Shown piece by piece: positions 1 through 64,000 of a DNA stretch of 64,000 bases. The stretch spans positions 62,001 through 126,000 of the forward strand of contig DUTM01000006.1 of assembly GCA_012842085.1 (NCBI GenBank). Direction: 5' to 3'. A program made the position numbers and the translations under genes. Numbering within the stretch: position 1 is the stretch's first letter; every line of letters begins with the position of its first letter. The notes below the pieces were generated by a model. The model was not told the origin of the DNA and searched no databases. It saw only the letters and a program-made list of their open reading frames with translations. This DNA comes from Mycobacteriales bacterium (GTDB taxonomy: Bacteria > Actinomycetota > Actinomycetes > Mycobacteriales > Mycobacteriaceae).

Positions 1-1584
1 TACATTCCTGGAGATGGTTTGCGCCCTGCAATTTCCACTCCCGACAATCTCCAAATTCCACTCTCCTTGGTGAACTTTGTGAGCTCCAACCAGGTGTCCT
101 ACCAATACTCAGATATGGATTTGGGAGCCGGGCGTACCAAAGTGCTGATTGTGGGTACCCCAACCAGTGTCGATATGCCAGACCTGCAGCTATATCTGAT
201 TTACTCACTGGCGTCGGAGGAACGCACCCTTAACCTCTTTAACACGACCCTCTTCTCCGGCGGGTTGCTGATTGTGGCGCTCATGGCTTTTGCCTCCTAC
301 CTGGTCTCGCAACAGTTAGTGCGCCCCATTAGGGCGGCAGCCAACACCGCCCAGCGTTTCGCATCCGGTGACCTGGACTCCCGCATGGATATCCGCGGAG
401 AAGATGACTTTGCGGTGCTCGCCGAATCCTTCAACGAGATGGCGGAGTCCCTCAAACAGCAGATTGTGCAGCTGGAAGAGTTCGGGTCGGCACAGAAACG
501 GTTCACCTCCGACGTGTCACACGAACTGCGGACGCCGTTGACGACCGTGCGAATGGCAGCTGACATTATTTATGACCACGCGGATGACCTTGACCCGGGC
601 ACCGCACGAGCATCCCAACTTATGGTGAAAGAGCTCGACAAGTTTGAAACGCTGCTGAATGACTTGCTTGAGATTTCCCGCCACGACGCCGGTGTGGCAG
701 AACTGAACGCAGAACAAGTAGACATCCGAACCTGTGTCTACTCGGCTTTGGCGTCCGTCTCGGGAGTCGCCGCTTCGGTGGATGTCTCGACCGAAGTGGA
801 TATGCCTGATGAACCCGTCGTCTGTGAGGTGGATTCCCGCAGAGTGGAGCGCATTCTCCGGAACCTGCTGGCCAATGCCTATGACCACAGTGAAGGCGAA
901 CCCATCTCGTTAACTGTGCGAGCCGACGATAACGCAGTCGGCGTTTCGGTACGTGACCATGGTGTTGGTCTGAAACCAGGGGAAGCGAAGAAAGTTTTCG
1001 ACCGTTTCTGGCGCGCCGATCCTTCCCGTGTCCGACAGTCCGGCGGTACCGGATTGGGATTAGCTATTGCGACACAGGATGCAGAACTTCACGGTGGCCG
1101 CCTGGAAGCATGGGGTTACCCCGGCGAAGGCTCCTGCTTCCGTTTCACGCTGCCCCGCCGGCTCGGAACCACCATTACGAGCTCGCCGGTGCCGCTCCAC
1201 TTCCCGAGCGAAAACCCACTGCCTGCTGACACCGGTGAGGGGCCTTCCGGCGAGATCCCCATTTCTGCCACGCTCACGGGTGAGATTCCATTCATTCCAC
1301 ACCAGATAAGCACCGACCAGGATGACGCCCCAATGGCAGCCGACGTGGCCGCTTACTCAGACACTCCACTAGAAGATGACGGTGTTGCTGACGGCGATGA
1401 TCCATCCTCCGCAGAGGCAGCTCCGAAGAAAACCACAGCCACTAAGACACCTTTAGAAGGGTTGGCGAAAGTTCCGGAAACAACCTACGTTAGTGCTGAT
1501 ATTGACACTGGTGAACAGCACGTTGTGGACTCGTCCCCGGTACTTGACCACCCCGACATCATTATTGAGGAGGATGACCTATGA
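1..1584 (+). CDS. mtrB: MtrB sensor histidine kinase (5' end outside window)
   Basis: Sensor kinase of the MtrAB two-component system, which in Mycobacteriales controls cell-wall and division genes. The reading frame is open from base 1, so the N-terminal transmembrane and sensor part lies upstream. Visible in order: the end of the extracellular domain, a membrane segment (about 235-310), a HAMP domain, the HisKA dimerisation helix with the phospho-accepting His in SHELRTPL (codon 520-522), and a HATPase domain with the N box (ANAYDH), G1 (DHGVGL) and G2 (GGTGLGLAI). A Pro/Ser/acidic tail of about 140 residues follows the kinase core and looks disordered. The stop overlaps the lpqB start in an ATGA arrangement, as expected for the mtrA-mtrB-lpqB operon. 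Identity is firm; mtrA should lie just upstream. Confidence 0.95.
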   Translation, partial: YIPGDGLRPAISTPDNLQIPLSLVNFVSSNQVSYQYSDMDLGAGRTKVLIVGTPTSVDMPDLQLYLIYSLASEERTLNLFNTTLFSGGLLIVALMAFASYLVSQQLVRPIRAAANTAQRFASGDLDSRMDIRGEDDFAVLAESFNEMAESLKQQIVQLEEFGSAQKRFTSDVSHELRTPLTTVRMAADIIYDHADDLDPGTARASQLMVKELDKFETLLNDLLEISRHDAGVAELNAEQVDIRTCVYSALASVSGVAASVDVSTEVDMPDEPVVCEVDSRRVERILRNLLANAYDHSEGEPISLTVRADDNAVGVSVRDHGVGLKPGEAKKVFDRFWRADPSRVRQSGGTGLGLAIATQDAELHGGRLEAWGYPGEGSCFRFTLPRRLGTTITSSPVPLHFPSENPLPADTGEGPSGEIPISATLTGEIPFIPHQISTDQDDAPMAADVAAYSDTPLEDDGVADGDDPSSAEAAPKKTTATKTPLEGLAKVPETTYVSADIDTGEQHVVDSSPVLDHPDIIIEEDDL

Positions 1585-3350
1585 CATCGTTCCTCCGTCG
1601 TCGCGATCCCCAGAAACGTCGTCGCTGGGCGACCCTAGCTACGGTATTCACTACGGTTGCAGCGCTCACTGTAGGTACTGGCTGTACCGTGTTGCCCTCC
1701 GATAGTCCGCCGCAATCGTTGGGACAATTTAAGCGCACCCCCATGACATTCACCCCGCCGAAACCCATCGCGGGACGATCCCCGGATCTCACTTTGCGTG
1801 ATTATCTGCGAGCCTCGGCGGTCCCCACCAATCGGCATGCCGCCGCCCGACTGTTCCTCACCCCGCGCGCCAATCGCGAGTGGAAGGACAAAGACATCAT
1901 CAATATTGTTGACCGGATTGATGTCAACACAGTGGCCAACCCCTCCGAAGATGAAGCAATCTTGCAGGTGCGGGCCCGGTCAGTCGGGGAAGTGGACGAG
2001 CGCGGCACATTTCGATCCAAACTTTCTACCGACACGTTTGAAGTTGAGCTTCAACGTATCGACAAAAAGTGGCTGATTAATGATGTGCCGGATGAAGTGC
2101 TTGTGGAACGGGACGCCTTCCTCAACACCTATGAATCACAGTCGTTGTACTACCTCGACACCAGTGGATCCCGCGTTGTTCCTGATCCACGCTGGCTCTA
2201 CTCCTACGACTCCAGCCTGCCCAATATTTTGATGCAACTGCTCGCCGATGAGCCGTCCGAACAGCTGCACGACGCGGTGGCCAGCGAGCTTAAAAGCTCC
2301 GCCCGCATTAGTGCGGTGCCGGGCGCTCGTGGCAATGGTGTCGATGTGGAGATCACCAACTACACGCTGGGGTCGGAGGCCTCCCGCCGCCGGCTCGCTG
2401 CCCAAATTGTGTTCACTTTTGAACGCGCCAGAGTGCACGGACCCTACTACATCACCGTCAACGGCGAACCTTTGGACTCCAATTTCCGGCAAGGCTGGAG
2501 CGTCGCAGATGTGCGTCAATTTGACCCCATGTATGAGTCCGACAAAGATCCTGTTTCCCTCCATGCCGTCACCGCCGAAGGCTTGATGAAAGTGGGAGCT
2601 ACGCTCACCCCGGTGAAGGGGGACTTAGGCAAGATGGCAGACATTCGCCAGGCCAGTTTCTCGCGGGGCGGAAGCATGATCGCGGCGATCGTCAACACCG
2701 GGGAACGACGCAAAGATCCGCAGGTGTTGCGCATGGGTCCCGCTGGCCGGACGACCACCGTGGCACTGCGGGGCAATAACTTCCGTCGCCCCTCCTGGGC
2801 GCCCAACGGTCGTGATGTGTGGGTCGTGGACGGCAAAAATAAAGTCTCCATTGTGACCTGGCAGGATGGTGAAAAACCGCTGGTAGCGAAGGTCGATACC
2901 AGTGAGTTGGGATCCAAAGTCCAATTCGAGGCCCTTCGCGTTTCTCCAGATGGAGTGCGAGTTGCCTATATTTCCAGCGGCAAAGTTTATACCTCCGTCA
3001 TCGTGCGCAAGCGTGACGGCGGGGTGAAACTATCTAACCCACAGCGGATTTATATTTCGCAGGCGGAAGTCATGCTGTCGTTAGCTTGGCGGAGTCCAAA
3101 CCAGATCCTGCTGGGCGGTACCCTCACCGACCGGCCAGTTTTGATGGTGTCACTAGATGGAGCATTCTCCACTCCGCTGGGAACTCGCAACGTTTCCGCA
3201 CCAGTATCCGTGGTGGTGGGCAACAAGACCGGAATTTATGTGCAGGACAGCCGGGACGTTATGCGCCTGGAGCAAGGGGCGGAAGGCTACTGGCAGGATG
3301 TGCCGGCGCTAGTGAACTCGCCGCGCGCAGTACCGGTTCTGGAAGGCTAA
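1581..3350 (+). CDS. lpqB: LpqB lipoprotein, MtrAB accessory factor
   Basis: Lipoprotein known in mycobacteria to bind the MtrB sensor domain and modulate MtrAB signalling. The 589-residue product has a basic N-terminus, a hydrophobic stretch and a lipobox-like VGTGC with Cys35 as the lipidation site (the -3 residue is not the usual Leu/Val/Ile). A GerMN-type domain follows at about 60-290 and a beta-propeller C-terminal half at about 330-580 with repeated strands such as VWVVDG and VAYISSG. Its ATG overlaps the mtrB stop by four bases, so translation is coupled. The comF start codon follows its stop directly. Length and position match the family. Confidence 0.95.
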   Translation: MTSFLRRRDPQKRRRWATLATVFTTVAALTVGTGCTVLPSDSPPQSLGQFKRTPMTFTPPKPIAGRSPDLTLRDYLRASAVPTNRHAAARLFLTPRANREWKDKDIINIVDRIDVNTVANPSEDEAILQVRARSVGEVDERGTFRSKLSTDTFEVELQRIDKKWLINDVPDEVLVERDAFLNTYESQSLYYLDTSGSRVVPDPRWLYSYDSSLPNILMQLLADEPSEQLHDAVASELKSSARISAVPGARGNGVDVEITNYTLGSEASRRRLAAQIVFTFERARVHGPYYITVNGEPLDSNFRQGWSVADVRQFDPMYESDKDPVSLHAVTAEGLMKVGATLTPVKGDLGKMADIRQASFSRGGSMIAAIVNTGERRKDPQVLRMGPAGRTTTVALRGNNFRRPSWAPNGRDVWVVDGKNKVSIVTWQDGEKPLVAKVDTSELGSKVQFEALRVSPDGVRVAYISSGKVYTSVIVRKRDGGVKLSNPQRIYISQAEVMLSLAWRSPNQILLGGTLTDRPVLMVSLDGAFSTPLGTRNVSAPVSVVVGNKTGIYVQDSRDVMRLEQGAEGYWQDVPALVNSPRAVPVLEG

Positions 3351-4073
3351 ATGCGGAGCGTGGGGGAGGGGATCCGACAACTTCTGCTGCCGGATTATTG
3401 TGCCGGTTGTGGGGCTCCCGGCGAGGTGTGGTGCAGTGCTTGTGAACGCCATTTAACCGGTCCACCGCGGCGCATAACTACGCGAGTTTTTACCGCCGCC
3501 CCAGTGTGGTCCATGGCTCCCTACAGTGGCCCGGTCGCGGATGCCATTGTGGGGTACAAAGAACAGCGACGCCAAGCTTTGGGGGATCCTTTCGGGAAAG
3601 CTTTGGCACGCGGCATCCTGGACTTGATTGCGCAAGGAGAACTTTTGGGCCCGCACTACCAACCACTGGCTATCATTCCGGCGCCGTCCACTGCCCGCAG
3701 TGTGCAGATGCGGGGCTTCTCCCATTTGCCGGTCGTGGCGCATGCGTGTGCCCGCTATCTGGCGCAACACTTCCGCCGTGAACAGGCTACACACCCACTA
3801 GTGGTGGCAGACATTCTGGATATTGCTGAGCATCCAGATTCTGTGGGGTTGACGGCTAGCCAACGGCAGGAAGCGCTTGCGGGTAAAGTCTCGCTCGCGG
3901 AGCACTCCAAGCCCAATACTTTAATAGAAACGTTGGAGCACCGTGGCGAAAATAAAGATTTAATTTTAATTGACGATGTAGTGACAACAGGTGCCACAAT
4001 TTCAGAGTGTTTTACGACACTTTATAGACATGGTTTACGGCTCCGAGGTGCGTTAACTTTGGCAACCGCATGA
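3351..4073 (+). CDS. comF: ComF family phosphoribosyltransferase-like protein
   Basis: ComF/GntX-type protein of 240 residues. It begins with a four-Cys zinc finger (C17, C20, C28, C31) and ends with a type I phosphoribosyltransferase fold carrying the PRPP-binding loop ILIDDVVTTGAT (about 205-216). In naturally competent bacteria ComFC works with the ComFA helicase in DNA uptake; its role in Mycobacteriales is not established, and no comFA is seen here. The ATG lies immediately after the lpqB stop, so it is probably the last gene of the mtrAB-lpqB transcript. The comF-hpf-secA order is common in Gram-positive genomes. Confidence 0.88.
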   Translation: MRSVGEGIRQLLLPDYCAGCGAPGEVWCSACERHLTGPPRRITTRVFTAAPVWSMAPYSGPVADAIVGYKEQRRQALGDPFGKALARGILDLIAQGELLGPHYQPLAIIPAPSTARSVQMRGFSHLPVVAHACARYLAQHFRREQATHPLVVADILDIAEHPDSVGLTASQRQEALAGKVSLAEHSKPNTLIETLEHRGENKDLILIDDVVTTGATISECFTTLYRHGLRLRGALTLATA

Positions 4074-4138
4074 CCTCTCTCCAGGCCATTAATTCTAAGT
4101 TTGGCAACACTTAGAAACAGTTCCGCAAGGTCAGTAGA

Positions 4139-4260
4139 TTGGAGGGTGAAGGGGCCGAGATGCTCCTCGGAGGGACTCGGAAACCTTCATTCACCACCGA
4201 TGCCACCGTGGACAGCGGAAACCGTTGGATGGACCGCGGGCGGTGGCCTACTAGGAGGTT
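4139..4260 (+). ncRNA. Structured leader upstream of hpf (possible raiA-hairpin element)
   Basis: The 190-base gap before hpf can form several hairpins. CCGAG at about 4157-4161 can pair with CTCGG just downstream. A larger structure pairs GCCACCG (4202-4208) with CGGTGGC (4241-4247) and encloses a small stem, AGCGG (4214-4218) with CCGTT (4222-4226). It ends only a few bases before the AGGAGG ribosome-binding site of hpf at about 4252-4257. RNA motifs upstream of raiA/hpf genes (raiA and raiA-hairpin) have been described in Actinobacteria. Whether this is that motif cannot be decided by eye. Confidence 0.4.
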
Positions 4261-4263
4261 CGC

Positions 4264-5004
4264 ATGTCGAAGACCCAAGCTCCGTCCGCAGGTGCCGTCG
4301 ATTTTGACGTCCCGCAGGCTCAAGAAGGAGAGGACGAACTCGCTCCCAACGCTCAAGTCCTAATCAATGGACGAAATGTCGTAGTACCGGAGCATTTTGC
4401 CACCCGGATTAAAGGCAAGCTCGCACGTCTAGAGCGCCTCGATCCGACTATCAAACGCTTTGAAGTGGAGTTGCGCCACGAGAAAAACCCGCGTCGAGCA
4501 GATCACTGTAACAAGATCGAAATTACGGTTCGCCGCAAGGGACCAATCGTCCGCGGAGAAGCTGGAGAAGCAAGCTTCTACGCTGCCCTAGAGTCTGTTT
4601 GTGACAAGTTGGAACGTTCCCTTCGCAAGATTAAGGTACGTCGTCGCATTTCGCGCTCCGGACACCGCACCCCCAAGTCGGTGGCCGAGATCTCCGCAGA
4701 GTTTGCGCCGGAACATCTTGTAGGAGTTGAGGATTCTCAGGTTGAGGAGACTGATACTGCTACAGACGATGGCGAACTTGGCGACGTTGACATCTATGCC
4801 GATACTGTCGAGGATGTTCTACCTGGACGTATTGTGCGTCGGAAGGTTCACCCAGATGTACCGATGTCTGTAGATGACGCGCTCTATCAGATGGAGCTTG
4901 TTGGCCACGATTTCTTCCTGTTTCACGACAAAGAAACCGATCGGCCAGCAGTGGTTTATCGCCGCAGAGCCTACGATTATGGCCTAATTACACTGGGCGA
5001 ATAA
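4264..5004 (+). CDS. hpf: Ribosome hibernation promoting factor, long form
   Basis: Long HPF/RaiA of 246 residues that dimerises 70S ribosomes into inactive 100S particles in stationary phase or stress. The N-terminal S30AE domain (about 35-135) starts at VLINGRNV and binds the decoding region. A charged acidic linker (about 150-190) leads to the C-terminal dimerisation domain (about 190-246) ending in DRPAVVYRRRAYDYGLI. The ATG sits 6-7 bases after a clear AGGAGG. It is flanked by comF and secA, the usual neighbours, and closed by its own terminator at 5033-5070. The leader hairpins suggest an additional RNA-level control. Confidence 0.95.
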   Translation: MSKTQAPSAGAVDFDVPQAQEGEDELAPNAQVLINGRNVVVPEHFATRIKGKLARLERLDPTIKRFEVELRHEKNPRRADHCNKIEITVRRKGPIVRGEAGEASFYAALESVCDKLERSLRKIKVRRRISRSGHRTPKSVAEISAEFAPEHLVGVEDSQVEETDTATDDGELGDVDIYADTVEDVLPGRIVRRKVHPDVPMSVDDALYQMELVGHDFFLFHDKETDRPAVVYRRRAYDYGLITLGE

Positions 5005-5032
5005 TCATTATTGCCAATAATCAGTAAGATAG

Positions 5033-5070
5033 AGTCCGACTGTATTTACCAGTACAGTCGGACTTTATTT
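5033..5070 (+). terminator. Rho-independent terminator after hpf
   Basis: A perfect 12-bp stem (5033-5044 with 5053-5064, AGTCCGACTGTA and its complement) with an 8-base loop, followed by TTATTT. It separates hpf from secA. Confidence 0.9.
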
Positions 5071-5132
5071 CTGCATAACGGTGCAGTGAATATAGGAATC
5101 GCTTGATTGTCGATAAATGAGGACGTTTAACT

Positions 5133-7871
5133 GTGGGAATACTAGATAAAATTCTTCGTGTCGGGGAAGGCCGTGTCGTCAAAAAGCTCGAAAAGCTGGC
5201 TGACTATGTGGTGTCGTTAGAAGATGACTACGCCGACATGACCGACGATGAACTTCGTACCAAAACATACGAGTTCAAACAACGCTTGCGCGATGGCGAA
5301 ACCTTGGATGATTTGCTCCCAGAAGCATTCGCCGTAGCTCGCGAAGCGGCCTGGCGTGTGCTGGGACAGAAACCCTATCCGGTTCAGGTCATGGGTGCTG
5401 CTGCCTTGCACGAGGGCCAAGTCGCTGAAATGAAGACTGGTGAAGGTAAAACCCTCACCTGTGTGCTTCCCGCATACCTCAACGCACTTGAAGGCAAGGG
5501 CGTGCACATTGTGACGGTGAACGACTACCTGGCAAAGCGTGACGCCGAGTGGATGGGTCGTATTCACCGCTTCCTGGGCCTGGATGTGGGCGTCATTCTT
5601 TCCAACATGGAACCGGAAGAACGCCGCAAGGCCTACAACGCAGACATCACCTACGGCACGAACAATGAGTTCGGATTCGACTACCTTCGCGACAACATGG
5701 CTCACAGCACCGATGAACTGGTGCAACGTCCTCACAATTACGCCATCGTCGACGAAGTTGACTCGATCCTTATTGACGAAGCTCGTACGCCGCTCATTAT
5801 TTCCGGCCCCTCCGACGCTTCCAGCGACTGGTACCAAGAATTCTCCCGTCTGGCTCCCATGATGGAAAAAGATGTCCACTACGACGTGGATATTCGGAAA
5901 CGAACCGTTGGTATTACCGAAGCTGGCGTGGCTTTCGTGGAGGACCAACTGGGTATCGACAACCTCTACGAATCCGCTAACTCTCCGCTGGTTAGCTACC
6001 TCAACAACTCCATTAAGGCGAAGGAACTCTTCACCCGCGACAAGGACTACATGGTTCGTGACGGGGAAGTTCTCATTATTGATGAGTTCACTGGCCGCGC
6101 TTTGGCCGGTCGCCGCTACAACGAAGGTATGCACCAGGCGATTGAGGCAAAGGAAGGCGTGGAGATTCGCGCCGAGAACCAGACTCTCGCCACCATCACC
6201 CTGCAGAACTACTTCCGTATGTACGAGAAACTTGCCGGTATGACCGGTACTGCGGAAACTGAAGCAGCGGAACTCAACCAGATTTATAAATTGGGTGTCG
6301 TCTCCATCCCCACGAACATGCCGATGATTCGTGAGGACCAAAAAGACGTTGTTTACAAAACCCAAGAAGCCAAGTTTGAGGCCGTCGCCGACGATATTCA
6401 AGAGCGCCACGATAAGGGACAACCAGTACTGGTTGGTACCGTTTCGGTGGAACGCTCCGAGTACCTGTCGAAACTGCTCCAAAAGCGCCGCATTCCGCAC
6501 AATGTTCTGAACGCTAAACGCAACGCGGAAGAGGCTCTCATTGTGGCTTCTGCCGGACGTGTTGGTGCTGTCACCGTATCGACCAACATGGCAGGCCGTG
6601 GTACCGACATTGTGCTGGGTGGTAACCCGGACGTACTTACGGACGCTGCGCTGCGCAAGCGTGGCCTGGATCCGGTCGAAGACGAAGAGGCTTACCAGGA
6701 AGCTTGGGAAACCGAGATCGAGAAGCAGCGTGAAGCAGCCGAAAAGGCAGCCGAGAAAGTACGTGAAGTGGGTGGCCTGTACGTCATCGGTACGGAACGC
6801 CACGAATCCCGCCGTATTGACAACCAGCTGCGTGGTCGCTCTGGCCGCCAGGGAGACCCCGGTGAATCCCGCTTCTACCTGTCACTTGGTGACGACCTGA
6901 TGCGTCGCTTTAATGGCCGTGCAGTAGAAAGTTTGATGGATCGTCTCCAGGTTCCCGATAACCAGCCGATCGAATCCCGCATGGTCACCAAAGCCATTAA
7001 GAACGCACAAACCTCAGTCGAATCGCAGAACTTCGAAATTCGTAAGAACGTGCTGAAGTATGACGATGTCCAGAACAAGCAGCGCCAGGTTATCTACGGC
7101 GAGCGCAAGCGCATTCTGGAAGGTGAAGACCTGAAGGAACAGGTCGAGAACATGCTCGACGAGGTGCTCGAGGCATACGTCATGGGCGCCACTGAGGAAG
7201 GATATGTTGAGGACTGGGATCTGGATGCACTCTGGAACGGTCTCAAGCAGATCTACCCCGTTGACATCGATTACCAGAACCTGATTGATGGCGAAGAGTA
7301 CGGCCATGCGGGCGACCTTTCGCCTGAGGAACTTCTGCTGGCTGTACGTGCCGACGCGCACGCAGCCTACGAAGCTCGCGAAGAGGCCATCGCCGAGATC
7401 GGCGGGCCCGATGCCATGCGCCAAATCGAGCGTTCAGTCCTGCTGCAGGTCCTTGACCGCAAGTGGCGCGAACACCTCTACGAGATGGACTACTTGAAGG
7501 AAGGCATTGGCCTGCGGTCCATGGCCCAGCGCGATCCGCTGACGGAGTACCAGCGTGAAGGCTACGAAATGTTCGACACCATGATGGATGGACTGAAGGA
7601 AGAAGCCATCGCCTATGTCTTCTCCGTTGGTGTGGAACCGGCTGATACTCGTACCGAAGCTCAAAAACGTGCTGATGAAGAAGCGATGCAGCGCACCATC
7701 CGGGCTAAGGGCGAAGCGGAAGCAGCTTTGAAGGCTGCTGCCATGAGCCTGGCTGGACCGAATGAGCAAGGCCAGTTGGCAAGCCAGAATGACCCGACTG
7801 TGCACGGCTCACGTGCGCAGCGTCGTGCCGCCAAGCGCGCACAGCGCAAGAAGGGCAATATTGCTCAGTAG
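5133..7871 (+). CDS. secA: Preprotein translocase ATPase SecA
   Basis: Motor ATPase that drives unfolded preproteins through SecYEG; this is the housekeeping SecA1 type (912 residues). Visible elements are the Walker A loop GEGKT (103-107), Walker B DEVD (207-210), the preprotein cross-linking region, the second nucleotide-binding fold with [13 protein letters not shown], the [10 protein letters not shown] motif, and the helical wing/scaffold around [24 protein letters not shown]. The C-terminus is Ala/Arg/Lys-rich and lacks the CxCxnCH zinc motif of proteobacterial SecA. The start is a GTG with GAGGA about nine bases upstream. An accessory SecA2 is not present in this window. Confidence 0.98.
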
Positions 7872-7889
7872 CAGCGTATAAGACACAAA

Positions 7890-7926
7890 AGTGGGGCTCG
7901 GAGAATTCCGAGCGCCACTCTTTTTT
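7890..7926 (+). terminator. Rho-independent terminator after secA
   Basis: Stem of GTGG (7891-7894) and GCTCGG (7896-7901) with CCGAGC (7908-7913) and CCAC (7915-7918), a small AT-rich loop, then six T residues (7921-7926). It ends secA just before the convergent lipase-like gene. Confidence 0.9.
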
Positions 7927-7939
7927 AGCAGCTACATGT

Positions 7940-8752
7940 CTACTTATCTCCTAGAGCAGAACAGGCAGGATCAATCTTTTCCCCATTGAGCGCCTGTACC
8001 ACCGCTGATTTAGTGGCAGTCAGGTGGGGCAACATGAGGTGGCCAGCAACAAGGGCAGGGCAGTAGTCCTGCAACACAATGTTCTGGTAGTCGCCCGGCC
8101 CATACATCAGGTTGATCTGGTAGGGCATTGCTGCTTCCTCGTACTTCGTGGTGATGTTGTAGTACTTAATACCGGGAAGCGCCTCTGCAGGGCTATTCAC
8201 CTTATTGATGAACTCCCCATAGGGATCAAAGTCGATACAGGTACCGAAACCAAGGCAATCACCTGTGATGTTGATGCCATAGGTTGCCCAGGGGCTGCCC
8301 TGCTGAATACCCGACAGGTTGACAACCTTATTCACGTACTGGGCACCATCGTGGAATTTCATCCAGTTGGCGTTGATGAGCCCGGATTGCGAGTAGGTCA
8401 TAATGTTGACCTTTTTGGCGCCGGTCTGCTTCAACACATCTTTCACGAAGGCATCTACTGAATCTGCGTAGAACTCAAAGTGACGGTAGGGAAGTTCTTT
8501 AGCATCCATGGTGACATTGATGGGATCCCACTCAAAGAACTTAATATTGCGATCTTCCATGTACTTGGCAATGTCTTTATTGAGAATCGTAGAGTCGTTC
8601 GACCCAGACATATAGACCAGGGGATACATTTCTGCGGGTTTCATCGCGGGAGCCGCATAGGCGGTGGGGGAGCCCACTTGCCCTAACATGACGCCAGCAG
8701 CTAGAGAGAGACCAGCTACGGCACTGAGAACCCGACGGGAGAGAGTTTTCAT
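7940..8752 (-). CDS. Secreted lipase-like alpha/beta hydrolase, divergent active site
   Basis: Exported protein of 270 residues with a Sec signal peptide (basic start, hydrophobic core, cleavage near AYA-AP at 33-34). The body resembles the actinobacterial lipase family (class 2/EstA-like) represented by the second lipase at 43382. The likely nucleophile is Ser121 in TYSQSG, a relaxed form of GxSxG. The usual HG oxyanion motif is replaced by MSG (48-50), and the catalytic His context is AGHLMLPHL rather than DHxxxxYDP. The substrate is therefore uncertain. The RBS GGAAGG lies just upstream of the ATG. It is convergent with secA. It may act on host-surface lipids, but this is inference. Confidence 0.75.
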   Translation of the reverse strand: MKTLSRRVLSAVAGLSLAAGVMLGQVGSPTAYAAPAMKPAEMYPLVYMSGSNDSTILNKDIAKYMEDRNIKFFEWDPINVTMDAKELPYRHFEFYADSVDAFVKDVLKQTGAKKVNIMTYSQSGLINANWMKFHDGAQYVNKVVNLSGIQQGSPWATYGINITGDCLGFGTCIDFDPYGEFINKVNSPAEALPGIKYYNITTKYEEAAMPYQINLMYGPGDYQNIVLQDYCPALVAGHLMLPHLTATKSAVVQALNGEKIDPACSALGDK

Positions 8753-8839
8753 GAGAACCTTCCTCGAATATTTCTGAAATTTTGCTAAATTTTACATTAG
8801 TTAGGTGCGGGGGTTTCGAGCGTTGTTAAAGGTTCTCAA

Positions 8840-9439
8840 TTAAACGAAATTAAATGTTGTTAATCTCCACTGGGAATTGTATCTGTGAGCAGCTGCTGCG
8901 AATGCACGGACCCGTCCTGACTCTCGAAACGTCCCACAAATTTCTAACAGCAAGTTCGGCACCTGCACACCCTCCGTGCAGGAACTCTTATGCTGTCCTG
9001 GCCGAATTGCGGGCTGATAGCCGGGTGGAAGATTCCGTTCAGCTGACACAACTTCCTGCGTTTCAGTAGCGCTAAGGGTGCGCGCCCGCATGTGGAGACG
9101 CATTAAACGAAGTGGTGGCTGCGCTTGGCTAGCGGCCTTGGAACGCTGCGCCAACTGTGCCAAAGCCTTTGCTCGAGCAGTAGCTTTCCGATCCACAATT
9201 TCAACAATTTCGGGTGTGCAGTGGGAGCGCAAATGGGGGAGAGGCCGTTTGCGATCTACTGTTTCGAGGATCTGGGGAATGACTTTGCGAGCAAAATTTC
9301 GGCAGTCTTTGTAATCCCGTTGCAGCAGCGGTTGACGGTAGCGCAGTTGGGGACTCTCCACGGGAGCATCCGCATTATCTCGGCTCCAACTGGGTGCTTG
9401 ATAGCTGCCCGGGGAAACAAAGCGATTCGTTGTGGTCAC
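8840..9439 (-). CDS. Rv3235-family protein of unknown function
   Basis: A 199-residue Arg/Ala/Pro-rich basic protein that I match to the Rv3235 family, found near secA in mycobacteria. The N-terminal part is low in hydrophobics (SWSRDN, PQLRYRQPL). A helical Ala/Lys/Arg segment lies at about 85-105. The C-terminal RVRAFAAAAHR and WRLTTFNFV look like the conserved core strand-helix of the family. No catalytic motif, signal peptide or membrane segment is visible. The start is a GTG (reads ACC ACA ACG next); other starts are possible. Function unknown. Confidence 0.65.
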   Translation of the reverse strand: MTTTNRFVSPGSYQAPSWSRDNADAPVESPQLRYRQPLLQRDYKDCRNFARKVIPQILETVDRKRPLPHLRSHCTPEIVEIVDRKATARAKALAQLAQRSKAASQAQPPLRLMRLHMRARTLSATETQEVVSAERNLPPGYQPAIRPGQHKSSCTEGVQVPNLLLEICGTFRESGRVRAFAAAAHRYNSQWRLTTFNFV

Positions 9440-9556
9440 TAGCGGCTTTCTGGGGAAGTGAAACTAGGAGCAAGTGTTGGAACGAAATTATGGCAGAGCC
9501 GAATACTCTTTAGGGCTGCTACTTCGGTGCGTCTATCGAGATTTCCAGAGTCTGTA

Positions 9557-9562
9557 TAGACT
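9557..9562 (+). promoter_or_regulatory. -10 hexamer for leaderless HAD-like gene
   Basis: TAGACT ends seven bases before the GTG at 9570, so transcription would begin at or next to the start codon. Confidence 0.55.
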
Positions 9563-9569
9563 AGAGGAT

Positions 9570-9977
9570 GTGACTATGCGTGGATTGATTATTGATTATG
9601 CAGGCGTACTGGAAGGTCCTACCGCAGACGCCGACAGCTGGAAACAACTTCTTTCCGAACTGCGAATGAATGGCATCGGTATTGCAATTTTGAGCAATAT
9701 GGATGTTTCCGCAGTTCCAGAGCCGATGGCTCGGTGGAAAGAAGCCGGATATGTGGATGAGATTGTTCTCTCCTGCGATATCGGAGTAGAGAAACCAGAT
9801 CCGGATGCTTTCATGGCAGCCGCAGAAATGCTGGGTGAAAGCCATAAGGATTGCGTGGTGGTGGACGATTCCATCGTGAACGTACATGCTGCCGTGCAAG
9901 CGGGCTTTATTGTCGTCAACTACACTGCCTTTGACCGCACCGAAGCTGAACTTCGGCCACTTTTTGACTTGCACTAA
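9570..9977 (+). CDS. HAD superfamily hydrolase-like protein
   Basis: HAD-like protein of about 135 residues without a large cap. Motif I is LIIDYAGVL: the nucleophile Asp is present, but the second Asp (general acid in phosphatases) is Ala, as is common in the DYGGVL subgroup. Motif II is AILSN, the motif III lysine is in GVEKPD, and motif IV is VVVDDS. Loss of the second Asp makes ordinary phosphatase activity doubtful. The sequence reads GTG ACT ATG; the -10-like box favours the GTG at 9570, while ATG 9576 is eight bases after an AGAGGA. The stop overlaps the start of the DUF6912 gene by one base, so the pair is co-translated. Confidence 0.75.
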   Translation: MTMRGLIIDYAGVLEGPTADADSWKQLLSELRMNGIGIAILSNMDVSAVPEPMARWKEAGYVDEIVLSCDIGVEKPDPDAFMAAAEMLGESHKDCVVVDDSIVNVHAAVQAGFIVVNYTAFDRTEAELRPLFDLH

Positions 9978-10474
9978 TGCGCATCTATATTCCAGCCATC
10001 ATGGCTGATCTCGCAGCTTTTGTGGAGAAAGAGGAAGTCCTGGTGCGGGGAGGCACAGCCTTCGCCCTCACCCCGGCTCTCCGCGAATACTATGTTGCTG
10101 GTGACGATGAGGAACTCGAGCACATAGCCTTTTCGGATGCGGCACGCGCCTCACTCCGCATTTTGTACGGTACACCGGGACGGAAACGTGTCGTCATTTC
10201 TGCTGATGTGCCAGACAAACAAGTGACACTCCGGCCTGATCTCGATAGGGCCGTGGTGCGGCTCGACCGGGAAACAATCCCCGCCGACAGTGTTGCCGCA
10301 ATTCACGTTGATCTGGAGATGGCTGAAGAAGCAGTGGTAGCGGCAGCGGAGCTTATCCACGTCGCTGAAATGGGTGACGAAGACGCCGAAATAACGGTGG
10401 GCAATGCGGAAGACTATGAGCTTGCCTGGTATGCGCCGGAAGAGATCGGTTTCTTGCTGGAACTGTCGCAGTAG
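9977..10474 (+). CDS. DUF6912 family protein (Rv3231c-like)
   Basis: A 165-residue protein of a family widespread in Actinobacteria and of unknown function. The N-terminus MRIYIPAIMADLAAF and the GGTAFALTPALREYYVAGDDEELE segment (about 25-48) are family hallmarks. The C-terminal half is acidic (MAEEAVVAAAELI, GDEDAEITVGNAEDYELAWY). No signal peptide or membrane segment. The ATG overlaps the TAA of the HAD-like gene (TAATG), so the two are translationally coupled and probably work together. It converges with rsgA three bases further on. Confidence 0.75.
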   Translation: MRIYIPAIMADLAAFVEKEEVLVRGGTAFALTPALREYYVAGDDEELEHIAFSDAARASLRILYGTPGRKRVVISADVPDKQVTLRPDLDRAVVRLDRETIPADSVAAIHVDLEMAEEAVVAAAELIHVAEMGDEDAEITVGNAEDYELAWYAPEEIGFLLELSQ

Positions 10475-10476
10475 CG

Positions 10477-11547
10477 TCAGTCCTGCTCGATGCCAAGCTG
10501 CCAACTCTCATTGGAAGAAAGCGCAATAAGTAGTTCCCGAACAGCAGTAATGCGCCGAGCAAGTGGGCTGCCTTCCGGTTCCTGCGCTAATGCTTCATCC
10601 CATTCACATTCGGGATCGTAGGGTTCCCCGCGGTGAGTACAACCGCGGGGACATTTTTCTGCCAACTCGGACAGATCATCAAAAGCAGCAACCACCGTTT
10701 CCGGAGTAATATGCGCGAGCCCAAAACTGCGGATACCGGGGGAATCAATAATCCACCCGCCGTCGGGAAGCTCAAAGGCCATGAACTGGGTGGAGGTGTG
10801 GCGGCCTTTGCCGATTCCACTCACATCCCCAGTGGCGCGATCCGCTTCCGGAATTAAACGGTTGGCGAGGGTTGATTTGCCGACCCCAGAGTGGCCAATA
10901 AAAGCCGTCACCTTGTTGTGGAGATGGTCTTTCAACTCATGGGTTGGGTCTTCCATACCGCACAGCACTGTGGGCAGGTCAAGGCCAGCAAAATTGGCGA
11001 TGAAGTCGCTCGGATCCTTCAAATCAGTCTTGGTGATGCACAAAATGGGTGTGATTCCTGCAGCATAGGCGGCAATCAGTGCGCGCTCCACAAAACCTTC
11101 CCGGGGGGTGGGGTTTGCTGCTGCTACGACAATAAGAAGCTGATCCGCATTCGCAACCACAATACGCTCATAGGGGTCAGTGTCATCTGCGGTACGGCGG
11201 AGCACACTGGAGCGCTCATGCAGTCGCACTATCCGAGCGAGGGTCCCATCCCGTCCGGAAAGATCACCTACGACGTCAACCAGATCCCCTACGACCATGC
11301 GTTCTTTGCCCAGGGTGCGGGCTCGCACACAAGTGACGAATGTTCCAGCCGGCGAGTCTTTACTCTCCTCCAGCGTTATACACCCCCAACGACCACGATC
11401 GATGGTGGTGATGCGGGCACGGGTGGCATTCTCGTACGCTGGCCGTTTTTTGGTGCGGGGACGAGAAGTACCTTTGGCGCGAACTTTTACATCGCTTTCG
11501 TCATAGTCGTAGCGGCTGCGGCCGCGGCGTGCTGCACTCAGAGCCAT
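10477..11547 (-). CDS. rsgA: Ribosome small-subunit GTPase RsgA
   Basis: Circularly permuted GTPase that acts late in 30S maturation. In order: an OB-fold domain (about 45-120), then G4 (TKTDL, about 173-177), G1 (GHSGVGKST, about 218-226) and G3 (DSPG, about 268-271), the permuted order typical of RsgA/YjeQ. A C-terminal zinc knuckle follows with Cys299, Cys303, His305 and Cys314. The ATG at 11547 gives the start MALSAARR, which leads into DESDVKVR as in mycobacterial RsgA. A GTG at 11592 would add 15 residues and overlap aroA more deeply. It overlaps the 3' end of aroA by ten bases and is probably translated from the same message. Confidence 0.92.
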
Positions 11548-12851
11548 ACCTCCGGGGTAGTCGAGGAATCTTGTGAGAAGAGATCCGTCCACGCTTCCGC
11601 AAAACCGGGGAGAGTTTTGCTCGTTGTTTCAATATCCTGCACTTTCACCCCGGGAACCTGGAGCCCCACAATGGTGCCCGCGGTGGCCATCCGATGGTCG
11701 GCGTAGCTGTACCAGTCGGTGCCGCGCATTTCGCGAGGACGAATAATAAGGCCGTCAGCAGTTTCTTCCGCATCCCCGCCCAGCCGGTTGATTTCTTTCA
11801 CCAGCGCCACCAGGCGGTTAGTTTCATGGCCACGCAAGTGTGAAATACCACGCAGCTGGCTGGGAGAGTTGGCGCAGCAGGCTAAAGCCGCCACTGTGGG
11901 TGCCAGTTCGCCCATATCGCCCATATCAATGTCAATGCCGTTGAGTGCCGCGGGACCTGTTACAGAAAGCCCCTTCTTGGTGCGTTCTATAGTGCAGCCC
12001 ATCTGCTCCAAAATTCCGCGAATAGCGTCGCCAGGTTGGGTGGTGTGGACGGGCCAATCCGCAATAGTGACGGTGCCTCCAGTGATGGCGGCTGCCGCTA
12101 GGAAAGGCGTGGCGTTGGAAAGATCCGGTTCCACATCCCAGTCATAGGCTTTGATGGGGGTGGCCGGCACGTTCCACACATTGGGGGTGTGGGTGTCCAC
12201 ATGCACGCCATGTTTGGTCAGCATGTCGACCGTCATGTCGATGTGCGGCTGGCTCGGTACTGGTTTGTCGCTGTCGTGTTTGATGCGGATACCGTTGTCG
12301 AAACGCGCCGCCGAAAGCATTAACCCGGAGACGAATTGGCTTGATTCGGAAGCATCGATGGTGACGTCACCACCCCTTACTCGGCCGGTGCCTTCCACGG
12401 TGAAGGGAATGGAGGAGCCGTTGATCTCAACCCCGATTTCCCGGAGGGCATCGAGCACGGTGGAGAGTGGACGTTGCCGGGCTTGGTCATCGGCATCAAA
12501 GTAACTTTGGCCTTCCGCAAGTGCAGCCACACTGGGCAGGAAACGCAGCAGCGTACCTGCCAGGCCGCAATAAAGGTTGCCGCCGTGCAGCGGTTTGGGA
12601 GTGACCCGCAAAGTGGTGGCGGTTTTTGCGCCCTCGGGGATAACTTCCACAATTGACGTGCCAAGATTGCGCAGTGCCTCAATCATCAGGTCAGTGTCAC
12701 GACTGCGGAGAGCTCCCCGGATAGTGGAGGGACGCTCCGCCAAAGCTGACAGAATAAGGGCTCTGTTGGTGATGGACTTTGAGCCCGGCACGTGTACAAC
12801 TGCGTTGATGGGAGTGGTGGCGTGGGGTGCCGCGTAAATAGTGGGACTCAT
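11538..12851 (-). CDS. aroA: 3-phosphoshikimate 1-carboxyvinyltransferase (EPSP synthase)
   Basis: Sixth step of the shikimate pathway: transfers enolpyruvyl from PEP to shikimate 3-phosphate. The 437-residue product has the N-terminal [11 protein letters not shown], the [10 protein letters not shown] loop, the conserved SRDTDLM, a [10 protein letters not shown] substrate-binding segment, and the C-terminal YADHRMA motif. There is no RBS; a GATAAT hexamer preceded by TGC (extended -10) ends exactly six bases before the ATG, which predicts a leaderless transcript separate from the ABC genes 20 bases upstream. The 3' end overlaps rsgA. Chorismate made here feeds the Pab fusion and menaquinone genes elsewhere in the window. 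Confidence 0.96.
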
Positions 12852-12857
12852 AACGCC

Positions 12858-12863
12858 ATTATC
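12858..12863 (-). promoter_or_regulatory. Extended -10 of leaderless aroA
   Basis: On the minus strand TGC-GATAAT is followed by six bases and then the aroA ATG. It falls in the 20-base gap after the ABC transporter gene. Confidence 0.6.
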
Positions 12864-12871
12864 GCAGTTCT

Positions 12872-14710
12872 TTATGTATTAGTACACGTGTTACTACTCC
12901 AGCGCTGTAGAAGATGGTTGAAGATGCTATCTTTCTGCTGTTGCAGTGCAGCCGGAGTACCTTGCTCCACAATCCTGCCAGCTTCCATCACCACAATATG
13001 GTCGGCCAGTAAAGCACTCGCCGGCTGGTGGGTGATCTCAATGAAGGTGGCGTCGGGGCGGGCTGCTTTCACCCGGGCGCTAACCTCATCGGCAAGTTCA
13101 CTATTGAGGTGGGACGTATATTCGTCCAGGACAAAAACTTTCGCATCGGTAAGAAGAGCACGCGCAATTGTTAGCCGCTGTACTTGTCCACCCGATAGTT
13201 CCGTCCCGAATTCACCCACCCGCGTGTTGAGCTTTTGGGGAGTACGAGCGATATCCTGGTCGAGTCCCGCTACCTGCAGGGCCTCCCACAGTTCAGCGTC
13301 GGTGGCCTTCGGGTTCGCAAGTCGCAGATTCTCAGCAACCGTGTTGTTGAACAAGTGGCTGTGTTGGCTTACTTCCGTTACCTCGGTTCGCAAATTGTCG
13401 GGAGCGATCGTCGTGGTGGGAACTCCATTAATGGTGATCTCTCCGGTATCTGGGTCGAAATGCCGCAGCAGCAGATGCACCAGGGTCGATTTGCCCGATC
13501 CGGAAATCCCCACAATCGCGGTGTGTTTGCCGCCTGCGAAGTCCAACGAAACATCAGTGAGGGCAGTTTTCTTACCCACAGAAGCATCCTTGTTAGGAGT
13601 TGTGGGGTCTAAATCGCGCACCGTATCGGTAATACCCGGGTAGCTGAAACTCACATTGGTGAAGGAGATTTTGTCGATTCGGCCCTCCGGCATGGTGGAG
13701 CCAGTGTCTGACACATAAGGTGGGCGTTCTTTGACGGTAATCATGCGTTCGGCAGCTGCGAAGGAACGCTCCAAATCATCCGCGAAGTCCTCCGTGCCGC
13801 GGGCAGAGCTAAAGACACCCAGTGCCACTGTGATGGCAATCGACAGTGCGGGAATATCGAGGACTCCGTCACGCACCAAACCGACCCCCACTACTGCAGT
13901 GGTGACGACAGCTAGCAGCCGCAGTGCTTCACAGGCTGTGCGGCGCAGTGCGGAGGTGACACGGTTCGCCAATGCGGCCTGGCCAGCCGCAGCGGATAAT
14001 TTATCCATTTCCGCCAAACGCCGGGGACCATACGCGAAGCCCAAAACTTCCCGCATTCCCTGTGTGGTGTCGGTGATGTGTTGAGTGAGGTCACCTCGCA
14101 CCCGCAACATGGTGCGAGCTGCGCGATGCGCCGGGCCGGAGTAAACAAAAGGCACAACATATGCTGCTAGTGCCACAAAAGGCGCAATAACAAGGGCGAG
14201 TGTGCCGTTGACGGCGAACCCTAGCCACAGTAATGCGGTAACCGGAACAACTATCGCTGCGACTGCTGGTGCCCACATGTGTGCGAAAAACACTTCAATC
14301 CGGTCGTTGTCTTTGGTGGCGCGGGCCAGCAGGTCACCGGATTTGGTGGTGTGTTGCAGGGCGGGGGCCTGGGGCCAGATTTTTCGGAAAAAGTCGGTTC
14401 GTAGAAGTTCCAAGGCGCGGAAAGCAACTAGATGGCCCAGGAATTGTTCAAGGTAGCGCATGATCGCTTTGATGAGTGCAATACCCACCATGGAACCAAA
14501 GACGATGCCAGCGGTATGGCTGATGGCAGTGGCGTCAGGGGAGGGGCCTGCAAGATCACTACCAATAGTGGTGAGACCCCAAGCGCCCACGGCAAGTAGC
14601 ACGATGGCCAGAATCTGGTCCACTATGCGTGCCAGGCTGGAGAAGAACAGTGGCCACAGGACAGGTTTGGTAACGCCAATAAGGTGTCCGGCGAGTTCGC
14701 GACGTTTCAT
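12872..14710 (-). CDS. ABC transporter, fused membrane and ATPase domains (second subunit)
   Basis: Half-transporter of 612 residues of the exporter fold: six membrane helices (about 1-300) followed by an ATPase domain with Walker [10 protein letters not shown], signature LSGGQVQRL, and Walker B ending [14 protein letters not shown]. It starts one base after the stop of the preceding transporter gene, so the two form a heterodimer. The pair is reminiscent of IrtAB, YbtPQ and CydDC. The DtxR-like operator upstream of the first gene favours a siderophore or iron role like IrtAB/YbtPQ, which have exporter folds but import ferric siderophores. No FAD siderophore-reductase domain is fused here. 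The substrate is an inference. Confidence 0.85.
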
Positions 14711-14711
14711 C

Positions 14712-16454
14712 TTAGTTTTCCTCCTGTCCCGAGTGTGTGGCCGGCGGTGTGGTGTTCACTAACTGGCCATCTTGCAGGGTGAGGATGCGGTCCACATCGC
14801 GCAATGCGGTTGGGCGGTGCGCAATGGTGAGGACTGTTTTCCCGCGTCCCACTTTCTCCAGCGATTGCAAAATAGCGGTTTCGGAATTGATGTCTACATG
14901 GGAGGTGGGTTCGTCGAACACCATGATGGGAGCATCTGCCAGGATTGCGCGGGCAATCGCCAAACGCTGGGCTTGTCCACCAGACAGGGAGTAGCCGCGC
15001 TCACCCACCTCTGTATCCAGATTGTTGGGCATTAAGCGGACTTCGTCGGCAAGGGCTGCCTGCTCCAACGCATCCCACATTTCTTTGGTGGTGGCGTTGG
15101 GTTTAGCTATCCGCAGATTATCGGCCAAAGTGCCGGTAAAAAGCCAGGTTGTTTGGTTGACGGCGGCAGTGCCAAGGCGAATATCGGCGGCCGGAACATC
15201 CGCAACCACTCTGCCGTCCACGGTGACAGAGCCTGTGCGGGGTACCAGATCGCCAAGTACCAGACCCGCTAAAGTCGATTTACCGCCGCCGGAGGTACCC
15301 ACCAAACCGACGTGTTCACCGGGTTTAATGGTGAGGTTCACATCTTTCAGGACAGTGCGAGCATCGTCTTCGGAACCGTAGCTGAAGGTGACGTCGTGCA
15401 TGGTGATTGCACCGGGTGTAGCGGCAGCTACTGCAGCTGCGTGGGCGTTGTCACCATGGGCGCGCTTTTCTTCCGAAATGAGGCGGTAGGCGGGTTTTTC
15501 GTGGAGGAAGGCGCGGGCTTTGCGTTGGGCGGCAAGGCCACCCATCCCGACGTAGAAGAATTGGCCAATTCGGTCCAGCGGTTCCAGCATAAGAGTGGAG
15601 AGCAGTACCACCGCCACCGCTTGTCCGATGGAGATGCTGCCATTGCGGAGAGCTACATACGCCAAGAATGTGGCGAGAGTGATCATGGCAAGCGAAAAAA
15701 CTGCGTCAACTACCAAAATTACGAGTTGGTTTCCGAAAAGCATGCGCATCATGCTGACTCGGTTGGTTTCTCCTATTTCTTCCAGCTGGCGTGCGGTGCG
15801 TTTGGCGGCACGGAAGGTGCGCAGCGTGGTGAGGCCTTGGATGGCATCGAGATACTGGGCAGATAGTAACCGGCGGGCGCTGACAGTTTTGCCGGATACT
15901 TTCCGAAAAATGACTTCAAAGCTAACAATGAATAGCGGTACGAAAGGTATCACTAGCGCCAGCCAGCCGGCGATTTTCCAGTCCACGGTAGCGCCAATGA
16001 TGACGATAGTGACAATGGGCGCCAGCATGGAGCCGATCATGGGGCCGATAAATGTTTGTCGATAAAATGCGATTCGTTCAACATCATCGGTGAGCAGGCT
16101 GACAATGCTGCCAGTTCTTTCGGCACTACGTTCTTGTGTACCCAAATCCAGTAGATGTTCTACTAGGCGGTGACGGAGTTGGAGTTCCTCTTTGGCTGCT
16201 GAGCTTTGTGCGATGTAGAGGCTGAGTCCCACTGTTAATGCGGCAAGTGTGGCCAAGATGAAGGCGGCTACTATGCGACCAGTGGATAGTGGGTTTCCTT
16301 GGGTGGCAGCATCGACCATAGTGCCAATGAGAACAAATGTTCCGCCGGTGAAGGCTGTCGTAAGGATGCCGAGGATGACCGACAATCGGATGATGAGTTT
16401 TCCTTGTCGTGTGCCCATGGGATAGGCGGGTATTGTGCTGCGTTTGTGCCCCAT
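14712..16454 (-). CDS. ABC transporter, fused membrane and ATPase domains (first subunit, DtxR-box regulated)
   Basis: Half-transporter of 580 residues with six membrane helices (about 20-310) and an ATPase domain: Walker A GTSGGGKST, signature LSGGQAQRLAIARAIL, and Walker B IMVFDEPTSHVD with the catalytic Glu. It is the first gene of the leftward pair and ends one base before the second subunit. An AAGGA sits about eight bases upstream of the ATG, and a 19-bp DtxR-like operator lies 14 bases upstream of the start. I infer an iron-repressed siderophore transporter of the IrtAB/YbtPQ type; a CydDC-like thiol exporter is the main alternative. Confidence 0.85.
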   Translation of the reverse strand: MGHKRSTIPAYPMGTRQGKLIIRLSVILGILTTAFTGGTFVLIGTMVDAATQGNPLSTGRIVAAFILATLAALTVGLSLYIAQSSAAKEELQLRHRLVEHLLDLGTQERSAERTGSIVSLLTDDVERIAFYRQTFIGPMIGSMLAPIVTIVIIGATVDWKIAGWLALVIPFVPLFIVSFEVIFRKVSGKTVSARRLLSAQYLDAIQGLTTLRTFRAAKRTARQLEEIGETNRVSMMRMLFGNQLVILVVDAVFSLAMITLATFLAYVALRNGSISIGQAVAVVLLSTLMLEPLDRIGQFFYVGMGGLAAQRKARAFLHEKPAYRLISEEKRAHGDNAHAAAVAAATPGAITMHDVTFSYGSEDDARTVLKDVNLTIKPGEHVGLVGTSGGGKSTLAGLVLGDLVPRTGSVTVDGRVVADVPAADIRLGTAAVNQTTWLFTGTLADNLRIAKPNATTKEMWDALEQAALADEVRLMPNNLDTEVGERGYSLSGGQAQRLAIARAILADAPIMVFDEPTSHVDINSETAILQSLEKVGRGKTVLTIAHRPTALRDVDRILTLQDGQLVNTTPPATHSGQEEN

Positions 16455-16467
16455 AAAAATCCTTGAC

Positions 16468-16486
16468 TTAGCTTAGGGATACCTAA
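16468..16486 (-). promoter_or_regulatory. DtxR/IdeR-type iron box
   Basis: TTAGCTTAGGGATACCTAA matches the 19-bp DtxR consensus TTAGGTTAGCCTAACCTAA at 14 positions, including both outer half-site ends (TTAG and ACCTAA). It lies directly upstream of the first ABC gene, between a TATAGT-like -10 region and the start codon, where bound repressor would block transcription. Confidence 0.7.
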
Positions 16487-16575
16487 CTACAGCAACACTA
16501 TAAACTAATTTTTAGGCAAGCGCGACACCTTGTCGCTAAAACTATGGAAACTCAAATGGCTTACTTTGTAAAAGG

Positions 16576-17085
16576 TTAATCTGCCTTTAAATTTGCTGTC
16601 TCACATGCGATTATCTGCATAAGATCTGTTGGGGCGACTTCGATGTCCCAGCCTCTTTTACCTGCGGATACGTAGATTTTCTCCCACTGCAATGCACTAG
16701 TGTCTAGGAGTGTGGGGAGTGGACGGCGTTGCCCGAAGGGGGAGATTCCGCCCGCAACGTAGCCAGTAGTGGTTTCCGCATCTTTTATGCGCGCCATGGT
16801 GGCCTTCTTTGCCCCGAATTGGCGGGCAGTTTTCTTTAAATCCAGTTTTGCCGGCACCGGAATAATGGCAACCGCTAGGTCTGATTGCTGGCCACTTCGC
16901 TGCTGATGCAATTCGATAACAAGGGTTTTATAGATCTGTAGTGGGGAGATACCCAGTTTTTCCACCAGCACGTCCGCTGCTTCGGCTCCATAATCGGAGG
17001 ACAGATTGTCGTAGGTATATACCTCAAACGGAATGCCAGCTTCTTGCACAGTTTTGAGAGCTGGTGTGGAGACGCTTTTACTCAT
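16576..17085 (-). CDS. ybaK: Cys-tRNA(Pro)/Cys-tRNA(Cys) deacylase YbaK
   Basis: Trans-editing enzyme of the YbaK/EbsC family that hydrolyses mischarged Cys-tRNA(Pro). The 169-residue length is typical. Hallmarks are STPALKTVQEAGIPF at the start, the conserved Lys in QIYKTLVI, the LDLKKTARQFGAKKATMA segment, and the glycine loop TGYVAGGISPFGQRR followed by PTLLD. The start codon is preceded at exactly six bases by TACACT, consistent with a leaderless transcript. It is monocistronic, between the iron-regulated ABC pair and the sigH operon. Confidence 0.93.
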   Translation of the reverse strand: MSKSVSTPALKTVQEAGIPFEVYTYDNLSSDYGAEAADVLVEKLGISPLQIYKTLVIELHQQRSGQQSDLAVAIIPVPAKLDLKKTARQFGAKKATMARIKDAETTTGYVAGGISPFGQRRPLPTLLDTSALQWEKIYVSAGKRGWDIEVAPTDLMQIIACETANLKAD

Positions 17086-17091
17086 AATTCG

Positions 17092-17097
17092 AGTGTA
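17092..17097 (-). promoter_or_regulatory. -10 hexamer of leaderless ybaK
   Basis: TACACT on the minus strand, six bases before the ybaK ATG; no RBS is present. Confidence 0.55.
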
Positions 17098-17360
17098 ACT
17101 GCACCCCTGTAGGGGAGCATGCTGCTCGCTTTTGGCAACATTTCTTACTTATTGGAATACCTTTTCGGATTAGTTGGTTTGACGCTATAGAACCTTTTTA
17201 AGGAGGTGACGAGTCAGGCGTTTTTAAAGCTCGATCATCAACACAAGTGAAGAGTTGGAATTTGCGAGTTTGCGACCGAGAAAACCTAAGTAAAAAAGTG
17301 TGGGTTTTGGTCCTTGTCAGGAACCTTTGTTCGCTATAAGCGAGAGTTTGCTAGTAGGGT

Positions 17361-17387
17361 GGAACCTAGCTTTAGTTTCTGCCCGTT
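17361..17387 (+). promoter_or_regulatory. SigH-dependent promoter of sigH
   Basis: GGAACC (17361-17366), a spacer of 17 bases, then CGTT (17384-17387). This fits the SigH consensus known from mycobacteria (GGAAY-N16/17-CGTT). It lies 31 bases upstream of the sigH ATG and implies positive autoregulation. Confidence 0.8.
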
Positions 17388-17418
17388 ACAGCTTTAGCTG
17401 TCTAATAAAGAAGGGTTT

Positions 17419-18039
17419 ATGACAGTTACTTCTTCATCGGCTCCTGTTCGTTCTGCTGAAAGTCCTGCGGAACTTGCGGCGCGTTTTGAACGCGATGCAC
17501 TGCCAATGCTGGATCAGTTGTATGGTGCTGCGCTAGGAATGACTCGGAATCCTACGGATGCCGAGGATCTTGTTCAGGAAACTTTTGCTAAGGCTTTTTC
17601 TTCCTTTGCTTCCTATAAGCCAGGTACAAATCTGAAGGCATGGCTATACCGCATTATGACGAACACGTACATTAATGCGTACCGCAAAAAGCAACGTCGG
17701 CCTCATCATTCACCGGCTGAAGAAATGACTGATGCGCAGGTAGCTGAAGTGGCCAACCACCACGCGACAGGGTTGCGCTCTGCAGAAGTTGAAGCATTAG
17801 AGATGCTTCCCAATGCCACCATCCAGGCGGCGCTGCAGGGACTTCCGGAAGACCGTCGGACCGTGGTGTACTACGCGGATGTAGAAGGCATGCCATATAA
17901 GGAAATCGCAGAAATTATGGATACCCCAATCGGTACCGTAATGTCCCGACTGCATCGTGGCCGCAAACAGCTTCGTGAGGATCTCGCCGAACTAGCCGCT
18001 CAGCGGGGAATCGGGGAAACGGAGTCCGACGATGATTAA
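17419..18039 (+). CDS. sigH: ECF sigma factor SigH (oxidative/heat stress)
   Basis: ECF sigma factor of 206 residues, the SigH/SigR type that drives thioredoxin, mycoredoxin and chaperone genes under thiol stress. Region 2 (about 25-95) includes [26 protein letters not shown] and the -10-recognising [22 protein letters not shown]. Region 4 (about 135-190) has the helix-turn-helix ending [15 protein letters not shown]. The ATG follows AGAAGGG at a proper distance. It is transcribed from a SigH-type promoter and overlaps the downstream anti-sigma gene by eight bases. The mycoredoxin gene at 33457 is a plausible functional partner. Confidence 0.96.
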
Positions 18040-18508
18040 AACGAGCGACGCTAATAAGAGCCTTATGCAATCTGAAAATAAGAATTCCCAAGAAAGTGCA
18101 TCCGAGGTAGGAAAACTGTTGCGGATATCTGCTGTGGGTGGTCCATCACTATCCAAAGTGACTGGTTGTTCCGGTAACCCCACCAAGCCGGAATGTCCCT
18201 TGCACCACGTCTATTCGCTGATCGATCCCAATGTGGATGAGTACGACTCACTGGATTGTTCGGTGGTTGTTTACGACGTTCAATGTGCTTTGGAAGAAAG
18301 CGATGATCCCGAATTTATTGAGAAGCTGCGGGCGGAACTTGAGCGCTGCCCCGGCTGCGCGGACTTGTTGAATATGGAGAGCCGGATGCGTGAAATGATG
18401 CGCCGTGCCTGTGGACAACATGCTCCTGCCGAGTTGCGCGAAAAGCTGCAAGCTATGCTGCATAACGTCAATATTGACTGTGAGAACGGTGATGACACCG
18501 ACAACTAG
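18032..18508 (+). CDS. rshA: RshA-like anti-sigma factor with altered zinc motif
   Basis: ZAS-family redox anti-sigma partner of SigH, 158 residues, longer than the roughly 80-105 of RshA/RsrA. The family core is at about 74-145: Cys76 in LDCSVV aligns with RsrA Cys11, and ERCPGC gives Cys106 and Cys109. The His of the H-x3-C-x2-C zinc motif is replaced by Glu102. An extra N-terminal region of about 60 residues carries Cys46, Cys55, His58 and His59 (PECPLHH), which could form another metal site. Cys85, Cys127 and Cys150 are additional. The ATG overlaps the sigH stop. A later start is possible, but none has a clear RBS. Confidence 0.85.
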
Positions 18509-18550
18509 TATGACCGTTGCCTAGCATGACCGTTAGTTAGTGCAGATATA

Positions 18551-18582
18551 TTAAGGGCCCCACCAAGAGGTGGGGCCCTTAA
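18551..18582. terminator. Bidirectional terminator between rshA and whiB1
   Basis: A perfect 14-bp inverted repeat (18551-18564 with 18569-18582, TTAAGGGCCCCACC) with the loop AAGA. The flanking A and T bases let it serve both convergent genes. Confidence 0.9.
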
Positions 18583-18622
18583 TAATGCTAGGGTTGTGTT
18601 TTTGTGTTTAGCAGCTGTCTAC

Positions 18623-18877
18623 TTACGCTGCGCTGCGGGAGCGGGCACGAGCCTTGCGACGCTTTAGGGCACGTCGTTCGTCTTCACTCATTCCGCCCCA
18701 GACACCGGCATCTTGACCAGTTTCGATGGCCCAGGCTAGGCATTGGTTCGCAACGGGGCAGCGATTGCAGACTAGCTTTGCGCAGGCAATCTGAGCGAGC
18801 GCGGGGCCGGAATTACCTACAGGGAAGAAAAGTTCCGGATCCTCGTCTCGGCAGAGAGCTTTATGTCGCCAGTCCAT
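18623..18877 (-). CDS. whiB1: Iron-sulfur regulator WhiB1
   Basis: Wbl-family transcription factor of 84 residues with an NO-sensitive [4Fe-4S] cluster that binds the primary sigma factor. Start MDWRHKALCRDEDPELFFPVG, the cluster cysteines Cys9, Cys37, Cys40 and Cys46, the GVWGGMSEDERRALKRR turn and a basic tail are near-identical to M. tuberculosis WhiB1. An extra Cys32 occupies the position of Asp32 in the mycobacterial protein. GAGGAG precedes the ATG. A long upstream region (18878-19241) contains a candidate CRP/GlxR site, in line with the known cAMP-CRP control of whiB1. Confidence 0.97.
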   Translation of the reverse strand: MDWRHKALCRDEDPELFFPVGNSGPALAQIACAKLVCNRCPVANQCLAWAIETGQDAGVWGGMSEDERRALKRRKARARSRSAA

Positions 18878-19241
18878 TCAATGCTCCTCAAATAGTTACA
18901 AAGTGTTGCATAAAAGTTTTTGGGAATTGCGTATCTCTAGATATAAACTAGGAGAGTTACGTCTTAAAGTCGGCTGTCGGCCGCACACCTGTATCATCTT
19001 GTCACGATTAAGTTGAATGTCAAGAGATTTTTTCTTTAATGTGACGAAATACACAAAACTTTATTGCCGTGATGGGCACCACTTTATTGGGGGAAGGGTT
19101 AAACCCTAAAAGTCATTATTTCTGCTGGTTAACTACAATTTCCTTAAATGACCTTCACTGGGGTTCTGGGGACTAATCCTCAGCACAGTTTCCAAATGGT
19201 TAACAATAAAAATTGTGACTATTGACTGATTTGACTCTCAT
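18878..19241. other. Regulatory region upstream of whiB1
   Basis: 364 bases without a gene, AT-richer than the flanks. It contains the CRP-like palindrome at 19040-19055. I see no clear -35/-10 pair that stands out and no credible small reading frame. Confidence 0.5.
19040..19055 (-). promoter_or_regulatory. Candidate CRP/GlxR binding site
   Basis: TGTGACGAAATACACA matches the CRP-family consensus TGTGA-N6-TCACA with one mismatch. It lies about 160 bases upstream of the whiB1 start, and whiB1 is a known CRP target in mycobacteria. Confidence 0.5.
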
Positions 19242-20501
19242 CTAGTCATCAAATATTGGGCGAAATGCCCTTACCTGCGTGTCTTGTTGCGCAATAATCA
19301 TGCCGCCAAAAACAACGATTCTGCTGATAGCAGGGCCTCCCACTGGTAATAACCGAACTTCACTTCCATTCCTGCCGTTTACTACCGCGATAGCGTTTTT
19401 TACAGGAACTAAAAGCCAGTTGGGAGAGTTTTCGAGACTCGATAGCACACCGGGAACTCCCACTGCACCATTCATGATCCAGCGTTGGGTGAAGTCAGTG
19501 CGGGAAAAATTGTAGAGGCGGCTTCCATCCGACCAGAAAAGGGATTTGTCGGTTCTTAACACCGGCCGGTGCAGGCTCGTTGCTTGTGCCACCGTTTCGC
19601 GGGATGTTATTCGGCCACTGCGCGACACGATCAAAAGTTCTGGGTTTGGGCTCTCTGCATAGAGAAGGGCTTGTGTTTTGGTTATGCCAATGACATCGAC
19701 CCGTGTCGCATTGAGTTTCAGGGTTCCCAGCAATTCCGGTTCAACATCTTCATCTGGCACCGCGTTATAAATGCTTAAACGCAAGCCGTCATCTCCCGGA
19801 CATTTCTCTACAACACCGAGGGTTGACTCATTTTCTTCCGCGTCCAAAATTTCACAGATGGTGCGGTTTTTATGTGCCGGTTGCAGCGGTGCTTGATGGT
19901 ATCCGAGGATAAGTGTGCGCACCATGTCGGAGCGCCACACTTCCAACTGGTTGGGGCCATAGGAAATGATGTGGTTTCCACCGGTGAGAATGCGGCGCGG
20001 TGTAGTTGCGTTCCAGGAGCGCATTGGGCCATATTCGCCGGTGGCGCCTTTAATTGACACGACTTCACCGCAGCCATTGTCATAGTCCCACACCGTTATG
20101 GCATTACCCCATGCGGTTTCTAGTGCGCATAGGGATCTGTCCCGTTGGTATGTCCACACGGGGGAGCCGGTGATGGGGTCTAGTCCTTTTACGGTATGGG
20201 TATCGCCCACTATTACCGCAGTTCCGGCAGTGAGAACGCCCCGTTGGAAGGGGCTAGCAGTGATAGGGCTAGCAACGGTCCACGCATTTTTGAGAGCGAT
20301 GGGTTCCCGCGTAATAGCAGGTGCACGGGTGGCTTCCCCGTGCACCTCCAGAGTGGAATTGTGCGCCGAACCTGTGCGCCACAAGACGACACCGGCCACC
20401 ACCACGACAATAACGAGGGCAAGAGCAATCGCTATGTCGAGTGGGGTGCGTCGTTCAGGTGTGACGCGACTAGCTGCGGTGGCAGAGTTAGATTCGGACA
20501 C
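19242..20501 (-). CDS. Rv3212-family membrane-anchored beta-propeller protein
   Basis: A 419-residue protein with a short cytoplasmic N-terminus, one membrane helix (about 20-42: LDIAIALALVIVVVVAGVVLW) and an extracellular PQQ-like beta-propeller (about 65-415) built of repeated strand units such as VKGLDPITGSPVWTYQRD. This matches the Rv3212 family next to the RhlE-type helicase in mycobacteria; function unknown. The start is a GTG with TAAAAT exactly six bases upstream, so the message is probably leaderless. Paired cysteines (for example near SLCALETAW and DNGCGEV) suggest disulfides outside the cell. Confidence 0.85.
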   Translation of the reverse strand: MSESNSATAASRVTPERRTPLDIAIALALVIVVVVAGVVLWRTGSAHNSTLEVHGEATRAPAITREPIALKNAWTVASPITASPFQRGVLTAGTAVIVGDTHTVKGLDPITGSPVWTYQRDRSLCALETAWGNAITVWDYDNGCGEVVSIKGATGEYGPMRSWNATTPRRILTGGNHIISYGPNQLEVWRSDMVRTLILGYHQAPLQPAHKNRTICEILDAEENESTLGVVEKCPGDDGLRLSIYNAVPDEDVEPELLGTLKLNATRVDVIGITKTQALLYAESPNPELLIVSRSGRITSRETVAQATSLHRPVLRTDKSLFWSDGSRLYNFSRTDFTQRWIMNGAVGVPGVLSSLENSPNWLLVPVKNAIAVVNGRNGSEVRLLPVGGPAISRIVVFGGMIIAQQDTQVRAFRPIFDD

Positions 20502-20507
20502 GATTCC

Positions 20508-20513
20508 ATTTTA
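20508..20513 (-). promoter_or_regulatory. -10 hexamer of leaderless Rv3212-like gene
   Basis: TAAAAT on the minus strand, six bases before the GTG start at 20501; it lies in the 28-base gap after rhlE. Confidence 0.6.
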
Positions 20514-20529
20514 GACGCGTCGTCTGTTT

Positions 20530-22185
20530 CTAGTTTGCACGCTTTCCACGACGGGTGCGACGACGGCGACGTGGCTGGTTACCCCGCTGGGGGTCTAGGC
20601 ATTCGCCATTTTGAAGACGTTGGCGCTGACGAGCACGACCGCGAATTTCGCGACGTCCCTCATTGGCACCCTGTCCGCGGCCATTTCCACGACCGCGTCC
20701 CTGGCCCTGACCTCCGCCTTGTCCGCGACCATTGCCGCGACCATTGCCGCGACCACGACTGCGTCCCTGGCCTCCGCCTTGTCCGCGTCCGCGACCAGCT
20801 CCCTGGCCACGACGGCGGCGACGGCCACCAATCAGCTGTCGAGCAGGTCCGACACAGCCTGCCACATCACGACGGATGCACAGATCGTCGTAGAGGTGAT
20901 CGGAGGTGTGGTAGGTCTCTACAGGTTCACCGATTCCCAGCTCCAGTGCCTTATCGATGAGCATCCAGCGGGGGATGTCATCCCAGTCCACCAAGCTGAC
21001 ACCGACGCCACAGCGGCCGGCACGGCCAGTGCGTCCGATGCGGTGAATATAGGTTTTGTCATCGTCAGGGCACTGGTAGTTGATGACGTGCGTGACGTCG
21101 TCGACGTCAATACCGCGAGCTGCCACATCGGTAGCAACCAGCACGTCAACGTCGCCGGCTCGGAAAGCATCGAGGGCTTCTTCGCGAGCTGCCTGGCCCA
21201 GGTCTCCATGGACGGTAGCCACCTTGAAGCCACGCTCCGCGAGGTCCTCAGCCAGATTCTGAGCAGTGCGTTTAGTGCGGGTGAAGATCATGGTCTTGCC
21301 GCGATCTTTAGCCTGCAGAATCCGAGAAACCACTTCCGGCTTGTTCAGTGCGTGTGCACGGTAGGCAAACTGCTCGGTGTTTTCGTGGGTAGCAGAGGCG
21401 TTGACGGATTCCGCCCGAATGTGGGTGGGCTGATCCAAGAAATCGCGTGCCAAGTTGATGATCGGCCCTGGCATAGTGGCCGAAAACAGCATGGTCTGCC
21501 GTTTTTCCGGAACCATACCGAGAATTCGTTCCATATCGGGAAGGAAGCCCAGGTCCAGCATTTCGTCCGCCTCATCCAAGACAAGGATCGCTACCTTACC
21601 CAGCACCAAATGTTGCTGCTGAGCCAGGTCAACCAGACGTCCCGGAGTGCCGACAACAACGTCAACACCCTTCTTGAGGGCCTCAATCTGAGGTTCGTAG
21701 GGGGTGCCGCCGTAGATGGCCAGAACGGAGAGTGGGCGTTTCTTCCCAGTGGGCTTACCGTCGCCGTCCATCTCATCTACTTCGATTTTGCTGGCGGCAT
21801 GAGCCAAGTCTTCTTCCACCTGGATACAAAGTTCGCGGGTGGGAACGACGACCAGGCCGCGCGGAGTACCATCCAGCTCGGAGGCATCCGCGTCAACCAG
21901 ACGGTTCAGCATAGGAACACCAAACCCGTAGGTTTTGCCCATACCGGTGCGTGCCTGGCCAATAAGATCCTGGCCATTCAAAGCAATCGGCAGGGTAAGT
22001 TCCTGGATAGCAAAAGTGTGAGTGATGCCTTTTTCTTTAAGGGCATCGACAATAGCAGGGGCAACTCCCAGTTTTTCAAAAGTGGGAGAGTTAGATGTAC
22101 TGGTCGCACCTTCTTCAAGAACAGTGGTGCGAACCTTCATACCCTCGTCAGATTTTTGCGAGGGTTGCGACTCAAAATTATTCAT
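20530..22185 (-). CDS. rhlE: DEAD-box RNA helicase (RhlE type)
   Basis: ATP-dependent RNA helicase of 551 residues, related to Rv3211. Motifs in order: Q motif (FAIQELTLPIALNGQDL), motif I ARTGMGKT, Ia PTRELCIQ, II DEAD, III SATMPG, V ATDVAARGID and VI HRIGRTGRAG. After the helicase core (to about 430) there is a 90-residue Gly/Arg/Gln tail with RGRGN/GQGGGQ repeats and a final basic patch, typical of RNA-binding RGG tails. It likely works in RNA folding, ribosome assembly or decay in the cold. It is separated from DUF3107 by a 306-base divergent region that would give a long 5' leader. Confidence 0.93.
   Translation of the reverse strand: MNNFESQPSQKSDEGMKVRTTVLEEGATSTSNSPTFEKLGVAPAIVDALKEKGITHTFAIQELTLPIALNGQDLIGQARTGMGKTYGFGVPMLNRLVDADASELDGTPRGLVVVPTRELCIQVEEDLAHAASKIEVDEMDGDGKPTGKKRPLSVLAIYGGTPYEPQIEALKKGVDVVVGTPGRLVDLAQQQHLVLGKVAILVLDEADEMLDLGFLPDMERILGMVPEKRQTMLFSATMPGPIINLARDFLDQPTHIRAESVNASATHENTEQFAYRAHALNKPEVVSRILQAKDRGKTMIFTRTKRTAQNLAEDLAERGFKVATVHGDLGQAAREEALDAFRAGDVDVLVATDVAARGIDVDDVTHVINYQCPDDDKTYIHRIGRTGRAGRCGVGVSLVDWDDIPRWMLIDKALELGIGEPVETYHTSDHLYDDLCIRRDVAGCVGPARQLIGGRRRRRGQGAGRGRGQGGGQGRSRGRGNGRGNGRGQGGGQGQGRGRGNGRGQGANEGRREIRGRARQRQRLQNGECLDPQRGNQPRRRRRTRRGKRAN
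20650..20835. repeat. Low-complexity repeats coding the RGG tail of rhlE
   Basis: Short degenerate direct repeats, for example GCCGCGACCATT recurring at 20734-20757 and TGGCCTCCGCCTTGTCCGCG recurring with variation at about 20701-20730 and 20767-20792. They encode the Gly/Arg-rich helicase tail and may vary in copy number between strains. Confidence 0.65.
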
Positions 22186-22491
22186 TTGTGTCTCTTTCTA
22201 CAAGATATCGACTAGCGCGTCCTCATGGGGGTAAGCGTCCCGCACAGCCTGTCCGTTTTGTCTGAAGAAGAAAAGACAATTTAAACGTTTGAAACAGACC
22301 GGGAACTGCCTACGCTGCCGACTTGCGAAAGGACTCACAAGTGTAAAGGCCGCGCGCATTACCGTTCTTCTTCACCTTTACTATATCAAAGAGCCCGCCA
22401 AACGCAGCCCCACGATGCATTTCCCACTCAGCTTGCGTACACTGCAGGTATCGAAGATTCCTCCAAAGCACCTTCAAATTCAGGAGAAAAC
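22186..22491. other. Divergent intergenic region rhlE-DUF3107
   Basis: 306 bases between two divergent genes. TTGTCT (22258-22263) and AGACAA (22274-22279) form a 6-bp inverted repeat with a purine-rich loop. The right end carries AGGAGA as the DUF3107 RBS. No credible gene is seen; it may hold a long leader for the helicase mRNA. Confidence 0.5.
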
Positions 22492-22719
22492 ATGGCCGTC
22501 ACCATCAAGATCGGACTTGAAAACAACACTGCTGGCATCTCAACCCAGGTGGAGAACGTTGACGAACTGTTGAAAGAGCTGGAAGGCGCCATGTCAGGGG
22601 TGCTCAAGATCGTAAAATTCGTTGACACCAAGAAACAAAAATACGTCCTGAATGGTTCCAAGATCAGCTACGTGCAAGTAGCGGAGGAAGAAGAACGCCG
22701 CGTGGGATTTGTGAGCTAA
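22492..22719 (+). CDS. DUF3107 family small protein (Rv3208A/TB9.4-like)
   Basis: A 75-residue acidic protein of a family conserved across Actinobacteria. MAVTIKIGLENNTAGI opens a beta strand; LLKELEGAMSGV and the SKISYVQVAEEEERRVGF end are typical. In mycobacteria the gene lies beside the same TetR regulator (Rv3208), as here. No catalytic motif; function unknown. AGGAGA lies six bases before the ATG. A terminator at 22793-22827 follows. Confidence 0.88.
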   Translation: MAVTIKIGLENNTAGISTQVENVDELLKELEGAMSGVLKIVKFVDTKKQKYVLNGSKISYVQVAEEEERRVGFVS

Positions 22720-22792
22720 CAAGTTCGCGAACTAACCAGCTAAAACCACATTTCGCTAAAACCACATTCCAAAGCCTCGAGGAATTTTAAAA

Positions 22793-22827
22793 GCTTCCAC
22801 CCCGCACCCACGGGGAAGGAAGTTTTT
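22793..22827. terminator. Terminator between DUF3107 and tetR genes
   Basis: CTTCC (22794-22798) plus CCCCG (22800-22804) pair with CGGGG (22811-22815) plus GGAAG (22818-22822), followed by TTTTT. It serves the rightward DUF3107 gene and may also end the convergent tetR message. Confidence 0.8.
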
Positions 22828-22859
22828 CTTATCTGTGCAGTTTTATCTGTGCAGTGGCT

Positions 22860-23474
22860 TTAATTGTCCTGCGCCGGAATGGATCGCAGACCCCGCCACA
22901 CGGTTTGCCAGGTCAGTGCCGCAGCATCCTCCAGCGGCACTTCTTCAGTAGTGTTGCGCTGCTGGGAGAGCCAAGCTTTGGCAGAGAATTCACTCGCCCC
23001 GATCACCAAATTGGCCAGCATGACCGAGTAATTGGGCGACATGCCCGTGTCGGAGGCAATCAGTTCCGCAACCTTTTGCACCAGCCCCTGAATAGCATTG
23101 TCGACTCTTTCAGCGGCGTCAGCATCATCCAGCATGTCCGAGTCGAAGAGCAGACGGTAGTACTGGGAGTCGTCAGACACGAATCCGAAGAATGTTTCCA
23201 CCGTCTCCCGCACCATATCTTTATTCGAAAGATCCTTTGACAGGGTGCGAGTAATGAGGTCTTCCAGATGCTCTGCCGCCATCTCCAAGACGGCAAGATA
23301 CAGTTCGTGTTTAGACGAAAAATATTGGTAAAGAATAGGTTTGCTAAGACCGAGAGTAGCGGCCACATCATCCATACCAGTGCCGTGATATCCGTTTACC
23401 ACGAAGTGGCTTCGTGCCGCTTCGAGAATAGCCTCGCGCCGGTCTGCGCGCGACACACGGTTAGAACTCGTCAT
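22860..23474 (-). CDS. TetR family transcriptional regulator (Rv3208-like)
   Basis: Regulator of 204 residues with an N-terminal helix-turn-helix (about 10-56: RREAILEAARSHFVVNGY, MDDVAATLGLSKPILYQYFSSKHELYL) and a C-terminal helical ligand/dimer domain. Its position between DUF3107 and a MoeB-like gene matches M. tuberculosis Rv3208. AAGGAG precedes the ATG. The target is unknown; the divergent gene at 23556 lies 81 bases away and shares the upstream region. No operator palindrome is obvious to me. Confidence 0.9.
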   Translation of the reverse strand: MTSSNRVSRADRREAILEAARSHFVVNGYHGTGMDDVAATLGLSKPILYQYFSSKHELYLAVLEMAAEHLEDLITRTLSKDLSNKDMVRETVETFFGFVSDDSQYYRLLFDSDMLDDADAAERVDNAIQGLVQKVAELIASDTGMSPNYSVMLANLVIGASEFSAKAWLSQQRNTTEEVPLEDAAALTWQTVWRGLRSIPAQDN

Positions 23475-23543
23475 ATGGGCAGCTCCTTAAGTCCAGCCTT
23501 AGTAAAACTAAGGATAGTGGAGACTTTACCCGACTGGGATCGT

Positions 23544-23549
23544 TATTCT
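23544..23549 (+). promoter_or_regulatory. -10 hexamer of leaderless moeB-like gene
   Basis: TATTCT six bases before the ATG at 23556; the GGAG between them is too close to the ATG to act as an RBS. Confidence 0.55.
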
Positions 23550-23555
23550 GGAGTC

Positions 23556-24350
23556 ATGACTAAAACTAGCTCTTTTGACCCGCTCGCCGCGCTGGGTCCT
23601 GAACTTACTGATGAGCAGAAAGCGCGCTACCCGCGGAACCTCAAAATTCCGGAGATCGGGGAAGCCGGACAACGGCGTTTATTGGGGGCGCGGGTTCTGG
23701 TTATCGGTGCCGGCGGCCTGGGCTCACCGGTGTTGCTGTACCTAGCTGCTGCGGGAGTTGGACATATTGGGGTAGTGGATGATGACGTCGTCGATGTGTC
23801 CAATATGCAGCGGCAGGTTATTCACTCCTTTGCCAACATTGGGGAGCTGAAAGTGGAGTCGGCGGCCCGCCGGATGCAGAGCATCAACCCGGACATTCAG
23901 GTCACCACTTTTGCGGAGCGGTTGACGGCGGAGAACTTTTCTTTGGTGGGGGATGAGTGGGATCTAATTGTGGATGCCTGCGATAATTTCGCTACGCGTT
24001 ACCTGATTAGTGACTATGCCGAAAAGATCGGTGTTCCGGATGTGATGGGCGCCGTTTTCCGGTGGGAAGGTCAAGTCTCCACGTTTTGGAGCAACTGCCC
24101 AGATCCGCAAAGGGCACTCACCTTACGAGACCTTTATAGTGCGGAACCGGCGGCAGATGCGCCGTCACGGGAACCACAAGCAGGAATTTTGGGAGCAGTG
24201 TGCGCCACAATTGGCGGCATTATGGCAACTGAAGTGGTCAAACTTCTTATAGGAGCGGGGGACAACTTGGCGGGAAGAGTGCTTTACTATGATGCTTTCC
24301 GCATGACATTGCGGGAGGTGTCCCTCACCGCTACACCCGGCAGTCGCTGA
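23556..24350 (+). CDS. MoeB/ThiF-family adenylyltransferase without rhodanese domain
   Basis: E1-like enzyme of 264 residues that would adenylate the C-terminal Gly of a sulfur-carrier protein (MoaD/ThiS/CysO). It shows the nucleotide-binding GAGGLGSPVLLYLAAAGVG, the VDVSNMQRQVIHS segment and the VDACDNFATRYLISDY motif. Unlike mycobacterial MoeZ/MoeB it has no C-terminal rhodanese domain and no CxxC zinc pairs. The conserved Cys in the PSCAEGG-like loop is replaced (PSREPQAG at about 204-211). It may work only as an adenylating enzyme. The start at 23556 follows from the family N-terminus and the -10 box. It is the Rv3206c position by synteny. Confidence 0.85.
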   Translation: MTKTSSFDPLAALGPELTDEQKARYPRNLKIPEIGEAGQRRLLGARVLVIGAGGLGSPVLLYLAAAGVGHIGVVDDDVVDVSNMQRQVIHSFANIGELKVESAARRMQSINPDIQVTTFAERLTAENFSLVGDEWDLIVDACDNFATRYLISDYAEKIGVPDVMGAVFRWEGQVSTFWSNCPDPQRALTLRDLYSAEPAADAPSREPQAGILGAVCATIGGIMATEVVKLLIGAGDNLAGRVLYYDAFRMTLREVSLTATPGSR

Positions 24351-24379
24351 GCCTCTCCCCTAAGTCTCCAAACGCCCTC

Positions 24380-24385
24380 TAGGAT
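24380..24385 (+). promoter_or_regulatory. -10 hexamer of leaderless TIGR02569 gene
   Basis: TAGGAT six bases before the GTG at 24392. Confidence 0.55.
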
Positions 24386-24391
24386 AGAGGT

Positions 24392-25261
24392 GTGACTATG
24401 GAGAAACCTTCAGCCCAAGTTTTGGCCGCTTTTGGACTAACCAACCCTAAACTGGATCCTGCCCCGCGCGGCTGGGGTGGAGGAGTGATGGCTGGCCCGG
24501 TGGTACTCACCCAAGTACCCGACCGTGCCCGCGCCACCTGGTCTGCCCGTATCAGGGACAACCTCAATCCCTCGGGGATCCGGATCGCTCGGCCTTTCCG
24601 ATCCCATGATGGACGGGTAGTGGTGAATGACTGGCGCGCCGATCACTACAATCCGGGACAACCACAAAATCGGCCAGATGAGATTATTGCCGCCTCTTTA
24701 CGCCTGCATGATGCGCTTAAAGACGAAGAGAAACCCCGCTTTTTGGCCGGTTCACCCAATGAACCGTGGTCCGAGGTTGACTACTTCACAATGGCAGATC
24801 GAGCCAGCTGCGCTGACGAACCGTTGTCTCTTTTGTGGGACTATCTACCCATTGGTACCAGCCAAGATGGAGGATTCCGCAAAGATATTGATGAGGGCAT
24901 TGAGCTTTACCGTGAACTAGCCGAGCTGCGAACCCCGCTTACCGCGCCCGAGCAGGTGGTGCACGGGGATCTGCTTTTTGGAACTCTTTTCGCGCCCGAC
25001 GAAGCCCCCCTTATCCCCGACATTGTGCCCTACTGGCATAGCCCCAGTTGGGCGGCTGGCGTAGTAGTTGTTGACGCATTGACCTGGGCAGGTTCAGATA
25101 CCGGCCTGGCGAAACGGTGGAGGCATTTGCCCGAATGGCCACAACAGCTTTTACGTGCTTTCCTTTTCCGTCTCGGGCTACATTTGGTGCACCGGCATTC
25201 GGCACCCCGCAACTTTGAGAAACTCCTCCACACCTCCCTCGTTATCCGCTCCGTGCTTTAG
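24392..25261 (+). CDS. TIGR02569 family protein (Rv3205c-like)
   Basis: A 289-residue actinobacterial protein related to aminoglycoside-phosphotransferase-like folds. The glycine-rich RGWGGGVMAGPVVL strand pair, the QVVHGDLLFGTLF catalytic-loop-like segment (HGD, about 190) and IVPYWHSPSWAAGVVVVDAL support this. Function unknown. It follows the MoeB-like gene as in M. tuberculosis (Rv3206c-Rv3205c) and precedes adnA. GTG ACT ATG allows two starts; the -10 box six bases before the GTG favours 24392. ATG 24398 is the alternative. Confidence 0.82.
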   Translation: MTMEKPSAQVLAAFGLTNPKLDPAPRGWGGGVMAGPVVLTQVPDRARATWSARIRDNLNPSGIRIARPFRSHDGRVVVNDWRADHYNPGQPQNRPDEIIAASLRLHDALKDEEKPRFLAGSPNEPWSEVDYFTMADRASCADEPLSLLWDYLPIGTSQDGGFRKDIDEGIELYRELAELRTPLTAPEQVVHGDLLFGTLFAPDEAPLIPDIVPYWHSPSWAAGVVVVDALTWAGSDTGLAKRWRHLPEWPQQLLRAFLFRLGLHLVHRHSAPRNFEKLLHTSLVIRSVL

Positions 25262-25311
25262 GCAATGCCACGCCGCGCATAAGTGTTACAGGGACATGAT
25301 GGGATAGGTGC

Positions 25312-28300
25312 ATGACGGAAAAGATTGACGCACTGGAAGCTGTGGGAACCGGAGAGGATAATCCCGACCCCTTTCATGTCACGCTGCTTCCGGCTGCTCA
25401 ATTCTCCCGTTCCACTCCGCACTCGTGGGAGGAACCCGCTGCCCGTCTTTTCACTCCCAACGGTGGAGTTATTTCTTCACCCGCGCCGGTCCAAGTTTTG
25501 GGTGGACCCGGAACCGGAAAAACTTCCCTCCTGGTGGATTTAGCATGTGCACACTGCGCTACCCCCGGAGTGAACTCCGATTCGGTACTGGTGTTGACGC
25601 AATCCAAGCGCGCCGCTGCCGAACTAGCGGAGCGAGTAGCGGCACAGCTGGTCGGTACCGATTCGCTTGCTAGCCAAGAACCCATTATTCGTACCGTGCA
25701 CAGCTACGCCTACAGTCTGCTTTGTCGAATAAATGCGGCTGATGGTGCCCCGCCACCGAAGCTCATGACCGGTGCTGAAAAAGACGTCATCTATCGGGAA
25801 TTGCTGGAGACCATTGCCGACACCGATCCGGCCGAGGGCATTAATTACTGGCCAGAATGGCTGCAGCCGGCACTCACCACAGCAGGTTTCGCCCGTGTCT
25901 TGCGAGACTTTATTTCCCGCGCCCATGAACGCGGCGTAAGCGCCGAGGACCTCATCTCCATGGGGGAGGAGCACGACCAGCCTACGTGGACGGCAATTGG
26001 CCGCTTCGCTTTGGACTACGAGCGCACCATGCTGCTGCGCGCACGGGCCGGAGCTGAAGGCTCAGAAGCGGTGACGCCCGCGCTTGACGCCGCCGAATTA
26101 GTCGGCATGGTGCTGGAAGGCTTGGCTACACATCCAGAAATTTTAGCGGCCGAGCAGGAACGACTAGAGCTGGTGCTAGTAGATGATGCACATCATCTGG
26201 ATCCACAGATGGCGGAGTTTATTGAGCTCATATCCACTCAAACCCAGCTCACTGTTATTGCGGGTGACGGCGATCAAAACGTTTTTGATTTCCGAGGAGC
26301 AGACCCCAGCTTCCTCAACAACACCGCACCCGCCGGCAGCCCGCAGCGGATCGTCCTGCCAGTAAGCCATCGCCTCAGTCCCCTCAACCTTCCCCTCATC
26401 CAAGAAGTGGGTGGCCGGTTGCCTGCAGTGAGTCCCCAACAGCAGGCTTTGGTTGCGGGAGGTTCGCACACTGTAGAGCCCACAGTAAAACTAGCCACCA
26501 GTGAAGCCGCAGAAGCAGCACTCGCCGCGGATGTTTTGCGAAGAGCCCACCTCTTAGAGGGGGTGCCGTGGTCCGATATGGCCATCATCGCCCGCAGTGT
26601 GGGACGCCACCTACCGGCACTTCGGCGGGCACTGTTAGCTGCGGGAGTACCAGTACGGACTGACACCGACGATCTTCCCCTTGCCGAACAGTACGCGGTG
26701 GACGGAATTCTTTCCGTACTGGCAGCAATCTCGATGGAGGTGGACGCGGAGACCGTCAGTAGCCTTCTCACTGGGGTGGTCGGCCAGGCAGATCCGGCCG
26801 ATGTCCGTACGTTGCGCCGGGGTTTGCGCCGGGAAGAAGTCGCCCGGGGAGGGAAACGAGACTCGGGCACACTGCTGCAATTGTTGCTGTCCCCTGCCAC
26901 TATGGCAGCGCAGCAGAGCCCTGAAGATGCGGCTGACGCAGAAGTGCCGTTGGAAGAAATTCTGGAGGGACTGACTGACTACGAGCGGCAACCATTAGAA
27001 AGGGTTCGCAAAGTAGTGTCAGCTGCTCAACACAGCATGGAACGAGGCGACACTGCAGAGGAAGTATTGTGGGCTGCCTGGCATACTGCGGATCTTGCGG
27101 ACACTTGGCGCGCTGCGAGTCTGCGCGGTGGGGTAGAGGGTGCGCAAGCCGATAGAAACCTCGACGCCATGATGGCACTATTTGATGCTGCCAGCGACTT
27201 CGTATCACGGGTGCCCACTGGGACTGTACAAAGTTTCGTGCGATATATCCGCGACCAAGAACTTCCGGCACTATCCCGAATCAGAAGCTTGCAGCACAGT
27301 GAAGCCGTGACGCTGATTTCCGCCACCTCCGCCGCTGGTAGAGAGTGGGACACGGTAGTGGTTGTGGGCGTTCAAGATGGAGAATGGCCCAATATGGTGG
27401 TGCGCGGCAGCCTTCTCCAAACCCAAGAATTCCTCGACACGGTGGCTGGTATCGACACCGCCACAGTGTCCTACCGGCAGCCCCAATTAGCTGCCGAAAG
27501 ACGATCCTTTTATACAGCACTGTCGCGAGCTCGAAGGCAATTGGTTATCACTGCAGTCGATGGTGGAATTGTGGGGGACGCGTCGCCCAGTCGCTTCATT
27601 ACGGAACTCTTCCCAGACGAATTACCAGATCCGGTGGATGCTCCACCGGTGCTGTCACTGCCCAGTATGGTGGCACAGCTGCGCTCCATTATTTGCGCTA
27701 CCGAACCTTTTGCTGGATACACGGATAAACAATGGCAGAAGCGGGTACAGCATGCTCGAGAACAGCTGGCTCGGTTAGCCCGTACTGGGATTAACGGTGC
27801 TGCCAACTGGTGGGGAATAGACAACGTCACCAGCAGCGAAAAACTGTGGCATACGGCCGACCGTGACTATCCGGTGTCCCTCAGCCCCTCCGTATTTCAG
27901 CAACTACAGGAATGCCCCCTCCGTTGGTTCCTCAGCCGACATGGCGGCGATGTTTCTAGCACAAGCTACGCAGCACAGCTCGGCACCCTGATACATGGGC
28001 TCGTCGAAGGGGAAGCGTCTGACATCAGTAGCATCCAAGTTGATGCGGCTTTGGAGGAACTATGGCCATTGTTGGATATCGAAAGTGACTGGTACTCCCA
28101 GCAAGAAAAAGAGCGCGCCCAGAACGGCCTGCAAAACTACCGCGAATGGGCTCAAGCAGAAAACCTGGTCACCACTCTAGATAGCTTAGAAGTCGCCATA
28201 GAACACACATTTACCAGCGATGACCTGGAACGCTACGGATTGACCGAAGACGACCTGGAAACCGTGGGCGCGTTGAGTGTTCCGGTGAAAATTAGGGGAC

Positions 28301-28698
28301 GCATCGACCGGTTGGAGAAAGACAGCGATGGCAGATACATCATTGTTGACTTCAAAACCGGCCGGTACCCCCTCCGCAAACAGGACGTGGCAGAGAACCC
28401 ACAGTTGGCGATCTACCAGTTGGCCATCGACGGAAAATACGCGGACAGTGGGGTCGGCGAAGCCAAACTGGTGTACCTCACGCCCGGTTCAGCTGCCGAA
28501 AAACTAGATGTGCGCAGCCAAGAACCACTCACGAAAGAGCAGCTCGCCGAGTGGCGACTCGCGCTGCAAAAAGCAGCGACCGACACTCAAGGACCAGAAT
28601 TTGTCGCCTGCGAAAATGACCACTGCGATTACTGCGCAGTTCAGGAAGCCTGCCCCGTGAAATCCCGCAGCGTACTTAGTAGGGAGCAGTGGCAATGA
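25312..28698 (+). CDS. adnA: AdnA subunit of the AdnAB helicase-nuclease
   Basis: One half of the heterodimeric motor-nuclease that resects DNA double-strand ends in Mycobacteriales (the RecBCD/AddAB counterpart). The 1128-residue protein has a UvrD-like helicase with Walker A GGPGTGKTS (64-72), motif II LVDDAHH and motif III-like IAGDGDQNVFDFRGA. A RecB-like nuclease follows with KIRGRIDRLEKD and IIVDFKTGRYP. An iron-sulfur set is visible: a Cys in QLQECPLRWF plus Cys1100/1105/1108/1114 near the C-terminus. Motif II carries DDAH instead of DExx, which suggests a weakened or regulatory ATPase, in line with AdnB being the lead motor in mycobacteria. It overlaps adnB by four bases. Confidence 0.93.
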   Translation: MTEKIDALEAVGTGEDNPDPFHVTLLPAAQFSRSTPHSWEEPAARLFTPNGGVISSPAPVQVLGGPGTGKTSLLVDLACAHCATPGVNSDSVLVLTQSKRAAAELAERVAAQLVGTDSLASQEPIIRTVHSYAYSLLCRINAADGAPPPKLMTGAEKDVIYRELLETIADTDPAEGINYWPEWLQPALTTAGFARVLRDFISRAHERGVSAEDLISMGEEHDQPTWTAIGRFALDYERTMLLRARAGAEGSEAVTPALDAAELVGMVLEGLATHPEILAAEQERLELVLVDDAHHLDPQMAEFIELISTQTQLTVIAGDGDQNVFDFRGADPSFLNNTAPAGSPQRIVLPVSHRLSPLNLPLIQEVGGRLPAVSPQQQALVAGGSHTVEPTVKLATSEAAEAALAADVLRRAHLLEGVPWSDMAIIARSVGRHLPALRRALLAAGVPVRTDTDDLPLAEQYAVDGILSVLAAISMEVDAETVSSLLTGVVGQADPADVRTLRRGLRREEVARGGKRDSGTLLQLLLSPATMAAQQSPEDAADAEVPLEEILEGLTDYERQPLERVRKVVSAAQHSMERGDTAEEVLWAAWHTADLADTWRAASLRGGVEGAQADRNLDAMMALFDAASDFVSRVPTGTVQSFVRYIRDQELPALSRIRSLQHSEAVTLISATSAAGREWDTVVVVGVQDGEWPNMVVRGSLLQTQEFLDTVAGIDTATVSYRQPQLAAERRSFYTALSRARRQLVITAVDGGIVGDASPSRFITELFPDELPDPVDAPPVLSLPSMVAQLRSIICATEPFAGYTDKQWQKRVQHAREQLARLARTGINGAANWWGIDNVTSSEKLWHTADRDYPVSLSPSVFQQLQECPLRWFLSRHGGDVSSTSYAAQLGTLIHGLVEGEASDISSIQVDAALEELWPLLDIESDWYSQQEKERAQNGLQNYREWAQAENLVTTLDSLEVAIEHTFTSDDLERYGLTEDDLETVGALSVPVKIRGRIDRLEKDSDGRYIIVDFKTGRYPLRKQDVAENPQLAIYQLAIDGKYADSGVGEAKLVYLTPGSAAEKLDVRSQEPLTKEQLAEWRLALQKAATDTQGPEFVACENDHCDYCAVQEACPVKSRSVLSREQWQ

Positions 28699-31600
28699 GA
28701 TACAGTCCCCAAGAAATTGCGCAACTGCTCAACCAAAAATTCAGTCCCAATGCGGAACAAAGCGCTGTCATCAGTGCCCCCATGGAGCCGCTACTGGTGG
28801 TTGCGGGAGCAGGTGCCGGCAAAACCGAGACAATGGCGGCTCGCGTAGTTTGGCTCGTTGCCAACGGCATTGTGCGCCCCGACCAAATCCTGGGCCTCAC
28901 ATTCACCCGCAAAGCTGCACAAGAACTTCGCCACCGCATTCGGCAAAGACTCCTAGCGCTAGCCCGCAACCCGGAGTTTACCGGCCCCAATGCTGCGGAA
29001 ATTCGGGAAGCCATCCGAATCAGTGACCCCGATGTCTCCACCTACGACTCCTACGCGGGAACCATACTGCGCACCTACGGTTTACTGCTACCCGCCGAAA
29101 CAGGCGCCTCCATCATTGATGAAAGCCAACTGACCGACCTGGTGAACGACATTGTCACAGTGTGGCCAGAACGCTTCGACCGAGGGCTGCAGCTCGCTAG
29201 TGTGGTCAACGATGTCCTCGATCTGCACGGAGAAATGGCTAACCATGTGGTTGCGCCTGAGGCAGTCCTGGACGAATCCGACCGGTTGGCGGAACTACTC
29301 CAGAATCTTCCCAAAGGTCCCCGTGCTCGCAAAGAATTCACCCAGGCGATGGAGAAATTCTTAGCAACCTGCAGCTACCGCAAACAGCTTGTGGAAGTCG
29401 TAAAAGTAGTGCGACAAGAAATGCAGCAGCAAGGAGTACTGGACTTTGCACAACAAATGTCGTTGGCAGCCCAGTTAGTTAGTGAACATGCAGCAGTTGG
29501 GGAAGCAGAACGCTCCAAATATCGGGTGGTGCTTCTAGATGAGTACCAAGACACCGGCCACGCGCAACGCATCTTCTTGCGTGCCCTCTACGGCAAGGCT
29601 CAAGACCCGGACATGGCTATCACAGCGGTGGGAGACCCCATCCAATCGATTTATGCCTGGCGGGGAGCCTCATCCAACAACCTCGACCTCTTCCGCACAG
29701 ATTTTCCGCTTGCAGATGGACAACCCGCACCGGTAAGGGAACTCCTCACCAGTTGGCGCAACCCAAACGACATTTTGGGACTCGCCAATGTGATGACGGC
29801 ACCATTGCGCAATACCAACAAGAACGCTTTAGAAGTGCCTCTCCTCCAGCCGGCACCCAGTGCCAGTCCCGGGGAAATTCGTCTCGCCTTCACCGAAACC
29901 AGTGTTGCGGAATACGAGTGGGTGGCGGACCAGTTCCGGAATATTTTCACCAAAGCCTACAAAGAAGGAAAGAAACCTCCAACATCAGCAGTGCTCGTCA
30001 CCCGCAACCGGGACTCACTCCCCATGCTGCAAGCACTCACCAAAGTGGGGGTGCCGGCAGAAATCGTCAACGTGGGAGGGCTACTCACCATTCCAGAGGT
30101 GCAAGACGTGTGGTGCATGCTGCGGATTATTGCGGATCCGCTTGATGGGGGAGCGGCACTTCGGTTGCTCACCGGACCGCGCATCAATCTGGGGGCCAAA
30201 GACCTTGTCACATTATGGAAACGAGCCCGACATCTACGGGGAGATGAGGCAGAACAGCCCGAAAAACTCCTCGACACCGCTGCCCAAATGCGGGACAACA
30301 TTGCGATCGATCTGTCCTACGACCCAGCACTCGAAGTGGGGTTGGGGGACGCCATAGATGACCCGGGAACCGCAGACCGCTACACGCCGGCCGCCTACCA
30401 ACATCTCACCCAGTTGCGTGCCGACATTCGTCGCCTGCGCAAACGGTTAGGCCAGCCGCTGCCAGAACTGGTGGCAGAAGTGGAACGCACCCTCGGGGTG
30501 GACGTGGAAGTGGAAGCCCGCCTAGATCCTGCGGCCGGAGCGCTAGTCGGCCGGCAACACCTCGATGCTTTTGCAGACGTGGTGTCCAACTTTGCGGCGG
30601 GACGCAACCCCAGTCTCCAATCCCTCCTCAACTATCTAGAACTAGCCAGCGGAGACGGTTCCGATCTGCCCGCTGGAGAAGTAGGAGTGCGGGAGAACTG
30701 CGTGCAGATCATTACCGTGCATGGTGCGAAAGGGCTGGAATGGGAGATCATAGCCGTCCCCAACCTCACCCAGGGTGAATTCCCGGCGACGCGCGGCCGG
30801 GCGTCATGGGTGGGTAGCTCCAGCCAAATCCCCACCACCCTCCGCGGCGACCGTACAGTGCAGTGCGAAGACGGCTCCTACACCCCCGGGGTACCCATTT
30901 TTCATGATGATGCGGTGGCAGACCGGTCTGCCTTCATGAAAGAACTCGACGCCCACAAAAAATCACTCACCAGTTTCGACCAGGAAGAATCCCGCCGCCT
31001 CATGTATGTGGCGGTTACCCGGGCCGAAAAAATGCTGCTCCTCTCCGGCCATGCTTGGAGACACGGTGCAACCCTCAAAACACCGTCACCCTACCTCCAA
31101 ACCGCCTACGAGTGGCTCCAGCAACATTTCGCGAGCCTCACCGGCGGTGAGGTTGATCCGGCAGCGGTACAAGAAATCACCAGCCCCAGCGGCGGAACAC
31201 TCGCCATAGATGAATGGTGGATGCCCACCCCCGAATTTGAAAAAGCCGCAACGCGCGAAGACAATCCTCTCGCTGGCGAAGTCAATACGGCACTATGGCC
31301 CCAAGATCCGTTGCAGCACAGTCCCCATATTCGTTCCGCCCACGCGGAACTGATGGAGACCATCGCCGTCCAAGAAGCGGGAGAGGCGGCTCCCGCGGGA
31401 GAATTTTCCACCGATGTGGATGTGTTGCTTGCGGAATATCAGCAAAAACGCAGTGGCGCTGACACCCGGTCCCGCACAGTGCGGCTCCCCAGCAGACTCA
31501 CCGCCAGCCAAATCGTTGCGCTCAAAGAAGATCCGCAAGACTTTGCGCGACGGCTGCGGCGACCCATTCCCTACAAACCCAACCGCTATGCACGGCGCGG

Positions 31601-32126
31601 AACCGAATTCCATACGTGGGTGGAAGATCGGCTGGCCGGCAAACACGCCACCTTGCTCGATATTGAAGATTTCGTTGCCAGCGCCGATGATATTCCCGAA
31701 CCGCGCAGCCTCACCGGGCTTAAAGAATCCTTCCAAGAGTCCGAATGGGGACGGCGCGCCACCACCATGGTGGAGGTACCTTTCGATGTGTCGCTCGGCA
31801 ATGTTGTGATCAACGGCCGCATAGATGCCGTTTTCCAAGACGACCAGGACCATTACACCGTCGTCGACTGGAAAACCGGTGCCCAACCCCGCAGCCGGAA
31901 AGAACGCGACACCAAAGCCCTCCAGCTGGCTGTTTACCGGATAGCCTTCCACCGGCTCATCAATGCCCAGCGCCAACAACAAGGACAACCAGAAATCCCC
32001 CTCACCAACATTCGTGCCGCCTTCTACTACGTGGCGCACAATAAGACACTATGGTTGGATGATCTCTCCACACCCGCCCAGATTGATGCGATGATTGCAC
32101 AATTAAGCGCGTCCTCAGGTGGGTAA
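28695..32126 (+). CDS. adnB: AdnB subunit of the AdnAB helicase-nuclease
   Basis: Lead motor and second nuclease of AdnAB, 1143 residues. Helicase motifs: Walker A GAGAGKTET, motif Ia GLTFTRKAAQEL, motif II LLDEYQDTG, motif III AVGDPIQSIYAWRGAS, and IITVHGAKGLEWE plus MYVAVTRAEK for motifs V and VI. The C-terminal RecB-type nuclease has YARRGTEFHTWVEDR, VINGRIDAVFQDD and VVDWKTGAQP, with the catalytic Asp/Lys. No Cys cluster is seen here, unlike AdnA. The ATG overlaps the adnA TGA (ATGA), with AGGGAG upstream; a GTG two codons earlier is less likely. Confidence 0.94.
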   Translation: MRYSPQEIAQLLNQKFSPNAEQSAVISAPMEPLLVVAGAGAGKTETMAARVVWLVANGIVRPDQILGLTFTRKAAQELRHRIRQRLLALARNPEFTGPNAAEIREAIRISDPDVSTYDSYAGTILRTYGLLLPAETGASIIDESQLTDLVNDIVTVWPERFDRGLQLASVVNDVLDLHGEMANHVVAPEAVLDESDRLAELLQNLPKGPRARKEFTQAMEKFLATCSYRKQLVEVVKVVRQEMQQQGVLDFAQQMSLAAQLVSEHAAVGEAERSKYRVVLLDEYQDTGHAQRIFLRALYGKAQDPDMAITAVGDPIQSIYAWRGASSNNLDLFRTDFPLADGQPAPVRELLTSWRNPNDILGLANVMTAPLRNTNKNALEVPLLQPAPSASPGEIRLAFTETSVAEYEWVADQFRNIFTKAYKEGKKPPTSAVLVTRNRDSLPMLQALTKVGVPAEIVNVGGLLTIPEVQDVWCMLRIIADPLDGGAALRLLTGPRINLGAKDLVTLWKRARHLRGDEAEQPEKLLDTAAQMRDNIAIDLSYDPALEVGLGDAIDDPGTADRYTPAAYQHLTQLRADIRRLRKRLGQPLPELVAEVERTLGVDVEVEARLDPAAGALVGRQHLDAFADVVSNFAAGRNPSLQSLLNYLELASGDGSDLPAGEVGVRENCVQIITVHGAKGLEWEIIAVPNLTQGEFPATRGRASWVGSSSQIPTTLRGDRTVQCEDGSYTPGVPIFHDDAVADRSAFMKELDAHKKSLTSFDQEESRRLMYVAVTRAEKMLLLSGHAWRHGATLKTPSPYLQTAYEWLQQHFASLTGGEVDPAAVQEITSPSGGTLAIDEWWMPTPEFEKAATREDNPLAGEVNTALWPQDPLQHSPHIRSAHAELMETIAVQEAGEAAPAGEFSTDVDVLLAEYQQKRSGADTRSRTVRLPSRLTASQIVALKEDPQDFARRLRRPIPYKPNRYARRGTEFHTWVEDRLAGKHATLLDIEDFVASADDIPEPRSLTGLKESFQESEWGRRATTMVEVPFDVSLGNVVINGRIDAVFQDDQDHYTVVDWKTGAQPRSRKERDTKALQLAVYRIAFHRLINAQRQQQGQPEIPLTNIRAAFYYVAHNKTLWLDDLSTPAQIDAMIAQLSASSGG

Positions 32127-32239
32127 CTGTGGAATGATTCATATTAGGTGAGATAATCCTCCATGTGGATCCCCGTTCCCCAGCGGGAATGAGAATCCTC
32201 CAGGTTCTGTCGCAAGACAACAGTAAAAGGAGCGCCACC

Positions 32240-33349
32240 TTGGCAGGACGCGGATTTCCCCGCAGGTTGCGGGCCCTCTTCTCCCCCGAAGACCGGCTCG
32301 ACAACCGACCCGACTATGCCCTCGTCGGCATCGTTCGGGTGCCGCACCTGGAAAGCAGTCCATGGCGGCAAATCTTCTCCCGCATCATGTGGGCCATCGG
32401 CGCCATTATCCTGGCAGTCATCATCACCTACGCAGAACGCACCGGGTATCAAGACAGCAACGATCCCGACAACGGGATGACCCTGGTGGACTGCATTTAC
32501 TACGCCACCGTATCGCTCACCACCACGGGGTACGGCGACATCACGCCCATTACCCAATCCGCCCGCCTCGCAAACGTCATCCTCATCACCCCGCTCCGCC
32601 TGTTCTTCCTCATCGTTCTCATTGGAACCACCCTGCAGGCGTTGACGGAGCGCTCCCGACAAACATTCCGAATTCAGCGTTGGAGGTCATCATTGCGCAA
32701 CCACACCGTCGTCATCGGCTATGGCACCAAAGGCCGTTCCGCGGTGGCCGCCATGCTCGCCGACGACATTAAACCCGGAGACATAGTCGTCGTCGACAAT
32801 GACGCAAATGCATTAGAACTAGCAGCATTAAAGGGGTTGGTGACGGTACATGGCTCGGGGACCAAGGCCGACGTTCTCAAGTTGGCCGGGGTAACAAGAG
32901 CAAAGTCCATCATCGTGGCAACCAATATCGACGACACCGCAGTATTGGTTACCCTCTCGGCGCGTGAACTCAACCCGCGTGCCACCATTGTGGCCTCCAT
33001 CCGCGAATCCGAAAACGCGCACCTCATCGAACAATCAGGTGCCGACTCGGTAGTCGTATCTGCGGAAACCACTGGTCGCCTCCTCGGACTCGCCACCGTC
33101 ACCCCCTCCGTAGTGACCCTCACCGAAGACCTCCTCTCCCCGGAGGAAGGCTTCTCTGTGGCGGAACGCCCCGTCGAGGAAGAAGAACTCGGCGGCTCCC
33201 CGCGGCATATGCGGGACCTGGTGCTGGGTGTTGTGCGGCACGGACAGCTCTACCGTGTAAACGACTCCACCGTAGACACCCTCGAAATCGGGGACCGGCT
33301 GCTCTACGTCCGTATGACACACCCCACTATCACACAGAAAGAAGACTAG
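32240..33349 (+). CDS. Two-TM potassium channel with RCK/TrkA-N domain
   Basis: Rv3200c-like K+ channel. Membrane helix one (IFSRIMWAIGAIILAVIITY), the pore with the selectivity filter TTTGYGD, helix two (VILITPLRLFFLIVLIGTTLQ), then a cytoplasmic RCK domain starting VVIGYGTKGRSAVAAML with the nucleotide-binding VVVDNDANALELA, and a TrkA-C-like end. The start is uncertain. The TTG at 32240 follows AAAGGAG at an ideal distance and gives 369 residues. GTG 32165 (394 residues) and ATG 32189 have no good RBS. It follows adnB as in mycobacteria, but nudC, usually next, is absent. Confidence 0.88.
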   Translation: MAGRGFPRRLRALFSPEDRLDNRPDYALVGIVRVPHLESSPWRQIFSRIMWAIGAIILAVIITYAERTGYQDSNDPDNGMTLVDCIYYATVSLTTTGYGDITPITQSARLANVILITPLRLFFLIVLIGTTLQALTERSRQTFRIQRWRSSLRNHTVVIGYGTKGRSAVAAMLADDIKPGDIVVVDNDANALELAALKGLVTVHGSGTKADVLKLAGVTRAKSIIVATNIDDTAVLVTLSARELNPRATIVASIRESENAHLIEQSGADSVVVSAETTGRLLGLATVTPSVVTLTEDLLSPEEGFSVAERPVEEEELGGSPRHMRDLVLGVVRHGQLYRVNDSTVDTLEIGDRLLYVRMTHPTITQKED

Positions 33350-33396
33350 CTTTCGCAGCTTCGCAGAAAGCGCCAAAAACACCACTATGGGGACAA

Positions 33397-33430
33397 AAAG
33401 GGGGACACCGCCCACAGCGATGTCCCCTTT
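33397..33430 (-). terminator. Terminator of the mycoredoxin gene
   Basis: Read leftward: AAAGGGGACA (33421-33430) pairs with TGTCCCCCTTT (33397-33407) around a 13-base loop, and the T run continues. One extra base bulges in the stem. It may also stop the convergent channel gene. Confidence 0.75.
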
Positions 33431-33456
33431 AGGTGTGGACTACAGAAACCTGGTAA

Positions 33457-33756
33457 TTAGGCGTTGGCCTTAAGTTCCTTAATCTTGTCGCGAACCTTAG
33501 TAGCACCCGGGTTGGTCATGGTGCTGCCGTCAGAGAAAAGAACAGTCGGAATAACTGCATTGCCGTCATTAACCTCAATGACGAACTTTTCAGCTGCTTC
33601 CGCTTCGTCGTCCTTCTCCAGATCCACGTTGGTGAAAGGAATGTTGAGCTCACCGAGGAGCTTCTTCAAACGCTGGCAGTGAGGGCACCACTCAGCAGTG
33701 TAGAGGGTGATGTCTTCAGTCTTTTCAGGGGCCTTAGGGGCTTTCACATTACTCAT
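33457..33756 (-). CDS. Mycoredoxin (glutaredoxin-fold), Mrx1-like
   Basis: A 99-residue thioredoxin-fold protein with the active site CPHC (ITLYTAEWCPHCQRL, about 24-27), cis-Pro in NAVIPTVLFSDGS and a C-terminal helix. Mycoredoxins reduce mixed disulfides with mycothiol; the Rv3198A position beside uvrD2 matches. CPHC rather than the CGYC/CPWC usual for mycoredoxin is a minor variant. In mycobacteria the gene is in the SigH regulon, but I see no clear SigH promoter upstream here. It is monocistronic and divergent from uvrD2. Confidence 0.88.
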   Translation of the reverse strand: MSNVKAPKAPEKTEDITLYTAEWCPHCQRLKKLLGELNIPFTNVDLEKDDEAEAAEKFVIEVNDGNAVIPTVLFSDGSTMTNPGATKVRDKIKELKANA

Positions 33757-33918
33757 ACTTTTAAGCCAACCACGTTTCCCGGCATCATGCTAGCTTTTTC
33801 GCTAGCAGATTTGAACGGCTCCACATGTTACAGCCATCCTCTAGAGTGAGAACCAACCTAGACTAAAGAAGACAACGCAGAGTCATCCGACACTCCACAC
33901 TTGAGAGGACAGTTCCGA

Positions 33919-35967
33919 ATGCAGCTCGACGACGAGCAACAGTTAGCAGTCTTGGCTCCCCGCGGACCGGTGTGCATCCTGGCGGGGGCAGGAACTGGTA
34001 AGACTCGCACAATCACGCATCGGATTTGGCGTCTCATCCAGGATGGGCAAGTAAACCCCCAGCAGGTGCTGGCGGTGACATTCACCAAACGTGCCGCAGG
34101 TGAAATGCAGGAACGCTTAGCGGCCATGGGGGTGGGCAACGTCGGGGGACGGCAAGTACAAGCATCCACCTTCCACTCGGCAGCCCTCCGACAACTGCGA
34201 TACTTCTGGCCCCAATTCATGGGGGCCATGCCCTGGCAGGTCATCGACCGGGATCGTTTTGGGATTGTGGCTCGTGCCGCCGAACAAAGCGGAGCGGACT
34301 CCAGCAAAGAATCCATTCGCGACCTGTTAGCAGAAATAGACTGGGCGAAATCTGAAATCCTGGATGCGGAAAGCTATGCGGCGGGCGTAGAAAAACTGCG
34401 GCGGGAACCACCCACCGATGTCGCCACAGTCGTCCGGGTGCTGAAGCGGTATGAAGAGCTGAAACGCCAGCCCCAAGGAATGCTGCTGGATTTTAATGAT
34501 CTGCTACTTTTCATGAGTGCCGCAATTGAAGAATTCCCAGGTATTCGGGAAGAATTTCAAAGCAGCTACCGCAGCTTCGTCGTAGACGAATACCAAGATG
34601 TGACGCCCCTCCAACAGCGACTTCTGGATGCCTGGCTGGGGGAGCGGGACGACCTCACTGTGGTGGGGGACCCCAACCAAACAATTTATTCATTCAATGG
34701 TGCTTCGCCCGAATTCCTGGTCAATTTTCATAAACGTTTCCCCGATGCCACCGTCGTCAACCTCATCCGGGATTACCGCTCCACCCCAGAAATAGTGGAC
34801 TGCGCCAACAAAATCATCAGCGCAGCTCAAGGCAACGTTTCCCAACCATCCATGCAATTGCAGGGCCAACAACCACGGGGTGCGCAGCCCGTCATACGCC
34901 ACTACACGGATGATTTTCAGGAAGCGGAAGAGGTCGCGGCTGCGATTGCGCAAGACCTACAGCAAGGCCAAGAACCCGAAAATATTGCGATACTGTATCG
35001 CACCAATGCCCAATCTGCGCTCTTCGAACAGGCTTTAGAGGAACGATCAATTCCGTACCTCGTGCGTGGGGGAGAAGGGTTCTTCAACCGGGAAGAAATA
35101 CAGAAAGCCTTCCGGGCACTGGATCGCCTAGGCCGCAGAGATGATCTTCCTCCCGAAGCAGTCGGCTCGAAACTGGAAGTACTTGTTAAAGCGGCCCTCA
35201 AACCGCTGGGCCTAACCGAGGAAGAACCCACAGGTATGCAAGCCCGCAACCGGTGGCAGAGCCTCGTAGCGCTGCAGACGCTGGTGGAGGAACTGGTAGC
35301 CGTGGATGAGAATCTCACGCTCAGCAGGCTGTTGACGGAACTGCATCGCCGGGCCGACAACCGTCAGCCCCCCACCACCAAGGGTGTTACATTGGCCTCC
35401 ATCCATGCTGCGAAAGGTCTGGAATGGGACAACGTCTACCTAGTTGGTCTGGTGGAAGGCACATTACCCATCCGGCATGTTTTTGCCGATAATGCGGCGC
35501 CCGATGCGTTGGAAGAAGAGCGGCGCCTACTCTATGTCGGGGCCACCCGCGCGCGCTATCAGCTGACCCTCACCTGGGGTGCGGCGCGACGAGCTGGTGG
35601 GAAAGAACGCAAACGGTGCCGGTTCTTGGATGCCATCGACCCACCCCAGCAGCGCACTGCACAAAAATCCCCATTTGCGGATACTCGCGAACGGCCCAAA
35701 CAGCGGAAACGCTGGAAGCGAGAAATTCTTGAAGACATGTCCTACCGGCAGCAAGAACTCTTCGAAGCGCTGGTCGCGTGGCGCAAAACCACTGCCGCCG
35801 ACATGGGCAAACCTGCCTTCGTTGTGTTCACCGACGCCATCCTTCTGCAAATAGCCGCAGAAAGCCCCAGTAGCCTCGTCGAACTCAGTACTGTCCGGGG
35901 AGTGGGGCAGGCGAAACTGGAACGCTACGGCACAGCGGTTCTCGAGATCGTACAGGCCAGTTACTAG
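33919..35967 (+). CDS. uvrD2: UvrD2-like superfamily 1 DNA helicase with HRDC domain
   Basis: 3'-5' DNA helicase of about 682 residues. Motifs: Q motif LDDEQQLAVL, Walker A AGAGTGKTRT, Ia AVTFTKRAAGEM, II VVDEYQDVTPLQQ, III VVGDPNQTIYSFNGAS, IV IRDYRSTPEI, V LASIHAAKGLEWD and VI RLLYVGATRAR. A C-terminal HRDC domain (about 600-680) includes LFEALVAWRKTTAADMGKPA and LSTVRGVGQAKLERYG. Mycobacterial UvrD2 carries a tetracysteine module between helicase and HRDC; the linker here has a single Cys, so that module is missing. The ATG at 33919 is chosen because the protein then begins MQLDDEQQ; a TTG at 33901 is in frame. Confidence 0.92.
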   Translation: MQLDDEQQLAVLAPRGPVCILAGAGTGKTRTITHRIWRLIQDGQVNPQQVLAVTFTKRAAGEMQERLAAMGVGNVGGRQVQASTFHSAALRQLRYFWPQFMGAMPWQVIDRDRFGIVARAAEQSGADSSKESIRDLLAEIDWAKSEILDAESYAAGVEKLRREPPTDVATVVRVLKRYEELKRQPQGMLLDFNDLLLFMSAAIEEFPGIREEFQSSYRSFVVDEYQDVTPLQQRLLDAWLGERDDLTVVGDPNQTIYSFNGASPEFLVNFHKRFPDATVVNLIRDYRSTPEIVDCANKIISAAQGNVSQPSMQLQGQQPRGAQPVIRHYTDDFQEAEEVAAAIAQDLQQGQEPENIAILYRTNAQSALFEQALEERSIPYLVRGGEGFFNREEIQKAFRALDRLGRRDDLPPEAVGSKLEVLVKAALKPLGLTEEEPTGMQARNRWQSLVALQTLVEELVAVDENLTLSRLLTELHRRADNRQPPTTKGVTLASIHAAKGLEWDNVYLVGLVEGTLPIRHVFADNAAPDALEEERRLLYVGATRARYQLTLTWGAARRAGGKERKRCRFLDAIDPPQQRTAQKSPFADTRERPKQRKRWKREILEDMSYRQQELFEALVAWRKTTAADMGKPAFVVFTDAILLQIAAESPSSLVELSTVRGVGQAKLERYGTAVLEIVQASY

Positions 35968-35983
35968 GGGAACCAGAAAAGTT

Positions 35984-36796
35984 CTACAAAACGTGCCGCG
36001 ACACTATCCCAGCATCTGGGGTAACCATCCACTGTTCGTGGCACACCTTGTTGGATGACGCGTGGCAACACTGCCGCAGCATAGACACCGCGAAGGCAGC
36101 TGTTGCAGTGATCGTCGCGTGGGACGCCCGACCCGTCTCCCGTGCCAAACGCGCAGTAACCAAAGCTGGAAGATAAGATGCCACCGCTGGCACAGTCGCT
36201 TTCCGCAAAGTTTGGGGAGGTGACACCCCAGGCCGCAGCAGTGGCCCCACCACACCGCGGTTATCCACCAAAGTGCACAGCAAAAACGGCTGCTGCCGTT
36301 CAACGAGGGAATGGATGAGCACCGGATCCGGAATGATCGACTCTGACACAATCACCACATCCACCCGAGGGCGTTGCGCACGGCTCCACTCCACAATCCG
36401 CGCCCCCTCTGCAGCCATCAGTCGTCTTATCTCCTCCAACAAGACACCCCTACCGGCAACTCCAACCGTCAGTTTATGGGCGCTCCCCTCCGGCAAAGCC
36501 AACTCTTGGGCACCCAAATGCGCGACCCCAGCGGCATGCAGCTCCTGCAGCAGACACCGCACATCGTCAGGATCCATCACCTTGTTTTTACCCTCGCCAA
36601 ACAGGCGCACCAGTTCCTCCAAAGAACGGGAGCCGTCACAACGCGAAAGCAGCCACATCACATCATCCAAAGAATAATTATCAGGAACATTCACTGTCAC
36701 TGCTTCATCGGGCACAATACCGATCTGCAGAGTGCGGTCGTCGCAGCGCACCATTGTCAAATAGGGGTGCAGTTGGGGTCCGGAAGGGATTGTCAT
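35984..36796 (-). CDS. Orphan TOMM cyclodehydratase-like (ThiF-fold) protein, Rv3196-like
   Basis: About 270 residues. The N-terminal part (about 15-95: VPDNYSLDDVMWLLSRCDGSRSLEELVRLF) resembles the winged-helix peptide-recognition domain of leader-binding proteins, followed by an E1-like Rossmann domain (KLTVGVAGRGVLLEEIRRLM, VDVVIVSE). Families of this kind serve as leader-peptide-binding cyclodehydratase partners of YcaO enzymes in azole peptide biosynthesis. No YcaO, dehydrogenase or precursor peptide gene is visible nearby, and the mycobacterial homologue (Rv3196) is also an orphan. ATG 36796 is taken as the start; a TTG at 36814 is in frame. Function unknown. Confidence 0.7.
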   Translation of the reverse strand: MTIPSGPQLHPYLTMVRCDDRTLQIGIVPDEAVTVNVPDNYSLDDVMWLLSRCDGSRSLEELVRLFGEGKNKVMDPDDVRCLLQELHAAGVAHLGAQELALPEGSAHKLTVGVAGRGVLLEEIRRLMAAEGARIVEWSRAQRPRVDVVIVSESIIPDPVLIHSLVERQQPFLLCTLVDNRGVVGPLLRPGVSPPQTLRKATVPAVASYLPALVTARLARETGRASHATITATAAFAVSMLRQCCHASSNKVCHEQWMVTPDAGIVSRHVL

Positions 36797-36852
36797 GGCG
36801 CTATGGTCGCACAAGTTGCGGGATCCTAGGGCAGCTACCGGAGGGCGAAAGG

Positions 36853-36858
36853 TAGCCT
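36853..36858 (+). promoter_or_regulatory. -10 hexamer of leaderless ygjP-like gene
   Basis: TAGCCT six bases before the ATG at 36865. Confidence 0.5.
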
Positions 36859-36864
36859 AAAAGC

Positions 36865-37392
36865 ATGACTGACAGCATGCCAGAGAATGTGGAGATACGT
36901 CGCTCCCGCCGCCGCCGCAAAACCATTTCCGGACGGATCGAAAAAGGCCGCGTCATTGTGATGGTTCCCGCTGGGTTGAGCCGACGGGCGGAGCAGAAAG
37001 CAGTTGACGGCATGCTCGAAAAACTTCGGAAACAACACCGTCGCAAAAATGCGCGGGCCCACATGAGTGACGCCGAACTAGCCCAATACGTCAAGAAAAT
37101 CGATCGCAAATACTGTGGCGGCAAAGCTCAGCCGCAGCATGTTGAGTGGAGCCAAGATGCTCGCACCCGGTGGGGAAGCTGCACCCTCCAAAGTCGCACC
37201 ATCCGGCTCCATCCGCGGCTCGCCACAATGCCCAGATACGTTATGGACTACGTCATTGTGCACGAGCTCTGCCATCTCACCACACCCGGTGGGCACACAG
37301 ACGAATTTTGGGCAGCAGTCAACGCCTTCCCCAAAGTGGAACGGGCACGCGGATATTTAGAGGCTGCTGCCACCTACGAGCTGAAAAACTAG
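36865..37392 (+). CDS. YgjP-like (M48/DUF45) metal-dependent hydrolase
   Basis: A 175-residue zincin of the YgjP/WLM family. The catalytic HELCH (about 132-136 in YVIVHELCHLTTPGGHTDEFW) with a downstream GGH supplies the zinc ligands. The conserved WGSCTLQSRTIRLHPRL strand pair precedes it. The N-terminus is very basic (RRSRRRRKTISGRI). Substrate unknown; family members are predicted proteases or peptidases. It converges on the DUF2342 gene with a 7-base gap. Confidence 0.88.
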   Translation: MTDSMPENVEIRRSRRRRKTISGRIEKGRVIVMVPAGLSRRAEQKAVDGMLEKLRKQHRRKNARAHMSDAELAQYVKKIDRKYCGGKAQPQHVEWSQDARTRWGSCTLQSRTIRLHPRLATMPRYVMDYVIVHELCHLTTPGGHTDEFWAAVNAFPKVERARGYLEAAATYELKN

Positions 37393-37399
37393 CAGCAAA

Positions 37400-38947
37400 C
37401 TATTCGTTTGAGTCGTCTGATTCGTCGGAATTGTCCGAGTCGTCCTCTGCGGCGTCCCTAAAAATTTCCTGCTCCAGTTTTTCCCAATCCATATCAAACT
37501 CGTCATCGGAATCATCCAAGAGACGATCAATGAAAGCAGCAGGATTATCAAGGTCGTCGGCTTGTGGAAGCAGATCCGGGTGCTCCCAGCTGGTGTCACG
37601 CTTGGTCGCGCCACACGCATCAGTGACCCTCTTCCACAAGGTAATAGCATCACGGACCCGACGGGGGCGAAGCTCCAAGCCGGCCTTCGACTTCAGGCTC
37701 TCTTCCGCGGCGCTGGCCGTGGCACGGCGACGGCGCCACATTTCTAGGAGGGCAGAAGCGCTCGGGATACGATCCTCCACCGCCTCCGTCACCACCACAT
37801 CGACCCATCCTTCGATGAGTGCCAAAATGGTTTCCAAACGTTCGGCAGCAGCCGTGTGCGTGTAGTGAATTTCGGGGCTGAGCTCGATAGTTTGCATATT
37901 CTGCATAGCTTCGGCGAGTTTGTTGGGGTCACTCATCATCTCAGGGTCAAGGCTCATTTCGCTGGCCGCCGACTCCACATTCGAGTAATCCACCACAATG
38001 CCGTTTGCATAATCCTGCACAGCACCCACCAGGCGCGGCGCCAACCAGGGAACATGCTTCCACAGGCGTTGGTAGGCAGCCTCCCGAGCCGCCACAAAAA
38101 TCATCACGTCACGCTGCGAAAGTTCGAGGTCTTCCGAAAGTTTCGCAATAGCATCCGGTAAAAGTGCCGCAGTTCCGGCGGACTTGAGCGGCAAGCCCAT
38201 TTCGGAGGAGCAGGTGACCTCCTGCGAAAGCTCCGCCAAAGCTCCGCCCAATTGCCCGCCAAAACTATAGGCGGAAATGGCGCCCAAAATATTCATGACG
38301 CCACCCAGGCTTTGCTTCACCTGCTCTAGTTCCTCTTCGGGAACCCCCGGTAGTCCCTCCAAACCGGCTTTATTCATGCGTTCCATAACGGGGGCCAGGA
38401 ACTCACCCCACATGGGGAGACTGGTCTCCACCCAGGTCCGGGGAATCCACGACTCCACCGTCGTTATCCCCGAAGGCAGGTCGGTAACTTCGTTCAGCCA
38501 CATGTCTGCCAACCGCACCGAATCCTCGGCAGCACGACGCTGCCCATCACGAATAGTGGGATCCGCACCAAGATGTTGGATGGCAGCATTGCGTGCAGCA
38601 GTGAGGTTGACCGCCCCCTCGCTCGGGTTTTGCAAAGAGCTAGAAATGCCGCTAAAGAAATTCCCCATCTCCTGCATCATCGAGAAAAATCCGCTGGCGC
38701 CACCGGATGCCTCATCATCAGAGTTACCCATAGAAAATGGGCCGCCAATAAAAATCCCCCCGGGGCTGCCCTGTCCGGACGAATTGTCGTCCTCAGAACC
38801 GCCCGCGGAAAATCCGAAGGGCATTCCGGCACCGCCACCACCCAGCAGATTCCGCAGGAAATCTAAAGGATCCTGGGATCCGCCGTTGTCGTCGCCGGAC
38901 TGGTCAGAATCAAAAGGATCATCTGGGTTTTTATTCTCATCGGTCAT
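37400..38947 (-). CDS. DUF2342 (TIGR03624) zincin-like protein, Rv3195-like
   Basis: A 515-residue actinobacterial protein. It has a Gly/Asp/Ser-rich N-terminus (to about 95), a helical core with ISAYSFGGQLGGALAELSQEV and RDVMIFVAAREAAYQRLWKHVPWL, the family segment RLETILALIEGWVDVVV (about 395-411) and a very acidic C-terminal tail. Databases often label the family 'zinc-dependent metalloprotease' or hydrolase. I see no HExxH in this protein, so activity is doubtful. TACCCT six bases before the ATG suggests a leaderless message. It is divergent from the PDZ-S16 protease gene, as in mycobacteria (Rv3195/Rv3194c). Confidence 0.85.
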   Translation of the reverse strand: MTDENKNPDDPFDSDQSGDDNGGSQDPLDFLRNLLGGGGAGMPFGFSAGGSEDDNSSGQGSPGGIFIGGPFSMGNSDDEASGGASGFFSMMQEMGNFFSGISSSLQNPSEGAVNLTAARNAAIQHLGADPTIRDGQRRAAEDSVRLADMWLNEVTDLPSGITTVESWIPRTWVETSLPMWGEFLAPVMERMNKAGLEGLPGVPEEELEQVKQSLGGVMNILGAISAYSFGGQLGGALAELSQEVTCSSEMGLPLKSAGTAALLPDAIAKLSEDLELSQRDVMIFVAAREAAYQRLWKHVPWLAPRLVGAVQDYANGIVVDYSNVESAASEMSLDPEMMSDPNKLAEAMQNMQTIELSPEIHYTHTAAAERLETILALIEGWVDVVVTEAVEDRIPSASALLEMWRRRRATASAAEESLKSKAGLELRPRRVRDAITLWKRVTDACGATKRDTSWEHPDLLPQADDLDNPAAFIDRLLDDSDDEFDMDWEKLEQEIFRDAAEDDSDNSDESDDSNE

Positions 38948-38953
38948 ACTGCA

Positions 38954-38959
38954 AGGGTA
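38954..38959 (-). promoter_or_regulatory. -10 hexamer of leaderless DUF2342 gene
   Basis: TACCCT on the minus strand, six bases before the ATG at 38947. Confidence 0.5.
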
Positions 38960-38999
38960 CCGTTATTGGCACGTGACGGCACGGATTATTCCAAACAGG

Positions 39000-39005
39000 T
39001 AGGCT
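39000..39005 (+). promoter_or_regulatory. -10 hexamer of leaderless PDZ-S16 gene
   Basis: TAGGCT seven bases before the GTG at 39013; no RBS. Confidence 0.5.
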
Positions 39006-39012
39006 GTCTTTC

Positions 39013-40074
39013 GTGAAGAAGACACGCCGTTCCCTAGCTATTACGCTTGCCATCATTCTTGTGCTCGCTCTGGGCGCATTTGTGCAGCTGCCTTTAGCGG
39101 CTGTGGGGCCCGGGCCAACCTTCAACACTTTGGGACAAACCAAGGTGAAAAATAAGGACAACAAGATTGTCCGCGTACCGGTCATAGAAATCTCCGGTAC
39201 CGAACCAGACCAAGTTGATGGCAATCTCGACATGGTCACCGTCAACGTGCTCACCGGCTTCGGATTCTTTACCGCACTCCAGCTCGGTATCAAGAGTGAT
39301 TGGAGTGTCGTTCCCCGTTCTGCTCTATTCCCCAAGGGGATCAGCAACGAACAAATGAGCAAGATTCAGGCAGCAGAAATGTCGCGCTCCGAAAACGCCG
39401 CCATCACTGCCGCCATGAACTACCTGGACTATCCGATCGCTACCTATGTGGGAGCTATCTTCAAAGACAGTCCCGCTGCCGGAAAACTCAAATCGGGTGA
39501 TCAGATTGCGGCAGTAAACGGCAAGATTATTAGCCTTTCTTCTGATGTGCATGCGGCTTTGCGGGGAACCAAAGCAGGCGACAAGGTCGCAGTTTCGGTT
39601 ATTCGCGACGGCCAACCCATCACCCACACCATTGCTCTTAAAAGTGGTGCCCCCGACGTCACCGACCGGGGACTGCTGGGTGTGGGGATCTACTCTGAAC
39701 CCATCGGACCGATTAAAGTACGCATAAATCTAGCGGATGTGGGTGGCCCATCCGCTGGCCTCATGTTCACCCTCGCCATCATCGATAAGCTTTCGCCCGG
39801 ATCCCTCACTGCAGGGAAACATATTGCTGGCACCGGCACCATGGACTACGACGGCACCGTCGGTCCCATTGGCGGAATAACCCACAAACTGGTGGGAGCG
39901 CAGCGGGCTGGCGCCAAATATTTCTTCGTGCCCTCCAAAAACTGTGCAGAGGCAGTGGCCGCCCCACACGAGGGAATTACTTTAGTGCGGGTGACGACAC
40001 TGCAGAGTGCCCTGGATTCCCTCGCGAAGATTCGCGCCGGAGAAAAAGCCCCCACCTGCCCAGTTAATAATTAG
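39013..40074 (+). CDS. Membrane-anchored PDZ-Lon (S16) protease, Rv3194c-like
   Basis: A 353-residue extracytoplasmic protease of the YlbL/SdrC type. One N-terminal membrane helix (about 8-30) is followed by a domain beginning VGPGPTFNTLG, a PDZ domain (about 140-215: YVGAIFKDSPAAGKLKSGD), and a Lon-type protease domain with Ser247 in GGPSAGLMFTLAI and Lys292 in GGITHKLVGAQRAG as the Ser-Lys dyad. It probably degrades membrane or envelope proteins. It is followed by UPF0182, the usual neighbour. The start is a GTG preceded by a -10-like box rather than an RBS. Confidence 0.92.
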   Translation: MKKTRRSLAITLAIILVLALGAFVQLPLAAVGPGPTFNTLGQTKVKNKDNKIVRVPVIEISGTEPDQVDGNLDMVTVNVLTGFGFFTALQLGIKSDWSVVPRSALFPKGISNEQMSKIQAAEMSRSENAAITAAMNYLDYPIATYVGAIFKDSPAAGKLKSGDQIAAVNGKIISLSSDVHAALRGTKAGDKVAVSVIRDGQPITHTIALKSGAPDVTDRGLLGVGIYSEPIGPIKVRINLADVGGPSAGLMFTLAIIDKLSPGSLTAGKHIAGTGTMDYDGTVGPIGGITHKLVGAQRAGAKYFFVPSKNCAEAVAAPHEGITLVRVTTLQSALDSLAKIRAGEKAPTCPVNN

Positions 40075-40138
40075 CTGCTAGTTTTGGGGTTTTCCCGTAA
40101 GCTGTAGACACTAACCTGGCACGGAGGAACCACCAACT

Positions 40139-43100
40139 ATGGCATTTAGCATTCCTGGATTCGGTTCGTTTGAACCTAACAATCCGCAGCAGCCGCAGCG
40201 GCCGCGTCCGGCAATGACACCCAAACAGAAGAAAAATGTTCGTATAGCTGGCATTGTGGTAGCGGTTATTGTCGGGCTTTTCCTTGTCATCCCGCCGCTC
40301 ATCAAGCTGTATACCACTTTCCTGTGGTACCGCTCTGTCGAGCAAACAGCGGTATTCGGAACAATGGTTGGTATCCGGATCGGAATGTTCCTCATCTTTG
40401 GGCTGATATCTGCCCTGGTGGTGTATGCCGCCCTCGAATTAGCGTTCCGGATTCGCCCCAAAAACGATACCGAACCCAAGAACCCGGCACTGGAACCCTA
40501 CCGTAGGCTTTTCTCCTCCAGACGCGTCCTAACCTTCTCCCTGGCGGCTCTGGTCGCCGGCATTATGTTCGGACTCTCCGCACAGGCTGACTGGCGGATG
40601 GCCAGCCTCTTCTTCAACCATGAAAGCTTCGGCCAGACTGATCCCCAATACGGCAAAGATCTCGCTTTCTATGCTTTTCAGCTGCCCTTCCTCAGCCTCA
40701 TTGTGAGCTGGTTGACGGTGCTGGTGGGAATAGCTCTCGCCATCAACCTGCTGCTGCACTACATTCTGGGTTCGCTAGTGCTGCGCCCCCGCAACAAGTC
40801 GCGCAAAGCCGTTGTGCGGATGGCCAGCTCCGCACGCAAACAGGTCGCTATCTTTGGTACCATCCTGATTCTTTTCGTGGGATGGGGTTACTGGCTTGAC
40901 CGCTACGAACTGCTGAGCGACACCATCGTGTTTAAGGACCAGACGATCACTGGTGCCGGCTACACTTCCGTGAACATTCTGCTGCCTGCGAAACTGCTCC
41001 TGACGGTGATTGCAGTACTGTGTGCGGCAGCCTTCTTCGCCAGCTTCTTCCTCCGGGATCTGCGCATCCCCGCCCTGGCAGTCGTCCTGATGCTGGTGTC
41101 GGGCGTGCTGGTCGGAAACGCCTGGCCTTTCGTTGTCGAACAGTTCTCGGTGAAACCGAACAAGGCCGATAAAGAAAAAGTCTTCATTGATAGAAACATC
41201 AAGGCCACCCGCTTCGCCTACAACTTGGGCGACGACAACCTTACTGTGAAACGTAATTTCGGTAAGGAAAATGCGCCTGTTCCTGACTCCGGCGATAAGG
41301 GTGTGGCTGCCACGCTCGGGAATATTCGCCTACTGGATCCGAACGTGTTGTCTCCTGCGTTCACCCAATCCAAGCAGCTGCGCAGTTTCTACGGCTTCCC
41401 CCAAACTCTTTCCATCGACCGCTACACGGTTGATGGGCGCCTGCGGGACTATGTGGTTGCCGTCCGCGAAATTAATCCCAATGCCCTCACCGGCAACCAG
41501 CGAGACTGGATTAACCGCCACACGGTCTACACCCACGGAAACGGTTTTGTGGCTGCCCCTGCCAACACGGTGGACGCGATTGTCACCGATGCTGGTGACC
41601 GTGGCGGTAACCCCAAATATGAGGTCTACGACATCCAGTCCATCAACGCCAAAAAAGAAGACAAGGCGCAAGCTGACTCTAAGAGTGAGGCAGAACGTGA
41701 TGCTGCTGCCATTTCGGAAGGCGCTAACCTGCGGGTTACCCAGCCGCGTATCTACTACGGTCCGCTGATTGCACAACAGGATCCCGACTACGCCATTGTT
41801 AAAACCACTGGTGGGGCTCAGGAGTACGATACGGATGGCTCCAACTACACCTACACCGGTAAAGGTGGTGTGCCGATTGGAAGCGTCTTCAACCGGCTCG
41901 CCTACACGGTGGACTACACCGAGCTCAACTTCCTTCTTTCCCGCCTCATTGGGGAGGATTCGAAGCTGCTGCTGAACCGTGACCCCCGCGACCGTGTCGA
42001 AAAGGTGGCCCCGTGGCTGACCGTCGATACCGCGGTATACCCGGCCATTATTGATGGTCGCATCAAGTGGATTGTGGACGGATACACCACCCTGGACAAC
42101 CTGCCCTATGCGCAGAAACTCAACTTGGCGGAAGTCACTTCCGACGCCCAAAGTGGCAAACGGGAGCGTCGTTCCCCCAATATGCAAATCTCGTATATGC
42201 GCAACTCGGTGAAGGCCGTGGTGGATGCCTACGACGGCACCGTCAACCTCTACGAATTCGACGACAAGGACCCGGTACTGAAGGCGTGGACAAAAGTGTT
42301 CCCGGGTGTTGTGCAGCCACGTGCCGCCATGTCGGACGAATTGGTGGACCACATTCGCTACCCCGAGGATTTGTTTAAAGCCCAGCGCGAAATCCTTTCC
42401 CGCTACCACGTCACCGCACCACTGGACTTCTACACCGGTGGTAGCTACTGGCAGGTTCCCAACGAGCCGACCATCGGCGAAGGTGGGGAAGAGGCTGCTG
42501 CCGCACGTGACGGTCTCTACGACCAGCCCCCGTACTACGTGGTTGCTGCTGATCCGCGCACCGGTAAACCCAGCTTCCAGCTGACCACGCCGATGCTGTG
42601 GAATAAACGCGAATTCTTGTCCGCACAGATCTCCGTATCCTCCGATCCGGACACCTATGGGCATATTACGATTCGCCAATGGCCGACCAACACCACCACC
42701 CAAGGCCCCAAGAACGCTTTGGACCGGATGACCTCTGCCGGTGGCTACCAAACAGAGAAACTGCAGCTTGAGGGCGCTAACGAGATTATCTACGGTAACC
42801 TCCTTACCCTTCCCATCGGCGACGGTGGTGTGCTGTATGTGGAGCCACTTTATGCGCAGCGGAAAGGCCAAGAATCGGCCTATCCGAAGCTCATCCGTGT
42901 GATGGTGATGTATAACGATCGCCTCGGTTATGGTCGATCCCTCTCTGCCGCACTGGAACAAGTCGGACTGGATGGCTCAATGGTTGACAAACCGGAGGGT
43001 CTCGAAACCGATCCAGAGGCACCTGCACTGGCCGCCCCCTCGAATGGAAATTTGAGCCGCGATGAGGCTGCTGCCAAACTGAGCGCAGCAATCGCCGCTG

Positions 43101-43198
43101 TGCGTCAAGCGCAAGCATCCGGTGACCTGGGTAACTTTGGCAAGGCACTCGAAGAGCTCGATAAAGCCGCCCAGGAATATCAGAATGCTGCCGAATAG
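40139..43198 (+). CDS. UPF0182 family large membrane protein (Rv3193c-like)
   Basis: A 1019-residue integral membrane protein. Seven membrane helices lie in the first third (about 30-345), with RPAMTPKQKKNVRIAGIVV at the first. A large extracellular region (about 345-940) carries the family signatures SVKPNKADKEKVFIDRNIKATRFAY, YVVAVREI and YTLDYTELNFLL-like segments, and an Ala-rich coiled-coil-like end (AAAKLSAAIAAVRQA, ALEELDKAAQEYQNAA). Function unknown; possibly membrane quality control with the upstream PDZ protease, since the pair is conserved. GGAGGAACC precedes the ATG. A strong terminator follows at 43222-43278. Confidence 0.93.
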   Translation: MAFSIPGFGSFEPNNPQQPQRPRPAMTPKQKKNVRIAGIVVAVIVGLFLVIPPLIKLYTTFLWYRSVEQTAVFGTMVGIRIGMFLIFGLISALVVYAALELAFRIRPKNDTEPKNPALEPYRRLFSSRRVLTFSLAALVAGIMFGLSAQADWRMASLFFNHESFGQTDPQYGKDLAFYAFQLPFLSLIVSWLTVLVGIALAINLLLHYILGSLVLRPRNKSRKAVVRMASSARKQVAIFGTILILFVGWGYWLDRYELLSDTIVFKDQTITGAGYTSVNILLPAKLLLTVIAVLCAAAFFASFFLRDLRIPALAVVLMLVSGVLVGNAWPFVVEQFSVKPNKADKEKVFIDRNIKATRFAYNLGDDNLTVKRNFGKENAPVPDSGDKGVAATLGNIRLLDPNVLSPAFTQSKQLRSFYGFPQTLSIDRYTVDGRLRDYVVAVREINPNALTGNQRDWINRHTVYTHGNGFVAAPANTVDAIVTDAGDRGGNPKYEVYDIQSINAKKEDKAQADSKSEAERDAAAISEGANLRVTQPRIYYGPLIAQQDPDYAIVKTTGGAQEYDTDGSNYTYTGKGGVPIGSVFNRLAYTVDYTELNFLLSRLIGEDSKLLLNRDPRDRVEKVAPWLTVDTAVYPAIIDGRIKWIVDGYTTLDNLPYAQKLNLAEVTSDAQSGKRERRSPNMQISYMRNSVKAVVDAYDGTVNLYEFDDKDPVLKAWTKVFPGVVQPRAAMSDELVDHIRYPEDLFKAQREILSRYHVTAPLDFYTGGSYWQVPNEPTIGEGGEEAAAARDGLYDQPPYYVVAADPRTGKPSFQLTTPMLWNKREFLSAQISVSSDPDTYGHITIRQWPTNTTTQGPKNALDRMTSAGGYQTEKLQLEGANEIIYGNLLTLPIGDGGVLYVEPLYAQRKGQESAYPKLIRVMVMYNDRLGYGRSLSAALEQVGLDGSMVDKPEGLETDPEAPALAAPSNGNLSRDEAAAKLSAAIAAVRQAQASGDLGNFGKALEELDKAAQEYQNAAE

Positions 43199-43221
43199 TA
43201 TGTCTGACTAGATAATTTGTA

Positions 43222-43278
43222 AAAAACCGCCCTTCTGGAATGTCTTTTTTGGAGACTACAACAGAGGGGCGGTTTTTC
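43222..43278 (+). terminator. Terminator after UPF0182 gene
   Basis: A 16-bp stem (43222-43237 with 43262-43277, AAAAACCGCCC core) containing one wobble pair, a loop of about 24 bases, then TTTTT. Confidence 0.88.
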
Positions 43279-43381
43279 TTGTTGCCGAAATAGTTGCCTT
43301 AATTAGTGACTAAATAGTTGCGAAGAGGAGTATGGTTCATTAACAAGTAATCGCTCGCTCATTGAAGATGAGGATAATTTC

Positions 43382-44434
43382 ATGATTAAAAAGCATGCTC
43401 CCCTGCGCATTTTAGCGTTGGCAGCAGCCACTATGGTGGCTCTCCCCGCTGTAGCGCACGCGGCCTCAGAAGTCCCGTCCACTCCTTCCGACAATGTGGT
43501 TATTCAAGCTCCGCAGGATCATACGAAGGGTGAAGGCAAGGAAGTAAATAACTACCTGGAGGCAATGTTAAATTTTGACGATGCCGAAAAGGCACCTCCG
43601 GGAGCTAACGACTGGAACTGCAAACCCACCAAGGAGCGTCCACGTCCGGTGCTGCTCGTGCATGGTTATGCATCGGTTCCTTACACCCCCTGGACCAAGA
43701 TTTCCACAGCTCTGAAATCCAACGGATTCTGCGTTTTTGCCCCCACCTACGGCAAAGAGAAGAACAAGTCTCTCGCTGGCATGATCCCCGGATTCAACGG
43801 TATGGATGATGCGTGGACCGGAGCTATGGAACTCCGTGACTACGTCGATGCAGTACTTGCCAAGACTGGCGCCAAGCAGGTTGATCTTGTTTCCTGGTCG
43901 CAAGGTGGACTGGTAGTCCAAACCTACTTGCACTTCTATGGTGGAGCTGATCCTCAGAACCCGGCTATGAACAAGGTCCGTAACTTTGTCAGCCTGGCTG
44001 GTGCACACCATGGCACCGACCTCAGTAAACTCGGCAACGTTATTGTGGCCATGCACAAACTGGGTCTCAATGAAATGATTGATCCGGTTGTCGCCAAGCT
44101 TGGTGGTCTAGCTGCCATCGGACTTCTTCCGGATTCCGAAATTGTGCGTATGAATACCGAAGCGGGAGACACTGTCCCCGGTGTCAACTACACCGTCATC
44201 TCTAGCGAGAAGGACATGGTGGTAACCCCGATCGAATCAACTTGGCTGCAGCAAGGCCCGGGCGCAACCGTCAATAACGTGCGTCTGCAGGATGGCTGCT
44301 CTAAGAACAAGTCGGACCACCACGCCATTGTTTACGATCCTCGTGCCATTGACTACATGCTTATTGACCTGGGAGTAAACATTGCCAACCCACGTTGTGA
44401 GGCCACCCTTCCGTTCCTCGCAACCGGATTCTAA
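43382..44434 (+). CDS. Secreted triacylglycerol lipase (class 2-like)
   Basis: An exported lipase of 350 residues. The signal peptide is cleaved near AHA-AS (27-28). Catalytic features: the oxyanion HG (94-95, VLLVHGYAS), nucleophile Ser173 in SWSQGG, acid Asp278 (SSEKDMVV) and His313/314 in SDHHAIVYDP. All of these fit actinobacterial extracellular lipases. A Cys pair (C80/C117) and a second near C306/C394-type positions may form disulfides. GAGGA lies upstream of the ATG. It is monocistronic, with the initiator tRNA downstream. It probably releases fatty acids from host-surface triglycerides. It is a paralogue of the protein at 7940. Confidence 0.9.
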   Translation: MIKKHAPLRILALAAATMVALPAVAHAASEVPSTPSDNVVIQAPQDHTKGEGKEVNNYLEAMLNFDDAEKAPPGANDWNCKPTKERPRPVLLVHGYASVPYTPWTKISTALKSNGFCVFAPTYGKEKNKSLAGMIPGFNGMDDAWTGAMELRDYVDAVLAKTGAKQVDLVSWSQGGLVVQTYLHFYGGADPQNPAMNKVRNFVSLAGAHHGTDLSKLGNVIVAMHKLGLNEMIDPVVAKLGGLAAIGLLPDSEIVRMNTEAGDTVPGVNYTVISSEKDMVVTPIESTWLQQGPGATVNNVRLQDGCSKNKSDHHAIVYDPRAIDYMLIDLGVNIANPRCEATLPFLATGF

Positions 44435-44502
44435 AACCGCCCCAACCGAGCTAATTGATTTGCTTCTTCCCTCCGCGGACACTAACGTTGATAACGCAAC
44501 AC

Positions 44503-44576
44503 CGCGGGGTGGAGCAGTTCGGTAGCTCGCTGGGCTCATAACCCAGAGGTCGTAGGTTCGAATCCTGCCCCCGCTA
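44503..44576 (+). tRNA. Initiator tRNA-fMet (anticodon CAT)
   Basis: A full cloverleaf: acceptor strand CGCGGGG (44503-44509) with CCCCGC (44569-44574), a D arm, anticodon stem CTGGG/CCCAG with loop CTCATAA giving anticodon CAT, a variable loop, T arm GTAGG/CCTGC with TTCGAAT, and discriminator A at 44576. Position 1 (C) does not pair with position 72 (T), and three G-C pairs close the anticodon stem; both are marks of the initiator. CCA is not encoded. Confidence 0.96.
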
Positions 44577-44581
44577 CTAAG

Positions 44582-44635
44582 AAGACGGCTCGTCTCTGAT
44601 AAATAAAATTCAGAGCCGAGCCGTCTTATATTTTT
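44582..44635 (+). terminator. Terminator after the initiator tRNA
   Basis: AAGACGGCTCG (44582-44592) pairs with CGAGCCGTCTT (44617-44627), with an inner CTCTGA/TCAGAG extension, followed by an AT-rich tract ending TTTTT. Confidence 0.88.
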
Positions 44636-44674
44636 GGTTAAAAAGTGTAAATGTAGTTAAACCGCTTGGACTTT

Positions 44675-46315
44675 ATGGACTCTTTTAGCGCTGGCATCGA
44701 GAAATACATTCAACCCCTAGCGGATTGGTTTACCGCGATAGTTTTCTTTGCTATCCCGGTAGGCGACAATGAAATCCCCCTCATTTTGGTTTGGCTTTTC
44801 GTCGGATCCATCTTTTTTACTGTTTATCTGGGATGGCAGCAGCTCCGCCCCGGAGCTCACCGCATCTCCTACACCGCAATTAGAGGTCGCTTTGCGCGTG
44901 CCACCGATCCCGGTGAAGTAACTTCCTTCCAAGCACTCGCCACCGAACTATCTGGGACTGTTGGACTCGGCAATATTGCAGGTGTCGCTATCGCCATCTC
45001 TATTGGTGGACCGGGTGCCGCTTTCTGGATTGTGATAGCGGGGCTTTTCGGCATGGCTGTCAAAATGGCGGAAGCTACTATGGGATCCAAATTCAGGGTG
45101 CTGCGCGAAGACGGAAAAACTGACGGCGGCCCCATGTATTACCTGCGGGATGGCCTGGCTCAGCTTGGCAAAGGTGGTCTCGGAAAAGTTCTCGCAGTGT
45201 GCTTCGCCATCGCCACTATCTTCGGTATGACTGGCTCCGGTGCGCTCTTCCAAGCAAACCAAGCAGTGTCGCAGGTGATGGTGGCTGCAGATGGCCGTCT
45301 CGACAATTTTGCGTGGGTTATCGGAATTGTTTTCGCGCTGCTGGTAGCGGTTGTCATTATTGGTGGCATCACCAAGATCGGTAACTACACCGCGCGCATT
45401 GTTCCCGTCATGGCCATCCTCTACATCTCCGTCAGCCTGCTCATCATTTTCGTTCACCTCAACCAGCTTCCCCAGGCGATCGCCATTATTGTGGAAGGGG
45501 CATTCACCGGACGCGGTGCAGCTGGTGGTGCCGTGGGATCCATCATTGTGGGTATTAGGCGCGCCGCATTCTCCAATGCCGCCGGAACCGGTACCGCTGG
45601 TTTTGCGCACTCCACCGTGAAAACTCGCCGCCCCGCCTCCCAGGGCCTTGTCGCCATGTGGGAGCCTTTTGTGGACTCTGTTGTGGTGTGTTTCTTAACT
45701 GCCGTCACTGTCGTTATTACGGGAGTCTGGGAAAACCCCGCGGAAGGCGTGGAAGGCGTTGAAATCACTTCCCAAGCCTGGCAAAGTCTCGGCTCCGGTA
45801 TGTCCTACCTGCTCACTGTGGCAGTGGTGCTCTTCGCCTTCTCCACGATGCTGTCACAGTCGTACTACGCCAAGAAAGCGGTGGGCTACCTGTTTAACGG
45901 GTCCCGGGTTGCGGAAGCCATCTACAACGTTATTTTTGTGCTTCTCATCGTGGTGGGTGCGGTGGCACCACTGGACGCCATTATCGCCTTCGGCGACGGC
46001 ATGCTCTTCTTAATGGCAGTGCCGAACCTGATCGGACTGTACTTCCTGGCCCCACTTATTAAGAAAGAAATTTTTGGCTACCGGAAGCGTGTGGAAGAGG
46101 GCGACATCGCCCCGGTACACGAAGACCACCAGCTGGGAAGGCTTTACAAACCTAATGGTGGCGCGGACCCGGCAGTACTTGTCGGCAACATTCCAGAAGG
46201 CGGCGGATCCATGGGGAATGTTCCTACTGGATCCGAACCGGGTGAATTTAACGATGAATTCTATTCGGATGAGATGCCTGATGAAGGTTCTGGTGGGGAA
46301 CCTGTGCGAGAATAG
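44675..46315 (+). CDS. Alanine/glycine:cation (sodium) symporter, AGCS family
   Basis: Sodium-coupled amino-acid importer of about 547 residues in the AlsT/AgcS family. The family block [26 protein letters not shown] (about 85-110) and [23 protein letters not shown] are clear. About ten membrane helices run to about residue 450, with [16 protein letters not shown] as another signature. A hydrophilic, Gly/Glu-rich cytoplasmic tail of about 80 residues ([16 protein letters not shown]) is longer than in E. coli or Bacillus homologues. The start is ATG 44675 ([12 protein letters not shown]); a TTG three codons upstream is possible and neither has a strong RBS. Confidence 0.92.
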
Positions 46316-46383
46316 ACACAGCGCCCATTCGATTACCGGATGGCGCGAAGCTATTAGTAAAAATTCCAGAAGGATACGAGGTT

Positions 46384-47874
46384 ATGACCGTCGTTGGCTT
46401 TGATCGCCAAAAATATATTGAACTTCAATCACGCCAGATCGCAGAGCGGCGTAAACAATTCGACGGCAAGCTTTACCTAGAAATGGGCGGCAAGCTATTT
46501 GATGATATGCATGCCTCTCGGGTGCTCCCGGGCTTTGCCCCTGACAACAAAATCTCGATGCTTGAATCTCTCAAAGACGAAATCGAGATCATCCTGGTTC
46601 TTAACGCCAAAGACCTTCTAAGCCGTCGGGTTCGCTCCGATAACGGCATCTCCTATGAGGAAGAAATTCTCCGACTCATCGACGTTTTCCGCAGTCGCGG
46701 ATTTTTAGCCGAAAATGTTGTCATCACCCACTGGGAGTCCTCCAACCAGTACGCTCGCGACTTTCGCCGCAAATTGCAACGCCAAGACGTTAAAGTGTCC
46801 CGGCACTATCCCATCCCCGGATACCCCAACAACACCAGTCTGGTGCTCTCCAAAAAGGGTTACGGCAAAAACGAGTACGTGCAGACCACCCGCGACCTCA
46901 TTGTGGTGGCCGCACCCGGATCCGGTTCCGGCAAGATGGCCGTCGCCCTTTCCCAGGTGTACCAGGAATACCAGCAGGGGATGGAGTCCGGATACGCCAA
47001 ATTCGAGACGTTCCCCGTGTGGAACCTTCCCCTCGACCATCCCGTCAATGTTGCCTACGAGGCAGCCACTGCAGACCTGGAAGACGCCAACATTATCGAC
47101 CCCTTCCACCTGGCCGCCTACGGGGAACAGGTGGTCTCCTATAACCGCGACGCAGACGTCTTCCCAGTCCTGAAGCACCTCCTGGAAGGGGTCATGGGGC
47201 AATCCCCCTACCAGTCGCCCACAGACATGGGTGTCAACATGGCGGGCTATTGCATCTGCGATGACGAGGTTTGTCGCGAGGCTGCCAAGCAGGAAATTAT
47301 TCGCCGCTACTATAAGGCGAAAGTTTATGAACGGCAGCAAGAAATGGAGCCGGAACAGTCGGAGCGTATTGCCCTTCTGATGAGCAAAATGCAGCTCACC
47401 ACCACGGATCGGGCGGTCGTACCGCCCGCAGTCGAAAAGCAACGGGAAACAAAAGCCCCGGCAGCTGCTATTCAGCTCCACGACGGCACCATCATTACCG
47501 GCAAAACATCGCCACTGTTGGGATGCTCATCCGCCATGTTGCTGAATGCTCTCAAATATTTGGCGGGTATTCCCGATGAGGTGGAACTGCTGGCGCGGGA
47601 ATCCATCGAGCCGATCCAAACGTTGAAGACGCAGCACCTGGGTTCTTTGAACCCGCGTTTGCACACGGATGAGGTGCTGATTGCACTTTCTGTCTCGGCC
47701 AACAAAGATGAATATGCGCGCAGAGCATTGGCACAGATCCAAAACCTGAAGGGTTGCGACGTGCACACCACCACCATTTTGGGGTCGGTGGATGAAGGCA
47801 TTTTCCGCAACCTGGGAGTGTTGGTTACCTCGGAGCCGGTGTACCAGCGCAAATCGTTGTACCGTAAGCACTAG
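46384..47874 (+). CDS. DUF1846 family protein
   Basis: A 496-residue protein of the DUF1846 family, known from structures of streptococcal homologues but without a proven function. Segments typical of the family: [14 protein letters not shown] at the start, [43 protein letters not shown] (a phosphate-binding-like loop) and [27 protein letters not shown] precedes the ATG. The DUF436 gene follows at 26 bases, suggesting an operon. The family is more often seen in Firmicutes than in Mycobacteriales, so lateral gain is possible. Confidence 0.9.
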
Positions 47875-47900
47875 CAGGAGAAAGAGTAGGAGGCAGCACC

Positions 47901-48527
47901 ATGAGTGACGAACAAACCGTAACGGTGGAGAGTATCACTCAACAAGTGCAGGCGGCAGTTGCCGAGTTGTGCGATGCTGCCCAACTGCCCGTCGGCAGTC
48001 TCTTTGTTATTGGTTGCTCCTCATCTGAAATTACCGGCAACGCTATTGGTTGTGCCCCCAGCCCCGTTGTGGGTAAAGCTGTCTTCGATGCAGCACAGTC
48101 GGTTTTGGCGCCACGCGGAATCTTCCTGGTGGCACAGTGCTGTGAGCATTTGAATCGAGCCTTAGTAGTGGAGCGGGCAGGCTTGGTAAACCAGCCTTTC
48201 TCTGAGCAGGTCAATGCGCGCCCGGTTGCTGCCGCTGGTGGTTCCTTCGCCACCGCAGCCTACGAGGGGTTCCAGGATCCGGTTCTGGTGGAAACTATTC
48301 AAGCTGATGCGGGACTCGATATTGGGTCCACCCTCATCGGCATGCATTTGCGGCGGGTTGCTTCCCCGGTGCGGCTACATAACCGGATTATTGGGAAGAC
48401 TTACGCTGTTGCAGCCCGCTGCCGCCCCAAATACATTGGCGGCTCGCGAACCCAATATGATGACACCCTGGCGCACACGCCGAAGTGCCCCTCCAAGGCG
48501 CACCGCGTGTCTCAGCCAGAAAAGTAA
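47901..48527 (+). CDS. DUF436 (TIGR01440) family protein
   Basis: A 208-residue protein of the TIGR01440/DUF436 family, of unknown function. Family marks are LPVGSLFVIGCSSSEI near the N-terminus, a central FLVAQCCEHLNRALVVER and ARPVAAAGGSFATAAYEGF. The C-terminal part GMHLRRVASPVRL is also typical. GTAGGAGG lies upstream of the ATG. It is likely cotranscribed with the DUF1846 gene. It converges on the pyridoxal kinase gene 4 bases further on. Confidence 0.88.
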   Translation: MSDEQTVTVESITQQVQAAVAELCDAAQLPVGSLFVIGCSSSEITGNAIGCAPSPVVGKAVFDAAQSVLAPRGIFLVAQCCEHLNRALVVERAGLVNQPFSEQVNARPVAAAGGSFATAAYEGFQDPVLVETIQADAGLDIGSTLIGMHLRRVASPVRLHNRIIGKTYAVAARCRPKYIGGSRTQYDDTLAHTPKCPSKAHRVSQPEK

Positions 48528-48531
48528 GAAC

Positions 48532-49323
48532 CTATTCCCCCTGCCAAACCACTTCAAATGGGGTGGCAGCACTGAGTCGGTTGTGAATACCGGCGGTCAC
48601 GAAGTCTTTCGCATGTGCTACTGCAGTCTGCAGATCTTCGCCTTTCGCCAATTCGGCAGCTACCGCTGCAGCTAAACTGTCGCCAGCACCCGAAACCAGC
48701 ACGTCCTCCACTTTCGGCTCCGCATAAACATGGACTTCTGAGCCATCCCACAGGACATCTACCGCTTCATCGCCCGGAAGGTGGACTCCACCTTTCACAA
48801 GCACCGCATTAGGCCCGTGGTCTGAAATTCGTTTAGCTGCCTCCGCCATATCGTCAACAGTGTTGATCTCCGTCATCCCCGACAGTGTTTTCGTTTCAAA
48901 CATATTGGGTGTCAAAACGGTTGCAAGGGGGAGGATCTGTTCCCGCAATGCGTTGTCAATATCGAGTGCAGCGCCCGGCTCTTGACCCTTGCAGATAAGA
49001 ACAGGGTCCACCACTACATGCTGAAAATTATGCTCTTTGAGGATGTCGGCGGTGGCCTCAATGACGGGTACTGTTCCCAGCATGCCAATTTTGACGGTAT
49101 CCACGTCCCAGCAAGCAGTACTGGCTTCCACCTGGTTGCGTAGCACCTGCGCGTCGATCGGAACGAACCGGTGGTCCCAATTATTTTCGGGATCGAAGGC
49201 GACAATGCAGGTCAGTGCACAAGTGCCATAAACCCCCAGTTGGTGGAAGGTACGGAGGTCGGCTTGGCAACCTGCGCCGCCAGTGGATTCAGAACCAGCA
49301 ATATCTAGAACGAACGCAGTCAT
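48532..49323 (-). CDS. pdxK: Pyridoxal/hydroxymethylpyrimidine kinase (PdxK, ThiD-like fold)
   Basis: Ribokinase-fold kinase of 263 residues. The N-terminal LDIAGSESTGGAGCQADLRTFHQLGVYG and the VVDPVLICKGQEPG segment, whose Cys-Lys-Gly is characteristic of the ThiD-like pyridoxal kinases of Bacillus and Staphylococcus, argue for B6-vitamer phosphorylation; HMP kinase activity is the alternative. The anion-hole motif is SGAGDSLAAAVAAELAKG with catalytic Asp. ATG 49323 follows GAAGG; in-frame codons upstream lack an RBS. The ArsD-like gene lies 37 bases upstream on the same strand. Confidence 0.85.
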   Translation of the reverse strand: MTAFVLDIAGSESTGGAGCQADLRTFHQLGVYGTCALTCIVAFDPENNWDHRFVPIDAQVLRNQVEASTACWDVDTVKIGMLGTVPVIEATADILKEHNFQHVVVDPVLICKGQEPGAALDIDNALREQILPLATVLTPNMFETKTLSGMTEINTVDDMAEAAKRISDHGPNAVLVKGGVHLPGDEAVDVLWDGSEVHVYAEPKVEDVLVSGAGDSLAAAVAAELAKGEDLQTAVAHAKDFVTAGIHNRLSAATPFEVVWQGE

Positions 49324-49360
49324 GGAAACCTTCTTGAATGAGTAGGTGGGTGATCGAAAT

Positions 49361-49780
49361 TTAGTGGTGCCCGCAGTCACATTTGCTGTGGTCGCCGCCG
49401 CAATCGCAGGCGTCCAGGGAGGCGTGACCAGCCATCGGTAGGGTTTCTTGCGGGATCGCGACCAGGGTAGCTAGCTCGCCTTCCGAAAGGCCCGCCCATT
49501 CTGCCATTTCCTCCCGCTTGGGGTAGCGACCGTGGAGCACAATTTTGCCGTCAACCGCGACTGCCGGCAGGCGATGAACTCCTTTGTCGGCGACGAAAGT
49601 TCCGATGGGGCTAGCCATAAAAGCCATCGGCTCTTCTTCAAAATTGTGGTGGTTGACGGTGCCTCCAGCAGCTCGGATGGCGGCCGCTTCGAACTTAAAA
49701 GTGGTGAGCTCGGCGTGATGGTCCGTACCGCATCCGCAGTGCGATTGGGGGACAGAATCGTAGACAGTAATGGTTGACAT
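49361..49780 (-). CDS. ArsD-like metal-binding protein
   Basis: About 139 residues. The core follows the arsenite metallochaperone ArsD: MSTITVYDS at the start, the PMAFMASPIGTFVADKGVHRLPAVAVDGKIV segment as three shorter conserved blocks (FVADKG, LPAVAVDG, LHGRYPKREEM). The ArsD metal site CCSTGVCG is replaced by SHCGCGTDHH with only Cys15 and Cys17 plus His. A second Cys/His cluster ends the protein (CDCGGDHSKCDCGHH). No arsA, arsB or arsR is near. It may bind zinc, copper or arsenite; the metal is unknown. It probably shares a transcript with pdxK. Confidence 0.7.
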   Translation of the reverse strand: MSTITVYDSVPQSHCGCGTDHHAELTTFKFEAAAIRAAGGTVNHHNFEEEPMAFMASPIGTFVADKGVHRLPAVAVDGKIVLHGRYPKREEMAEWAGLSEGELATLVAIPQETLPMAGHASLDACDCGGDHSKCDCGHH

Positions 49781-49848
49781 ATAAAGCACTTTTCTGTGTA
49801 TGCCGATAGCGTTTCGGCGCCTTTAGGTTCTTGTCAGTATACGCTGCT

Positions 49849-51477
49849 TTAGATGCGTCGCAGTTCACTTACCAGGGTCGGGAACTCGATTGCAGCGAAT
49901 GGAAGCGGCGGCACAATAAGTTTCAGTTCCGTGTCGGTCACTTTGATGTAGAACGGTATAACCGGATCCTTATCTATACTCTCCTGCAGGAATTTTTCCA
50001 ACGCAGGATCGGTGTCTTTCTGGGACAACATTTCGTCCGAGATGACGAGCGCCGCAGAGTAGTATCGGGGTTCGTCATCAATACCGAATGCGCGGGAGAA
50101 AAGCCGTTGGGACAGGGGTGATGCGAGCCGCCCATAGGCGGTATGCATAACCGTGTTGTAAACCCTCCCATTGCCCCACACATTGTGGGGGCCAGAGGAC
50201 GCTGCATCTTGGGCGTTATCAAAGAACGTCAACTGCACTGGATGTGTGGTGTCTGCATAGGCAAAGTGGGGAACCATGATGCGGACATTCTCACTCCCGC
50301 GCAGCACCCCCTCATAGCTATAGGGGGAGGGGGCAGCCAAGGTGTCCATACTGCGATCCGTGGGATCATTCTCAATCGGGGTGCCCACCAGCGGCATACC
50401 GGTCGGCACGAATTGCCACTTGGTGTCGTTGAGCATTTTGTGCCAGTAACCAGTGGTGCCGTCCCGTTTGCCCTCCACCCGCAGCTCGCGGTTCTCGGTA
50501 CCGGGAGCAGTTGAATGGATGGAGATGCGGTCGGTGATGAAACCAGGGATTTTGGGGTGCTGCTGCCAATCCGGGGGCGGCAATTTGATGGGTGCAGTGC
50601 GGAAATTGACACGATGCTCCCGCCAGGAGGTACTGACTTTCCGGTCCGGTTTCGACACCCACGTGTAGCGGAACTGGGCGGGATCACCACCTGCGATGTC
50701 GTAGTCGTAGAGACGGGTGTACATGTCCCCATATTTGTTAATAATGAAGCTGGTGGAGGCGCCGGCCGATAACGCTGCTGCCTGAAAACGACAATTGTAG
50801 GGCGTGCCGATTTCGTACGAGTAGTCCCGCGTCAACCAGGGATCACAGCTCACAATGGTTTGTCCCTTGTTCACCAGAAACAACACCTGGGTGCATCCCG
50901 CGAAAGACACCGGATGTACTCGTCCATCCGCGTCCGTGTAGGTTTGGTCCTGCTCCGAGTTGATGACGGAAAGACACCACTGGCGCGGGGTAGTGTTCGC
51001 AATTTGGAAACCATCGAAAATACGTCCCGGGCCACCCCACGCTCTTATCCAGCGGAAATCCTCTGGCTCGCCCAAAGTTTTCTTCATGGTGTAGAGCCAG
51101 CCATCCTCATCCACCCCAATGAGGCGGTCCGCGTCCAACGAAATGCCGATGAGGGTGTCGTGGAAACCATCCGGCATGGGGGCTTGCCGCCAATCCTCCT
51201 CGGTTTCCCGGTGGCGCATGTAGACAATGCCGTCCAGTAGCGTCATCTCCCATTTGCGGTTGAAACTGGAGGTATTGTCGCGCAGATCCACCCGCTGCGG
51301 AAGCTCGGCAAGAATTTTCGGGTTGGTGACCACCGGCAGTTCGGCAAACGGAACCGCATAGCTCACATCCGTGTCGTCCTTAATGCGGACAGGCACCGCC
51401 TTATTGGGCCCATCGCTCGCCGGACGGGATGGTGCTACGGGAGGTAAATATACTTCTCTATCAGTGTCTTTAGCCAT
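49849..51477 (-). CDS. Large protein of unknown family, non-secreted paralogue
   Basis: A 542-residue protein that I do not recognise. It is a full-length paralogue of the gene at 51470-53095; shared blocks include RDNTSSFNR, APMP, AGCTQ, DPWLTRDYSYE-GTP, INKYGDMYTR, GGDPAQF, KIPGFIT, TAPG-ENRELRVEG, TGYWHKML, KWQFVPTGMPL and MDTLA. Repeated strand patterns (DGIVYMRHR, DGWLYTMKK, KYGDMYTRLYDYD) suggest a beta-propeller. Unlike its partner it has no signal peptide: the N-terminus MAKDTDREVYLPP is hydrophilic. It overlaps the upstream paralogue by eight bases. It may be cytoplasmic or leave by another route. Confidence 0.75.
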   Translation of the reverse strand: MAKDTDREVYLPPVAPSRPASDGPNKAVPVRIKDDTDVSYAVPFAELPVVTNPKILAELPQRVDLRDNTSSFNRKWEMTLLDGIVYMRHRETEEDWRQAPMPDGFHDTLIGISLDADRLIGVDEDGWLYTMKKTLGEPEDFRWIRAWGGPGRIFDGFQIANTTPRQWCLSVINSEQDQTYTDADGRVHPVSFAGCTQVLFLVNKGQTIVSCDPWLTRDYSYEIGTPYNCRFQAAALSAGASTSFIINKYGDMYTRLYDYDIAGGDPAQFRYTWVSKPDRKVSTSWREHRVNFRTAPIKLPPPDWQQHPKIPGFITDRISIHSTAPGTENRELRVEGKRDGTTGYWHKMLNDTKWQFVPTGMPLVGTPIENDPTDRSMDTLAAPSPYSYEGVLRGSENVRIMVPHFAYADTTHPVQLTFFDNAQDAASSGPHNVWGNGRVYNTVMHTAYGRLASPLSQRLFSRAFGIDDEPRYYSAALVISDEMLSQKDTDPALEKFLQESIDKDPVIPFYIKVTDTELKLIVPPLPFAAIEFPTLVSELRRI

Positions 51478-53095
51478 AGCGTTCCAGTGTGGTGATGTCG
51501 GGGCTTAATGCCGTGCCGGACAGAATAGGGTTGATGAGTTGCATCTCGGAAGACGTTACCGTCATGTACATTTCATGAATACGGTTGCCCCGCAGATACG
51601 CGCTAATGAAAGACTGCAGCGTCTTATTGTGGTGGCGCTGCTGCCAGATCCTTTGCGGTATTTCGAGGGCCACAGCATAGCGGCGCGGATCAGCAGTGAC
51701 CCCATACTTGTGAGCCACTAGCTCCTGGCTGAAAAGGGTGCCGAGGCGTCCATAAACCGTGTGCAGCACCACCGGATAGGTTTTCCCACCCACTTGCAGC
51801 TGCACCGGTTGATGGGGCGACTGGTAGGCAAAGTTGCGGACAGTCAGCTGGGCTGTTGTTCCGAAAGAGTCAATGGTGCCGCGGTAGTGCAGTGGGGAAG
51901 CGGGCGCCAACGTGTCCATGGTGCGGTCCTGCGGAGTATTCTGCAGTATTTTGCCGCGCAGGGGCTCGCCGGTGGGAACAAAAGTCCACTTTTGGGCGTG
52001 CAACATTTTCTTCCAATAGCCGGTCACACCACGGTGTCGGCCCTCCACTTTCAGAAGCCGGTTTTTCATTCCAGGTGCAGTGGATTCCACCGAAAGGCGG
52101 TTGGTGATCTCACCGGGGATCTTGGGCTGCTTCCACCAGTCTTTCACCGGAATGCGCATCTTTTTCGCCATCGGGTTGAGCCGCTGGTCGAACCAGTTTT
52201 GGGCAGTGTATCTGCGTTTTTCTGGGGTGAAAGTGTAGTTGAATTGCGCCGGGTCTCCTCCCGAATAGTCGTAGTCCCAGGCGCGAGTGTAGAGGTCACC
52301 ATATTTGTTGGTGATGAGGGCGACGGAAGCGGATGCGGAAACAGATTCAGCAATGAAGCGGGACTGCACAGGAGTGCCCCACTCGTAGCTGTAATCGTTG
52401 GGCAGCCACGGGTCGTGGGAGAAAATGTGGCGACCGTCTTTACTCATTTCCACAATCTGGGTGCACCCCGCCAAAGAAATGTGGTGCACGTTTCCGTCGT
52501 TATCGGTGTATGTTTTGTCGTCGTCCACGTTGATGATGGACAGTGCCCACTGGCCAGGGGTGATGTTGGCCATCTGGAATCCGTCTTCGGCTCGCATTAA
52601 GCTGCCCCAGGCGGTCTTCCAATACCATTCCTCGGTGTCTTTCTGCACTCCAAAAATGGTGTACACCCAGCCGTTTTTGTCGATTGCCACAATCTCTTCG
52701 GCGTCCATCGAGACACCCACAATCCGGCCCTGGGTGCAACCAGGCATGGGGGCTAGCCGCCACCGTTCATTGCTGTTGCGGTGGCGAGTATAAATATTGC
52801 CGTTTTTAACAGTCACCTCGAAATAGCGGTTGTAGGAGGAGGTGTTGTCCCGGAGATGGATTTTGCGAGGTAAGTTTTTGGCTCTCGCGAGGGGGAGTTG
52901 CTTGAATGTTACGGAGTTGCTGGCCGTTGGGTCCTCATCGCGGATGGGTACACATACTAATGGCTCGGTACCAGCCTTCGGTCTGGGGGCGGGACCAGGC
53001 CAGTCTGCGCCGGGAGCGGCAACAGCGGAGGGAGCGATACTGAGTGTTAGTGCAGCGGAGAGAAGTACTGCGCTTAAAGAAAGTGCTCGACTCAT
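51470..53095 (-). CDS. Large secreted protein of unknown family, paralogue of 49849
   Basis: A 541-residue exported protein with a clear signal peptide (MSRALSLSAVLLSAALTLSI start, cleavage near AVA-AP at 26-27). The mature part is a single globular unit, probably beta-propeller-rich, homologous end to end to the downstream gene. AAGGGA precedes the ATG. It is the first gene of a two-gene unit, divergent from the Pab fusion by 175 bases. No catalytic motif, sortase signal or membrane anchor is visible. An extracellular binding or structural role is possible, but no function can be given. Confidence 0.78.
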   Translation of the reverse strand: MSRALSLSAVLLSAALTLSIAPSAVAAPGADWPGPAPRPKAGTEPLVCVPIRDEDPTASNSVTFKQLPLARAKNLPRKIHLRDNTSSYNRYFEVTVKNGNIYTRHRNSNERWRLAPMPGCTQGRIVGVSMDAEEIVAIDKNGWVYTIFGVQKDTEEWYWKTAWGSLMRAEDGFQMANITPGQWALSIINVDDDKTYTDNDGNVHHISLAGCTQIVEMSKDGRHIFSHDPWLPNDYSYEWGTPVQSRFIAESVSASASVALITNKYGDLYTRAWDYDYSGGDPAQFNYTFTPEKRRYTAQNWFDQRLNPMAKKMRIPVKDWWKQPKIPGEITNRLSVESTAPGMKNRLLKVEGRHRGVTGYWKKMLHAQKWTFVPTGEPLRGKILQNTPQDRTMDTLAPASPLHYRGTIDSFGTTAQLTVRNFAYQSPHQPVQLQVGGKTYPVVLHTVYGRLGTLFSQELVAHKYGVTADPRRYAVALEIPQRIWQQRHHNKTLQSFISAYLRGNRIHEMYMTVTSSEMQLINPILSGTALSPDITTLERYG

Positions 53096-53258
53096 TGTTT
53101 TCCCTTGAAGTTTTTTATTTGTTTATCCCATCGTCTCCCATTCTCATTTTTTGCGTGCCACTTTTCGGCATTCTTTTGCCTCCCCACGCTTTTCCGCCCA
53201 CCCCGTTGCCACGGGGCCCAAAACTATTGTCGAACTATGCTTCTACAGAAAAATAACC

Positions 53259-53264
53259 TAAGTT
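53259..53264 (+). promoter_or_regulatory. -10 hexamer of leaderless pab fusion
   Basis: TAAGTT six bases before the GTG at 53271; no RBS. Confidence 0.5.
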
Positions 53265-53270
53265 GAGACT

Positions 53271-55874
53271 GTGCGAGTTCTACTCATCGACTACTACGAT
53301 TCATACACTTCCTCCTTGGTGCATCTGCTCCTGGAAGCGGGAGCCTCGCATGTCACTACCGTCGGGCATGACAGCCCCCAATTAGAAGCGCTTCTCTCCA
53401 CTATTTCCGCAATCCAGGAGCAGTATCAGCTGATTGTCTTGGCCCCTGGTCCCGGTAATCCCCACGATCTTCTACAGGCTTCTCATACCGCACGTGTGCT
53501 AGCAGCCCCGCTGCCTATGTGGGGTATTGGCCTGGGGCACCAGCTGATTGCTTTGCATGCTGGCGCCTCCTCCACGCAGGATCGTCGGCCGTGCCACGGC
53601 CAGGTCTCGCACGTGCATCACACCGAGGAGGGAATGTGGGCGGGGATCCCGAACGGCACTCCCGTCGCTCGGTTCCATTCCTGGTCGGTGCAAACACCGC
53701 TACCGGCTGCGCTGCGCGTCACCGCAGAAACCACTGAAAACGCTGAAAACACTGTGATGGCGTTTGCTGGACACCACCACAACACACCCCGCTGGGGCAC
53801 CCAGTTTCAGCCCGAATCCCTTGACACCCCGGCCGGTCTGGATATTGCCCGCAATATTTTGGGCCTGGCTCAACGCTGGAATTCCTCTGCAGTAACCGGA
53901 CTGGACACCACCCAAGTTGTGGAAGTGCTGCGCCGCTTCCGTACCGATAACGAGCATCTCCGCTGCCTCGACGACAGCCTCTTAGAGCGCACTGGGACCG
54001 TCAGCCGCGACTCCCACTGGGGCAGCATAATTACGCTCTGCAGTAATGACCGCATAGTGGGTGACGGCGAAGCGTTGGCACAGGTGGAAGCCCGGCTGGG
54101 GGAACGAGTTGCTGCTGCGCCCGGTGCTTTCTCCGGCTGGATCGGTGCCATTAACTACGAGGGGGACTATGTTGACTTTGCCCACACCACCATTGCCGTC
54201 ACCGGCTCCTCGCATGGTTGGACGGTAGCTGGTGACGATCCCACACGTGTGCAGGCCGTGAAGGAGGCTTTAGCTGCAGCCAGCGACGCTGCCGCCGACG
54301 ACGCTCCGGCTGGCAACACTGCTGCGGATAGTGCGGAAGTGTCTTTCCAGACAGAGCTATTCGGCCCCGACAAAGGCACCTACCGCAAACTTTTCGACAC
54401 TGTGCAAAAGCTGCTGCACGCCGGCGACAGCTATGAGGTATGTTTAACCGATCGTTTCCGGGTGCCCCGCTACGCCACCCACACCCCGTGGGAGACATTT
54501 CTACGACTGCGGCATATTTGCCCCACCCACTTTGGTGCCTACCTGGAGCTTGCGGACAGAACAGTGGTGTCGGCCTCGCCGGAACTATTCCTCAAAACAA
54601 CCCCAAGTGGAAGTGTTGTTACCCGCCCCATGAAAGGCACCGCCCGCCGTCACCCCCATAATCCGCAACAGGATGCGGCAGCAGCGGCGGCGTTAGCAAA
54701 CGATCCGAAAACCCGCGCCGAAAATCTGATGGCGATCGACCTGGCGCGCAGTGATCTGGCACAAGTGTGTAAACCGGGGACGGTGCACGTGTCGCGCGAC
54801 CGGGTGGTGGAATCCTTCGAAACAGTGCACCAACTGGTCTCCGAGGTGACGGGAGTGCTGGCGCCAGACAAAACCCCCTTCGATGCGGTGCGTACCTGTT
54901 GGCCACCCGCCTCCATGACGGGTGCCCCAAAGGCCCAAACGGTGGAACATTTGCGGCACATGGAGCAGCAGCCGCGCGACATCTACTCCGGGGTGGTGGG
55001 TTTCATTACTGACGCCGGGGAAGCCGAATTTTCGGTAGTTATCCGCACCGCCATATTCGATAAAGAGGAAGTGACTATTGGGGCTGGGGGAGCAATAACC
55101 ATCGACTCGACTCTGGATGAAGAGTTCACGGAGCTGCACCACAAAGCCAGCTATGTGGTGAAGGCTTGTGTGGATTCCGACAAGTTGGTTGCACAAGCCC
55201 CCGTAGTGGACTCGTTTTATTGGTGCAACGGCCACCAAATCGACCAGCAACACCAGAGCAAACATCCCCACCAGAGCGGGCTAGCGGACGATACGCTTTC
55301 CCGGAAACTGCACCAGGAGCGTTTCGTGGACGCGGTGAAACAGCTTTATGGACCAACCCAACACCAGGCTGCCCAACAATTCTATGACCAGTGCCTGCAG
55401 CAGCTACCACAGGAAGGGGAATATTTTCCCCGCATCGCCTGGACTGCACGTGGGGGAGAGGCCGACCTCGAGCGGCCCTGCCCCAAGCGACTGACGGACA
55501 TCACCGCTACTCTCGCGGATCTTCCCGACGGCCGCTACCTGCCAACCATTAAAGGCCCCGATATGCCCGCTTTAGCGGTGTTGCGCCAGGATGCCAGCGA
55601 CCGCGGAGCCGACGAAATTGTGTTCGGCGACAGGTGGGGCAATGTTGTGGAAGGTACCCACTCAGCGATTCTGTGGTGGGAGGGAGACACGTTGTGTGGC
55701 CCGCCCAAACATGCGGTACTGCCCAGTACGATGCGGGAACTCTATGAGCACGTCATGCGGCAACAGGGGCATCCGGTGGTAGAAAAATGGCTGCCTTTGC
55801 GGGAGCTACCGAACTATCGGGTAGTGTCCGTGAACGCGCTCCATGGGGTGCGCACAATAACCAATTGGGTGTAG
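53271..55874 (+). CDS. PabA-PabB-PabC fusion with inactivated glutaminase domain
   Basis: An 867-residue three-domain folate enzyme making p-aminobenzoate. Residues 1-195 are a GATase1 (PabA/TrpG) domain, but the nucleophile Cys of GxCxGHQ is Gly87 (GIGLGHQ) and the His of FHPES is Gln180 (FQPES), so glutamine hydrolysis should be lost. Residues about 215-645 are PabB with Lys455 in the PMKGTARR motif (the ADC-synthase Lys), DLARSDLAQV, HQLVSEVTG and SMTGAPKAQTVEHL. Residues about 650-867 resemble PabC (PLP lyase), with Lys761 in TIKGPD and DEIVFGDRWGNVVEGTHSAI. It would need free ammonia or a partner glutaminase. GTG start, leaderless type. Confidence 0.9.
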   Translation: MRVLLIDYYDSYTSSLVHLLLEAGASHVTTVGHDSPQLEALLSTISAIQEQYQLIVLAPGPGNPHDLLQASHTARVLAAPLPMWGIGLGHQLIALHAGASSTQDRRPCHGQVSHVHHTEEGMWAGIPNGTPVARFHSWSVQTPLPAALRVTAETTENAENTVMAFAGHHHNTPRWGTQFQPESLDTPAGLDIARNILGLAQRWNSSAVTGLDTTQVVEVLRRFRTDNEHLRCLDDSLLERTGTVSRDSHWGSIITLCSNDRIVGDGEALAQVEARLGERVAAAPGAFSGWIGAINYEGDYVDFAHTTIAVTGSSHGWTVAGDDPTRVQAVKEALAAASDAAADDAPAGNTAADSAEVSFQTELFGPDKGTYRKLFDTVQKLLHAGDSYEVCLTDRFRVPRYATHTPWETFLRLRHICPTHFGAYLELADRTVVSASPELFLKTTPSGSVVTRPMKGTARRHPHNPQQDAAAAAALANDPKTRAENLMAIDLARSDLAQVCKPGTVHVSRDRVVESFETVHQLVSEVTGVLAPDKTPFDAVRTCWPPASMTGAPKAQTVEHLRHMEQQPRDIYSGVVGFITDAGEAEFSVVIRTAIFDKEEVTIGAGGAITIDSTLDEEFTELHHKASYVVKACVDSDKLVAQAPVVDSFYWCNGHQIDQQHQSKHPHQSGLADDTLSRKLHQERFVDAVKQLYGPTQHQAAQQFYDQCLQQLPQEGEYFPRIAWTARGGEADLERPCPKRLTDITATLADLPDGRYLPTIKGPDMPALAVLRQDASDRGADEIVFGDRWGNVVEGTHSAILWWEGDTLCGPPKHAVLPSTMRELYEHVMRQQGHPVVEKWLPLRELPNYRVVSVNALHGVRTITNWV

Positions 55875-55914
55875 TGTCCGCGGGTGGCGGTGCGGCGCGG
55901 TGTGCGCGGTTGGT

Positions 55915-56763
55915 CTAGTCTCTGGGAGGTATTTCGCCCAGATTAATGGCCCGCAGCACCTGTTCATGGAGCAGACCATTGGTGGCGACTGCCTCGCCGG
56001 TGTGGGGGCCGGGCCGCCCATCCAGGGAGGTGAACTGGCCGCCCGCTTCACGCACCAAAATGTCGAGTGCTGCCAGATCCCAGAGACACACTTCTGGTTC
56101 TGCGGCAACATCAACGGCACCTTCGGCCATTAGACAGTAGGACAGAAAGTCCCCGTAGGCGCGCATCCGCCAGGCGCTATTCATCATGTTGACAAAGTTG
56201 TCCATAATGTTGCGGCGCTTCCAACCGATAAGGCTAGAGAAACTGATGGAGGCGTCCTGCAGTTTGCTGACTTTGGAAACGTGCAGCCGTTTCGGAGTGC
56301 CATTGTCGAAGCTGCGGTAGGCGCCCTCTCCTTCGGCGGCCCACCAACGGCGTTTAATCGCAGGGGCGGAGATGACGCACAGCCGCGGAACCCCATCCAC
56401 CATTAACGCAATAAGGGTGGCCCAGGTGGGAACTGCCCGCACAAAGTTTTTGGTGCCGTCAATGGGGTCAATAATCCACTGGCGTCCCGTGTATTCGGCT
56501 TCGCCCCCATATTCTTCCCCCACCACATCATCTTCAGGGAGTACCTCTGCGAGATGTTTGCGAATGGCTTTCTCAACTGCCAGGTCCGCGTCGGTGACGG
56601 GGCTGAGATCCGGTTTGGAGTCCACCCGCAGATTGTCTGCCTCGAAGCGGGACATGGTGATCTCATCAGCAATGTCCGCAAGCTGGTAGGCGACCTTCAG
56701 GTCGTCACCATAGGCACCGGCGGCACCCGGAAGGTTATCAATATCTATCGAAGAGCTGGTCAC
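55915..56763 (-). CDS. hisN: Histidinol-phosphatase, inositol monophosphatase fold (HisN)
   Basis: A Mg2+-dependent phosphatase of 282 residues for the penultimate histidine step. Metal motifs: [16 protein letters not shown] (residues about 110-119) and WDLAALD. The string [23 protein letters not shown] and the [18 protein letters not shown] segment match actinobacterial HisN closely. The GTG at 56763 has GAAGGAGA about ten bases upstream and is the best start; a TTG at 56805 would add 14 residues. It is the downstream gene of a tandem pair with a second IMPase-family protein on the same strand. Confidence 0.88.
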
Positions 56764-56848
56764 TGCGTCGAATTCTCCTTCAGCCGGCTTACTGGGGGTT
56801 ACCAAAACTCTACCACCCGGTTACCTGACTGTAGTGGGCAAGAAGGCG

Positions 56849-57739
56849 CTAATTGCCGACCAGCAGTTCAGCCGCCTCGTCTACGAGATGCGGTGCTCCA
56901 GCCACAGTCCAGATTTCTCCCGCGGAGTCCACATCCACAACTTTGCCGCCCACACCCCACACCAGGGCTGCGCCGGGCAGGCGATCCCAATCGGGCAGAC
57001 GGTGCTGAATCCACAGGTCAGTGTCCCCTTCTGCGACTGAAGCCAGGTCAACGGAGGCAGAACCCATCATGCGGTAGGTGGCTACACTTTTAACAACCCG
57101 CAGCCAGGCCGCATGAATGTCGTTGATGGGGCCTTCCGGATCTGACGTGAACCGGGGATGCAGATAGGTGTTGAGGCAGGCACTACTTAGATCTTTGGGG
57201 GTGACGCGATTCTCATCGCCGAACTGGGGCAGTGTTACCCCATCGCGAGTGGTGGGATAGTTTTTGCCGCCCACCCAGAGAGTGTCTTCGCAGGGCTGGT
57301 AGACGGCCCCAACGGTGACGTTATCCGATCCAGATAGGTGCAGTTCCCGGCCAGTGAGAGCGGTGTCGGTAGTGGGGTCGTTTTCGGTGAAGGCTACCGC
57401 TGAACACCAGTATTCGAAGTTGCGCGAAAAATTGTAGGTGCCGTCCACCGGGTCGATGGTCCACCGGGTACCACTAGTGCCGGTACGAGTCGTGCCCTCT
57501 TCCCCCAAGATGGCGTCGTTGGGCCGTTGCTCGTGGAGGGTAGTCACCACATATTCTTCAGCAGCCTTATCGGCTTCCGTCACCACATCACTAATGGAGC
57601 TTTTCTGGCTAATGGTGAGGCCTTCGTTCCGCATACGGTGTGCGATGCGCCCGGCATTGCGGGCGAGCTGGGAGGCCAGCTCCACATTTTCGAAAGTCTT
57701 GGACACCATATCTGCGCTGTTTGGAGTAGAAGTAACCAC
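56849..57739 (-). CDS. Inositol monophosphatase family protein
   Basis: A second IMPase-fold phosphatase of about 296 residues. Metal-binding motifs are GEEG, IDPVDGTYNFSR and a less regular PDWDRLPGAALVWGVGG. A 40-residue segment with TGRELHLSGSDNVTVGAVYQPCED lies after the first motif. It may dephosphorylate myo-inositol phosphate for mycothiol or phosphatidylinositol, or a related sugar phosphate. The GTG at 57739 is preceded exactly six bases away by TATGTT, suggesting a leaderless start; a TTG at 57799 would extend it. It shares strand and direction with hisN, 85 bases downstream. Confidence 0.82.
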   Translation of the reverse strand: MVTSTPNSADMVSKTFENVELASQLARNAGRIAHRMRNEGLTISQKSSISDVVTEADKAAEEYVVTTLHEQRPNDAILGEEGTTRTGTSGTRWTIDPVDGTYNFSRNFEYWCSAVAFTENDPTTDTALTGRELHLSGSDNVTVGAVYQPCEDTLWVGGKNYPTTRDGVTLPQFGDENRVTPKDLSSACLNTYLHPRFTSDPEGPINDIHAAWLRVVKSVATYRMMGSASVDLASVAEGDTDLWIQHRLPDWDRLPGAALVWGVGGKVVDVDSAGEIWTVAGAPHLVDEAAELLVGN

Positions 57740-57745
57740 GTCCCC

Positions 57746-57751
57746 AACATA
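57746..57751 (-). promoter_or_regulatory. -10 hexamer of leaderless IMPase-family gene
   Basis: TATGTT on the minus strand, six bases before the GTG at 57739. It lies just after the menE stop and supports this start choice. Confidence 0.5.
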
Positions 57752-57767
57752 TCGGTTTTGGGGGTAG

Positions 57768-59036
57768 CTAGCTAGCGCTGGGAAGTTCGCCCCGAGCAAT
57801 TTGGTTTTTCAGTTCATTTCTATTCAGTTTCCCGCTACCTGTGCGCGGAAAATGCTGCGCAAGATAGAGGCGGCGGGGAACAGCATGCCGGCCATGCTCG
57901 CGTTCGACAACACCTTGAATCTCTTGCAGCGTCGGGGCGGGGCGGTTGGGGTGGGGGATAACTATTGCTACGACACATTCCCCAAAATGGGAGTCCGGCT
58001 CACCTGTGATAGCCACATCGCGTGCTAGACCTGCCGACTGGAGGCTAGCTTCCAAAGGCTGCGGCATCACAATAAGCCCACCCGAGTTAATGGCTTCATC
58101 CAAACGGCCGTCAATAATAAGCCTGCCTGCCGCGTCATAGTGCCCCACATCCTGGGTGTGGAACCAGCGGCCACTATCGGTGGTTTCCCAAGCTGGTGAC
58201 GGAGAGTGTGGGCTGCTACCGTCCTCCACGTAGCCATCTGCGAGGGTTTCCCCGCCGATGCTAATCCGGTGGGTGACGGGATCTAGCGCAATAGTGGTGG
58301 CGGGGCCAGGCCGGCCGTTGAAAAGCACTCCACCAGCCACTTCGGAGCTGCCGTAGCCGGGGACGACCGGGACTTCTTGTGCTTTTAGTTCCGCAAGTTG
58401 GGGTGCTGGGATGGGGGCTCCGCCGGAAACAATCCCGTCTAGGTCGCGCAACGCGGCGAGTGCTTCCCGTGCGATGCTACGCCTGGTGGTATCGCTGGAG
58501 TCTGCATCCTGCAGCAGGGTGTCCAGTTGGGAGGGCACCAACGACATGTAGTGGCGGGCGCCTGGGCTCGCGGACAGTAGTTCGTCGATCCCGTCGAGTA
58601 ATTCAGCTGGCTGAAAAGTGGTGGTGTGGGGGAGTGCCAATGGGGTGTGGCCAGCGTGCAGCGAGCGCAGCAGCACCTGCATACCAATAATGTGATGGGC
58701 AGGGACGGCGAGTAGCCACCGGCCTGGCCCACCTAAAGCGGCATGAGTGCTGGCGCAGGAGGCGCGGAGAGCTGCCGCAGATAAACGCGCACCTTTTGGC
58801 ACTCCAGTGGTCCCGGATGTGGCCATAATGAGGGCGGCGCCGAGCGCACTTTTCCCAGCGAAATGCTGGGTGAGCAGACTGTAGCGCTGCCGGGTGGCGT
58901 TGGTGTTGGGGGTAGGGACGGGAAGAAGCGGAGGAGTGGTGCCGGCAAGGCAATCCTCAAGAAGCGGGTAGAGCTCCTTAATGTGTGCACCCTCCGGCAT
59001 AACAAGAGGGGTAATGGTGTCCGGCATACCGACCAT
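57768..59036 (-). CDS. menE: o-Succinylbenzoate-CoA ligase (MenE)
   Basis: Acyl-adenylating ligase of 422 residues in menaquinone synthesis. Motifs: the P-loop ATSGTTGVPKG (about 72-82), GYGSSEVAGG (A5), WFHTQDVGHYDAAGRLIIDGR (A7/A8 region), and TGSGKLNRNEL with the catalytic Lys near the C-terminus. The run GRWLLAVPAHHIIGMQVL and NSGGLIVMPQPLEA closely follow mycobacterial MenE. The start may be ATG 59036 or ATG 59027; no RBS. It is divergent from the bioF-like gene. Other men genes are not in the window, so this is a detached member of the pathway. Confidence 0.86.
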   Translation of the reverse strand: MVGMPDTITPLVMPEGAHIKELYPLLEDCLAGTTPPLLPVPTPNTNATRQRYSLLTQHFAGKSALGAALIMATSGTTGVPKGARLSAAALRASCASTHAALGGPGRWLLAVPAHHIIGMQVLLRSLHAGHTPLALPHTTTFQPAELLDGIDELLSASPGARHYMSLVPSQLDTLLQDADSSDTTRRSIAREALAALRDLDGIVSGGAPIPAPQLAELKAQEVPVVPGYGSSEVAGGVLFNGRPGPATTIALDPVTHRISIGGETLADGYVEDGSSPHSPSPAWETTDSGRWFHTQDVGHYDAAGRLIIDGRLDEAINSGGLIVMPQPLEASLQSAGLARDVAITGEPDSHFGECVVAIVIPHPNRPAPTLQEIQGVVEREHGRHAVPRRLYLAQHFPRTGSGKLNRNELKNQIARGELPSAS

Positions 59037-59064
59037 TATTGAACACTGTACAAGGGTTTGTCAT

Positions 59065-60176
59065 ATGCTCTATGACATGCGCCATGATCGAGCTAGAAAC
59101 CACGTGGGCCAGTGTTTAGACCTCGCCTCCAACGACTACCTCAACATGTCTCAGCACCCGGATGTTATTGCCGCTGCTAGCCGGGTTCTTCATAAGTGGG
59201 GCACCGGAGCGCGAAGCAGCCGAGTGGTTACCGGTACCCATCCGGCACACCACGAATTTGAGAGCACCTTAAGCCGGTATCTGCAGGCCCCAGCGGCACT
59301 CGTGTTTTCTTCCGGCTACACCGCAAATATGGCTGCTATAACAGCGTTTTCCAGCTCGACAACCCAGCTCATTTGCGACCGCAGAAACCACGCCAGCCTT
59401 ATTGACGCCTGCCGGTTAACGGGCGCCCGCAAAACAATTATCGATGTCGCGGATCGCCAGGAGCTGCGGAATACACTCGCCCGGTTTAGTGATGAACAAA
59501 CGCTGGTGGTGTGTGACGCAGTGGATAGCGTCACCGGCGAAACCTTGGACGTGGCAGCTATTTACGCTGAGACACACCGCGCCGGAGCGTTACTCATTGT
59601 CGACAATGCGCATGGTTTAGGGGTGTGGGGAGATGACGGAGCCGGTCCGTTCCCAGAGCTTTTCAGCAGCAAAGAATATCGCGCCGCTCAGGACCTCATC
59701 GTCACCTGTACCCTTTCCAAAGCTTTAGGGGCGCAAGGTGGCGCAATTGTGTGTAGCCCGCAGCAGCGACAGCATCTTGTAGATACGGCGCGCACCTTCA
59801 TTTTTGATACTGCTTTGGCCCCTGTCATGGCAGCGGCGGCGGCAACTTCACTGAAAATTATTTGTGAAACACCCCACATCCTAAAAGAGCTTCACGGAAC
59901 CGTTGACATTCTTGCTGAAAAGCTCCGGATGCGGGGTGTGGATATCCGGGCAAACCACAGCGATGCGGCGGCGCCCATTATTTACGTGCCATTGGGAAAT
60001 CCCGAAAAAGCCGTGGCACAGTTGAAACCATTGAAAAAGAAGGAATATTAGTGGGCTGCTTCACTCCGCCAAGTGTGAAGTGGCAGGAAAGTGGAATGCG
60101 TCTCACACTGCACCGAAAGCTGTCTCTAGAACACATCGATTTCGTGGCTGACACCATTGCTTTAGCGCTCAACTAG
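59065..60176 (+). pseudogene. bioF: bioF-like aminotransferase-fold acyl transferase with frameshift
   Basis: PLP-dependent alpha-oxoamine synthase, nearest to 8-amino-7-oxononanoate synthase (BioF) of biotin synthesis. Frame one (59065-60051) gives LDLASNDYLNMSQHP, GTGARSSRVVTGTHPAHHEFE, FSSGYTANMAAI, the DNAHGLGVWG motif and TLSKALGAQGG with the PLP Lys, then stops at KKKEY. The missing C-terminus continues in the -1 frame from about 60036: EGILVGCFTPPSV, MRLTLHRKLS, ending at 60176. The joined product has the normal length of about 370 residues. The break lies in an AAAAAG run. It could be a real mutation, a sequencing indel or ribosomal frameshifting. Confidence 0.82.
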
Positions 60177-60225
60177 CGTTACAGTGCACCCCCCGCCTTG
60201 AATACGCATTTACCCCCGCTTTAAT

Positions 60226-60756
60226 ATGGCCACTATGAGTAATGAACAATCGCTCCCCGTGGTCTACTTCCTTGGCGCCAAAAACGTTGAAAAGAGCCCT
60301 ATGGCAGAAGCAATTGCCAATGCTCGCCACGGGAACCTTATTCGCGCCTACTCTGCTGGAACGGAATGTGAAGAGGGGGTGCCACGCGACGCCGACTGTG
60401 TAGCAGCTCTCGCCGAAAAAGATATTGAGCTGAAGGGATCCTCCACTCCGGTAGATGAGGAACTCTTCCGCACCGCCGATGCCATTATCATCGTCTCCCG
60501 CAAGATGAACGTCGATCCGGTGCCTGGAATGCGAGGAATCATCACTCGGTGGGGTGTTATTGAACCCTCCGATGATGGCATTAGTGGCAGGGAGCGTGCC
60601 AATATGTTGCGCGACTACCTTATCCGCCGCGTAGATGCATTGGCGGTGGGTATTGCTACCAATGACGGAACCATCCGAAGCGGCCTCATTGGGGAAGATA
60701 TTCTCGACCAGACTGGGGGCCAAAAGTCCAGTCGTCGACTCACCGGTGTGAAGTAA
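60226..60756 (+). CDS. LMW protein-phosphatase/arsenate-reductase-like pseudoenzyme
   Basis: A 176-residue protein with the low-molecular-weight phosphatase/ArsC fold: P-loop-like VVYFLGAKNVEKSPMAEAIA, then AYSAGTECEEGVPRDADCVAAL and LFRTADAIIIVSRKM. The catalytic Cys (CxxNxxRS) is Gly17, the P-loop Arg is Lys23, and the general-acid Asp of the WxxxDP loop is Glu113. It should not catalyse phosphate or arsenate chemistry and may be a binding or regulatory protein. The N-terminus MATMSN has two possible ATGs (60226, 60235). It stands alone between bioF and the galactosidases. Confidence 0.75.
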   Translation: MATMSNEQSLPVVYFLGAKNVEKSPMAEAIANARHGNLIRAYSAGTECEEGVPRDADCVAALAEKDIELKGSSTPVDEELFRTADAIIIVSRKMNVDPVPGMRGIITRWGVIEPSDDGISGRERANMLRDYLIRRVDALAVGIATNDGTIRSGLIGEDILDQTGGQKSSRRLTGVK

Positions 60757-60888
60757 TTTCTCACACCCTGTGGCCTGTGGGATTCTCTTAATTTAACAGA
60801 AAATTTTCTTAGCTGAAAACAGCTCTAATGCACACTTTCTCGTGCTTGAATCAAAATAGCAGGAGAAAAAGCATTGGAGCTGATCAGT

Positions 60889-62082
60889 ATGCGCAAAAAA
60901 ATCCTCGCTGCACTATTAGCAACAGTTCTGGCCACCGGACTTTTTACCAGCTTGGGTCCTGCTCCCGCTCAAGCGCTCGATAATGGTCTCGCGAAAACCC
61001 CGCCCATGGGGTGGAACAGCTGGAATATTTTCGGTTGCGACATTGACCAGTGGAAAATCAAAGGCATGGCAGACGCTATGGTGGCCCACGGTTTGCGGGA
61101 CGCCGGGTACGAGTACCTCACCATGGATGACTGTTGGCAAGCCAAAGACCGACTCCCCAACGGTGAACTGACCTGGAACAAAGAACGCTTCCCGGATGGC
61201 ATTCCCGCCCTCTCCCGCTACATCCACTCCAAGGGCCTCAAGTTCGGCATGTATGGGAACCCCGGAAAGGCCAGCTGCGCCCAAATCTATAGAGGCTATC
61301 CGGGACGCTCCGGCAGCCTGGGGCACGAATATCAAGACGCCCGCACCTATGCCCGCTGGGGTGTGGACTACCTCAAATACGACTGGTGCCGTGCCGAACT
61401 GAACGGCGTAAAGGGAGAACAAGGCTTCGCCCTGATGCGGGATGCCCTCAAAGCCACTGGACGTCCCATTGTCTACTCGATTCACTACGAACCAGAACAG
61501 CCCATTCCGGACTGGTATCCAGAAGTCGCCAATCTGTGGCGCACCACCGGCGACATTTTCGACTCGTGGTTCTCCGTTGCGGGCATTGCCATGTTCACGC
61601 TTCCCATTGCCCACCACTCGCGGCCGGGAGCCTGGAACGACCCCGACATGTTGGAGATTGGCAACGGCGGCCTCAACTACGCCGAATCGGTCTCCCACAT
61701 GACCTTGTGGTCAATGTTGGCGGCCCCACTCATGTTGGGCAATGATCTGCGGAGCATGAAGCCAAAAGACCTGGCTATTGTGAAAAACAAATTGGCGTTG
61801 CGGGTAGACCAAGACCGGCTTGGCCAAGCCGCCCGCAAGGTTAAAGGATTCCCACAGTGGGTCCTTATCCGGCCACTCACCAACAACCAATGGGCAGTAT
61901 CGTTCACCAACTTTGGAGCGACCCCCAAACGTATTTCCGTCACCCTCGAGGAACTGGGGCTGAACGGAAAATGGAAGTTTAAAGAGGCTTTCACGGGCCG
62001 CAGTGGAATGGTTGCTGAGGAACTTGCGGAGACTGTTGTCGCCCACGGCTCCAGCCTTTACGTCCTTAGCAAGGTGAAGTAA
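60889..62082 (+). CDS. Secreted GH27 alpha-galactosidase, first of three tandem copies
   Basis: An exported glycosidase of about 397 residues. Signal peptide MRKKILAALLATVLATGLF..., cleaved near AQA-LD. GH27 hallmarks: TPPMGWNSWNIFGCDID, MDDCWQA, YLKYDWC with the nucleophile Asp (about 165), and WRTTGD with the acid/base Asp (about 222), then WNDPDMLEIGN. Cleaves terminal alpha-galactosides or alpha-N-acetylgalactosaminides. The C-terminal beta domain ends VLSKVK. ATG 60889 starts at the signal peptide; a TTG at 60874 with AGGAG is also possible. The next copy begins three bases after the stop. Confidence 0.93.
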   Translation: MRKKILAALLATVLATGLFTSLGPAPAQALDNGLAKTPPMGWNSWNIFGCDIDQWKIKGMADAMVAHGLRDAGYEYLTMDDCWQAKDRLPNGELTWNKERFPDGIPALSRYIHSKGLKFGMYGNPGKASCAQIYRGYPGRSGSLGHEYQDARTYARWGVDYLKYDWCRAELNGVKGEQGFALMRDALKATGRPIVYSIHYEPEQPIPDWYPEVANLWRTTGDIFDSWFSVAGIAMFTLPIAHHSRPGAWNDPDMLEIGNGGLNYAESVSHMTLWSMLAAPLMLGNDLRSMKPKDLAIVKNKLALRVDQDRLGQAARKVKGFPQWVLIRPLTNNQWAVSFTNFGATPKRISVTLEELGLNGKWKFKEAFTGRSGMVAEELAETVVAHGSSLYVLSKVK

Positions 62083-62085
62083 GAA

Positions 62086-63285
62086 GTGGGACTCCCGCGA
62101 ATCCCTCAAGGCGCAGTAGCGGCTGCCACCGGGCTGCTCACCCTCGGGTTGCTGCTGCAACCGGTACCAGCACAGGCCCTTGAGAATGGGTTGGCACGCA
62201 CCCCGCCGATGGGGTGGAATACGTGGAACGCCTTCCGTTGCGATATTGACCAGTGGAAAATCAAAGGCATGGCAGACGCCATAGTGGAGACTGGTCTGCG
62301 CGACGCCGGCTATGTGTACCTGAACGTGGATGACTGCTGGCAAGCACCCCAGCGGAAGCCAAACGGGGAACTTACCTGGGATAAGGAAAGGTTCCCTGAC
62401 GGCATTCTCGCACTAGCGCGCTACGTGCACTCCAAGGGTCTCAAGTTCGGTCTTTACGCAACGCCGGGAAGTCGCGGATGCGCCAATATTTGGGACGATT
62501 ATCCAGGTAAAACTGGCAGTATTGGCCACGAATACCAGGATGCCCGCACCTTCGCCCGCTGGGGTGTGGACTACCTCAAATATGATTGGTGCAAAGCCGA
62601 CGAAGATGGGCTCACAGGCGAATCCGCCTTCGGTTTGATGCGCGATGCCATCCAGGCCACAGGCCGCCCCATGGTCTATTCGATCCACCACGAACCCGAA
62701 CTTCCGGTTCGGGACTGGTACCCGAAAGTCTCCAACCTGTGGCGCACCACGGGAGACATCAATGACCACTGGTTTTCCATTGCCCGGATTTCATTGATGA
62801 CCATCCCCATTGCACATCATTCTCGCCCCGGTGCCTGGAATGATCCGGACATGTTGGAGATCGGTAATGGTGGGCTCAACTATGCGGAATCCGTATCGCA
62901 CATGACGCTGTGGTCCATGCTGGCAGCACCCCTGCTACTGGGCAACGATATTCGGACCATGAAAGACCAGGACATAGCCATCGTCACCAACAGATTGGCA
63001 CTACGCGTCGACCAGGATCGCCTGGGCAAAGCAGCACACCGCGTCAAACACTTCCCCCACCTGGTTCTGGCTCGTCCCCTCACCAATGGCGAATGGGCCG
63101 TCTCATTCACCAACTATGGTTCAATCCCCGCCCGCATATCGGTGACTTTGGAGGAGCTCGGCCTCACCGGAAACTGGGTCTTCGAAGAAGCCTTCAGTGG
63201 CCGGAAAGGTGCCGTAAAAAACGAACTGGCCAGCACCGTAGTGCGACATAGTTCCAACCTCTACGTATTGCGCCCCGTGTCATAA
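62086..63285 (+). CDS. Secreted GH27 alpha-galactosidase, second tandem copy
   Basis: A 399-residue paralogue of its neighbours. The signal peptide (to about AQA-LE at 31-32) comes from a GTG start. GH27 motifs are complete: TPPMGWNTWNAFRCDID, VDDCWQA, YLKYDWCKAD, WRTTGDINDHW and WNDPDMLEIGN. The long near-identical stretches (for example DQWKIKGMADA, GPGAWNDPDMLE-type blocks) show recent tandem duplication. Three bases separate it from copy one and 15 from copy three, so all are one operon. Substrate linkage preferences may differ through the loops after KYDWC. Confidence 0.93.
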   Translation: MGLPRIPQGAVAAATGLLTLGLLLQPVPAQALENGLARTPPMGWNTWNAFRCDIDQWKIKGMADAIVETGLRDAGYVYLNVDDCWQAPQRKPNGELTWDKERFPDGILALARYVHSKGLKFGLYATPGSRGCANIWDDYPGKTGSIGHEYQDARTFARWGVDYLKYDWCKADEDGLTGESAFGLMRDAIQATGRPMVYSIHHEPELPVRDWYPKVSNLWRTTGDINDHWFSIARISLMTIPIAHHSRPGAWNDPDMLEIGNGGLNYAESVSHMTLWSMLAAPLLLGNDIRTMKDQDIAIVTNRLALRVDQDRLGKAAHRVKHFPHLVLARPLTNGEWAVSFTNYGSIPARISVTLEELGLTGNWVFEEAFSGRKGAVKNELASTVVRHSSNLYVLRPVS

Positions 63286-63300
63286 GGAAAGGAAAGACAC

Positions 63301-64000
63301 ATGTCTCTGCCACGTATTTCGAAAGGTGGCGTACTGCTCGCCACCGGTGCACTAGCTTTGGGAATGCTGCTCAATCCAGCGCCAGCGCAAGCACACAATA
63401 ATGGCGTGGCACTCACCCCACCCATGGGGTGGTCGAGCTGGAACATTTTTGGCTGCGATATTGATCAATGGAAGATCATGGATATTGCGGACGCCATTGT
63501 GGAAGGGGGACTGCGCGACGCCGGCTACATCTACGTCAATGTGGACGACTGTTGGCAGGCCCAAGAACGGCTTCCCAACGGGGAACTCACCTGGGATAAG
63601 AAACGCTTCCCGGATGGCATTCCCGCACTGGCCAAATACATGCACGACCGCGGCCTCAAACTGGGTATCTACGGCAACCCAGGTACGCAAAGCTGTGCTG
63701 TGTGGGCCGGCAATTACACCGGCAAGATGGGGTCGCTGGGACACGAATACCAGGATGCTCGCACCTTCGCCCGCTGGGGAGTGGACTACCTCAAATATGA
63801 CGATTGCTGGTCCAAAGTAGAAGGCGTGAATGCTAAGGAAGCCTTCACAAAAATGTCGCGGGCGCTGAAAGCGACCGGCCGTCCCATCGTTTACTCCATA
63901 CACAACATGCCCCAACTGCCCATCCGAGACTGGTATCCGGAAGTGGCGAACATGTGGCGCACCACCCCCGACATTTTTGATAACTGGTACTCGGTTGCTG
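63301..64000 (+). CDS. Secreted GH27 alpha-galactosidase, third tandem copy (cut by window end)
   Basis: An open frame runs from ATG 63301 to the end of the window (about 233 codons). AAGGAAAGGAAAG lies upstream of the ATG. It has a signal peptide (MSLPRISKGGVLLATGA..., cleaved near AQA-HN), TPPMGWSSWNIFGCDID, VDDCWQA, YLKYDDCW with the nucleophile Asp, and WRTTPD just before the edge. The active-site region differs from copies one and two (DDCW for DWCK; TPD for TGD), so specificity may differ. The 3' end lies beyond the window. Confidence 0.9.
   Translation, partial: MSLPRISKGGVLLATGALALGMLLNPAPAQAHNNGVALTPPMGWSSWNIFGCDIDQWKIMDIADAIVEGGLRDAGYIYVNVDDCWQAQERLPNGELTWDKKRFPDGIPALAKYMHDRGLKLGIYGNPGTQSCAVWAGNYTGKMGSLGHEYQDARTFARWGVDYLKYDDCWSKVEGVNAKEAFTKMSRALKATGRPIVYSIHNMPQLPIRDWYPEVANMWRTTPDIFDNWYSVA

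Follow-up and report, generated by a model that had tools for sequence, protein, structure and literature searches.

The window analysed here, a 64,000-nucleotide stretch of contig DUTM01000006.1 from a Mycobacteriales bacterium (GCA_012842085.1), carries at positions 53271–55874 a single open reading frame that combines class-I glutaminase (GATase), chorismate-binding and class-IV aminotransferase domains, which identifies it as a PabA-PabB-PabC triple fusion. Pfam matches were obtained for GATase at residues 4–196 (E 9e-30, 104 bits against a curated cut-off of 22.8), Chorismate_bind at residues 369–625 (E 5e-76) and Aminotran_4 at residues 679–866 (E 4e-19), the latter two also above their curated cut-offs. 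The gene, its parts and the residues under discussion are as follows.

53271–55874, plus strand: PabA-PabB-PabC-type fusion gene, 867 aa, GTG start, stop codon at 55872–55874, reading frame open throughout
53271–53885, plus strand: PabA-like class-I glutaminase domain, residues 1–205, predicted inactive (Pfam GATase, AlphaFold)
53529–53531, plus strand: Gly87 (codon GGC) replacing the catalytic Cys (E. coli PabA C79), which is Cys in all aligned homologues
53673–53675, plus strand: Phe135 replacing Tyr (E. coli PabA Y127), from the alignment with relatives
53682–53684, plus strand: Trp138 replacing Leu, two residues past His136 (E. coli H128), from the alignment with relatives
53808–53810, plus strand: Gln180 (codon CAG) replacing the catalytic His (E. 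coli PabA H168), which is His in all aligned homologues
53814–53816, plus strand: Glu182 (codon GAA), the retained triad acid (E. coli PabA E170)
53886–54365, plus strand: linker together with a PabB N-terminal region that is shortened and divergent, residues 206–365, 36% identical to the congener
54366–55172, plus strand: PabB chorismate-binding core, residues 366–634, with Lys455 in the motif TRPMKGT
54738–54749, plus strand: Asp490 and Arg493, retained PabB equivalents of E. coli D308 and R311 (alignment)
55188–55871, plus strand: PabC-like ADC lyase domain, residues 640–867 (Aminotran_4), with Lys761 in IKGPD

The catalytic motifs of the synthase and lyase parts are intact as judged from the sequence, in agreement with the first-pass annotation of this DNA, which had considered both domains functional-looking. 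The nucleophile lysine of PabB, Lys455, is present in a PIKGT-like motif (codon 54633–54635, AAA), and Lys761 (codon 55551–55553, AAA), which is also found in the congener, is the candidate PLP-lysine by motif position. No separate PabC was found in the genome, where the only other Aminotran_4 protein is a single 390-aa frame, so that the PabC domain of the fusion is likely the ADC lyase. Among PabC-like ORFs located near PabAB in Streptomyces, four (L043:12859-13857, L049:8511-9551, L052:12967-13935, L054:12797-13786) have Thr or Glu at the Lys761 position, and L046 keeps Lys. In the alignment, the N-terminal part of PabB has gaps relative to other PabAB proteins in both members of the genus; its shortening and divergence (window 53886–54365) are common to both species, as are changes in PabB core motifs, e.g., N494S and G547A.

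The glutaminase domain is altered at the active site itself. It is reported that C79 of E. coli PabA forms the glutamyl thioester and that H168 is a member of the triad (PMC7617670). The first-pass annotation had read Gly87 and Gln180 at these positions, with the Glu and the fold motifs retained, and both codons were found exactly where it had placed them, so the Cys-His-Glu triad expected of an active class-I glutamine amidotransferase is reduced to Gly87, Gln180 and Glu182. Two further active-site changes had been missed, Tyr135Phe and Leu138Trp; the E. coli counterpart of the former, Y127, holds the hydrolytic (catalytic) water and contacts PabB D308 (PMC7617670), and the latter lies in a column where relatives have Leu, or Met in two sequences of a second genus in the family. 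His136 (E. coli H128) and Ser183 are retained together with the motifs PGPGNP, GLGHQ, RFHS and PES, indicating that the class-I GATase fold and the oxyanion and glutamine-binding motifs are present. In the AlphaFold model, blocks within residues 1–200 reach a pLDDT of 70–93, and strand 83–86, residue 87 and helix 88–96 have the usual nucleophile-elbow layout. This model was built on 17 sequences; its quality is good over the glutaminase but poor in the rest of the protein (mean pLDDT 63.8 overall), and it was therefore kept out of tunnel arguments and fold searches. On the PabB side, D308 and R311 hold the PabA-PabB interface in E. coli (PMC7617670), and their equivalents are kept. The loss of catalytic residues with retention of the fold motifs and of this interface suggests that it is the chemistry that is affected, and the codons and the homologue alignment together support the prediction that the glutaminase domain is catalytically dead inside an otherwise intact fusion.

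The first-pass annotation had proposed that homologues be compared for retention of the Cys and His, and this comparison revealed that the relatives keep both residues, so that the loss is lineage-specific. Cys, His and Glu occur in all of the 112 other aligned glutaminase-domain ORFs, including the syntenic orthologue of the congener, and in 28 of 28 loci from the second genus of the family, about 140 homologues in total. The genus sample comprises two genomes, the source draft and one congener assembled as a single 1.86-Mb contig. The congener (G001, L007:1501-4098) carries a syntenic triple fusion of the same architecture and 50% identity that reads PLWGVCLGHQ and GVQFHPES; it thus has the catalytic Cys and His as well as the Tyr and Leu, all four of which the window protein lacks. 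The two loci share ThiD, a small thiol protein and two paralogues of about 540 aa upstream, and two inositol-monophosphatase genes downstream. The adjacent ~540-aa paralogues (window 49849–53095, minus strand) match no Pfam family; the congener has them in the same order, with identities of 72% and 67%. Across the 34 GATase columns whose conservation among the 91 relatives compared reaches 98.5% or more, C87G, Y135F, L138W, V177T and H180Q are departures of the window protein alone within the congener pair and form an active-site cluster, while A154S is the sole departure of the congener alone. The same three-part fusion, with Cys and His kept, was found in three of the 28 loci of the other genus, and in most of the remaining loci a pabC-like ORF accompanies PabAB within the fetched stretch. 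With the congener and all 140 homologues intact, the loss of glutaminase chemistry is well supported by these alignments as specific to the lineage of this species and is not a property of the fusion. A genus-wide or fusion-linked loss was rejected, as the congener and three other triple fusions keep Cys and His.

The fusion gene evolves fast in both species, its domains being 36–59% identical between the congeners compared with 66–80% for the neighbouring and trp genes. Non-consensus sites found in this species only, against those in the congener only, number 30 versus 14 in the GATase domain (binomial p 0.02), 22 versus 20 in PabB and 20 versus 17 in PabC. The branch ratio, from trees built with FastTree, is 2.2 for GATase (bootstrap 95% 1.2–5.6) and 1.2 for PabB (0.6–3.5). 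The contrast from domain to domain does not reach significance (Fisher p 0.19 and 0.13; the bootstrap overlap is 0.16); it is suggestive that the glutaminase has evolved at about double the rate of that of the congener and PabB and PabC have not, a pattern that would fit relaxed constraint on the glutaminase alone. A pseudogene was considered and rejected, given the absence of stop codons and a third-position G+C like that of most neighbours.

The genome retains pABA-consuming enzymes, with folE-folP-folB-folK located beside ftsH, and therefore needs pABA. Class-I GATase matches in the genome comprise TrpG, a 527-aa ORF of GuaA size, the window protein and two others. The first-pass annotation had also proposed a search for a separate pabA or trpG, which yielded an intact TrpG (GVCLGHQ, GVQFHPES) adjoining trpE and trpD, whereas no second PabA besides TrpG was found by the GATase family search in this 85% complete assembly; the possibility that another locus encodes a substitute PabA was rejected on the same basis. 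The NCBIfam models matched by TrpG are those of dual-use aminodeoxychorismate/anthranilate component II, with scores below the equivalog cut-offs. Close to its N terminus, the TrpG of the congener (L039:1267-1974) contains an insertion, some 45 residues long, that is absent from the TrpG of this genome. The Amt ammonium transporter was not found in either genome of the genus, and both genomes encode a member of the glutamate dehydrogenase family.

Three-part fusions of this kind are already known. DIP1790 of Corynebacterium diphtheriae, described in 2007 as a PabAa-PabAb-PabAc triple fusion, acts both as ADC synthase and as ADC lyase and produces pABA from chorismate and glutamine with no added PabC (PMC1971073). 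Compared by its published description, it shares the same three parts and, by sequence, the same pathway role with the window protein, but it uses glutamine, whereas the window protein lacks the catalytic Cys and His and is predicted to be incapable of glutamine-dependent pABA synthesis. The earlier view that an inactive domain retained in a three-part fusion is unusual is supported as to the dead domain, but the fusion itself is not new, since DIP1790, the congener and the three loci of the second genus also have it; the dead glutaminase is the only difference here. E. coli PabA and PabB (PDB 8rp0-8rp7; PMC7617670) likewise constitute the glutaminase and synthase of an ADC synthase, with the Asp308/Arg311 pair that has its counterparts here, but they are separate subunits, and their Cys79-His168-Glu170 triad is functional. 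Human carbamoyl phosphate synthetase 1 (CPS1) retains an inactive class-I glutaminase-like domain, as the window protein appears to, and takes ammonia from its surroundings (PMC4655335); it differs in synthase and pathway and in the replacement of its Cys by Ser, and the ammonia use shown for CPS1 is inferred here. No report of a naturally dead PabA was found in the open-licence papers searched.

The first-pass annotation reasoned that the nitrogen must come from ammonia or from another glutaminase, which is supported by the altered triad and the presence of an intact TrpG. We give roughly even chances to the reading that the fusion still functions as ADC synthase and ADC lyase, that its glutaminase part persists as a remnant lacking catalysis, and that free ammonia serves to aminate chorismate. 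The PabB part would aminate chorismate with ammonia reaching its active site without glutaminase catalysis, drawn from solution in the manner of human CPS1 unless TrpG is the supplier, and the PabC domain would then release pABA; fusion to PabB, whose interface it covers, is the probable reason why the remnant has been retained. In favour of this reading are the loss of Cys and His, the Phe in place of the water-positioning Tyr, the intact remainder of the protein, the retained interface Asp and Arg, and the pABA consumers kept in the genome. The E. coli delta-pabA strain offers a precedent for PabB running on ammonia, as CPS1 does for the inactive domain. Its main weakness, by analogy with E. 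coli, is the high ammonium that would be needed: the delta-pabA strain is described, in an account citing Rayl 1996, as growing without pABA only at 100 mM ammonium or more (PMC11194204), which suggests that unaided PabB is poor at ordinary ammonia levels. The lack of a detected Amt transporter, the non-significant rate contrast between domains and the dependence on one draft genome also count against it.

Alternatively, the TrpG of the trp operon may feed ammonia to PabB in trans, displacing or bypassing the dead domain, a possible but doubtful arrangement. It is known that a glutaminase subunit is shared between the pABA and trp pathways in some bacteria (PMC1971073), TrpG here is intact beside trpE and trpD and matches the dual-use models below their cut-offs, and PabB retains its interface residues Asp490 and Arg493. 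On the glutaminase side, the change at position 135 affects the Tyr that in E. coli touches D308. However, the fused domain presumably fills the docking site at high local concentration, and the congener also has an intact TrpG together with a live fused domain, so that sharing is not demanded by the architecture. Decay of the pathway, in which the cell would scavenge pABA while the enzyme deteriorates beginning with the glutaminase, appears unlikely. In its favour, about 1–10 nM pABA is enough for E. coli pABA auxotrophs (PMC11194204), and the small genome of about 2 Mb would fit a host-associated life; the fast divergence of the fusion gene relative to the neighbouring and trp genes also points this way, but it covers all domains and the functional-looking copy of the congener as well. 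Moreover, the ORF is intact with its PabB and PabC catalytic motifs, these two domains depart from the consensus no more than those of the congener, and the third-position G+C resembles that of most neighbours. A sequencing or assembly artefact, or a minor strain variant that is not the normal state of the species, is highly improbable. The sequence comes from one strain and a draft of 2.24 Mb in 151 contigs (85% complete, 3.9% contamination), but at least two independent errors would be needed exactly at the Cys and His codons, plus the neighbouring active-site changes, and the contig is 215 kb long with a locus syntenic with that of the congener; two sequencing errors on just the two catalytic codons are very unlikely.

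Beyond the ammonia-fed synthase with a remnant glutaminase, we tentatively put forward that the protein may be a natural, obligately ammonia-dependent ADC synthase, which would make it the bacterial equivalent of CPS1 in the folate pathway, and one whose dead domain has been remodelled, through Tyr135Phe and Leu138Trp, as an ammonia entry or gate or as a docking platform for TrpG. If confirmed, the loss would represent a natural case of a folate-pathway enzyme changing its nitrogen source from glutamine to ammonia, and the close neighbour with the ancestral state would provide a matched pair for testing the consequences of glutaminase loss. It would also be a warning that annotation by domain score, here 104 bits, labels a dead glutaminase as active.

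Other non-Cys GATases in the family were sought by a DNA-pattern scan of 401 genomes, in which only this protein and one CarA matched; the Cys version of the pattern recovers 92 of 114 known GATase ORFs. A second DNA-pattern scan of the 401 genomes is weak, its control being unmatched too, though the T-codon version works. The matched CarA-type small subunit (L161:2676-3854, minus strand, G108 contig 92) lies beside a CarB ORF and reads GIGLGHQ and GVQYLPAP. This carbamoyl-phosphate synthase small subunit has lost the glutaminase Cys, the His and probably the Glu, and represents a second, independent dead class-I glutaminase within the same family.
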